From Aquabacterium sp. (lineage in GTDB: Bacteria; Pseudomonadota; Gammaproteobacteria; Burkholderiales; Burkholderiaceae_C): a stretch of 38,029 nucleotides of DNA. A program made the translations under genes and the position numbers. Of the stretch, positions 1 to 38,029 are shown piece by piece. The DNA lies in NCBI RefSeq assembly GCF_014378415.1, contig NZ_JACMNS010000053.1, positions 1-38,029 on the forward strand. Reading direction: 5' to 3'. Numbering within the stretch: the first letter of the stretch is position 1; the number at the start of each line of letters is the position of its first letter. The notes under the pieces were generated by a model. It saw nothing but the letters and a program-made list of their open reading frames with translations. It was not told the DNA's origin and did not search any database.

Positions 1-1
1 G

Positions 2-157
2 CAGTTTGTGCGCGTGGCCGAACCAGCTTCGCACACCGGGCTGGGCCTGGGGCTTTACATCACCCAGCAACTGGTGGAGGCGCACCAGGGCAGCATCATC
101 GTGGACAGTCAGTTGGGCGAAGGCTCGGTGTTCACGGTCACACTGCCTTTGGCGTGA
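2..157 (+). CDS. Sensor histidine kinase, C-terminal end only (partial)
   Basis: Only the last 51 residues are in the window; the gene begins before base 1. The reading frame shows the G2 ATP-lid box ([10 protein letters not shown]) followed by the usual end of a HATPase_c domain ([22 protein letters not shown]), so this is the end of the catalytic ATP-binding domain of a two-component sensor kinase. Nothing follows that domain, so no receiver or HPt is attached at this end. The stop (155-157) lies inside the 3' end of the convergent ABC exporter gene, a 20-base tail-to-tail overlap. Whether this kinase senses or controls the neighbouring peptide-export operon cannot be told from here. Confidence 0.85.
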
Positions 158-2321
158 TCAGCGGGGTCACGTTCGCGTGGCCGGCCTCGGGATCGCCATC
201 CGGTTGGGTTTGCTCCACCAGCTTGATCAGCTTGCCGCCCGACAGCACGTGGATCTCGTCGCCTTCGCTGAGGCTGTGCTGGCGGTGCGTGATGATGAAG
301 CGGCCGCAGCCCAGGTGGTTGATGGCCTGCTGCACATGGCGTTCGGTTGCGAAATCCAGGTGGCTGGTGTATTCGTCCAGCAGTAAAAAGCGCGGCTGCT
401 TGTACAAGGCCCTGGCCAGCAGCATGCGCTGCTTCTGCCCGCCCGACAGCGTGGCGCCCATGCCGGCCACCAGGGTCTGGTAGCCCATGGGCATGCGCAG
501 GATGTCCTCGTGGATGCAGGCCTGTTGCGCGGCCAGCATCACTTTCTCGGGACTGGCCTCGGTGTCGTTCATGGCGATGTTGTCGTAGATTGAGCAGGTG
601 AACAACTGGTCGTCCTGGAACACCGTGCCCAGCACCGATCGGAAGGCTTCTGAGCCGATGCGCTTGATGGGCACCCCATTGACCAACACCTCGCCCGATT
701 CAGGCGTGACCTGGCCCGACAACACCTTCAACAAGGTCGATTTTCCGCAGCCCGAGGGGCCCACCACGGCGATGGCCTGGCCACTGTGCAGGGTCATGCT
801 GATGTCGTCCAGCACGGGCGCTTCGCCCGCCGCGTAGCGGAAGGTGACGTTGCGCAGTGACAGGGTCATCGGGCCATCGGTCTTCAAGGAGGCCTCGGCC
901 TGGGCGGGCGAGGGCGGCTCGGGCTCGGTCAGCACGATGTCGGCCAGGCGCTCACCTTGCAGCTTGAGCAGGCGCAGGCTGATGACGCGCTCCAGCAGCT
1001 CGGAGGCGCGTTGCAGGAACTGGCTTTTGTAGGCCAGGAAGGCCACCAGCATGCCGATGGAGAACTGCTCGTCCAGGATCATTCGCGCGGCCAGGTAGAT
1101 CACCAGCGATTGTTCCACCGCGCTGATCAGGCCGTTGACGCCCTGGTACAGCAGGCTGATGCGCTGCTGCTTGACCGAGGCATTGACCATGGCCACCTGC
1201 TGGTTCATCCAGCCACCTACGCGCCAGCCAGGCTTGGCGAAGAACTTGATGGCGGCCACGCCGCGCAGGGTTTCCAGCAAATAGGTTTGCGCATTGGCCT
1301 CGCGCACGATGGTTTCTTCGGTCGCCTGCCGGTAGGGCTTGAACACGGCAAAGCGCACGATGGCCTGCAGCAAGGCCACGGCCAGCACCACCATGGCCAT
1401 CGTGGGGCTGTAGAAGAACATCAGGCCCAGCGTGATCAGACTGACCGCGCCATCCAGCACCACCTCGACCAGGTGGTTGGTGATCGTGTCCTGGATGGTG
1501 TGGACCGATCCGAAGCGCGACAGCACATCACCCGTGTGGCGCTTGTCAAAATAGGCCAATGGCAGTTTGAGCATGTAGCGGAACACGTTGGCGCTGGACG
1601 ACACGCGCCACGACAGGCTGGCCCCCAGCACGATCCAGGTGCGCACCAGGCGCGTGCCCAGCGACATCACCGCCAGCAGGAAGATGCCGATGGCCAGCAC
1701 GGCCAGCAGCGGCGCATCGCGCGTGACCACCACGTCGTCGATGATCCACTGGCTGAGCATGGGCATGAGGATGCCGAACACTTCCAGCACGATGGACAGC
1801 AGCGCCATTTGGCCGAAGGCGCGCCACAGGCCACGCTGGCCGGTGAACAACAGGCGCAGGTCAAACGGCGTTTTTTCTTGCTTCTTCTCGAAGCTGGTGC
1901 TGGGCGACAACTCCAGCGCCACGCCGGTGAAGTGCGGGCTGGCTTCCTTGTTGGTGAGGGTGCGCTCGCCCAGCGCCGGGTCGAGGATGGTGATGCGCTG
2001 CGCGTCGGCCTTGGTCATCACCACGAAGTGGTTCAGATCCCAATGCAACAAGCAGGGCGTTTGCAACTGCGGCAGCTCGTCCATCTCCAGGCGCACGGCG
2101 CGGTTGGCGAAGCCCAGTTGCTCGGCGATGTTCATCAGGCGGGCCAGCGTGGCGCCGCGCGATGACAGCTCGAAGCGGCGCCGCAAGGTCAGCAGGTCGG
2201 TCTCGTGGCCGTGCGCGCTGGCGACCATGGCCAGGCAGGCCAGGCCGCACTCGGCGGCTTCCGATTGCAGGAGCAGCGGCGCTGACTTGCGCGGCCACAA
2301 GGATAGGAGGTTGGTGCTCAT
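138..2321 (-). CDS. Peptidase (C39)-containing ABC exporter of double-glycine peptides
   Basis: A 727-residue inner-membrane ATPase that should cut the leader from a double-glycine peptide and export the product. The N-terminus is a C39 peptidase with its triad in place: Gln19 and Cys25 (in AAECGLAC), His98 (LNHFVV) and Asp114 (ILDPALGE). A six-helix exporter membrane domain follows (about 165-440), then an ABC ATPase with Walker [10 protein letters not shown] (521-529), signature LSGGQKQR (625-632), Walker B FLLLDE (645-650) and the H-loop His679. The residue after the Walker B Glu is Tyr where Ala is usual; function should not suffer. It resembles CvaB/RaxB. It starts one base after the HlyD-like gene, so the two are translated together. 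It is the last gene of the operon. The active peptidase triad separates it from HlyB-type exporters, whose C39-like domain is inactive. Confidence 0.95.
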
Positions 2322-2322
2322 G

Positions 2323-3579
2323 TCATAACTTGCCGCTGAAGGCGAACAGGGGGTCGAGCATCCAGCGGATCAGGCGGCGCCGGTCGATTTCAATGTCGGC
2401 CGTGAGCGTGTGGCCCGGCCGCAGGGCGATGTCGGTGCCATAGGCGCGCACTTTGGGTTGGTCCAGGGCCACGCGCACAATGAAGACCGCGCGCCGGTCG
2501 GTGCCGCCATTGGCGTTGCTGGTGGCCATGGGCACATCGGTCTGCGACACGCTGCGCACCGTGCCGTGGTATTGGCCAAAGCGCTGGTGAGGAAAGGCGT
2601 CGTAGCTGATGCGCACACGCTGGCCTGCCTTGATGAAGCCCACCGAGGTGCTGGGCAGGTAGAGCGTGGCTTCCAAGGCCGACCGTGTCGGCACGATGGA
2701 AGCCAGGGCGGCGTTGGCGTTGACGCTTTGGCCCGGCGTGGCCAGCAGGCCCGAGACGATGCCATCAACCGGCGCCTTCAGCAGCACCCGGCGCGCGCCA
2801 TGGCGTTGCACTTCTTCCTGCTGCAGGCTGAGCAGGTCGCGGCCCAGGCTGGCCTGGTCAATGCGGAGCTGGGCTTGCAGGCGCTGGCGATCGTCTTGCG
2901 ATGAGGCCAGGTCAGCTTCGGCCGCGCTGCGTTGGCGCTTGAGCGTTTGCAATCGCGCGGTCTGGTCCAGCAGCAGCTGGCGTTGCTGCTCGTACTGCAG
3001 GTCGGAGATGATGCGCTCGTCCAGCAGGGGCTTGAACTGGTCCACCAGCTTGCGGGCCGAGGCGATCTGCTGCGCTTGCAGCTGGGCCTCCTCACCCAGG
3101 GTCAACAGGTCGCGGCGGCTTTGGGCGATGCGCTGGTCCAGCGAAGCCAGGGACGCGGCGCTGGCCTGGGCCTGGCCTTCGGCCTGGTTGCGCATCTGGC
3201 TGCGCTGGCCTTCCAGGTTCATTTGCAACAGTGCTTGCGTGCTGCCCGCATCGCTGAAGCGTTCATTGCTGATTTCGGCGATCACGTCGCCGGCCTTGAC
3301 GGCCTGGCCTTCGGTGACCAGCACGCGCTGGACGATGCCGGGCTCCAGGGGCACGACCATGGCCACCCCATCGCGGGGCTGCACCACGCCTTGCACGCGC
3401 TCCTTCTTGGTGTAGTGGCCAAAGACCAGCACCGCCAGCACCAACACGGCCAGGCACAGGAAGAAGAAGGTGAGGCGCGCGGCGCCTACGGGGCGGATGT
3501 CAATGGAGGGGCCGGACGAGGTGTCTGAACGCGCGTCCAGAACCTCCTGGCGGAACAGGGATTGGGCAGGGGTACTCAT
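2323..3579 (-). CDS. HlyD/CvaA-family membrane fusion protein (type I secretion adaptor)
   Basis: A 418-residue periplasmic adaptor linking the ABC exporter to a TolC-type outer-membrane channel. There is a short cytoplasmic N-terminus, one transmembrane helix (about 35-55), then a first half-lipoyl segment (VVQPRDGVAMVVPLEPGIV). A long Gln/Ala/Leu-rich alpha-helical hairpin spans about 105-255. The second half-lipoyl part (LLKAPVDGIVSGLL) is followed by a beta-barrel domain. The end, LLDPLFAFSGKL, is typical of the CvaA/RaxA subgroup that works with C39-peptidase exporters. Its start overlaps the stop of the TolC-like gene by four bases, and its stop lies one base before the exporter start. 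The order and tight spacing support a single secretion complex. Confidence 0.93.
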   Translation of the reverse strand: MSTPAQSLFRQEVLDARSDTSSGPSIDIRPVGAARLTFFFLCLAVLVLAVLVFGHYTKKERVQGVVQPRDGVAMVVPLEPGIVQRVLVTEGQAVKAGDVIAEISNERFSDAGSTQALLQMNLEGQRSQMRNQAEGQAQASAASLASLDQRIAQSRRDLLTLGEEAQLQAQQIASARKLVDQFKPLLDERIISDLQYEQQRQLLLDQTARLQTLKRQRSAAEADLASSQDDRQRLQAQLRIDQASLGRDLLSLQQEEVQRHGARRVLLKAPVDGIVSGLLATPGQSVNANAALASIVPTRSALEATLYLPSTSVGFIKAGQRVRISYDAFPHQRFGQYHGTVRSVSQTDVPMATSNANGGTDRRAVFIVRVALDQPKVRAYGTDIALRPGHTLTADIEIDRRRLIRWMLDPLFAFSGKL

Positions 3580-5123
3580 GGCGTGCTCTCCACCAGCATG
3601 GGCAAGGGGGCGGGGTCGAAGAGGGGCATCAAGGGGGCAAGGTGGTCGGCATCGAGTTGGTCCAGCAGGGCCAGGATGTTGACTTGCGCGGCCAGGGCGT
3701 TGACGCGCGCGCTGACCAGGTTTTGCCGTGCGTTGTAGATCTGTTGCTGGGCATTGAGCAGGTCGAGGTTGGTGCGCAGGCCGGCCACGAAGGCTTTGCG
3801 CAGCGCGTCGTACGTGGCCGAGGCGGTCTGTTCAACCTGGCGTTGCAGGCCGATCACCTGGCGGGCTTGCGACAAGGTCTGGTAGGCGTCGCGCAGGGCG
3901 GCCTCCACCTGGGCTTGTGCTTCATCGCGCCGGGCCTGGGCCTGGATCAGCAGGGCGGCGGATTCGCGGGTGCGGCCTTGCTGCAAACCGCCTGTGAACA
4001 AGGCCCAGTTCATCTGCACGCCGATGGCGCGCTCCTGGGTGGTCTGGCGCTGGCTGAAGCCGTCCAGTTGGGGCACTTCGCGGACCAGACTGGTGCTGGC
4101 GACGGCATCGACCGTGGGCTGCCAGCGTTCGGCGGTGCGGGCCCGGTCGGTGGCGGTGGCGGCCTTGACCTGGGCTAGGGCGTCACGCAACGGGGGATGG
4201 CGGCTGGAGGCCAGCAGCAAGGCCTCGTCCAACGACGATACGGCGGTTGGCAGGTCCGGGCTGTGCTCGTGGAAGCCGGTGGCCAGCGTCACCGCCTGGT
4301 TGCTCAGCCGTTCCAACGTCAGCTTCTGGGTGGCCAGGCGGGTGTCCAGGTCCTGGACCGCGACCCGGCTCTGGTCGATGCGGGTGCGCGTTTCCAGCAC
4401 ATCCAGGATGGTGCCCGCGCCGGCTTGGAGGCGCCGGTCGTTGATGCGCCATTGTTCTTGCAGCAGATCCTGCTGGGCCAGCGTGAGGCGGCGTTGTTCG
4501 GCCGCTTCGATGGCCATGAGGAAGGCCATGCTCAGTTCGCGGGCCACGTTGGTCCGGCTGCCTCGGGCCTGCCATTGCGCCTGTTCGGCTTGGGCCGCTT
4601 GCGCCTGGGCGGTGGCTTGGTCGGCCGCGCGCCACAGTGGCAAGGTGGCCGATACCGACAAGGCCGTGGCGGGTGTGTTCACCGTGGTTTCGTTGATCTG
4701 CTGGCGGCGCCGGCTGGCACTGGCGCTGGCATCGGCCCGGGGCATCCAGGCGTTGGCCCAGGCTTGTTGGCTCAGGGCCTGCGCGGCCTCGGTGCCCGCG
4801 TCAAAGGCGCGGTTGGAGGCTGCTTGCTGGTTGGCCGCCAGCAGCATCTGGGGCCAGGGCGTGGCGCCTCTTGAAGCTTGGTCGCTTGCGGCTGGTGCAG
4901 GCTTTGAAGGGTGACGTGAGGTGGTCGGCCGGGAATCTTCCGGGGTGCTCAAAGAAGTGGCCCAGCGCAAGGCCAAGGCGCCCGACGCCAGGGTCGGAAG
5001 CGAGGTGAGCAGCAGGCTCAACGCCATGGCGAGTCGGCCCGCGAGGGCTTGGCATGCATGGCCAAGCCACCGATGTTCAGCTCGGAGAAGGGGTAGCACG
5101 GTGTGCAGGCGAGAGGAGGGCAT
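3576..5123 (-). CDS. TolC-family outer-membrane efflux protein
   Basis: A 515-residue outer-membrane channel component. It carries an N-terminal hydrophobic segment (about 31-52, MALSLLLTSLPTLASGALA) that fits a signal peptide with a long basic n-region, a Pro/Ser-rich linker, then two rounds of long Ala/Gln/Arg-rich helices as in TolC/OEP proteins. The repeats are recognisable by NVARELSMAFL with RRLQAGAGTILDVLETRT in the first half and ALRDAYQTLSQAR with AFVAGLRTNLDLLNAQQQIYNARQ (split here for length: AFVAGLRTNLDLL, then NAQQQIYNARQ) in the second. No strong ribosome site precedes either the first ATG (5123) or the internal ATG at 5027, so the start is uncertain. It follows the precursor peptide gene and a hairpin terminator and overlaps the adaptor gene by four bases. 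It should complete a three-part type I secretion machine. Confidence 0.9.
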   Translation of the reverse strand: MPSSRLHTVLPLLRAEHRWLGHACQALAGRLAMALSLLLTSLPTLASGALALRWATSLSTPEDSRPTTSRHPSKPAPAASDQASRGATPWPQMLLAANQQAASNRAFDAGTEAAQALSQQAWANAWMPRADASASASRRRQQINETTVNTPATALSVSATLPLWRAADQATAQAQAAQAEQAQWQARGSRTNVARELSMAFLMAIEAAEQRRLTLAQQDLLQEQWRINDRRLQAGAGTILDVLETRTRIDQSRVAVQDLDTRLATQKLTLERLSNQAVTLATGFHEHSPDLPTAVSSLDEALLLASSRHPPLRDALAQVKAATATDRARTAERWQPTVDAVASTSLVREVPQLDGFSQRQTTQERAIGVQMNWALFTGGLQQGRTRESAALLIQAQARRDEAQAQVEAALRDAYQTLSQARQVIGLQRQVEQTASATYDALRKAFVAGLRTNLDLLNAQQQIYNARQNLVSARVNALAAQVNILALLDQLDADHLAPLMPLFDPAPLPMLVESTP

Positions 5124-5161
5124 GGCCAGGTTGATGGATCACCAGCTTCAAGCGAGAAGTG

Positions 5162-5199
5162 AAAAAACCCGCCGGGCTGCGACGGCCGGGCGGGTTTTT
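5162..5199 (-). terminator. Intrinsic terminator / attenuator between precursor gene and export genes
   Basis: On the minus strand the arms CCCGCC (5189-5194) and GGCGGG (5168-5173) form a GC stem, extended by A/T pairs and followed by six T. The plus strand shows the mirror pattern (A run, stem, TTTTT), so it could work both ways. It sits 17 bases after the precursor peptide stop codon and 39 bases before the TolC-like start. Partial readthrough would give much peptide mRNA and little exporter mRNA, a common arrangement in peptide export operons; that role is inference. Confidence 0.75.
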
Positions 5200-5215
5200 C
5201 AAACCTTCAAGCTGC

Positions 5216-5395
5216 TCAGGGCGCAGCCTTCTTCGTCACGTAAGGGATCTTCGTGGTGGAGAACAGGTTGATCGCGTAGATGCCAGCGTTGATCAGGGGC
5301 ACGCCATAAGAGTTGTACTCGGCGCGGTGGATCGCATCGATGACGCTTTCGCCGCCACTGACTTGGGACACTTCCTGGGTGCTCAGAACTTGCAT
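5216..5395 (-). CDS. Double-glycine leader peptide precursor (bacteriocin/microcin or signal peptide candidate)
   Basis: A 59-residue peptide. The leader MQVLSTQEVSQVSGG matches the double-glycine consensus at every key place relative to the cut: Leu-12, Ser-11, Glu-8, Val-7, Val-4, Gly-2, Gly-1. Cutting after GG would release a 44-residue product beginning ESVIDAI and ending VTKKAAP, with a central apolar patch (GVPLINAGIYAINLF), no cysteine and a net charge near +1. The frame is open upstream to an ATG at 5443, but the internal ATG at 5395 is chosen because AAGGA lies six bases before it and the leader then begins exactly where family leaders do. It lies directly upstream of TolC-, HlyD- and C39-ABC-like genes on the same strand. 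No Cys or Ser/Thr cluster suggests a lanthipeptide, so an unmodified class II-type peptide is likeliest. Activity is unknown; a signalling role is possible. Confidence 0.85.
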   Translation of the reverse strand: MQVLSTQEVSQVSGGESVIDAIHRAEYNSYGVPLINAGIYAINLFSTTKIPYVTKKAAP

Positions 5396-5706
5396 GTTTT
5401 TTCCTTGTTTCAATGGTTTTTTGAACGTGCCTTTGCGAGGCACACATGGAATTTAACGATGGCCGTTGGGGCGCCATCTCAGGAAATCCCTGGCGACCCT
5501 TCAGATCGGCGGAGGAGATACCCCTAAATCAGCAAGTTTTAAATGTCAGTTTGTCAGATATTAATCCTGCTGTCGCTACTTAACCCCAGAAGGCGTCGCG
5601 GTGACGCGCCACGCCATTGCCAAAACTCGAATCGAGCCAGTACAGCACCGCGCAGGTGGCCGCGTTCATGCCCCTGGTGTCGGCGAACACCCTGTCACCG
5701 TGCGCT
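5396..5706. other. Intergenic region upstream of the peptide precursor gene
   Basis: About 310 bases with no convincing gene. The half nearest the peptide gene (5396-5580) is richer in A+T than its surroundings and should carry the promoter of the peptide operon; it has two CTGACA hexamers on the minus strand (5538-5554 region) but no clear -10 partner. The part from 5600 to 5700 reads open in two frames. The plus strand gives YSTAQVAAFMPLVSA, vaguely like a conserved segment of EamA transporters, and the minus strand gives ADTRGMNAATCAVLYWLDSS. Neither has a start site, and I cannot decide whether it is a gene remnant. Confidence 0.4.
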
Positions 5707-6600
5707 TCAACCTTGGGGCGCCGGCGCCGCGGGTCGTGCGGCAATAAAGGCGCCAATCGACACCAGCACCAGGCCCGCGATCAGCTCTGGCGTCAGCGGT
5801 TCGTCCAACAATGGAGCCGCTGCCACGCCTGCCAGCACCGGCACCAGGGCGATCATCGAGCCCATCCGGGCCGGGCCAATGGTGGCCACCGCCTTGAGGA
5901 ACAGCAGCATGGCCACGATGGTGGTCCCCACGCCCTGGTACAGCCCCTGCAGGATCAGCGTGGATAAGGGCGCGGCCGCCAGGTTGCGGGGCAGCAGCAG
6001 GAAGTAGACGGGCAGGTACAAGGCGGCCGACCCGATCGCCAGCACGCGGGTCAGCACCCAGGGGCTGAAACCCCAGCGTTTGGCCAGCACGCTGTAAACG
6101 GCCCAGGCCACCGAGGCCGTCAGGAAGAGCAGGTCGCCCAGCAGCACCGCTGGGTCCCAATGACCGTGAAGGATGGAAGGCGAGGCCACGCACAACACGC
6201 CCAGGCCGATGGCGACCAGGCCCTGGAGTTGCTGCCGCTGGGCGCGGGTGCCCATGATCAGCCAGCCCACCAGCGGGATCAGGAAGGGCTGGATGCCGGG
6301 CAGCAGGATGCCGGCGTGGCTGGCCGGTGCGAACTTGAAGCCCGAGTACACCGCCACGCCATAGATGACGCCGCCGCTCAGGGTCAAGGTCCACAGCCGG
6401 GCGTCGGTCCAACTGCCCGGGGGCAGGCTGCCGACGAAGGGCAGTAGAAGCAGGGCGGCAAAGCCCAGGCGCAAGGCCAGCACATCGAAAGGCGTCAGTG
6501 CGCTCTTGCCGCCCAAGCGTGAAATGACGATGAAACCGGCCCAGATGACCACGGTGCCGATGGCGGCCAGGTAGCCCTGCAATTGTTCGCGGTCGTTCAT
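5707..6600 (-). CDS. EamA/DMT-family transporter
   Basis: A 297-residue inner-membrane protein of the drug/metabolite transporter superfamily, with about ten hydrophobic helices in two homologous EamA halves. The first half has YLAAIGTVVIWAGFIVISRL and the PFDVLALRLGFAALLLLP segment; the second begins near LLGDLLFLTASVAWAVYSVL and ends with an amphipathic region before IAARPAAPAPQG. The ATG at 6600 is chosen because the family starts at about this point and GGAG lies 13 bases upstream; the frame is open for 57 more codons of shadow sequence. The substrate cannot be told from sequence; family members move amino acids, nucleosides or other small metabolites. It stands between the peptide-export operon and a hybrid kinase, all on the minus strand but separated by gaps, and no functional link is evident. 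Confidence 0.9.
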   Translation of the reverse strand: MNDREQLQGYLAAIGTVVIWAGFIVISRLGGKSALTPFDVLALRLGFAALLLLPFVGSLPPGSWTDARLWTLTLSGGVIYGVAVYSGFKFAPASHAGILLPGIQPFLIPLVGWLIMGTRAQRQQLQGLVAIGLGVLCVASPSILHGHWDPAVLLGDLLFLTASVAWAVYSVLAKRWGFSPWVLTRVLAIGSAALYLPVYFLLLPRNLAAAPLSTLILQGLYQGVGTTIVAMLLFLKAVATIGPARMGSMIALVPVLAGVAAAPLLDEPLTPELIAGLVLVSIGAFIAARPAAPAPQG

Positions 6601-6653
6601 GGGTGGCACTGCTCCGATGGAGCCGCAGCATAAGGCCCGGGCCCCTGGCTTGC

Positions 6654-8483
6654 TCAGGCGTGCAAGGGAGCCCGGGGCAGGTGCAGGGCCAATGTCTGGG
6701 CCAGGTCCTGCGAGCGGAAGGGCTTGGACAACTGACCGTTCATGCCCGCGTCCCGGCAGCGGTCGCCACACAGGTCGGGCGCATTGGCCGTCAGCGCCAC
6801 GATGCTGACTGGGCGCGCGCCTTCCAGCCGTTCGCGGGCACGGATCTGCCGCGTGGCCTCATAGCCATCCAGCACGGGCATCTCGCAGTCCATGAGCACC
6901 AGGTCGGCCTGCTGTTCGGCCAGCCAGTCGACGGCATCCCGGCCATTGCCCAGCATGGTCACCTTGACGCCCAGCAGTTGCAACTCGGCCTGCGCCACCA
7001 GGGCGTTCACGGGGTTGTCTTCCACCAGCAGCACGTGCGGTTCGGGCAGCTGATTGGCCCAGGCCGCTTGGCCTGTGGTGGTGCCCTCCAGGGCCCCGGG
7101 TTGGGTGGCCCGCTCGTCGTGCACCACGGGCAAGGGCAGGTTGAAGGTGAACAGGGAGCCCACGCCGACTTCGCTGCGGCAGTCCAGGTCACCGCCCATG
7201 GCGCGGCACAAGTCGCGAGAGATGGTCAGGCCCAGGCCCGTGCCGCCATGACGGCGTTGGTCGGTGCCCTCGGCCTGGTGGAAGGCCTCGAAGACGCGGG
7301 CCTGCTCGTGAGAGGGAATGCCGATACCTGTGTCCTGCACCTGGATGCGCACCTCGCCGCTGAGGGCGTCGCGCGTGGCGTGCAGGCGCACGACGCCTTT
7401 GCTGGTGAACTTGACGGCGTTGCCCAGCAGGTTGTGAAGCACTTGCCGGATGCGGACCGGGTCGCCCATGACGAACTCGTTGTGGTCAAGCTCTAGCTGC
7501 ACCTTCAGGGCCAGGCCGTTCTCAGACGCGCTCACGCTGGTGGTGGCGCCGACTTCTTCCAGCAGGTCGCGCAGCTTGAAGGGGCGCTCGTGCAGGGGCA
7601 GGCGGCCCGCCTCCATGCTGGAGAAATCAAGGATGTCGTTGATGACGCTGACCAGGTGCTCGCCCGAGCTGCGCACCAGGTCCAGGCGGTGCACGGCTTG
7701 CGCGTCCTGCTCGCGCTGGCGCAACAGGCGAACCAGGCCGAGCATGCCGTGCAAGGGCGTGCGCATCTCGTGGCTCATGGTGGCCAGGAATCGGCCCTTG
7801 GTGTCGCTCAGCATCTGGGCCTGCTTCAAGGCTTGGGCCTGGGCCTGGGCCACCATGTCGCTTTGCAGCCGCAGCCGCAGCAACTCCACGATGCGCAGGT
7901 TGGAGCGCCGGGCCTCCATGATCAAGGCCACCATCAGCCCGGTGATGGCCAGGGCGCAGAACCAGCCCAGGCTGTCGTGGCGGGTTGATGCGTGCACGGC
8001 GACGGGCAGCAGGATGGGCACGATGAACAGGCCGGCCGTGATGAAGTCGACATGCAGCATGCAGGTGGCCAGGGCCGCCACCCCGATCAGCACGCTGATG
8101 CTGACCACGGCGATGTCCAACTGGTGGATGGGCGTGATGGCCCAGCCCAGGGCACTCCAGGCGATGCTGTCCAGCACGGCCAGGAGGCGGTAGACCCACA
8201 GCTCGTGCGGGCCCGAAGGCCCACGGCCCGGTCCGCGCAGGTGCGAGTGGGCCATGCGGGCCATGGAGGCCAGCAAGCGCGCGGCGAACCAGGCCGCCAG
8301 CAGCCGGTGGGGCACCTTGTCTTGCAGCACCGCCACCACCCCGGCGGCCGTCACCAGGCCGAAGATCATGGAGAAGCCCAGCCTTTCGTGCAGCGCCCGC
8401 TGGCGGCCCTCGGTGAGGCGCGCCTCCAGCTCGGGCTCGGGGGCGGCGTTCAGGGCAGAAAAAGGCAAGGCGGGAGACGACAT
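6654..8483 (-). CDS. Membrane hybrid sensor histidine kinase (TM-HisKA-HATPase-REC)
   Basis: A 609-residue sensor. Residues 35-190 carry about six hydrophobic segments and no extracytoplasmic domain, so the input is probably sensed in or near the membrane. A short coiled coil (195-228) leads to the HisKA domain with His238 in TMSHEMRTPLHG, then an ATPase with N box NLLGNAVKFT (351-360), G1 DTGIGIP and G2 GGTGLGLTIS. The C-terminal receiver (484-600) has Glu488/Asp489, phospho-acceptor Asp532 (VLMDCEMPVLDG) and Lys587. There is no HPt, so the phosphate must pass to a separate HPt protein or the kinase runs as a closed switch; the PAS hybrid kinase at 16495-18447 has an HPt. The ATG at 8483 is chosen because upstream sequence is antisense to the ABC transporter and lacks family features. 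Confidence 0.93.
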   Translation of the reverse strand: MSSPALPFSALNAAPEPELEARLTEGRQRALHERLGFSMIFGLVTAAGVVAVLQDKVPHRLLAAWFAARLLASMARMAHSHLRGPGRGPSGPHELWVYRLLAVLDSIAWSALGWAITPIHQLDIAVVSISVLIGVAALATCMLHVDFITAGLFIVPILLPVAVHASTRHDSLGWFCALAITGLMVALIMEARRSNLRIVELLRLRLQSDMVAQAQAQALKQAQMLSDTKGRFLATMSHEMRTPLHGMLGLVRLLRQREQDAQAVHRLDLVRSSGEHLVSVINDILDFSSMEAGRLPLHERPFKLRDLLEEVGATTSVSASENGLALKVQLELDHNEFVMGDPVRIRQVLHNLLGNAVKFTSKGVVRLHATRDALSGEVRIQVQDTGIGIPSHEQARVFEAFHQAEGTDQRRHGGTGLGLTISRDLCRAMGGDLDCRSEVGVGSLFTFNLPLPVVHDERATQPGALEGTTTGQAAWANQLPEPHVLLVEDNPVNALVAQAELQLLGVKVTMLGNGRDAVDWLAEQQADLVLMDCEMPVLDGYEATRQIRARERLEGARPVSIVALTANAPDLCGDRCRDAGMNGQLSKPFRSQDLAQTLALHLPRAPLHA

Positions 8484-8615
8484 CAATACCAGTGTGGCCG
8501 CCTGCCATTGATTTGGGTCAGGAAATGCCCGCACGCCGGGGCGCAGATCATGACGAAATGCAGGTTTTGCCACCCCTGAGTGAGGGGTGTGGCCACATCG
8601 GGTATCGTGGCCGCC

Positions 8616-9542
8616 ATGCCCCACATCATCCAAGTCACCGAGCTGTCCAAAACCTACGCCTCGGGCTTCCAGGCGCTCAAAAACATCAACCTGGACATCC
8701 GCCGTGGCGAGATCCTGGCCTTGCTGGGCCCCAACGGTGCAGGCAAGACCACGCTGATCAGCACCATCTGCGGCATCGTCACCGCCAGTGCGGGCACGGT
8801 GGTGGTTGATGGCCACGACAACGTGTCCGATTACCGGGCGGCGCGCGAGCTGATCGGCCTGGTGCCGCAAGAGCTGTGCACCGATGCCTTCGAGACGGTG
8901 TGGGCCACGGTGTCCTTCAGCCGGGGCCTGTTCGGCAAACCGACCAACCCGGCCTACATCGAGAAGGTGCTGAAAGACCTGTCGCTGTGGGACAAGAAGG
9001 ACAGCAAGATCATCACGCTGTCGGGCGGCATGAAGCGCCGGGTGATGATCGCCAAGGCCTTGTCGCACGAGCCGCAGATTTTGTTCCTGGACGAGCCGAC
9101 GGCGGGGGTGGACGTCAACCTGCGGCGCGACATGTGGAACCTGGTGCGCCTGCTACAAAAATCGGGCGTGACCATCATCCTGACCACCCACTACATCGAA
9201 GAAGCCCAAGAGATGGCCGACCGCATCGGCATCATCAACAAGGGCGAGATCGTGTTGGTGGAAGACAAGGACGAGCTGATGCGCAAGCTGGGCAAGAAGC
9301 AGCTGACCTTGCAATTGCAGGCCGCGCTGCCCGAGTTGCCCGCCGGCCTGGCCGACTACGCGCTGACCCTGTCCCCTGAAGGCCGCGAGCTGACCTACAC
9401 CTACGACTCGCTGGACGAGCGCACCGATGTCACCGCCTTGCTGTCCAGCCTGCAACAGGCCGGCATCAAGTTCAAGGACATCCAGACCAGGCAAAGCTCG
9501 CTGGAAGACATCTTCGTCCATCTGGTGAAGGACCCCGCATGA
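8616..9542 (+). CDS. yadG: ABC transporter ATP-binding protein, YadG-like
   Basis: A 308-residue ATPase, the same length as Escherichia coli YadG. The Walker A is GPNGAGKTT, the signature LSGGMKRR, the Walker [13 protein letters not shown], and the switch His is in LTTHYIEEA. The C-terminal 80 residues form the accessory tail seen in ABC-2 exporters. The start [14 protein letters not shown] at 8616 fits the family; the frame runs open twelve codons further without family sequence. It overlaps the permease gene by four bases (ATGA), so the two are co-translated and form one exporter at the inner membrane. The substrate of YadGH is not established. The upstream gap to the divergent hybrid kinase is 132 bases and must hold both promoters. 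Confidence 0.93.
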
Positions 9543-10300
9543 ACTGGCACGCCGTCAAGGCCATTTACGCTTTCGAGATGGCGCGCACCCGGCGCACCTT
9601 GATGCAAAGCATCATCTCGCCCGTCATTTCCACCTCCTTGTATTTTGTGGTGTTTGGCGCGGCCATTGGTTCGCGCATCCAGCAGGTCGATGGCATCAGC
9701 TATGGCGCCTTCATCGTGCCCGGCCTGATCATGCTGTCGCTGCTGACGCAGAGCATCTCCAACGCGTCGTTTGGCATCTACTTTCCCAAGTTCACCGGCA
9801 CCATTTACGAGCTGCTGTCGGCGCCCATTTCGTACTTTGAAATCGTGCTGAGCTACGTGGGGGCGGCGGCCACCAAGTCCATCCTGCTGGGCCTGATCAT
9901 CCTGGCCACGGCGGGGCTGTTCGTGCCGCTGCACATCGCGCACCCGTTCTGGATGCTGCTGTTTTTGGTGCTCACCTCGGTGACCTTCAGCCTGGTCGGC
10001 TTCATCATTGGCCTGTGGGCCGACAACTTTGAAAAGTTGCAGGTGGTGCCGTTGCTGATCATCACGCCGCTGACCTTTTTAGGGGGCAGCTTCTATTCGA
10101 TCAAGATGCTGCCGCCGGTGTGGCAAACGGTCACCTTGTTCAACCCGGTGGTCTATTTGATCAGTGGTTTCCGCTGGAGCTTTTACGGCATGGCCGACGT
10201 GGACGTGGGCATCAGCCTGGCCATGACCTTGGCCTTCATGGCCGTGTCGCTGGCCATCGTGGCCTGGATTTTCAAGACGGGCTACAAGCTCAAGCGATGA
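9539..10300 (+). CDS. yadH: ABC-2 type transporter permease, YadH-like
   Basis: A 253-residue inner-membrane permease with six hydrophobic helices. It keeps landmarks of the YadH group: [12 protein letters not shown] near residue 40, [13 protein letters not shown], the [11 protein letters not shown] loop, [17 protein letters not shown] and [16 protein letters not shown]. It starts four bases before the stop of the ATPase gene and must work with it as a dimeric exporter. The last residues (KTGYKLKR) are the usual basic cytoplasmic tail. Only 157 bases separate its stop from the diguanylate cyclase pair on the same strand; I see no clear terminator there, so readthrough into the cyclases is possible. 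Confidence 0.93.
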
Positions 10301-10457
10301 GATAAGCGCTTCGCCAGGCTCAAACACGGGCAAGACCGTCCTGCCGCGGGCCCGTTCACCAGTGATTCCATGCGTGATTTGGCGTGACGCAGTTGGCGAA
10401 TGAGCGTCATTGATGGGCGGCCGCTCAAGATTCTCACGGCGCGGTCGATAGCACCGT

Positions 10458-11603
10458 ATGCGACAAACGCTTGACCATCTACTGGACAGCTGGACGCCGG
10501 CCAACCGCTGTTTGCTGGCAGTGCTGATGTCCTTCCCATTTTTCGTGCTTTTCTGGCTGTTCAACAGCGCCGCGTTTCTCCATGCGGAAGTGGCCGAGGG
10601 CGTGAACCACGGGACCTTGGTTGCCTTGCAATCGTTCTTGAGCGTGGTGCTCATGGTCAGCATCGTGATCGGGTCCTGGTTGTGGACGCGGCGCAATCTG
10701 CCTGACCGTGTGCCCAAGGCCAACCTGCTGGTGACGTTCAACATCGGCCTGGGCTACCTGGCAATTGTGGTGGCCACTGGCGCCTTCACCACCGGCATGG
10801 CCCTGGTGCTGCTGGGCGTGCTGGCGGTCGGGCTGCTGCTGTTCAGCGTCGGCACGGTCTTGCGGGTGTTCATCGCATGCCTGCTCATTCACTCAGGCCA
10901 AGATGCCCTGGTGATGGCGGGATGGCTGCCTTACGCGCCCCTGTTGAATGCCCAGGCTTTCGAGGGCGGCGTGCCGACGTGGTGGTTAAGCGCCTGGCAA
11001 AACGCGGTGTTCTACCTGGGTTGGGCCATGATCCTGACCCTGGTGTTTGTGCTGTTCAAGCGCCTGGATGGCTTGCACTTGCAGTTGGCCAAACTGTCTT
11101 ACACCGACGTGCTCACGGGCTTGTCCAACCGCCGCTATTTCATGGAGCGCCTGACCTCCGAGTCGAACCGCTACGCGCGCTCAGGCGTGCCTTACAGCCT
11201 GATCCTGCTGGACGTGGACCACTTCAAAAGCATCAACGACCGCTATGGGCACCATGCGGGCGACGAGGTGTTGTGTCGCCTGGCTCAGATCCTGACCGAA
11301 GGCGTGCGCACGCCCACCGACCAGCCCGCCCGCATTGGGGGCGAAGAGTTCGCCGTGCTGCTGCCCGACACCTCGCTGGCCGCCACGGAAATCGTCTGCC
11401 GCCGCATCGCGGAAGGGCTGCGCCAGCACACCTTCAACGTCAAAGGCGAAAGCTTTCACCTGACCATCAGCATGGGCGTGGTCGAGTGCCGTGGTGAGCC
11501 CATTGAGGCGGCCTTGAAGCAAGCGGACCGCAACCTGTACAAAGCCAAGCAAGGCGGTCGTGATCAGGCCATTTATTCCATGGCGGGGGAGGTGGCACCA
11601 TGA
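10458..11603 (+). CDS. Membrane diguanylate cyclase (GGDEF), first of a tandem pair
   Basis: A 381-residue protein that should make cyclic di-GMP from two GTP. Residues 15-205 hold about six hydrophobic helices of no family I can name, including GWLPYAPLLNAQ, which recurs in the next gene. The GGDEF domain (about 212-375) has DVLTGLSNRRYF, the metal-binding Asp252/Asp254 segment LDVDHFKSIND, and an intact GGEEF active site (294-298). The product-inhibition I-site is not canonical: RTPTD gives R-x3-D where R-x2-D is usual. Its stop overlaps the start of the next cyclase by four bases. The two proteins share overall design and the PYAPLL motif, so they look like a tandem duplication; their membrane parts have diverged, implying different inputs or a heterodimer. 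Confidence 0.92.
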   Translation: MRQTLDHLLDSWTPANRCLLAVLMSFPFFVLFWLFNSAAFLHAEVAEGVNHGTLVALQSFLSVVLMVSIVIGSWLWTRRNLPDRVPKANLLVTFNIGLGYLAIVVATGAFTTGMALVLLGVLAVGLLLFSVGTVLRVFIACLLIHSGQDALVMAGWLPYAPLLNAQAFEGGVPTWWLSAWQNAVFYLGWAMILTLVFVLFKRLDGLHLQLAKLSYTDVLTGLSNRRYFMERLTSESNRYARSGVPYSLILLDVDHFKSINDRYGHHAGDEVLCRLAQILTEGVRTPTDQPARIGGEEFAVLLPDTSLAATEIVCRRIAEGLRQHTFNVKGESFHLTISMGVVECRGEPIEAALKQADRNLYKAKQGGRDQAIYSMAGEVAP

Positions 11604-12802
11604 ACTGGGCCCGACGCTGGCGAGACCTCAAACCCTGGCTGGCCGAGCAACTGCTGGCCCGCCGGCCGGTGATCAGTTGCCTGCTGTTCTCGGGGGCCGC
11701 CATTCCCATGCTGTTGCTGTTCACGGGCCTGCACACGTTTGCGCAGATTCACCCTCAGGCGAGGGCTTTTTATCAACCGACCGCCTTGATGACCGTGCAG
11801 GTTTTGCTCGGCCTGGTCATCGCTGGCGTGGCCGGCGTCAGCGTGTATTGCTGGGGCCGACGCAAGACCGATGTGGCCTGCCACTGGCTGGCGTTGCTCA
11901 CGGTCACGCCCACCGTGGTCGTGTTGATCGCACTGGCCATTGCGTATGGCTTGAAGGACACCCCGGTCAGTGTGTTCGTGCTGACCGCGATCCTGCTGGC
12001 GCGGGCCTTGTTCGATTTCAAGACGCTCAAGCCCAGCCTGGTCATCGGCGCGGGCATGGTGCTGGTCAATGAGGCTTTGGTCGGTCAAGGCCTGGTGCCG
12101 TATGCGCCATTGCTCAGCGGGCCGGTGTTCTCGGGCCATGGCCTGGCCTGGTGGTGGCAAATCTGGTGCCGAGTGGTGCTTGATTTCAGCCTGCTGTCGT
12201 TCTCGGGCATGGTGTTCTTCTTGTTCAGCACGCTGGGGCAACGTCGGCATGAACTGGAGGAGCTGGTGCGCACCGACATGTTGACCGGCCTGGCCAACCG
12301 CCGCACCTTCATGACCCAGCTGGAGATCGAATCGCACCGGCATGCGCGCAGCAAGCGTCCCTTCTGCCTGGTCATGTGCGATGTAGACCACTTCAAAAAA
12401 ATCAACGACACCTGGGGCCATCCGGCGGGCGATGCGGTGCTGGTGGAGCTGGCGCGCATCCTCAAGCTCACCACGCGTGAGCAGATCGACACGGCGGCGC
12501 GCATTGGGGGTGAGGAGTTCGCCGTGCTGCTGCCCGAGACCGGATTGGCGCAGGCTGAGCGCGTCGCGCAGTTGATGTCCTCAGGCATGCGCTCGCAGAT
12601 CTTTGTCTACGATGGCAAGCAGTTCAGCGTCACGCAAAGCGTGGGCATTGCCCAGGCCTCCGACGGTGACGGCGATGGCGCCATGCGCTTGGCCGATGAC
12701 AACCTGTACATCGCCAAGCGACAAGGCCGAGACCGCATCGTGGCCTCGGCGGCCGCGCCAGCGGCGGAGCAGGACACCAACATCGCCTGCGCCCTGAAGT
12801 GA
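11600..12802 (+). CDS. Membrane diguanylate cyclase (GGDEF), second of a tandem pair
   Basis: A 400-residue paralogue of the preceding cyclase, started by the ATGA overlap. Residues 25-210 contain about six helices, with GLVPYAPLLSGP matching the equivalent place in its neighbour. The GGDEF domain (from about 223) has DMLTGLANRRTF, CDVDHFKKIND with Asp261/Asp263, and GGEEF at 303-307, so it should be catalytically active. As in its partner, the I-site position reads REQID (R-x3-D). The C-terminus has an Ala-rich tail after RDRIVASAA. Its stop is only seven bases from the stop of the convergent amidase gene. The translational coupling suggests both cyclases are made in fixed proportion. Confidence 0.92.
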   Translation: MNWARRWRDLKPWLAEQLLARRPVISCLLFSGAAIPMLLLFTGLHTFAQIHPQARAFYQPTALMTVQVLLGLVIAGVAGVSVYCWGRRKTDVACHWLALLTVTPTVVVLIALAIAYGLKDTPVSVFVLTAILLARALFDFKTLKPSLVIGAGMVLVNEALVGQGLVPYAPLLSGPVFSGHGLAWWWQIWCRVVLDFSLLSFSGMVFFLFSTLGQRRHELEELVRTDMLTGLANRRTFMTQLEIESHRHARSKRPFCLVMCDVDHFKKINDTWGHPAGDAVLVELARILKLTTREQIDTAARIGGEEFAVLLPETGLAQAERVAQLMSSGMRSQIFVYDGKQFSVTQSVGIAQASDGDGDGAMRLADDNLYIAKRQGRDRIVASAAAPAAEQDTNIACALK

Positions 12803-12809
12803 GCTGACC

Positions 12810-14303
12810 TCAGCTCAAGGCGGGCCGGCGCTGAAACCACGGCCGAGCCTCTTCTAGTTGCGCCGCCAACTGCAGCATCCACACTTCGCTGTCCAAGGGG
12901 CCGACGAACTGCACACCCAGCGGCAAGCCCTGCGGCGTCCAGTACAGCGGCACGGACATCGCGGGCCGGCCGGTGAGGTTGGCCACTTGCGTGTAAGGCG
13001 TCCAGGCCAACGTCTGGTGGATCAGATCATCGAGCAGGCCGGTGTGCCGCAGCAGCCCGGCCAGGCCCAACGACAGCAGCAGGCGCGAGCCCATCTGCAA
13101 ATGCGCAGGGGTGGCGTTCTGACCGATGGGCAGGGCGGGGCCGTTCAAGGTCGGGGTCAGCCACAGGTCATGACGGCCATGAAAATCAGCCAGGGCTTGC
13201 GTGTAGGTGTGCCAGCGCATCTGGCAACTCACCAGCTCCGGCCCCGAGGTGCCACGGCCCAGCGCGGCCATGATGCGCGTGTCGGTCTCAAAAGCGCTGA
13301 TGGGCGCGCCGGTCTGTTGGCGCACCTGGGCCACCAGCACCGCCTGCATGCAGAACCAGGCTTGTAAAAAATCCTTGGTCAAGGCCATGCCGTCGATGGC
13401 CGGTTCGGCCGGTTCAACGTGGTGGCCCAGCGATGACAGCAGGCGGGCGGCGTCTTCCACCGCCGCCACGGCTTGCGGGTCCACCGGTGTGCCCAGGGGT
13501 GAGGCGGTGCTGAAGCCGATGCGCAGCGGGCGGGGTGGCCGCGCCAAGGCGTTCAGGTACGAGCCCTGGGGCAAGGCGTTGGACGCGGGCATCCAGTAGG
13601 GCGCATGGGGTTCCGGGCCTTGCAGCACGTCCAGCATGGCCGCGCTGTCGCGCACGCTGCGCGAGATCACGCCTTGCACCGCCGCGCCGAACAAGCCTTC
13701 ACTGGTCACTGGGCCCATGGACACGCGGCCCCGCGCGGACTTCAGCCCGAACAGCCCGCAGGCCCCGGCAGGAATGCGGATGGAGCCGCCGCCATCGTTG
13801 GCCCCGGCCACCGGCACGATGCCCGCCGCCACCGCCGCGGCCGATCCGCCGGACGAGCCTCCCGGCGTGCGCCCGGTGTCCCAGGGGTTGCGCGCCGCGC
13901 GCCACTGGTCGGGCTCGGTCACGTTCTTGGCGCCGAACTCTGGCGTGTTGGTCTGCCCGAAGATCACCAGGCCGGCTTGCCGCCAACGCTTGACGACATC
14001 GCTGTCCTGCTCGGCGGGGTGGCTGGCCAGGGCCCGGCTGCCGTAGCTGCAAGGCACGCCAGCGATCTCCTGGAACAGGTCTTTCACCAGAAAAGGCACG
14101 CCCGCGAAAGAACCGGAGAGGGGGCCGGTTGCCGTGGCACGCGCCGCGTCATCCTGGCGGCGCACCACCGCATTCAAGGCGGGGTTCACCGCGTCGGCAC
14201 GGGCCATGGCGGCGTCCAGCAATTGCCTGGGGCTCACCGCGCCCCGGGCCACCAGGTCGGCCAAAGCCAGGGCATCGTGGGCTTGGTACTCGTCAAAGGT
14301 CAT
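12810..14303 (-). CDS. Amidase (amidase signature family)
   Basis: A 497-residue hydrolase of carboxamide bonds. With the ATG start the Ser-cisSer-Lys triad is Lys74 (FLVKDLF), cis-Ser150 (TPGGSSGGS) and nucleophile Ser174 (ANDGGGSIRIPA), with the normal 24-residue spacing between the serines. The rest follows the family to the end (TGRPAMSVPLYW, LPLGVQFVGP). It is not GatA: the intact gatA is at 34094-35602, and this protein lacks the GatA pattern around the substrate pocket. The frame extends eight codons to a TTG at 14327; the ATG at 14303 is preferred on codon grounds, as neither start has a strong ribosome site. Substrate unknown; relatives act on aliphatic, aryl or amino-acid amides. 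It is divergent from the hybrid kinase at 14397, sharing a 93-base promoter gap. Confidence 0.92.
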   Translation of the reverse strand: MTFDEYQAHDALALADLVARGAVSPRQLLDAAMARADAVNPALNAVVRRQDDAARATATGPLSGSFAGVPFLVKDLFQEIAGVPCSYGSRALASHPAEQDSDVVKRWRQAGLVIFGQTNTPEFGAKNVTEPDQWRAARNPWDTGRTPGGSSGGSAAAVAAGIVPVAGANDGGGSIRIPAGACGLFGLKSARGRVSMGPVTSEGLFGAAVQGVISRSVRDSAAMLDVLQGPEPHAPYWMPASNALPQGSYLNALARPPRPLRIGFSTASPLGTPVDPQAVAAVEDAARLLSSLGHHVEPAEPAIDGMALTKDFLQAWFCMQAVLVAQVRQQTGAPISAFETDTRIMAALGRGTSGPELVSCQMRWHTYTQALADFHGRHDLWLTPTLNGPALPIGQNATPAHLQMGSRLLLSLGLAGLLRHTGLLDDLIHQTLAWTPYTQVANLTGRPAMSVPLYWTPQGLPLGVQFVGPLDSEVWMLQLAAQLEEARPWFQRRPALS

Positions 14304-14396
14304 GCAAGCACTTTCGTTCAGGGCCAAGCCGCCATTTTAGGCAGGTCCGCGCTGGCTTTCGCCGATACTGCCGGGTGCTGAACGTGGAAGAGATGA

Positions 14397-16517
14397 ATGG
14401 TTGCAAGAGATGGTGGTGAGTGGACCTTCGGGTCGCCGGGGTCCAAAGGGTTGATCACGGCGCAAGAACTGGAAGAGGCCTTGGCGCGCCGAACGTTCTG
14501 GTTCCTGGCCGCCTGCAGCGTCCTCATCCTGATCCCCGTGAAGTTGGCCTGGTTGCTGCAAGGTGGACGCGTGGTGGGCCTGCTGGGCATCCTCGAGCTG
14601 TTCACCGTGCTGTGGTGTTCGTGGCGCGTCTGGACCAGCCAGACCGGCGCCGCGCGTTTCCTGGGCTTGGGCTTGGCCATCATGTACCTGCAGGTGGCGG
14701 CGGCGGCTTGGTTGCAAGGGGGCCTGCAGGCCCCGGCCTTGAACTGGCTGGCCGTGCTGCCCATCATCGCGATCGTGGCCGGCAACCTGCGCCTGGGCCT
14801 AAGCCTTTGCGTCGCTTTCGTTGCGCAGATCCTGGTGATGGACTACTACGAGCCGCCTTACCTGGCCAAGCTGCGGCCCCTGATGCTGCCCAATGCCCAT
14901 GTGCAAACCCTGGTGTCCACCGTGGGCTCGGTGGTGTTGTTCTCGGCCTTCGGCTGGATCGCGGTGCGGTGGCGCGCGCAGGTGCAGCAGGTGCTGGAGG
15001 TGTCCCACCAGCAGGCACAGCGCGGCAACGAGGCCAAGCAGCGCTTCCTGGCCATCATGAGCCATGAGATCCGCACACCGCTCAGCGGCATCGTGGGCAC
15101 GGCCTCCTTGCTGCGCGAAAAGACCATGGCGCCGTCCGAGCAGCGGCAAATGCTGCACCTGCTGGACCACAGTGCGCAGACGCTGCGCAGCCTGCTCAAC
15201 GACGTGCTGGACTGGGCCAAGCTGGAGGCCGGTCAACTCGATGTGCGCCACGAGCCGGTGCGACTGCGCGCTCTGGTGGCGGACAGCGCCGACCTGTTCG
15301 CGGTCACGGCGTTTGACAAGGGTGTGGAGCTGACCCACAGCTTCGCGGCTGACGTACCACCCGTGCTGCTGGGCGACGAGATGCGCCTGCGCCAGACGCT
15401 CAACAACCTGGTCTCCAACGCTGTCAAGTTCACGCGCCAGGGCCGGGTGCATGTGCACCTGGTCACCGAGCCATCACCCGCTCCGCAAGATGCCCGCGTG
15501 TGGGTGCGCCTTGAGGTGCAGGACACCGGCATCGGCATGAGCCCGGCGCAGGTGGCCAAGCTGTTCCAGCCCTTCACCCAGGCCGACCAGTCGACCACGC
15601 GGCAGTACGGCGGCACGGGCTTGGGCTTGTCCATTGGCCGCGAACTGGCCCGCTGCATGGGCGGTGACATCGTGGTGTCCAGCCGCTTGGGCTTGGGCAG
15701 TTGCTTCGTGATCCGGGTGCCCATGGGCTTGGCCCCAACCACCACGGATGAGCTGCCCGCCCCCACCGTCTTGGCCGGCCAGCGCCTGCGCCTGGTGACG
15801 TGCAGCATGGGTCTGCGAAGGCAGGTCCAATCACTGTGCCATGACCTGGGCCTGGTGCTGGTCCCTGATGATGGCAACGATGCCGAGGTCGACGCGGTGC
15901 TGGTGGACGCGGCGGTGTGGACCCCCGGCGCGAGCCCTGTCCGGGCCTGGTCCTGGGGGGGGTCTGGTCAGACCAAGGCGCTGGTGTCCTCGGCCATGGA
16001 TCCACCTGGCGCCAATCTGCCCGCAGGCGTGTTGCCCTTGTACAAGCCTTTGCGCGCCCACGCCCTGGCCGATTGGCTGCGGGGCATCTTGCCCGCCACG
16101 GCCCCGCCTGAGCCGGCCACCAAGCCTGGGCCGACCTTGCAGGTGCTGGTGGCCGAAGACAGCGAGGTCAACCGCGACTTGTTGAGCGAGATGCTGTTCC
16201 ATTGCCAGGCCAAGGCCGAACTGGTGGGCACCGGCCGGGCCGCCGTCAACGCGGTTCTGGCCCGGCGCTTCGACCTCTTGCTGATGGACTACCAGATGCC
16301 GGAGATGGATGGCCTGGCCGCGACCCGAGCCATCCGTCGCCACGAGGCTGAACACGGCGGCCCGGCGCTGCCCATCGTGCTAATCAGTGGCGAGGTCAAT
16401 GTGGCGTGCCACGCCGCTTGGCGTGAGGCCGGCGTCAACCACATCCTGTGCAAACCGTATGCCTTCGATGAGTTGGCCCGGGTGCTGGCGACCATCAATC
16501 CAGACCCAGCGACCTGA
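14397..16517 (+). CDS. Membrane hybrid sensor histidine kinase with pseudo-receiver and receiver
   Basis: A 706-residue sensor. About six hydrophobic helices (33-190) form the input part. HisKA has His223 in [12 protein letters not shown]; the ATPase has [10 protein letters not shown] (337-346), DTGIGMS and [10 protein letters not shown]. Next comes a stretch (461-565) shaped like a receiver but without the acidic pair: it opens LRLVTCSMG, has a possible acceptor-site relic [11 protein letters not shown] and ends LPLYKP. The last domain (580-700) is a normal receiver with Glu587/Asp588, Asp631 ([12 protein letters not shown]) and Lys686. The ATG at 14397 has GGAAG six bases upstream. There is no HPt of its own, but the kinase encoded convergently next door has one; the two genes overlap tail to tail by 23 bases. 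A phosphorelay between them is possible but unproven. Confidence 0.93.
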
Positions 16518-18447
16518 TCATCGCCTCGACCGCGTGCGCCAGTGAATCGGCTGCGCTGAAGGCCGCCTCGGGCTGGGTGGAGCACAGCTCGTCGATGTGG
16601 CTGGCCAGCCAGCGCAGGTCATTGACCAGCAGGTTGGCGGCCATGCCCTTGGTGCTGTGCGCCAACGAGCGCAGTCCTTCCAGGTCCCGGCGGGCTGCGG
16701 CTTCACGCAATTGGCCAGGCAGCGCCTGGCTGCTGTCCTTGATGGTCTGGAACAGGCGATCGATGAACTGGTGCCCTTGCGGGTAGTGGTTGACCAAGGC
16801 CTGCCGATCAATGTGGAAGCTGTTGGGGGCCAAGGCGACGGCTTGCAGCGTGGATGCGGGAGCCGGCGCCTGCAGCTGCTTGCGGATCGTCTTGATCAGT
16901 TGATTGATCATGTAGGGCTTGGTCAGGTAATCGCTCATGCCAGCACCAAGGCCCTGCTGCCGAGCCACCTCGAAAGCATGCGCAGTCAGGCCGATGATGG
17001 GCATCGAGGGCGCCAGGGCCTTGATCTGGCGCGTGGCTTCATAGCCATCCATGACCGGCATTTCGATGTCGCACAACATGACGTCAAAAGGGATGCCGGC
17101 GCGGATCTGCGCCAATGCTAGTGCGCCGTTGTCCATGCAGGTGACGCGTGCGCCCTCGGTGGCCAGCAGTTCGCACAGCACCATCTGGTTGACAGGGTGG
17201 TCTTCGGCCACCAGGATGCGCACGTCCATGAGCTGGGGGGCGTTGCTGGTCATGGCCTGGTCCGCCGCCGCGTCGCTGTCCAGTTCAAAGGCCAGCAAGG
17301 GCGTGCCGTCGTGCTGGGCGTCGAGCAGGGGCAGGTGGATATCAAAGGCGCTGCCCTCGCCCGGCTGGCTGCTGACGCGAATGTCGCCACCCATCAGGTC
17401 GAGCAGGCGCTTGCAGATGGACAGGCCCAAGCCGCTGCCCCCGACGCGCCGTGTGTTGCTGCTGTCGCCCTGCACGAAAGGCTGGAAGAGGTTGGCCCGC
17501 ACCTCCGGGGTCATGCCGATGCCGGTGTCCGTCACCCGCAAGGTGAGCCATTGGTCATCGCCATCCACCTGCAAAGTGACGCTGCCTTGCGCCGTGAACT
17601 TCACCGCGTTGCTCAACAGGTTGATCAGCAACTGCGTGGTGCGCAACTCGTCGCCCTTGAACGATCGCGGCGTGCCGGGGCCTTGTTCCAGCCGCAACTC
17701 GATTTGCTTGGCTTGCGCCCGGGCAGCCACCATCTTCATGGCCTGTTCGACGACAAGGCCCAGGTCGACCCGATCAGCCTCCAAGCTGACTTGGCCCGCT
17801 TCGATCTTGGAAAAATCGAGCACGTCGTTGATCAGCGCGAGCAGATGTTGGCCCGACTCCAGGATGTGCTGGAAATTTTGAACCGCCTTGGGGTCGGTGG
17901 TGGCCCGGATGCCGACCTGCGCCAAGCCCAGCATGGCGTGCAGCGGGGTGCGGATCTCGTGGCTCATGCTGGCCAGGAAGTCGCCTTTGGCGCGGCTGGC
18001 GGCTTCGCTTTTTTCTTCCGCCTGCTTGATCTGGGTGATGTCGGACAGAAGCACGAAAAACCCCTTGACCTGCCCTTCGACCAAGTCGGGCACCAGGTTC
18101 ACCTGGATGTTCAAGGTCGCCTCCGAACCAGGCTTGACCAAGGGGCGCTCATAGCGTTGGGGCTGGCCGCGCAAGGTGGCTTCGATGAGGGGGCGGTTCA
18201 GCTCGAAGATGGCCTCCCCAAGCACTTCCCGGATGTGCTGGCCGGTGATGGCCTGGCCGTTGCGGGCGAAAGTGTCGAGGTAGCTGCGGTTGGCGAAACG
18301 GTTGTGCAAGTCGCCGTCCCAATAGGCGACCATGCCCGGGATGCCGTTCAGGATGGCGCCCAACAGTCGAGCGCGCTCGGTCAACTCACCGAGGTCCGCC
18401 TGAAGCTCAGAACCCGGGGTTTCCTTGTTTGCCTCAGCTTCAGCCAT
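16495..18447 (-). CDS. Soluble hybrid histidine kinase (PAS-HisKA-HATPase-REC-HPt)
   Basis: A 650-residue kinase with no membrane segment. The N-terminus has a short coiled coil then a PAS domain (about 24-145; GIPGMVAYWDGDLHNRFANR, split here as GIPGMVAYWDGD and LHNRFANR). HisKA has His163 in [12 protein letters not shown]; the ATPase shows NLLSNAVKFT, DTGIGMT and GGSGLGLSI. The receiver (409-520) has Glu415/Asp416, acceptor Asp460 (MLCDIEMPVMDG) and Lys510. The C-terminal HPt has phosphorylatable His597 in SLAHSTKGMAAN. All four phosphorelay parts are therefore in one chain. The ATG at 18447 has GGGAG ten bases upstream. The 3' end overlaps that of the convergent kinase by 23 bases. The signal is unknown; a cytosolic PAS domain suggests a small ligand or redox input. 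Confidence 0.94.
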   Translation of the reverse strand: MAEAEANKETPGSELQADLGELTERARLLGAILNGIPGMVAYWDGDLHNRFANRSYLDTFARNGQAITGQHIREVLGEAIFELNRPLIEATLRGQPQRYERPLVKPGSEATLNIQVNLVPDLVEGQVKGFFVLLSDITQIKQAEEKSEAASRAKGDFLASMSHEIRTPLHAMLGLAQVGIRATTDPKAVQNFQHILESGQHLLALINDVLDFSKIEAGQVSLEADRVDLGLVVEQAMKMVAARAQAKQIELRLEQGPGTPRSFKGDELRTTQLLINLLSNAVKFTAQGSVTLQVDGDDQWLTLRVTDTGIGMTPEVRANLFQPFVQGDSSNTRRVGGSGLGLSICKRLLDLMGGDIRVSSQPGEGSAFDIHLPLLDAQHDGTPLLAFELDSDAAADQAMTSNAPQLMDVRILVAEDHPVNQMVLCELLATEGARVTCMDNGALALAQIRAGIPFDVMLCDIEMPVMDGYEATRQIKALAPSMPIIGLTAHAFEVARQQGLGAGMSDYLTKPYMINQLIKTIRKQLQAPAPASTLQAVALAPNSFHIDRQALVNHYPQGHQFIDRLFQTIKDSSQALPGQLREAAARRDLEGLRSLAHSTKGMAANLLVNDLRWLASHIDELCSTQPEAAFSAADSLAHAVEAMIRSLGLD

Positions 18448-18471
18448 GCTGGTTTTTCTCCCAGTTTTGGA

Positions 18472-18486
18472 GGTCCATTATGGACC
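18472..18486. promoter_or_regulatory. Perfect 7+1+7 inverted repeat upstream of the PAS kinase
   Basis: GGTCCAT-T-ATGGACC lies 25 bases before the ATG of the PAS hybrid kinase gene, just beyond its ribosome site. The position, near where transcription of that gene would begin, suits a repressor operator. No factor is identified. Confidence 0.35.
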
Positions 18487-18517
18487 GGAGCCCGGCGCGC
18501 TGCAAGCCAACGACAAA

Positions 18518-18544
18518 TGCCGACGATGCAATTCATCGTCGGCA
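18518..18544. promoter_or_regulatory. Perfect 11-bp stem, 5-base loop inverted repeat
   Basis: TGCCGACGATG and CATCGTCGGCA flank CAATT. It is about 107 bases past the stop of the outer-membrane protein gene and 70 bases before the PAS kinase gene, both on the minus strand. Read on that strand it is followed by ATTTGT, a poor T run, so it may be a weak terminator of the outer-membrane gene or a second dyad operator for the kinase. Confidence 0.4.
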
Positions 18545-18651
18545 CCGGGGTTCGCACCCTGCCTTGCTGTTTGCCCTCTCCGGTGTCCGAATCAAGGCAC
18601 AAGACCATCCCCATGCCGCACTGCCCGGCACGGGTCAATTGCTGAGGCTCG

Positions 18652-19314
18652 TCAGTAGCGGTAGCTCACGCCCACGCTGAGCTGGGGGACAAAACGGACG
18701 TCGCCCACGCCATCGCGCAATTTTTGAGTTTCGGCGTCCACGTCGGCCTGCGACACCACGCCAGGGTGGTTGGCCACCACGTTTTGTGTCGTCGTGATTT
18801 TGGCCTTGCCGATCATCACGCCCAGGTCGGCCACGAAGCCCAGCCCCTGTTCGCGGGCCTGGTGTCCCCAACCCACACCCAGGTAAGGCATGACGCGCGG
18901 AAACTTCAGCTCGGCGTTGAAATAGTCGCCGGCCGTGGGGGTGAGCGTCTGGCTGCCCAGGGTGACCGAGGTCGTGCCGTCAAACTGCGACTTCAGGCGG
19001 ACCGTCATGTCGTTGAATGTCAGGCCGCTCGTCAGTCGAAAGCCGCCCTGCATGGGGAAGTAGTCGGCGAACAGGCCCAGCCGCTGCGCCTTGATCGTGC
19101 CTTTGTAAGTGATGCCCGATTCGGTGAAGTTGCGGCTCAGGCTGCCCAGCGAGGACACGTCGCCGCGCAGGCCCCATTGGGGGTTCACGCTGTGCGCATA
19201 GCCCAGCATCACGCCTGGGATGCCCACGTTGGCGTACGACTCGCCAGCCAGTGCGGGGGCGGTGCTCAAGCCCGCCAGAAGAGCGGTCAATGCCAAGCGG
19301 TGGTTCTGGGTCAT
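18652..19314 (-). CDS. Outer-membrane beta-barrel protein (OmpW/opacity-like)
   Basis: A 220-residue exported protein. Residues 1-23 form a signal peptide with a clear AxA cut site (STAPALA before GESYANVG). The mature part has alternating apolar residues and Gly/aromatic strand patterns such as GVMLGYAHSV, RLGLFADYFPM and VMPYLGVGWGH, and it ends VGVSYRY with a terminal aromatic residue, as Bam substrates do. About eight strands fit the length. A hydrophilic insert near residues 175-200 should be a periplasmic turn or surface loop. The AGGACGAGG sequence before the ATG gives a ribosome site. It is probably transcribed alone. I cannot assign a substrate; small barrels of this size are pores, adhesins or of unknown role. 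Confidence 0.8.
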   Translation of the reverse strand: MTQNHRLALTALLAGLSTAPALAGESYANVGIPGVMLGYAHSVNPQWGLRGDVSSLGSLSRNFTESGITYKGTIKAQRLGLFADYFPMQGGFRLTSGLTFNDMTVRLKSQFDGTTSVTLGSQTLTPTAGDYFNAELKFPRVMPYLGVGWGHQAREQGLGFVADLGVMIGKAKITTTQNVVANHPGVVSQADVDAETQKLRDGVGDVRFVPQLSVGVSYRY

Positions 19315-19434
19315 GGTGCCTCGTCCTGTGTGTTGTCAACCTAGCCTGCTAGTGTAGGCAGAGCTACCTCATCACCAAACCCACCAAACGGCTGTGAACA
19401 CCGGCTTTTTCAAAGGACCAGGTGGCCATTGACC

Positions 19435-19485
19435 AAAAAAAATCGCGCTGAACGGCGGCTCATCAAGAGCCCAGGTTCAGCGCGA
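19435..19485 (-). terminator. Strong intrinsic terminator of the beta-propeller operon
   Basis: On the minus strand TCGCGCTGAAC pairs with GTTCAGCGCGA (11 perfect pairs); the loop contains a second hairpin, GGCTC-TTGAT-GAGCC, and the stem is followed by eight T. It begins 38 bases after the stop of the Asp-box protein gene, so it should end the propeller transcript. Confidence 0.9.
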
Positions 19486-19522
19486 CAGACGTCAAGCAGA
19501 CGTCAGGTCAGGATCGACTGCT

Positions 19523-21001
19523 TCAGTTGTGAACCAGGCGGCCCAACACGGCTTGCCACTTCGATTTGGCGTGTGCCGTGAAGTCCCAATCAGCGCGGCA
19601 GTTGCTCAGAGGGCACATGTCCTGCGTGAACGCGGTCAGCAAGTCACCGTTGGGTGCATAACGCACTTGCACGATTTCGTTCAGGTCGCCGCCCAGGAAC
19701 ATCCACAGGTAGCCGACGTCAAAGTACGCGGGGTGCAGTGGCTCGGCTGGATCGTTGATGGTTTGCGACTTGAAGACAGGCAGGCCGGACAAGGCGTTCA
19801 CGGACTCGGCCATGTAGCCGCTGAACTTTTTCCGGTCCGATGAGCCGTAGTAGGCAATCGCGATGGTGCCAGGCTTCTTCACGGTGATCGCGGGGTAGAT
19901 CACCGCCGTGACCTTCGGATCGGAGATCACCACAGGTTTGGTCCAGGTCTTGCCCTTGTCGCGCGAGACGGTCAGGCGCAGCAAGTCCTTGACGTCAGGG
20001 TAGACCACGTACAAATTGCCAGCGCTGTCGATCGTCACCGGCGTGGGCATGATGTAGTTGGGATTGAACGGCACGTTGGTGACGAACTTGTAGTCGATCA
20101 GCTGGGCGCCGGGAACCGGGGTCACCGTCCAGGTCTTGCCTTCATCCTTGCTGACGGACAGCGCGAACTGGTTGCAACGGCGGCCGCCGATGTAGATCGT
20201 GCCGTCAGGCGCCACGACGCCGTCACCCCAGAGCACGTACTCGGAAGCAGGGCAGCCATAGTCCTTGGCCACGATGCTGAAGCTGCCAACCTGCGCCCAG
20301 CTTGCGCCGCCGTCGGTCGACTTCATCACCGCTTGCGACTTGGGATTCACGATGATGGCCGGGGTGGAGATCGGCGTGGGCGTCGAGAAGTACAGGTTGT
20401 TGGGATAGCCGCTGGTGCGCGTGCCAGTGACGGGCGCGCCAGGCAGGAGCTTGCCCCAGTCGATGGCGTTGACTTCGATGCTGGCGTTGGACCAGCTGTC
20501 GCCACCGTTGTCGGTGTAGCTCAGGTCGAAGCCTGTCTTCAGTTCCAGCTTGGCGATGGACGAGCGGCCGGTGCTGAAGAAGATGCGGTCTGTGGTCGGG
20601 TCGATCTGCATGTAGGGCTGGATGCGCACATGCGAGGTGCCGTCGGCACGCAGCGGCTGCACCTGGTCCCAGCTGGCGCCGTTGTCCTTCGAGCGGGCGA
20701 CGTACAGGCCATCGTCGTTGTAGATCGGGCCCATGAAAATGGTGCCTGCGCGATTGACGATGGTGCTGATCTCACCTGTGCCGAAGCCGGTGTAAGAAGC
20801 GCAAGGCGTCAGCTTGAGTGGGCTGGCCAGGGCCAGGGTGGGCATGGCGCCGGTTGTGGTGCCGATGTAGGTCGAGGCAACGCGCGAGGCATCGCAGATC
20901 TGGCCGGCGCCGGCGGCCTGGGCGAATGCCGAGGCTGAACAGGTCACGGCGAGCGCCGTCAGCGTGAGTGCCCTTGTGGCACGGAGTGAAGATGTATTCA
21001 T
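19523..21001 (-). CDS. Secreted Asp-box (BNR/sialidase-like) beta-propeller protein
   Basis: A 492-residue exported protein. The signal peptide ends near residue 28 (CSASAFAQA). The rest is a beta-propeller with four canonical Asp boxes of form S-x-D-x-G-x-x-W: SKDNGASW (104-111), STDGGASW (228-235), SKDEGKTW (284-291), SRDKGKTW (346-353), and a relaxed fifth one, TDNGGDSW (163-170). There are six cysteines in the mature part, so disulphides are likely outside the cytoplasm. Asp boxes occur in sialidases, but also in many other propellers; I do not see the catalytic Arg triad clearly, so enzyme activity is not claimed. The ATG at 21001 is preferred to the TTG just before it. It lies 52 bases after the YVTN-like propeller gene on the same strand and ends at a strong terminator. 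Confidence 0.82.
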   Translation of the reverse strand: MNTSSLRATRALTLTALAVTCSASAFAQAAGAGQICDASRVASTYIGTTTGAMPTLALASPLKLTPCASYTGFGTGEISTIVNRAGTIFMGPIYNDDGLYVARSKDNGASWDQVQPLRADGTSHVRIQPYMQIDPTTDRIFFSTGRSSIAKLELKTGFDLSYTDNGGDSWSNASIEVNAIDWGKLLPGAPVTGTRTSGYPNNLYFSTPTPISTPAIIVNPKSQAVMKSTDGGASWAQVGSFSIVAKDYGCPASEYVLWGDGVVAPDGTIYIGGRRCNQFALSVSKDEGKTWTVTPVPGAQLIDYKFVTNVPFNPNYIMPTPVTIDSAGNLYVVYPDVKDLLRLTVSRDKGKTWTKPVVISDPKVTAVIYPAITVKKPGTIAIAYYGSSDRKKFSGYMAESVNALSGLPVFKSQTINDPAEPLHPAYFDVGYLWMFLGGDLNEIVQVRYAPNGDLLTAFTQDMCPLSNCRADWDFTAHAKSKWQAVLGRLVHN

Positions 21002-21053
21002 CAATGAGTCCAGTTGATTGAGGTTGGGGGTGGAAAGTGGAAATGGTTTGGGC

Positions 21054-22148
21054 TTACTTGCCTGGGCCCACTTCGAGGATGTTGGGCGTCACGCCCACGG
21101 TGATTGAGGCGCCGATGGGCTGCAGCGTTTCAGTGTCAAAGCGCACCACTTTGCCGTTGCCAAGGCTGTCCAGTGAACCCTTGCCGGCGATGAACAGCCA
21201 GGGCCAGGACAGCACGGTGCTGATGGGCGCCTTGAGGGCGGTCGCCGACTTCAAACCCCAGTCGGAGTAGTAACCCGTGCCATCGGCTGCGATGGCGATG
21301 CCCAGGGGGCGGCCTTCGGTTTTGATCAGACCGACTTCCTTCCAGGTGGCTTTGTCGATCATCTGAACGGTCTGCGTGCCGAAGTTGGTCACATAAAGCT
21401 TGGTGCCCGCCAGGTTCTCGACCGCGATGGCAGGTTCAGCGTTAACGCCACCGTTGTCGATCCTGGCCACTTTTTTCCAGGTGGCGGTGTCCACCACGAT
21501 GGTGTCGCCCGAGAGGAAGTTCAGCACATACAGGGACTTGCCATCACGCGAGATGGACAACCAGGCTGGCAGCACCCCGCCAAAGTAGGTCGGCTTGAAC
21601 AGGGTCTTGCCCGTGGCCGCTTCAATGGCAGAGATCGTGCCGCCCGGGTAGGACAGGTACAGCGTCTTGCCATCAGGGCTGATTTGAAGGCCAATCGGCA
21701 AGATGGTGTTGCCGCCGGGGATGTAGCTCTTGATGACCGTGTCGGTCTTGGTATCGATGATGTCGACGCCGGAGGTCAGGCCCGAACTGGCCTTGAGTGC
21801 ATACAGCTTGCTCTGGTCGGGCGACAGGACGATGGCGAAGGGCGGGAACTTCAGCTTGATGGTTTTGACCGATTGGTCTGCCGTGTTGATCACGGAAACG
21901 CCCGACACATCCAGCCCCAGGTTGTCGATGTAAACCTTGGAGCCATCGGCCAAAGGTGTGGCGATGAAAGGCAGGCCCTTGACCGGAATCGTGCTGGTGA
22001 CGAGGCCACTGTCAACATCGATCACGGACACTGTGTTGGCGGTCGTGTTGGGCACGTACACCACCTGGCCGGCATGGGCTTGCGCATGGAGGGTGAGCGC
22101 CAAAACTGCAGCTGTGAGCGCGCTGAATTTGAAAACTCTCTTTGTCAT
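21054..22148 (-). CDS. Secreted YVTN-like beta-propeller protein
   Basis: A 364-residue exported protein. The start at 22148 has AGGAG six bases upstream and gives a clean signal peptide (MTKRVFKFSALTAAVLALTL, then HAQAHA before GQVVYV). The mature part repeats the YVTN-type blade of about 40-50 residues: VVYVPNTTANTVSVIDVDSG, KVYIDNLGLDVSGVSVINTA, KLYALKASSGL, TLYLSYPGGTISAIEAATG, SLYVLNFLSGDTIVVDTATW and KLYVTNFGTQTVQMIDKATW. About seven blades fit. Such proteins are periplasmic or surface-bound and often serve binding; no catalytic residues are recognised. It is the first gene of a likely two-gene operon with the Asp-box propeller, and a TetR regulator is encoded divergently 202 bases away. 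Confidence 0.85.
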   Translation of the reverse strand: MTKRVFKFSALTAAVLALTLHAQAHAGQVVYVPNTTANTVSVIDVDSGLVTSTIPVKGLPFIATPLADGSKVYIDNLGLDVSGVSVINTADQSVKTIKLKFPPFAIVLSPDQSKLYALKASSGLTSGVDIIDTKTDTVIKSYIPGGNTILPIGLQISPDGKTLYLSYPGGTISAIEAATGKTLFKPTYFGGVLPAWLSISRDGKSLYVLNFLSGDTIVVDTATWKKVARIDNGGVNAEPAIAVENLAGTKLYVTNFGTQTVQMIDKATWKEVGLIKTEGRPLGIAIAADGTGYYSDWGLKSATALKAPISTVLSWPWLFIAGKGSLDSLGNGKVVRFDTETLQPIGASITVGVTPNILEVGPGK

Positions 22149-22350
22149 GAATATCTCCTCTGGGTGAAATTTTGCGGGCTGATGCGGTGACAAAAAGCTG
22201 TGACCATATCGAGAAATGATTGATTCAGGAAACACGCGTTGTCCAAGGCGTGAAGATAGATCATTGATCGATGAATGGCACCCGTGCAAACCCGTGAGGT
22301 GTGCAGTCGGGCCGCCATGGAGTGGGGGTTTCGTGGGGGACAATCAAGGC
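22149..22350. promoter_or_regulatory. Divergent promoter region between propeller operon and TetR gene
   Basis: This 202-base gap must hold both promoters. It contains the palindrome GATCA-T-TGATC at 22259-22269, midway between the two start codons, a fair candidate for the TetR-family operator. The stretch 22190-22275 is richer in A+T than the flanking genes. No -35/-10 pair stands out enough to place. Confidence 0.4.
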
Positions 22351-23046
22351 ATGAGCGAAGCTGAATCCGACCGTCCTGCCTATGCCCGCGTTACCCGATC
22401 ACACAAGGGCGTGGACGCAGAAGCGCGCCGCAAGGAAAGGCGTCAACGCCTGGTTGAAGCAGGGCTGGAAACTTTGGGCACCAAGGGGCTCCACACCACC
22501 ACGGTGCGAGACGTGTGCGGGCACGCCGGCTTGAGCGAGCGCTACTTCTACGAATCGTTTTCAGGGCTCGGCGAGCTGTTCGACACCATCTACCAGGCCT
22601 TGCATCAAGAGTTGCTGGGCCGCCTGATGACCGTGCTGGTGTCGTCGCGCAGCGCGCATCATTCCGCCTTGCAGGGTGGCAAGGCGGCGCTGGAAGTCTG
22701 GTTCACCTTCCTCAAGGAGGATCCTCGCCGAGCCCGCATCATGCTGATTGATGCCATGGGTGGTAATCAAGGCAGTGCGCGTGGCGCGAAAGCGGCCGCC
22801 CGCGACTATGTGGGGGCCATTCAGGCCTTTTTGGACTTGCTTTATCCCAGCTTGCCAGCGCAGCACCTGTCGTCGCGGATATTGGCCTCGGTCTTGTTGG
22901 GCGCGTGCATCCACACGGCCAAGGAGTGGATCTGGTCGGGCTTCGAGGATCCGATGGAAAGCGTCATTGGCCACCTGTCGATGGTTTTCCAGGCGCTGGA
23001 CAGCCACTACCAGTGGGCCTCGATGGTTCAAGCCTCCAAGGGCTGA
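22351..23046 (+). CDS. TetR/AcrR-family transcriptional regulator
   Basis: A 231-residue regulator. Residues 24-75 hold the TetR DNA-binding domain: a basic helix (RRKERRQRLVEAGLETLG), then the helix-turn-helix LHTTTVRDVCGHAGLSERYFYESFSG (written in parts: LHTTTVRDVCGHAGL, SERYFYESFSG). The C-terminal all-helical part (about 80-225) would bind a ligand and dimerise; it has few charged pockets and no hint of the ligand. The ATG at 22351 is chosen since homology begins soon after it; the frame is open 45 codons upstream through the promoter gap. TetR proteins usually repress a divergent target, which here is the double-propeller operon. That target is inference from position. Confidence 0.92.
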   Translation: MSEAESDRPAYARVTRSHKGVDAEARRKERRQRLVEAGLETLGTKGLHTTTVRDVCGHAGLSERYFYESFSGLGELFDTIYQALHQELLGRLMTVLVSSRSAHHSALQGGKAALEVWFTFLKEDPRRARIMLIDAMGGNQGSARGAKAAARDYVGAIQAFLDLLYPSLPAQHLSSRILASVLLGACIHTAKEWIWSGFEDPMESVIGHLSMVFQALDSHYQWASMVQASKG

Positions 23047-23216
23047 CCTCTCGCGGCTTCGGGTGGCAGGCAGTCCGCCAGGCTGGGTGCCGTGCGGCTT
23101 AGACCTCAGCTGATTGATCGGAATCAGCTCTGCCGCATGCCCTTCCTTGGCTGAAGCGATTTACAAGAAATTATGAAATTGAGATAATTATTGGAATTCC
23201 ATAAAAAAGGATAAGG

Positions 23217-23775
23217 ATGACCTTTCATCGACCGCAGCTCGCCTTGGACATGGCGGGCCAGCTGCTGCAGCCTGGCAGAGCTCGGCAAGAACGAGGGGAA
23301 CACCCTGGCGGGGGCCTTCTCCGAGCTGGTGCATCTGGCCAAGACCGACGTCGTGCTCATCATCGACGAAGTCCAGCATGCGATGGGTTCCGAGGATGGC
23401 GACAACATGCTGCTGGCCCTCAAAGCGGCCCGCGATGAAATCAATTTGACCCCGGACACGCCCGGGTACTTCCTGTTCGTTGGCACCGGCTCACACCGGG
23501 CTCGGGTCCGCGAACTCAGGATCAAAGGCAAGCAAGGCGGGCAGGGCGTGAAGAAGATCTTCTCCGCTGCGACGCTGAAAGAGTACGGCGTTGAGCTTGG
23601 CCGCCCAGTTGGCGCGGAGGAGATTCAGAAGGTCGCCACCATGCTGGTGGATTCGAACATCTTGGCTCGCGACGGCCATGGGATCTACGGCATCAGCGAT
23701 CCGTTCGTTGCCGAGGCCTACAGCAGCCGGGCGGATGTCCTCAAGACCCTTGAAGGTCCCGAAGCGCTGCGCTGA
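23217..23775 (+). pseudogene. Decayed AAA-type ATPase, middle (Walker A) lost
   Basis: A start ATG with an AAGG just before it opens MTFHRPQLALDMAGQLLQPG, then the frame is lost. From about 23275 a second frame (one base on) carries LAELGKNEGNTLAGAFSELV, the Walker B strand VVLIIDEVQHA, FLFVGTGSHRARVREL with a sensor-like position, and a winged-helix-like end (GIYGISDPFVAEAYSS) up to a stop at 23773. The N-terminal lines and the Walker B part look like the two ends of one ATP-binding protein from which about 50-100 codons, including the Walker A loop, were deleted with a frameshift. The upstream 80 bases are strikingly A+T-rich compared with the neighbourhood. A GTG at 23329 could start a fragment, but without Walker A it should not bind ATP. 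Family recognition is from memory. Confidence 0.7.
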
Positions 23776-23860
23776 AGTTCGCTAAGCTGGGCCACCTTTG
23801 GTGCTCGGTCCCGAGCTTGTGCAAGGTGCTGTTTCTTTAGCAGCCAGAGAGGGCTTCAGA

Positions 23861-23985
23861 TCAAATCTTGAAGTCGTAATCCACCGTCAGCGGCGCGTGG
23901 TCACTGAACCAACTGTCCTTGTAGACGCTGGCGCTGCGGGCCGTGGCCGCCAATCCCGGCGTGGCCAACTGATAGTCAGTGCGGC
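23861..23985 (-). pseudogene. xthA 3'-end fragment (copy A)
   Basis: The minus strand reads TDYQLATPGLAATARSASVY, then KDSWFSDHAPLTVDYDFKI and a stop. This is the C-terminus of exonuclease III, matching the intact gene at 28931-29743 (IDYQLATPGLAAAARHASVF, then KEQWFSDHAPLTVDYDFSL) residue for residue except for scattered changes, including the catalytic SDHAPL motif. About 41 codons remain; homology fades at 23990-24000, and no start or catalytic N-terminus is present. The orientation is the same as the intact gene. The sequence is diverged, not a recent duplicate. Confidence 0.9.
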
Positions 23986-24133
23986 ATAAAACCTGCAGAT
24001 TTTCTTCCGGGATGAGTTGGCTGGCGTCAAGGCGACGCTGCGGGACGCCACATCGTGGCATTGGCGCAGGCGCTGGTGGGCCCTGGCACCGAAGGATCGG
24101 ACTGGCCCGACGGGGCGCAGTGGACTCGACCCC

Positions 24134-24398
24134 TCATGGTCTGTAGGCAACCCAGTCCGTGAACGTGAATGCGCGATAAATCAACTCGATGTTCACGAAG
24201 TCGGCCTCGCTGAGCAAATCAATGTCCTGCTGCGGTGACAGCACGGGCAGCCGCTCCGGACACGAATTGGCCATCGGCCGGTGGGTGCTCGGCCGGCAAG
24301 ATGCCCATCATTTTGTACAGGTCCCGTAGACCACGCACAGCTCTCAGAGCCTTCTCTGCGTAGCTCGATGCGGCGTTCGGATCGGAAAACGCATTCAT
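24134..24398 (-). pseudogene. SAM-dependent methyltransferase remnant with internal deletion
   Basis: The ATG at 24398 overlaps the stop of the flavoprotein frame by four bases (ATGA), the normal operon join. It gives MNAFSDPNAASSYAEKALRA, VRGLRDLYKMMGILPAEHPP and ADG, which looks like the N-terminal helix region before the glycine-rich SAM loop. At about 24265-24290 the frame changes, and ERLPVLSPQQDIDLLSEADF, VNIELIYRAFTFTDW and VAYRP follow to a stop at 24134-24136, which looks like the last strand region of the same family. The central SAM-binding core is missing. It is thus a deletion remnant, not a small protein. The family call rests on memory of Rrf2/flavoprotein/methyltransferase operons. 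Confidence 0.65.
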
Positions 24399-25315
24399 CG
24401 GGCTGGCGTTTCGTTGTGCATGCAGCCGACAGTCTCGGGCGCGAACAACAAGGAGCGGTGCAACTGGATGCCGGCCAAGGTGCCGCGACCCACCTCCACG
24501 CATGCGAATACCCCAGGCACCGGCGTCTTGCTCTCAGCGTCGGTGCCCACCTGCAAACCCATGGGCGCTTCTTCGATGGCGCAACCCAACCCTTCGGCCA
24601 AAGCGTTCGAGGGAGCGTAGCGGGCGGCAGTGAAAAGACCCGCAAAACTCAACAATCTTCCATCGGCCATCCGCACGTCGGCATGCCCTTTGATCCGGTG
24701 GATGGGCGCATCCTCAATCACGACACCTCGGCTCTCCAGATCGGCTCGGCCGTCGAGGCTCAGCGACAGGGCATCGTTCACCAGCAGCGTGACCTGGCCC
24801 CATTCGGTGAGGAGCTGCGCCTGATGAGCCGACATAGGGCCCGTGGCGATGACGTTGATGCGGCCCTCGCCCAGTTCGTAGCCATGACAATACGGACAAT
24901 GGAAAACGGTCTGGCCCCATCGCTCGTCGAGTCCGGTGATTGGGGGAAGTTGATCGGTCACGCCGGTGGCCAGCAGGATGCGGCGGCCTCGATGCGACTC
25001 CCCGTCAGGGCTTGTGACGGTGAAGTCATCGGCTTGCCCCGCAACATCTGCGGCGCGACCATCGATCCAGGACAGCGTCGGATAGGCTTTGAGCTGGCTG
25101 GGCGCGTTCGCTGCGACCTCGACTACATCCGCGCCATCCTGGCCGAGAAATTTGGGTGAATACGTGGCGAAGCTGTTGCGCCGCTCGCTTGCGTCGATCA
25201 CCAGCACGGACTTGCGCGCCCGCACCAGTTGCAGGGCAGCTGCCATTCAGGCATAGCGCCCACCGATGGCGATGACGTCGCAGGGCCGGTCAACTACTTT
25301 TGTGTCGTGCTGCAT
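24395..25315 (-). pseudogene. Thioredoxin-reductase-like FAD/NAD(P) oxidoreductase, interrupted
   Basis: The natural start is the ATG at 25315, inside the end of the Rrf2 gene. It reads MQHDTKVVDRPCDVIAIGGR, YA, then TGA (25247-25249), then MAAALQLVRARKSVLVIDA. The stop sits where the FAD-binding GxGxxG loop should continue (expected GGGYAGMAAA), so a Gly codon GGA seems to have become TGA, and the neighbouring Gly became Arg. A distal 283-codon frame stays open and keeps the redox motif CPYCHGYE and NAD-binding IATGPMSAHQ. Near its end VFACVEVGRGTLAG lacks about ten residues, including the second FAD motif (normally ACGDxxx). Two separate hits in FAD-binding sites argue for a dead gene; restart at the ATG after the stop would still lack the FAD loop. 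Confidence 0.8.
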
Positions 25316-25730
25316 GCCGGCGCGCGAAGTCGGCGGCCAGGTCGGCTAGCGTAATTTCCGAGAACCGCTGGAGCAGCAGCGCTTCGGCTTCGGCCAACGT
25401 ACCCCCTAGCGCGGCATTCACGGATTGCTCGACTAGGCACCCCGTTGTTTCGTTGCGGTTGCTGACGGCAAACATGGCTGGCTCGCCCAGCGATTCGTGC
25501 AAGTGGCGCAGAGTGATCGAACCAAGGTCGGCCTGGAGGCGCCAACCGCCCGCGTGCCCGCGATCGGACGAGACGAGGCCAGTTACTCGCAGATGGCCCA
25601 TCGTGCGCCGGACGACGACGGGGTTGGTGCCCAGGCATTGGGCCAATGCTTCAGAGGTGACTGGTCCGTCCCGCTCGGCCATGTGCAGCAGGGCGTGCAA
25701 GACGGTCGATAGGCGGCTTGCACGTTTCAT
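25290..25730 (-). CDS. Rrf2-family transcriptional regulator
   Basis: A 146-residue winged-helix regulator, apparently intact. The N-terminus MKRASRLSTVLHALLHMAER is typical, followed by the recognition region (TSEALAQCLGTNPVVVRRTM), the wing (RGHAGGWRLQ) and a dimer helix. It has Cys36 in the helix-turn-helix area and Cys96 (TGCLVEQ), but lacks the three-Cys iron-sulphur cluster set of IscR/NsrR, so it resembles the YwnA/CymR side of the family. It overlaps the 5' end of the broken flavoprotein gene by 26 bases. Such operons (Rrf2, thioredoxin-reductase-like protein, methyltransferase) recur in Proteobacteria; here only the regulator survives. A dyad over its own start codon suggests self-control. 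Confidence 0.9.
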   Translation of the reverse strand: MKRASRLSTVLHALLHMAERDGPVTSEALAQCLGTNPVVVRRTMGHLRVTGLVSSDRGHAGGWRLQADLGSITLRHLHESLGEPAMFAVSNRNETTGCLVEQSVNAALGGTLAEAEALLLQRFSEITLADLAADFARRHAARHKSS

Positions 25731-25749
25731 GAAACTGATGATGTTTCAT
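25724..25749 (-). promoter_or_regulatory. Candidate Rrf2 operator: three GTTTCAT half sites over the start codon
   Basis: GTTTCATGAAAC (25724-25735) is a perfect 12-base palindrome containing the ATG of the Rrf2 gene, and ATGAAAC (25729-25735) with GTTTCAT (25743-25749) forms a second dyad of 7-base arms with a 7-base spacer. Three arms of one motif next to the regulator's own start are what autoregulation would show. The 12-mer partly codes for the first residues, so coding constraint explains little of it. Confidence 0.5.
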
Positions 25750-25914
25750 TAGTTGTCGAAATTCAGGTTGAGTCTGGCCGGGTGGGGTGCTGTTCACGCC
25801 GCCATGCCCGGCGGCTCCGCGATCACCAAGACGCTGATCCTCGACGGGCGCAGTTCAGCGGCCAAGTCTGCTGGCGCGCATCTTCGGGGACCTTGATTGA
25901 CTCTGCACGACGTG

Positions 25915-26030
25915 TCTGAGATTGAATTCGTAGTCCACCGTGAGCGGCGCGTGATCCGAGAAATTCTACGTTTTGTAGATGCGTTCGTTGCGTGCCAGTG
26001 CTGCCACACCGGCTGTCGCCAAGTGGTACT
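25915..26030 (-). pseudogene. xthA 3'-end fragment (copy B), with in-frame stop
   Basis: The minus strand reads HLATAGVAALARNERIYKT, stop, NFSDHAPLTVDYEF, aligned without gaps to the end of exonuclease III (QLATPGLAAAARHASVFKE, Q, WFSDHAPLTVDYDF). The stop (TAG, 25966-25968) replaces the Gln codon before the Trp. Homology covers about 35 codons and fades beyond 26030. It has the same orientation as the intact xthA. The 180 bases between this fragment and the Rrf2 gene (25731-25914) hold no gene I can recognise. Confidence 0.85.
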
Positions 26031-26141
26031 AAATGTGCCTCAAGTCGCGGTGCTTCCTGCCGAAAATAAGTTGGGCCTTCATGGTCGATGAAACTCCATC
26101 AGCCGGTGTGCCCTACATTCAATCTCTACCCGGGAAATGGC

Positions 26142-27704
26142 ATGAACTTCAATCAGATGACGATTGGCAAGCGCTTGTATGTCGGTTTCGGCTTGGTGTT
26201 GACGATTCTCGTGGCGGTCACCGGGGTTGCCATTCTCAAGGTCAATGCGATTAACGCGGCACTGCGTGTCAACAGCGAAGAACATGCCTCGATTCAACGC
26301 TTCGCCATCAACTTCCGAGGTTCGGCGCATGACCGCTCGATTGCCATTCGCGATGTGGTGCTGAGCACCTCCCCTGCCGACCGGCAAAAAGAGGTGGCGG
26401 CCATCGAGAGGTTGGCGGGGTTCTATGCCCAATCAGCCGGCCCTTTGGAACAGCTGATTGGAACGGCCGAAGATTCGGTCGAGCTGAAGCAACTCTATGG
26501 GGCCATCAAGGACATTGAGGCGCAAGCCGTGGCGACGACGAAGTCGATCACCGAGATGGTGGACAAGGGTGATGCGGGCGCGCAAGGCTTGCTGTGGTCT
26601 CAGGCCAAGCCGCAGTACGTGCAGTGGCTGGGTGCCATCAACAAGCTGATCGATTTTGAAGAGTCGCGCATTCAGATACAAAACAAGGTGGCCCTGGATC
26701 AGGCCGCGGGCTTTCTGGCCGTGATGCTGACCGCACTGGCTATCGCGCTGGCCTGTGGCGTGGGCTTGGCATGGGCCATCTCACGGAGCATCGTCAGGCA
26801 GTTGGGGGCCGAGCCAGAAGCCTTGGGCAATGCCGCCAGACGAGTATCGGCCGGTGACCTTCATCCCGTGCCCGGCGCCGCGCAGGCACCGGTCGACAGC
26901 GTGCTGGCGTCCTTGGGGGTGATGCAGGCCAGTCTGGCGCAGGTGGTGGGGCAGGTGCGGGAGGCCTCCGACTCGATCGCCACAGGGTCGTCAGAAATTG
27001 CCGTGGGCAATTCTGAGTTGTCGCAGCGCACCGAACAGCAAGCTTCCAACCTGCAGCAGACTTCGGCTTCGATGGCGCAGATGAATGCCAGCGTGAAGAC
27101 CAACGCCGACACCGCGCGCCAAGCCACTCAGCTGGCCACATCCGCCAGTGCAGCCGCTGAAAAGGGCGGTCAGGTGGTCCATCAAGTGGTCTCCACCATG
27201 GACGACATCGCCGCAAGCTCCAAGAAGATTGTCGACATCATCGGGGTCATCGATGGCATCGCTTTTCAGACCAACATCCTCGCCTTGAATGCGGCCGTCG
27301 AGGCGGCCCGCGCGGGTGAGCAGGGCCGCGGCTTTGCCGTGGTGGCCAGCGAAGTTCGGAGTCTGGCGCAGCGAAGCGCCGAGGCGGCCAAGGAAATCAA
27401 GTCGCTCATTGGCGCCAGTGTGGAAAAGGTCGAAGTCGGCTCACGGCTGGTCGAGGATGCGGGTGTGACCATGGACGACATCGTGGCCCAAGTTCGGCGT
27501 GTGTCCGACTTGATCGGTGAGATCAGCGCCTCCACCATCGAGCAGACCAGCGGGATTGGGCAGGTCAGTGATGCGGTGAGCCAGCTTGATCAGTCCACTC
27601 AGCAAAATGCGGCCCTGGTCGAGGAAAGTGCCGCCGCTGCTGAAAGCCTCAAGCAGCAGGCGGCCCGTTTGTCGGAAGTCGTTCGGGTTTTCAAGCTCAT
27701 GTGA
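26142..27704 (+). CDS. Methyl-accepting chemotaxis protein
   Basis: A 520-residue chemoreceptor. The start at 26142 ([17 protein letters not shown]) matches the family. TM1 is about 13-33, a periplasmic four-helix-bundle ligand domain (34-188, 4HB_MCP type) follows, and TM2 is about 190-213, then a HAMP domain with the Gly-Pro-like LGAEPEAL junction and SAGDLHPVP. The signalling part (250-520) includes the highly conserved hairpin tip, [20 protein letters not shown], then [20 protein letters not shown] (372-411). There is no CheR-binding pentapeptide at the end (VVRVFKLM). Its stop overlaps the GTG start of the EAL gene. This pairing of a receptor with a cyclic di-GMP phosphodiesterase suggests control of the motile/sessile choice. 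It lies between two xthA fragments, so it is probably acquired. Confidence 0.94.
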
Positions 27705-28540
27705 CCACCATCCCGGCAGCCACAATCATCACCATGGGCAACCCTTCTTTTCCTGCTGGCTTCATCCCGCTGTCCGGTACCCCGAAAGACTGCAGCGACT
27801 GCGGCAAGGCCGAGCGTGTCGGGTTCGATTTTGACTACGCCTTCCAGCCCATTGTCGACTTGGATCGCCGTGATGTCTTTGCCCACGAGGCGCTGGTGCG
27901 CGGCCCCGGTGGGGAGGGGGCCATGACGGTTTTGTCCCAGGTCACTGAGCAAAACCGCTACAGATTCGACCAGGCTTGCCGGGTCAAGGCGATCAAGGGT
28001 GCCAAACGGCTGGGCATGCAGCAGCGCATTTCCATCAATTTTTTGCCCAATGCCATTTACAAGCCTGAGCTGTGCATCCGCACCACGCTGGAAGCGGCGC
28101 GCACGCATGGATTTCCGGTCGATGCAATCATTTTCGAGGTGACCGAGGGTGAGCGGGTGGAGGACGGCCCCTGGTTTGCCCAGATCCTGCGCGAGTACAA
28201 ACGCTGCGGCTTCATGACCGCGATCGATGATTTCGGTGCGGGATACGCGGGCTTGACCTTGCTGGCCGATTTTCAACCCGACCTGATCAAGCTCGACATG
28301 GCGCTGGTGAGGAACATTGATGCCAGCCCGGCACGGCAGACCATTGTCCGCAGCCTGGTGCGCATGTGTCACGACCTGGGGGTTCGGGTCATCGCCGAAG
28401 GCATTGAAACGGCCAACGAGCGAGATTTCCTCCACGATGCCGGGATTCGGCTGATGCAAGGCTACTTGTTCGCCCGGCCCGCGTTCCAGGCCCTTGCCGT
28501 GGTCGAGCCATCCGCCTGGGGCCCCGACGTCAGAGCTTGA
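27701..28540 (+). CDS. EAL-domain cyclic di-GMP phosphodiesterase
   Basis: A 279-residue single-domain EAL protein that should hydrolyse cyclic di-GMP. Catalytic residues are present: Glu63 in HEALVRG, Asn113 (ISINFLP), Glu146 (FEVTEGE), Asp176-Asp177 ([11 protein letters not shown]), Lys197 (LIKLD), Glu233 (AEGIE) and Gln253 (QGYLFARP). The N-terminus contains CSDCGKAE (31-38), a CxxC pair that could bind metal or sense redox. The GTG start at 27701 overlaps the chemoreceptor stop; an ATG at 27734 is the alternative. The last three codons lie inside an antisense xthA fragment, so the gene end was set at, or reshaped by, the junction: the family normally ends near this point, so little if anything is lost. 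Confidence 0.92.
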
Positions 28541-28595
28541 AATCGTTTTCCAAGATCAAGTTGCATTGTCCGAGAACCATTGCCCCTTGTAGGCC
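28530..28595 (-). pseudogene. xthA 3'-end fragment (copy C), frameshifted
   Basis: The minus strand reads AYKGQWFSDNAT, loses one base, then LILENDFKL and a stop (28530-28532). It aligns with VFKEQWFSDHAPLTVDYDFSL, the end of exonuclease III. The His of the catalytic SDH is already Asn. About 22 codons are recognisable; upstream of 28595 similarity is lost. It is the most decayed of the three copies, it shares the orientation of intact xthA, and it overlaps the 3' end of the EAL gene on the other strand. Confidence 0.75.
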
Positions 28596-28749
28596 TAAGC
28601 CTGCCGTGGGCGATGGCCATTGACTGTGACCGTTCGCCAGCGCACAGACCAACTGCCCGACAAGGCCTAGATTAGTGTAAGCGGGGCCATGCCGATGTGC
28701 GCCGGCCTGCCTCGCTTACCCCTAACCCGCGTCGCAAAGGACTTTCGTC

Positions 28750-28824
28750 ATGAACCAAATCGTCTGGGTCGTCGGTGCCGTCGTCATCGTACTTTTCGTG
28801 CTTGGCTTCTTCGGGTTGCGCTGA
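28750..28824 (+). CDS. Tiny single-helix membrane protein (24 residues)
   Basis: ATG at 28750 has AAAGGA eight bases upstream. The 24-residue product is MNQIVWVVGAVVIVLFVLG followed by FFGLR and a stop: a short polar start, one unbroken hydrophobic helix and a terminal Arg, a design seen in small inner-membrane proteins. The good ribosome site, GC-rich third positions and the helix support a real gene, but at this length chance cannot be excluded. Upstream is an imperfect dyad GTAAGCG...CGCTTAC (28677-28719). Its function is unknown; it lies between xthA fragment C and the intact xthA. Confidence 0.6.
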   Translation: MNQIVWVVGAVVIVLFVLGFFGLR

Positions 28825-28930
28825 GGGACGAGCTGATCGTCACGACCAGCGTTTGCATGAGATGCCAGGAAGCTGCTCGTGGCCAGCGGTGGCTGATGGG
28901 GCCGGTTGCAGTCGCCGGACCCAAGCGCGC

Positions 28931-29743
28931 TTATAAACTGAAGTCGTAGTCCACCGTCAAAGGCGCATGGTCGCTGAACCACTGCTCCTTGAACACGCTG
29001 GCGTGGCGCGCGGCAGCAGCCAGCCCAGGCGTCGCCAACTGATAGTCAATCCGCCACCCCACATTCTTGGCCCGCGCTTGCCCCCGGTTGCTCCACCACG
29101 TGTAGCACTCGTCGGTGGTCTCGGGGTGCAACTGGCGGTACACATCGACCAGGCCGATGCCCACGGTGGGGTCCAGCAAGGTCGTCATCCAGGCACGCTC
29201 TTCGGGCAAAAAGCCGCTGTTCTTGAGGTTGCCCTTCCAGTTCTTCAGGTCCTTTTCGTGGTGGGCGATGTTGACGTCGCCCACCAGGATGTATTCGCGC
29301 TCGGCCTTCAGGCGCGCCAGGTGCGGTGCGATCATCCCCAGAAAGCGAAACTTGGCCTGCTGGCGCTCGTCCGAGCTGGAGCCGCTGGGGAAGTAGCAAC
29401 TGATCAGCGACAGCTTGCGCCCGGGCTTGTCGAAACGCACCTCCACCCAGCGGCCCTCGGCGTCGAATTCGGTGGTGGTGTCGTGCGTGCCCAGCCCGAT
29501 CAGCACGTCGGACGGCTCATGTTTGCTGTACAGGCCCACGCCCGAGTAGCCTTTTTTCTCGGCATGGTGAAAGTAACCCCGCATGCCCGCCATGGCCGAC
29601 AAGGTGGGGGTCAGGTCGGCGGCTTGGGCCTTGAGCTCTTGCACGCCCATACAATCAGCCGAGAGCTCTTCAGCCCACGGGATCAGGCCCTTGTTGGCGG
29701 CAGACCGGATGCCATTCAGGTTGAGTGAGACGAGTCGAAACAC
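28931..29743 (-). CDS. xthA: Exodeoxyribonuclease III
   Basis: A 270-residue AP endonuclease and 3'-5' exonuclease of base excision repair. The family motifs are in order: SLNLNGIRSA at the start (Asn8/Asn10), VQELK with metal-binding Glu36, GYSGVGLYSK, the GDVNIAHHEKD loop with catalytic Asp/Asn, WRIDYQL and the terminal SDHAPLTVDYDF. The start is a GTG at 29743; no better start lies upstream because pyrE begins 14 bases beyond on the other strand. It differs from the three nearby fragments in being full length. The region downstream of its stop is the accessory zone where these 3'-end copies lie. Confidence 0.96.
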   Translation of the reverse strand: MFRLVSLNLNGIRSAANKGLIPWAEELSADCMGVQELKAQAADLTPTLSAMAGMRGYFHHAEKKGYSGVGLYSKHEPSDVLIGLGTHDTTTEFDAEGRWVEVRFDKPGRKLSLISCYFPSGSSSDERQQAKFRFLGMIAPHLARLKAEREYILVGDVNIAHHEKDLKNWKGNLKNSGFLPEERAWMTTLLDPTVGIGLVDVYRQLHPETTDECYTWWSNRGQARAKNVGWRIDYQLATPGLAAAARHASVFKEQWFSDHAPLTVDYDFSL

Positions 29744-29757
29744 AAGGTACTTTCATC

Positions 29758-30435
29758 ATGAGCAACACCCCCTCCAACAGCGCGCTGGCCCAGGATTTCG
29801 TGGCCTTCGCGGTTCAATCGCAGGTGTTGCGGTTTGGGGAATTCAAAACCAAGGCCGGGCGGCTGTCGCCCTATTTCTTCAACGCCGGCCTGTTTGACGA
29901 CGGCGCCAAGCTGGGCCGCCTGGCGCAATTCTATGCACAGCGGCTGGTCGACTCCGGCCTGCAGTTCGACATGCTGTTCGGTCCGGCCTACAAAGGCATC
30001 ACCCTGGCCGCCGCCGTGTCCATTGAATTGGCGCGCCTGGGCAAGAGCGTGCCGTTTGCCTACAACCGCAAGGAAGCCAAAGACCACGGCGAGGGCGGCA
30101 CCCTGGTGGGCGCACCCGTCAAGGGCCGCGTGCTGATCATCGACGACGTGATCTCGGCCGGCACCTCGGTGCGCGAGTCCATCGAGCTGATCGCCAAGGC
30201 CGGCGCCACGCCCTGCGGCGTCACCATCGCGCTCGATCGCCAGGAAAAAGCTACCCTGAATGGTGAGGAATGTCCGGAAAGTGCCGTACAGCAGGTCGAA
30301 CAGCACTACCAACTGCCGGTTGTTTCCATTGCGAGTCTGGCCGACCTGTTGCAATATCTGAGTCATCAATCGGACCCGGCGCTGGTCTCATTCCATCCTG
30401 CCGTGGCAGCCTATCGCCAGCGCTACGGGGTCTGA
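29758..30435 (+). CDS. pyrE: Orotate phosphoribosyltransferase
   Basis: A 225-residue enzyme that joins orotate to PRPP in pyrimidine synthesis. The PRPP-binding motif VLIIDDVISAGTS is intact, with FGPAYKGI for substrate contact, the flexible loop around YNRKEAKDHGEGG and ALDRQE. The ATG at 29758 (MSNTPSNSALAQDF) is chosen; AAGG lies upstream and the frame before it runs into xthA. It is divergent from xthA with only 14 bases between starts, so its promoter must lie within the xthA coding sequence. A small exported protein gene follows 29 bases downstream and may be co-transcribed. Confidence 0.97.
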   Translation: MSNTPSNSALAQDFVAFAVQSQVLRFGEFKTKAGRLSPYFFNAGLFDDGAKLGRLAQFYAQRLVDSGLQFDMLFGPAYKGITLAAAVSIELARLGKSVPFAYNRKEAKDHGEGGTLVGAPVKGRVLIIDDVISAGTSVRESIELIAKAGATPCGVTIALDRQEKATLNGEECPESAVQQVEQHYQLPVVSIASLADLLQYLSHQSDPALVSFHPAVAAYRQRYGV

Positions 30436-30464
30436 GGCGGCGCCACAAGACTCTCATTCAACCC

Positions 30465-31031
30465 ATGCAACGATCTGTGCAACATCTGTTCTGGCTGGCC
30501 TCTTTGGCGAGCAGCTTGTGCTCGCCGGTATTCGCGGGCGGCACCATGTTCCGCTGCGGAAGCTCCTACCAGGACCGCCCCTGTGACGCGGGCCAGCCCG
30601 CCAAGGTGATCAACAGCAGCGGCGTGGCCCGGGATCAGGCGCCCGGGGTGTCTTCGCCGACCCCGAATTCGACGGCCGCTACAACCGCAGCGCCAGTCGC
30701 CACGCTCAAGGTGGACGCCGAATGCGCGGCCCTGGGCAACCGCGCCAAGCAGGTCGTGTGGGCCAAGGAATCGGGCAAGACCGCCGAAGTCCAACTGGCA
30801 GCCGCCAACTCTGACGATGATCGCCGCCTGATCGCCGATGTGTTCAACCGACGTGGCTCGTCCCTGGAGGTTCGCCAGGGGGTCGAAGCCGATTGCATGT
30901 CGTCCAAGGGGCCTGGGGCCCTGGCCAACCTCTGCCAGGTGTTGAAGGGGCAAATGGGCCTGGATCAGACCGAACCCAAAAATCGACAGCGGCAAGCAGC
31001 CGCAAAGGCATGGCGTGATGCGGGTTGCTGA
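30465..31031 (+). CDS. Small exported protein, DUF4124-like
   Basis: A 188-residue exported protein of unknown role. The signal peptide is about 1-24 (LASLASSLCSPVFAGG). The mature N-terminus, MFRCGSSYQDRPCDAGQPAK, has the pair of cysteines and the CGxxYQDRPC pattern of DUF4124-type domains (a short beta fold found at the start of periplasmic proteins). A Thr/Ala/Pro-rich linker follows, then a charged helical region with three more cysteines (CAALGNRAKQ, ADCMSS, LCQVLKG) and a terminal Cys. It overlaps the next gene, which has a related opening domain, by 14 bases. Function unknown. Confidence 0.78.
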   Translation: MQRSVQHLFWLASLASSLCSPVFAGGTMFRCGSSYQDRPCDAGQPAKVINSSGVARDQAPGVSSPTPNSTAATTAAPVATLKVDAECAALGNRAKQVVWAKESGKTAEVQLAAANSDDDRRLIADVFNRRGSSLEVRQGVEADCMSSKGPGALANLCQVLKGQMGLDQTEPKNRQRQAAAKAWRDAGC

Positions 31032-31728
31032 CATCCGCTTGACGCGGACATCGTGGCGGGGCGCGGCCCTGCTGAGCACAGCCCTGAGCACAGTCCTGAG
31101 CGCGGCCGCGATGCTGTGCACGAGCTCGGCATCGGCGGCGCCAGCCATCTACTCGTGCGAAGACGGCAAGGGCCACAAACTCACGTCCGATCGCCCCATC
31201 CAGGAGTGCCTGGACCGCGAGCAGCGCGTGCTCAACAAAGACGGCTCGCACCGCCAGACCGTGCCCCCGCGCATGACCGCCGAAGAACAGGCCGTCTACG
31301 AGGAGCAGCAACGCCAGAAAGCCACGCAAGACGCCGCCCGCAAGGACGCCGTGCGCCGCGACCGCAATCTGATGATGCGCTTTCCCAACGAGGCTGCGCA
31401 CAACAAAGGCCGCGTGGCGGCGCTGGACGACCTGCGCAAGGCCATCGCCATCTCTGAAAAGCGCGTGGCCGAATTGCAGACCGACCGCAAGGGCCTGATG
31501 ACCGAGGCCGAGTTCTTCAAGGGCAAGCAGATGCCTTTGAAGCTGCGCTCGCGCATCGAAGACAACGAGGCCACGCAGCAGGCTCAGCGCGACATCATCG
31601 TGAACCAGAAGGCCGAAATGGTGCGCATCAACGCCCTGTACGACGCCGAGCTGGCGCGCTTGCGGCGCCTGTGGGCCGGCGCACCGCTGGGTTCACAGGC
31701 GGCGGCGCCTGCCTCGGCGCCGCGCTGA
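31018..31728 (+). CDS. Exported DUF4124-domain protein with helical tail
   Basis: A 236-residue exported protein. The signal peptide, with a long n-region (AALLSTALSTVLSAAAML, CTSSASA), ends before APAIYSC. The DUF4124 domain follows: IYSCEDGKGHKLTSDRPIQE, then CLDREQRVLNKDGS. From about residue 85 the chain is long charged helix (EEQQRQKATQDAARKDAVRR and so on), probably coiled coil, ending in a small Ala/Pro-rich tail. The ATG at 31018 is preferred; a GTG directly before it is possible, and AAAGG lies upstream. It overlaps its neighbour's stop by 14 bases and ends three bases before the convergent gatB stop. Function unknown; a periplasmic role is likely. Confidence 0.82.
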   Translation: MRVADIRLTRTSWRGAALLSTALSTVLSAAAMLCTSSASAAPAIYSCEDGKGHKLTSDRPIQECLDREQRVLNKDGSHRQTVPPRMTAEEQAVYEEQQRQKATQDAARKDAVRRDRNLMMRFPNEAAHNKGRVAALDDLRKAIAISEKRVAELQTDRKGLMTEAEFFKGKQMPLKLRSRIEDNEATQQAQRDIIVNQKAEMVRINALYDAELARLRRLWAGAPLGSQAAAPASAPR

Positions 31729-31731
31729 CCA

Positions 31732-33222
31732 TCAGCCTTCGAGCTTCTTTTTCAGCAGTTCGTTCACCGTGGCCGGGTTGGCCTTGCCTTTGGTGGCTTT
31801 CATGGCCTGACCCACCAGCGCATTGAAGGCTTTCTCCTTGCCGGCGCGGAATTCCTCTACCGACTTGGCGTTGGCGGCCAGCACGTCGTCCAGGATCTTT
31901 TCCAGCTCGCCGGTGTCGCTCATTTGCTTGAGGCCTAGGTTGTCGATGATGGCGTCGATGCGCGACAGCGGTGCAGGGGCATTCGTCATGCGAGGTTCAA
32001 TCCACAGCGCCTCAAACACCTGCTTGGCCCCGTTGTTGGCCATGGTGCCATCGGCAATGCGAGCAATGAGCGCGGCCAGCAACTCGGCAGTGACGGGGCT
32101 GGCCTCAATGGTCTGTTCGGCCGCATTCAAGCGGCGCGAGATTTCGCCCATGACCCAGTTGGACACCAGCTTGGGCTGACCACAAGCCTTGGCGGCGGAC
32201 TCAAAGAAAGTGCCCACGGCCTTGGACTGCGTCATCAGCGCCGCGTCATACGCGGGCAAGCCATAGTCGGCCTGAAAACGCGCCGCCATCGCTTTCGGCA
32301 ACTCCGGCATCTCGCCGCGCACACGCTCGATCCACTCCGGCGCGATCACCAGCGGGGGCAGATCAGGATCGGGGAAGTAGCGGTAGTCGTGCGCGTCTTC
32401 CTTGCTGCGCATGGCGCGCGTCTGGCCCGTGTCAGCGTTGAACAAGACAGTGGCTTGCTGGATGCTGCGGCCATCTTCGATCTCGTCGATCTGCCACTGG
32501 ATCTCGTAGTCCACCGCCTGCTGGATGAACTTGAAGCTGTTCAGGTTCTTGATCTCGCGGCGCGTACCAAACGGCGCGCCGGGCTTGCGCACCGACACGT
32601 TGGCGTCGCAGCGGAAAGAGCCCTCTTGCATGTTGCCATCGCAGATGCCCAGCCACACCACCAGGGCGTGCAGGGCACGTGCGTACTCGGCCGCTTCGAT
32701 GCTGGAGCGCATGTCGGGCTCGGTCACGATCTCCAGCAGCGGCGTGCCCGCGCGGTTCAAATCGATGCCACTCGACTTCTCGCCATTGAAGCCCACGAAG
32801 TCATCGTGCAATGACTTGCCCGCGTCTTCTTCCAGGTGGGCGCGTGTCAGTTGCACCGTGTGCTCGACATCACCCACGAAGAAGCGCACCGAGCCGCCTT
32901 GCACCACCGGGATCTCGTACTGGCTGATCTGGTAGCCCTTGGGCAGGTCGGGGTAGAAGTAGTTCTTGCGCGCAAAGATGGAGCGCGGGGCCACGGTGGC
33001 GCCCACGGCCAGGCCAAAGGCGATGGCGCGGTCCACAGCGCCACGGTTCATCACGGGCAACGTGCCGGGCAGGGCCAGGTCCACCGGGCAAGCCTGGGTG
33101 TTGGGGGCGGCGCCAAACTCGGTGGAGGCCCCCGAGAAGATCTTGGATTGCGTCGACAGCTGGGCGTGGGTTTCCAGGCCGATGACGACTTCGTAACCGC
33201 GGATGAGGGCAGGTGGGGTCAT
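31732..33222 (-). CDS. gatB: Asp-tRNA(Asn)/Glu-tRNA(Gln) amidotransferase subunit B
   Basis: A 496-residue subunit that phosphorylates the mischarged Glu-tRNA(Gln) or Asp-tRNA(Asn) and presents it to GatA. The start [20 protein letters not shown] and the motifs [46 protein letters not shown] and [10 protein letters not shown] are those of GatB; the C-terminal YqeY-like tRNA domain ends [16 protein letters not shown]. It is encoded last in the gatC-gatA-hydrolase-gatB cluster, 26 bases after the hydrolase stop. Confidence 0.97.
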
Positions 33223-33248
33223 GGGGCGTTCAGCGTGAAGAATGGGGT

Positions 33249-34097
33249 TCAGGGGCGAGCGGCGACCGCGCGGTAAGTCTGGGCGTTTTGTTGCCGCCAG
33301 CGCTCAAGCAGTGCCAGGTTGTTGTGTTGCCAGGGATGGAAGTGGGGCTTGAAATAGGCGAGCCAATGGGGCAGCGTGTGCCAAGCCACGCCATCTCGGC
33401 CCAACCAGAAGCCCAGCGCGCTGCGGTGGGTGGACCACTTGAAGAGCATGCCGTCGCGGCGCAGCATCTTGGCTGTCTGGATGGCCACCCAGATGTTGAA
33501 CTCGATCGAGATCAGCAGGAAGAGCGACACGCGCATCAGGTAGCCACCGCCCACGGCGTTGTAGGTGTCCATGGCCACGGCCTTGTGCTCGGATTCTTCG
33601 GCCGCGTGCCATTGCCACAGGGCGCGCATCATCGGTGTCATGCGCTCGGACCAACTGGCGTGGCGCAGCAGGCCATCGCCCAGCAAGGCGGTGAAGTGCT
33701 CATACGCCACCGTGATCGCCAGCTTGAACTTGGGCGGCGCGTTGCGCGTGAGGTGCATGACACGCTGGAGCGTGCGCTCCACCCAGGCGTCGTAGCCCAG
33801 GGCCAGCAGGTGGTCGTTGTACTGCTGGTGCAGGTGTCGGTGCGTGGCCTCCTGGCCGGCGAACAGCTTGATGTCTTTGGCCAATGCCGCGTTGCCCTGG
33901 CGCTCGACCTCGGGCAGGAAATGGCGCACCGCGTCGATGAAGAACTGCTCACCCACCGGGAACATGAATGACAGGGCGTTGAACACCTGCGAACGGTAGG
34001 CATCGCCCCCGTTCCAGTGCGCCTCAAAGCCCTGGCTCAAGTCGATGTCCAGGTGGCGAATGGTCATGTCATGCGGTGACGCGGGGGTGGTGCTCAT
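33249..34097 (-). CDS. Predicted metal-dependent hydrolase (Metal_hydrol family, PF10118-like)
   Basis: A 282-residue protein. It is rich in His and Glu spaced as in an all-helical di-metal site: [14 protein letters not shown] (81-94), [12 protein letters not shown] (131-142), [17 protein letters not shown] (163-179) and later HTLPHW and HFHPW. A hydrophobic helix is near 188-207. This fits the family of predicted metal-dependent hydrolases annotated COG3687; no member's substrate is known to me. The start at 34097 is fixed by the four-base overlap with the gatA stop. Placement between gatA and gatB means it is co-translated with the amidotransferase, though no role with tRNA is known. Confidence 0.82.
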
Positions 34098-35602
34098 CTC
34101 AAGCTCGTGGGCAGGTGTTGGTGCCAGTCGGTGGTGTGCTGGAAGGCGTGGGCCGTGTGCAGCAAAGTGCCTTCTTGCCAGTAGTTGCCAATCAATTGCA
34201 GGCCCACGGGCAAGCCGTGTTCGCCGAAGCCTGCGGGCACGCTCATGCCGGGCAGGCCGGCCAGTGAAGCGGGCAGCGTGAAGATGTCGGCCAGGTACTC
34301 GGCCAGCGGGTCGGCCTGGGCGCCACCGTTGGCCGCGATGGGGCGCGCCACGTTGGGCGACACCGGCCCGGCGATCACGTCGCACTGTTTGAAGGCTGAC
34401 TGGAAGTCATCGGCGATCATGCGGCGCAGCTTTTGCGCCTGCAGGTAGTAAGCGTCGTAATAGCCATGCGACAGCACATAGGCACCGATCATGATTCGGC
34501 GCTTGACCTCGGGGCCGAAGCCTTCGGCGCGGGTCTTGCGGTACATGTCGGCCAGGTCGGTGTACTGCTTGGCGCGGTGCCCAAACTTGACGCCATCGAA
34601 GCGGCTCAGGTTGGACGAGGCCTCGGCGGGGGCGATGATGTAGTACACCGGGATGGACAGCTCGGTGCGTGGCAGGCTGACGTCGACCAGGCTGGCGCCC
34701 AGGGCCTGCAGTTGCGCCAACGCTTGCTTGGTGGCGTCGAGCACGCCCGCGGCCACGCCTTCACCAAAGAACTCTTTCGGCACGCCCACGCGCAGGCCTT
34801 TCAAAGGCTGCTCGGCCGTGGCGCCAGCGCGCGGGGCTTTCAAGCCACCCACAAAGTCAGGCACGCTTTGCTGTGCGCTGGTGGCATCGCGCTCGTCGAA
34901 GCCGCTCATCGCTTGCAACATCAGCGCGCAGTCTTCGGCGGTGCGGGCCATCGGGCCGGCCTGGTCCAGCGACGAGGCGAAAGCGATCATGCCGTAGCGT
35001 GAACAGCGCCCATACGTGGGCTTGATGCCGGTGATGCCGGTCAGCGCCGCCGGCTGGCGGATTGAGCCGCCAGTGTCGGTGCCGGTGGCGCCCGCCACCA
35101 GGCGTGCCGAGACGGCCACGGCCGAGCCGCCGGACGAGCCGCCCGGGATGCGGTCGGTGGCCCAGGGGTTGCGCGCCAACTGGTAGGCCGAGTTCTCGTT
35201 GGCGCCGCCCATGGCGAACTCATCGCAGTTGAGCTTGCCCAAGGTCACCGTGCCAGCGGCCTTCAGCTTGGCCACCACCGTGGCATCAAACGGGCTGACA
35301 TAGCCTTGCAGGATCTTGGACGCAGCGGTGGTGGGCAGGTCCTTTGTCACAAAAATGTCTTTGTGCGCGATCGGGATGCCGTCCAGCGGGCCCAGGGCCT
35401 GGCCAGCAGCGCGGCGCGCGTCGGCGGCGGCGGCTTGCGCCAGCGCGCCATCGGCATCCACGTGTAGGAAAGCGCCCAAACCACTGTGCGCGGCAATGCG
35501 GGCTAAGGCGTGGCGGGTCAGGTCAACGCTGGTGGTTTGGCCGGCGGCCAACTGCTGGCCGGACTGCGCCAGTGTTAAATCATGTAAAGACTGTGCGCTC
35601 AT
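34094..35602 (-). CDS. gatA: Asp-tRNA(Asn)/Glu-tRNA(Gln) amidotransferase subunit A
   Basis: A 502-residue glutaminase subunit that frees ammonia from glutamine for GatB. The amidase triad is complete: Lys81 (IAHKDIF), cis-Ser156 (IPGGSSGGS) and Ser180 ([12 protein letters not shown]). Features seen in GatA, such as [16 protein letters not shown] and [20 protein letters not shown], separate it from the general amidase at 12810-14303. It overlaps gatC upstream by four bases and the hydrolase downstream by four bases, so this operon has tight translational coupling. Confidence 0.97.
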
Positions 35603-35907
35603 TCGATCACCTTGGGCACCAGGAACAGGCCGTTTTCTTGCGCGGGGGCGTTGCGCATGTTGGCGTCGCGGTCGTTCGATTCGCTGACGGCATCTTCGCG
35701 CAGGCGCAAGGTCACGTCTTCGATGGCCGACAGGGGGGTGTACAGGGGCGCCACGCCAGAGGTGTCCACGGCGCGCATTTTCTCGACGATGGCGAAAAAA
35801 TCATTCAATTGGGTCAGCATGGCGGTTTGCTCCTCGCTGCGCAGATCCAGGCGCGCGAGTTGGGCAATCCGGCTGACGTCAGCGGGGGTCAGGGCCATGG
35901 GTTCCAT
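35599..35907 (-). CDS. gatC: Asp-tRNA(Asn)/Glu-tRNA(Gln) amidotransferase subunit C
   Basis: A 102-residue small subunit that wraps and stabilises GatA. It has the standard start [18 protein letters not shown], the helix [20 protein letters not shown] and the C-terminal [13 protein letters not shown]...[11 protein letters not shown]. Starts at 35907 and 35898 are both ATG; the second (MALTPADV) is closer to family length. It is first in the gat operon and divergent from mreB. A fair promoter lies about 50 bases upstream. Confidence 0.96.
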
Positions 35908-35957
35908 CCAAGGGTAGCAAAGGCGGTGCCCAGGGAGATTTCACCGGGGCTTGGGGT

Positions 35958-35986
35958 ATTATCCTAGGTTATCCATCAATGGTGAA
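35958..35986 (-). promoter_or_regulatory. Candidate sigma-70 promoter for the gat operon
   Basis: On the minus strand TTCACC (35981-35986, four of six to TTGACA), a 17-base spacer, then GATAAT (35958-35963, five of six to TATAAT). Transcription would start near 35950, leaving a leader of about 43 bases before gatC. No other hexamer pair in this gap is better. Confidence 0.45.
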
Positions 35987-36074
35987 TGCACAACAATTGG
36001 GCATGTTGCTGTGGTGGGTTGAACACCATTTTTGAGGGTCGCCGGTGCTGTGTCGCCGCGTGACTTATCTTGTT

Positions 36075-36087
36075 TGCAAAATTTGCA
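36075..36087. promoter_or_regulatory. AT-rich palindrome upstream of mreB
   Basis: TGCAAA-A-TTTGCA is a perfect 6+1+6 palindrome about 100 bases before mreB, in the gatC-mreB divergent gap. It could be a regulator site or part of the mreB promoter; no factor is identified. The mreB promoter itself is not clear by eye. Confidence 0.35.
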
Positions 36088-36170
36088 CATAAGGCTTTTC
36101 TCGGGTTTTGGGCGATTCGGCGCGTGCGGTCATGCGGCACGGCGGGTGGTCCTTCACCTGATGAGGCTAG

Positions 36171-37229
<1,059 letters not shown>

Positions 37230-37308
37230 GACGGTACCGCCGGGTACCTATGACGGTCTGCACGGTTTCTCGTCAGACCGGTGTCGGTGGCAAGTTTGTC
37301 AGCACTCC

Positions 37309-38029
37309 ATGCCCTTAGGAACACTTGACAGAACCCCGCCCCCTTTCTTCAAGCAGGGGCCTTCGGCGTTGTCCAAGCTGGTGTTTTTCAGCGCGTTGGC
37401 CCTGTTTTTAATGGTGGCCGACACGCGGTTCAAGATCATCCAGCCCATTCGTTCTGCGGTTGCAACAGTGTTGTTCCCGGTGCAGTGGGTGGCGCTGCAG
37501 CCGGTGCTTGCCCTGCGAGGCGCAGGCGGGTATTTCACGGGCGTCGGTCAGGCGCGCGCCGGTGAAGATGAAGCTCGAAAAAAGCTCGCCGTCCAGTCCA
37601 TGCGGGCCGGCCAAGTGGAGCAACTTTCGCTGGAAAACTCGCGGCTGAGAAAGCTGATGGGTTTGCGCGAGCAGGCGGCCATCACCGGCATGACGGCGCA
37701 GGTGCTGTACGACGCGCCCGACCCCTACACCCGCAAAATCATCATTGACAAGGGGCTGGCCCAAGGGGTTGACCTGGGCTCGCCGGTGCTGGATGAGTCG
37801 GGCGTGCTGGGGCAGGTGACCCGCGTGCTTCCCTTTGTCAGTGAAGTCACGCTGGTCACAGACCGCGATCTGGCCATACCGGTGCTCAACACCCGTACCG
37901 GCGCGCGTAGCGTGGCCTATGGCGAGCCAAGCGCATCCGGTGGCGGGCTGGAGTTGCGCTTCATGGGCAGCAATTCGGACGTTCAGCAGGGCGACCTGCT
38001 GACCACCAGCGGTGTGGACGGGGTGTACC
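37309..38029 (+). CDS. mreC: Rod shape-determining protein MreC (3' end outside window)
   Basis: The first 240 residues are present and the frame runs off the window end. The order is: cytoplasmic N-terminus (MPLGTLDRTPPPFFKQG), one membrane helix (about 21-37, LSKLVFFSALALFLMVADT), a second apolar stretch, a coiled coil near 80-115 (VEQLSLENSRLRKLMGLRE), then the periplasmic beta domains with YDAPDPYTRKIIIDKG and GVLGQVTRVLPFVSEVTLVT. MreC links the MreB filament with the wall enzymes through PBP2. Its position after mreB is the usual mreBCD arrangement. The ATG at 37309 is the first in frame near the expected family start. Confidence 0.95.
   Translation, partial: MPLGTLDRTPPPFFKQGPSALSKLVFFSALALFLMVADTRFKIIQPIRSAVATVLFPVQWVALQPVLALRGAGGYFTGVGQARAGEDEARKKLAVQSMRAGQVEQLSLENSRLRKLMGLREQAAITGMTAQVLYDAPDPYTRKIIIDKGLAQGVDLGSPVLDESGVLGQVTRVLPFVSEVTLVTDRDLAIPVLNTRTGARSVAYGEPSASGGGLELRFMGSNSDVQQGDLLTTSGVDGVY

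Follow-up and report, generated by a model that had tools for sequence, protein, structure and literature searches.

The 38,029-nucleotide stretch of Aquabacterium sp. DNA analyzed here (contig NZ_JACMNS010000053.1; hereafter the window) carries a small gene beside the genes of a C39-peptidase exporter, raising the question of whether its product is an exported peptide and, if so, on whom it acts. A first-pass annotation had proposed a self-contained double-glycine export system and put its product forward as a candidate new bacteriocin/microcin or peptide signal.

Precursor, exporter and intergenic DNA

The following features were assigned.

5580..5640, (-): remnant, 3' end of a metH-locus neighbor gene (ending ..DSSFGNGVARHRDAFWG and stop), a copying scar recognized by its match to the metH locus
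5396..5559, (-): conserved block upstream of the precursor gene, presumably promoter/regulatory DNA, present in every one of the 7 type A copies examined, whichever of the two loci they occupy
5216..5395, (-): precursor gene, 59 aa (type A), from translation, homologs and conservation
5351..5395, (-): double-glycine leader, 15 residues, MQVLSTQEVSQVSGG, from translation and a leader profile (E 2.3e-7 genome-wide)
5219..5350, (-): predicted mature peptide, 44 aa, core IDAIHRAEYNSYGVPLIN, with a predicted cleavage site
5162..5200, (-): terminator hairpin in the precursor/tolC gap (fold -24 kcal/mol, z -2.1)
3576..5123, (-): TolC-family outer membrane channel (OEP 133.6 bits, above the Pfam cut-off)
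2323..3579, (-): HlyD-family periplasmic adaptor (HlyD_3 71.8 bits, above the Pfam cut-off)
138..2321, (-): C39-peptidase ABC transporter (Peptidase_C39 116.2, ABC_membrane 121.3 and ABC_tran 116.4 bits, above the Pfam cut-offs)

Translation of 5216-5395(-) gave MQVLSTQEVSQVSGG followed by ESVIDAIHRAEYNSYGVPLINAGIYAINLFSTTKIPYVTKKAAP, 59 aa in total. The predicted mature part of 44 residues has a computed mass of 4810.5 Da, a charge of about +1 and no Cys, in agreement with the product proposed earlier, of which the cleavage site is a prediction. The start at ATG 5395 is supported by an AAGGA motif 6 bases upstream, and indels between this ATG and an alternative upstream GTG in some relatives favor it over a 75-aa GTG frame. 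Leader profile A2, built from 18 leaders of the genus including that of the window, had the precursor as its sole match at E ≤ 10 in the whole 3.83-Mb genome (one detectable leader peptide); because of this single place, and because the small frame is conserved too, the match is above chance. Against Pfam and NCBIfam, the mature sequence did not reach the cut-off of any family; the first-pass annotation had recognized no similarity to named microcins. A structure prediction for the precursor gave one long helix that was too weak for use (mean pLDDT 64.9, pTM 0.33), and two PDB matches to the peptide (E 0.43 and 1.6) were taken as chance. PADLOC returned no match for the peptide and four for the transporter, which were attributed to common ATPase motifs; an Rfam scan of the window gave zero matches at gathering scores.

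The exporter on the same strand was confirmed as a dedicated TolC, HlyD and C39-ABC set, with all Pfam cut-offs passed and the catalytic triad intact. The triad residues C25, H98 and D114 were invariant across 24 orthologs, with the same spacing as C32/H105/D121 of CvaB; Walker A lies at 521 and LSGGQ at 625. The genome encodes one strong C39 exporter (120.7 bits), and the only other C39-family match was weak (30.8 bits).

The joins of one or four bases described earlier hold for the exporter genes, with a 4-base overlap between tolC and hlyD and a gap of 1 base between hlyD and the ABC gene, but the precursor lies 92 bases from tolC. Because these 92 bases with their terminator-like hairpin intervene, and because in 6 of the 20 leader-bearing loci the small gene and tolC point away from each other, the precursor and exporter genes are not one tight operon, and the peptide gene is probably its own transcription unit. 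The hairpin also occurs at the exporter-linked copies in genomes G031, G032 and G038. Searching the window's own genome with the upstream pattern retrieved its own site without mismatch and one other with 3 mismatches. An antisense frame of 40-55 residues over the upstream block is open in 7/7 type A copies; it was judged noncoding because its core has a pN/pS of 0.79, on thin evidence from a stretch of only 76 bases, and because its starts and N-terminal parts vary between copies, the core block being simply free of indels.

The exporter locus within the genus

Of the 22 orthologous exporter loci that could be assessed, 20 have one leader-bearing small gene beside tolC, a count that is not independent for the four non-A/B cargo types, since A2 was built partly from regular-expression leaders of the same loci. 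Broken frames or unconserved leaders beside the exporter, which the first-pass annotation had asked about, are thus not the pattern seen. The 22 loci leave out G017 and G019, where the contig ends just before tolC, and the distant G013 paralog; for three of the 20 (L036, L038 and L060), the automatic choice of tolC start creates an overlap with the small frame. These loci carry roughly six families of mature peptide. We read the exporter locus as a cargo slot that much of Aquabacterium has conserved. The slot idea is supported only within the genus, because a regular-expression scan of outside exporters (45-47% identity; 16 stretches taken, 15 scanned) detected leader-like small frames in just 3/15, one of them doubtful.

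The cargos of G012 and G004 look glycine-zipper-like, and the GxxxGxxxG zipper was absent, as read by eye, from type A and B mature sequences. A bacteriocin-like appearance is seen in several other cargos of the slot, those of the glycine-zipper and Cys types, which counts against a self-directed role.

Homology searches identified types A and B, which share the precursor core IDAIHxxE(W/Y)NxYGxPLxN. A related precursor of these types was present in 17/42 Aquabacterium genomes and in 0/393 sampled family genomes outside the genus. Matches at E ≤ 1 occurred in 21 genomes, of which 4 were dropped as chance; G004 (E 0.6) was retained as its full frame aligns. Among 399 genomes at the order level, two partial matches (E 0.03-0.05) covered residues 1-21 and 21-41 only and were rejected. 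A peptide search of 72,556 plasmids gave zero matches, and a single viral-contig match, inside a phage frame of 162 aa that lacks a leader, was taken as chance.

The precursor of types A/B is under purifying selection. Pairwise comparison of seven type A copies (21 pairs) gave dN/dS values of 0.05-0.28 for the small frame, and the mature part gave a pooled pS of 0.285 and pN of 0.034; no broken frame was found among the type A copies. Together with the leader match (E 2.3e-7), these values establish the proposed double-glycine precursor as real.

Pairs of leader peptides and C39 exporters are already known in Gram-negatives, and few such peptides beyond the verified microcins have a known role. 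What the present locus adds is a single position, within one genus and one exporter family, that is occupied by about six families of mature peptide, and traceable copying of a single cassette.

Relocation from the metH locus

Window positions 5214-5640 matched the metH-locus copy L052 with 89.9% identity over 427 bases. Besides the peptide gene and the DNA upstream of it, this block contains just the closing codons of an unrelated gene. In the window's genome (G000), the metH site is empty. Given the scar and the empty and filled sites, we conclude from these alignments that the window's copy moved to the exporter from the metH locus. All five genomes in the exporter clade of type A have the peptide, kept at the exporter site, the metH site or both, and G016 keeps it away from the exporter. 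The record of the cultured type A strain CECT 9606 contains two copies, with predicted mature peptides that start ESLIDAI and ESIIDAI. The G032 assembly is 9%-contaminated, and its two metH sites may represent two strains. A 137-aa gene and a DUF6036 gene beside the L052 copy were rejected as companions of the peptide, the former because its start also follows the empty sites in G000 and G032 (L126, L127).

The term self-contained was accordingly too strong: leader, precursor and exporter are real, but the peptide gene is probably its own transcription unit and has moved between two loci, G016 has it away from the exporter, and the G002 and G008 exporters have a different cargo beside them. 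Together with the cargo families and the copying event, the filled and empty sites provide a tractable natural series for asking what makes such a peptide a weapon, a signal or a surface component.

Candidate roles of the peptide

The C39 exporter very likely trims and exports the peptide, as suggested by the intact triad, the full leader, the single strong C39 exporter, the single leader peptide and the 20/22 loci. The neighboring transporter would recognize the 15-residue leader and cut after Gly15 with its C39 peptidase, and HlyD and TolC would complete export and release the 44-residue peptide. Small leader-peptide genes would be placed into the cargo slot, probably each bringing its own promoter. 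Once released, the peptide would most likely target the population that produces it, either as a signal or, like the cyanobacterial EbfG peptides, as a surface/biofilm factor; killing of competitors appears less likely.

We slightly prefer such a self-directed peptide over a bacteriocin because of the purifying selection, the clade-wide retention, a copied block that comprises only peptide, upstream DNA and scar, and the tight spacing at L051 (G032), where the gene sits between a histidine kinase and tolC with gaps of 236 and 61 bases, the 236 bases being mostly conserved upstream block. As a whole explanation, export plus self-direction has in our estimate an even chance of being right. Antagonism would also account for cargos changing at an exporter that stays in place, immunity genes can be unlinked, and neither the histidine kinase nor the EAL gene qualifies as a linked receptor. 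A more specific version, in which a leader-type pheromone or matrix peptide has its message changed by swapping promoter-plus-peptide cassettes in a genus-wide slot, appears unlikely.

For self-direction, EbfG1-4/PteB of Synechococcus elongatus offers a precedent, in which a C39 transporter secretes small proteins that have GG/GA leaders and are required for biofilm formation (PMC4997328, accessible text). Judged from the genes, the anatomy is matched in Aquabacterium. That text describes the EbfG mature parts as lacking homologs in other cyanobacteria, as the Aquabacterium peptide lacks them outside its genus, and does not mention an immunity gene (word count 0). The EbfG mature parts are of about 6-7 kDa and encoded by four neighboring genes, whereas the Aquabacterium peptide is of 4.8 kDa and encoded by a single gene (PMC4997328, same text).

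A class II microcin-like bacteriocin active against related bacteria, whose immunity gene would be unlinked or unconventional, is possible but doubtful. The accessible text of PMC9746304 lists five components of class II microcins, including a cognate immunity gene near the microcin, for a class whose verified members are mostly from E. coli. Four of these five were present in the window: like MccV and relatives in that text, the locus has a GG/GA leader, a C39 ABC transporter with the triad, a membrane fusion protein and a TolC-type channel. Unlike them (PMC9746304, same text), it has the tolC gene in the cluster itself, has no immunity gene that we found, and encodes a mature sequence matching no Pfam/NCBIfam model at cut-off. 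Since no linked immunity gene was found, we do not assign the peptide to the class II microcins on its gene content.

Below cut-off, the leader shows a resemblance to models of class IIb/IIc bacteriocins (TIGR03949, 5/17 members, best E 0.041; bacteriocin model PF10439, best E 0.084, 3/17 members), and cargo varies by clade at the conserved exporter, both in favor of a bacteriocin. Against it, no credible conserved small immunity candidate lies near the type A copies among frames conserved in another locus or >120 aa, a listing that an unconserved or unlinked immunity gene would escape, and purifying selection is strong with clade-wide retention. The single conserved frame of 40-55 residues there is the antisense one judged noncoding, and at L051 the peptide is flanked by gaps of 236 and 61 bases. 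Some known microcins are conserved as well. The earlier interpretation is thus partly supported: the observation is confirmed and the anatomy fits, no immunity gene was found and no receptor identified, and the bacteriocin and signal readings are both unproven.

The contact-dependent glycine-zipper bacteriocin Cdz of Caulobacter is similar in its type I-secreted leader peptides and two divergent transcription units, a likeness extending to the glycine-zipper-like cargos of G012 and G004; Cdz has the linked transmembrane immunity gene cdzI, and types A and B lack the zipper (PMC5380434, accessible text). A literature search, with most subscription papers outside its coverage, found no paper on class II microcins in Burkholderiales, and Aquabacterium with bacteriocin gave nothing relevant among the matches listed.

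That the peptide has its receptor in a neighboring signaling protein, either the EAL phosphodiesterase or the hybrid histidine kinase, is very unlikely. The EAL gene follows the peptide on the same strand in 3/3 type A' loci (it adjoins the G002, G008 and G039 copies), but in G010 an EAL ortholog neighbors metH, the aligned ends being about 145 bases apart and the interval lacking a leader match, and the EAL protein had zero matches at E ≤ 1e-5 in the 5 type A genomes; it was rejected as a specific receptor. The other 4 genomes of the type A clade have orthologs (80-87%) of the window's kinase close to the exporter, but the kinase remains in G016 where the peptide has left that site, and weaker matches occur in 32 genomes besides these, making 37/42 with matches at E ≤ 1e-5. 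The kinase was rejected too, its orthologs following the clade and the kinase being one of many paralogs; among these neighbor genes there was no exclusive partner of the kind expected in Gram-positive pheromone systems of the ComC type, where a linked receptor accompanies the peptide.

That the gene is a decayed or nonfunctional remnant beside a general exporter is barely credible: some genomes have lost the copy at one of the two sites, but the dN/dS values are low, type A frames are intact, and the upstream DNA and ribosome site are conserved.

The precursor gene, its exporter and the peptide family

The small double-glycine precursor gene proposed in the first-pass annotation was confirmed by translation. 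The tolC, hlyD and ABC genes follow it on the same strand, joined to one another by one or four bases as described there, and their products all passed the Pfam cut-offs.

5216-5395, minus strand: precursor gene, translated as leader MQVLSTQEVSQVSGG and mature part ESVIDAIHRAEYNSYGVPLINAGIYAINLFSTTKIPYVTKKAAP
1-157: histidine kinase gene truncated by the contig end, 3' part only

In the ABC protein, residues C25, H98 and D114 were invariant across 24 orthologues and spaced like the catalytic residues Cys32/His105/Asp121 of CvaB (as given in PMC9746304), and the ATPase motifs were complete. The only other C39-family match in this genome was weak (30.8 bits). Because the 92 bases between precursor and tolC contain a strong hairpin with a T-run, the precursor probably forms its own transcript. 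In three relatives (L050, L051, L045), the truncated kinase has a counterpart with receiver, HisKA and ATPase domains (by Pfam in L050). Its gene closes a row, convergent with the exporter, that also contains a CHASE3/GAF hybrid kinase gene and a pair of short genes resembling, in our reading, cheR and cheB.

Precursors of the window's kind (type A) or of the related types A' and B were present in 17 of 42 genus genomes.

Precursor types and genomes (G000, the window's own)
Type A, 59 aa: G000, G016, G031, G032, G038
Type A' (close to A), 56-59 aa: G002, G008, G039
Type B, 61 aa: G001, G003, G004, G005, G010, G015, G017, G025, G034

The leader is common to types A and B, as is a core IDAIHxxE(W/Y)NxYGxPLxN, and 16 columns were invariant in the alignment of the 17 family members. 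Among seven type A copies, pairwise dN/dS was 0.05-0.28, with a pooled pS of 0.285 and pN of 0.034 in the mature part. The leader codons (window 5351-5395 and orthologues) had a pooled pS of 0.056, versus 0.285 in the mature part, which, at few sites, hints at constraint on RNA or DNA there. Family-model searches with the precursor gave nothing at model cut-off, and no full-length relative was found outside the genus in 393 family genomes or in 399 order genomes, the latter yielding two partial matches; named loci with the precursor were labelled Aquabacterium (5/6) or Leptothrix (1/6). The family appears genus-restricted. A 162-aa frame on a phage contig (L153, 3001-3300) contains IIDAIHKAEYNG, very like the peptide core; the frame lacks the leader, and the likeness was taken as chance.

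The exporter locus as a cargo slot

Within the 24 orthologous genus loci read (window included), the tolC-hlyD-ABC locus is a cargo slot. Two loci break off at a contig end just short of tolC; among the remaining 22, 20 had a single small frame with a leader next to the start of tolC, so that relatives do keep a leader gene next to the exporter. The frame lay up to ~410 bases from tolC (in three loci the mechanically set tolC start overlaps it), on the same strand in 14 and divergent in six. Both genomes without such a frame (G004, G016) encode a family peptide elsewhere. About six kinds of mature cargo were distinguished.

Cargo kinds at the slot
A: mature family
B: mature family
Cys-containing: G002, G008
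SWKQ-type: G009, G021
Longer: G022, G023, G028, G030
Glycine-zipper: G012

In the transporter tree, A, Cys, SW and longer cargos track clades, and type B was not resolved as a single clade. In G002 and G008 the slot is occupied by a Cys cargo, and type A' lies ~28-32 kb away from the transporter gene, so a single exporter probably handles more than one peptide. A leader-profile search detected a single such peptide in the genome of the window; in each of 11 other genus genomes it gave between one and four matches (E<=10, some by chance). Peptides away from the exporter included two identical 59-aa glycine-zipper-like ones in tandem, similar to the G012 cargo (L081 and L088, G004:C44:400373-400764, GILTSAVKTGAQAGVALGSGLYNAG..), a lone 38-aa Cys-containing one (L065, G008:C42:2616) and a lone 61-aa one (L080, G034:C2:363077), the last two far from it.

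Relocation of the peptide gene

Window positions 5214-5640 matched the peptide copy at a second site, the metH locus of G032 (L052), with 89.9% identity over 427 bases. Reading from the stop codon of the peptide gene, the block covers that gene, ~164 bases of conserved DNA upstream of it, and the final codons and stop of an unrelated gene, which is intact at the metH locus (ending ..DSSFGKAVARHRDALWG*) and present as a remnant in the window (..DSSFGNGVARHRDAFWG*). On another contig of the window's genome, the intact metH-locus neighbour gene is directly followed by the DNA found beyond the peptide in L052, i.e. an empty site. These data show that the window's peptide copy was moved.

Peptide sites in the type A clade
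Exporter only: G000, G031
Exporter and metH: G038; also G032 (9%-contaminated assembly in which one metH site is filled and another is empty)
metH only: G016, exporter slot empty

Retention at one site or the other, together with the low dN/dS, argues that the peptide would be useful wherever encoded and exportable in trans. In G002, G008 and G039, type A' is flanked by metH and an EAL gene; in G010 these genes adjoin without it. What follows the metH-locus neighbour gene varies from locus to locus (L049, L046, L052, L125, L126), with or without the peptide, the stretch holding a PEP-CTERM protein gene, a DUF6036 nucleotidyltransferase gene with a 137-aa gene, or other DNA.

Predicted function of the peptide

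From established knowledge of C39 exporters, the precursor would be cut after GG and the mature peptide exported via ABC-HlyD-TolC. This working kind, a leader peptide with a C39 type I exporter, would be a known one; for the family itself, the databases searched yielded no named relative. The whole statement that the predicted exported peptide is self-directed we regard as evenly poised. A bacteriocin, rated at about one third, would fit the cargo turnover, the zipper- and Cys-type cargos in the slot and a leader weakly like bacteriocin models (below cut-off). The self-directed reading is favored after weighing these points, since no linked immunity gene was found and EbfG/PteB (PMC4997328) is the closest functional parallel. 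Of the proposed new bacteriocin or microcin, the leader precursor with its C39 exporter stood; a classical class II microcin is disfavored, as no linked immunity gene was found near the type A copies, the peptide gene in L051 being packed between kinase and tolC (236 and 61 bases to either side) and the copied block holding nothing else resembling a gene. Opposite the upstream block, on the plus strand (window 5396-5559 and its orthologues), a frame of 40-55 residues antisense to it was open in all seven type A copies; its pN/pS of 0.79 in the core and differing starts suggest that it is non-coding.
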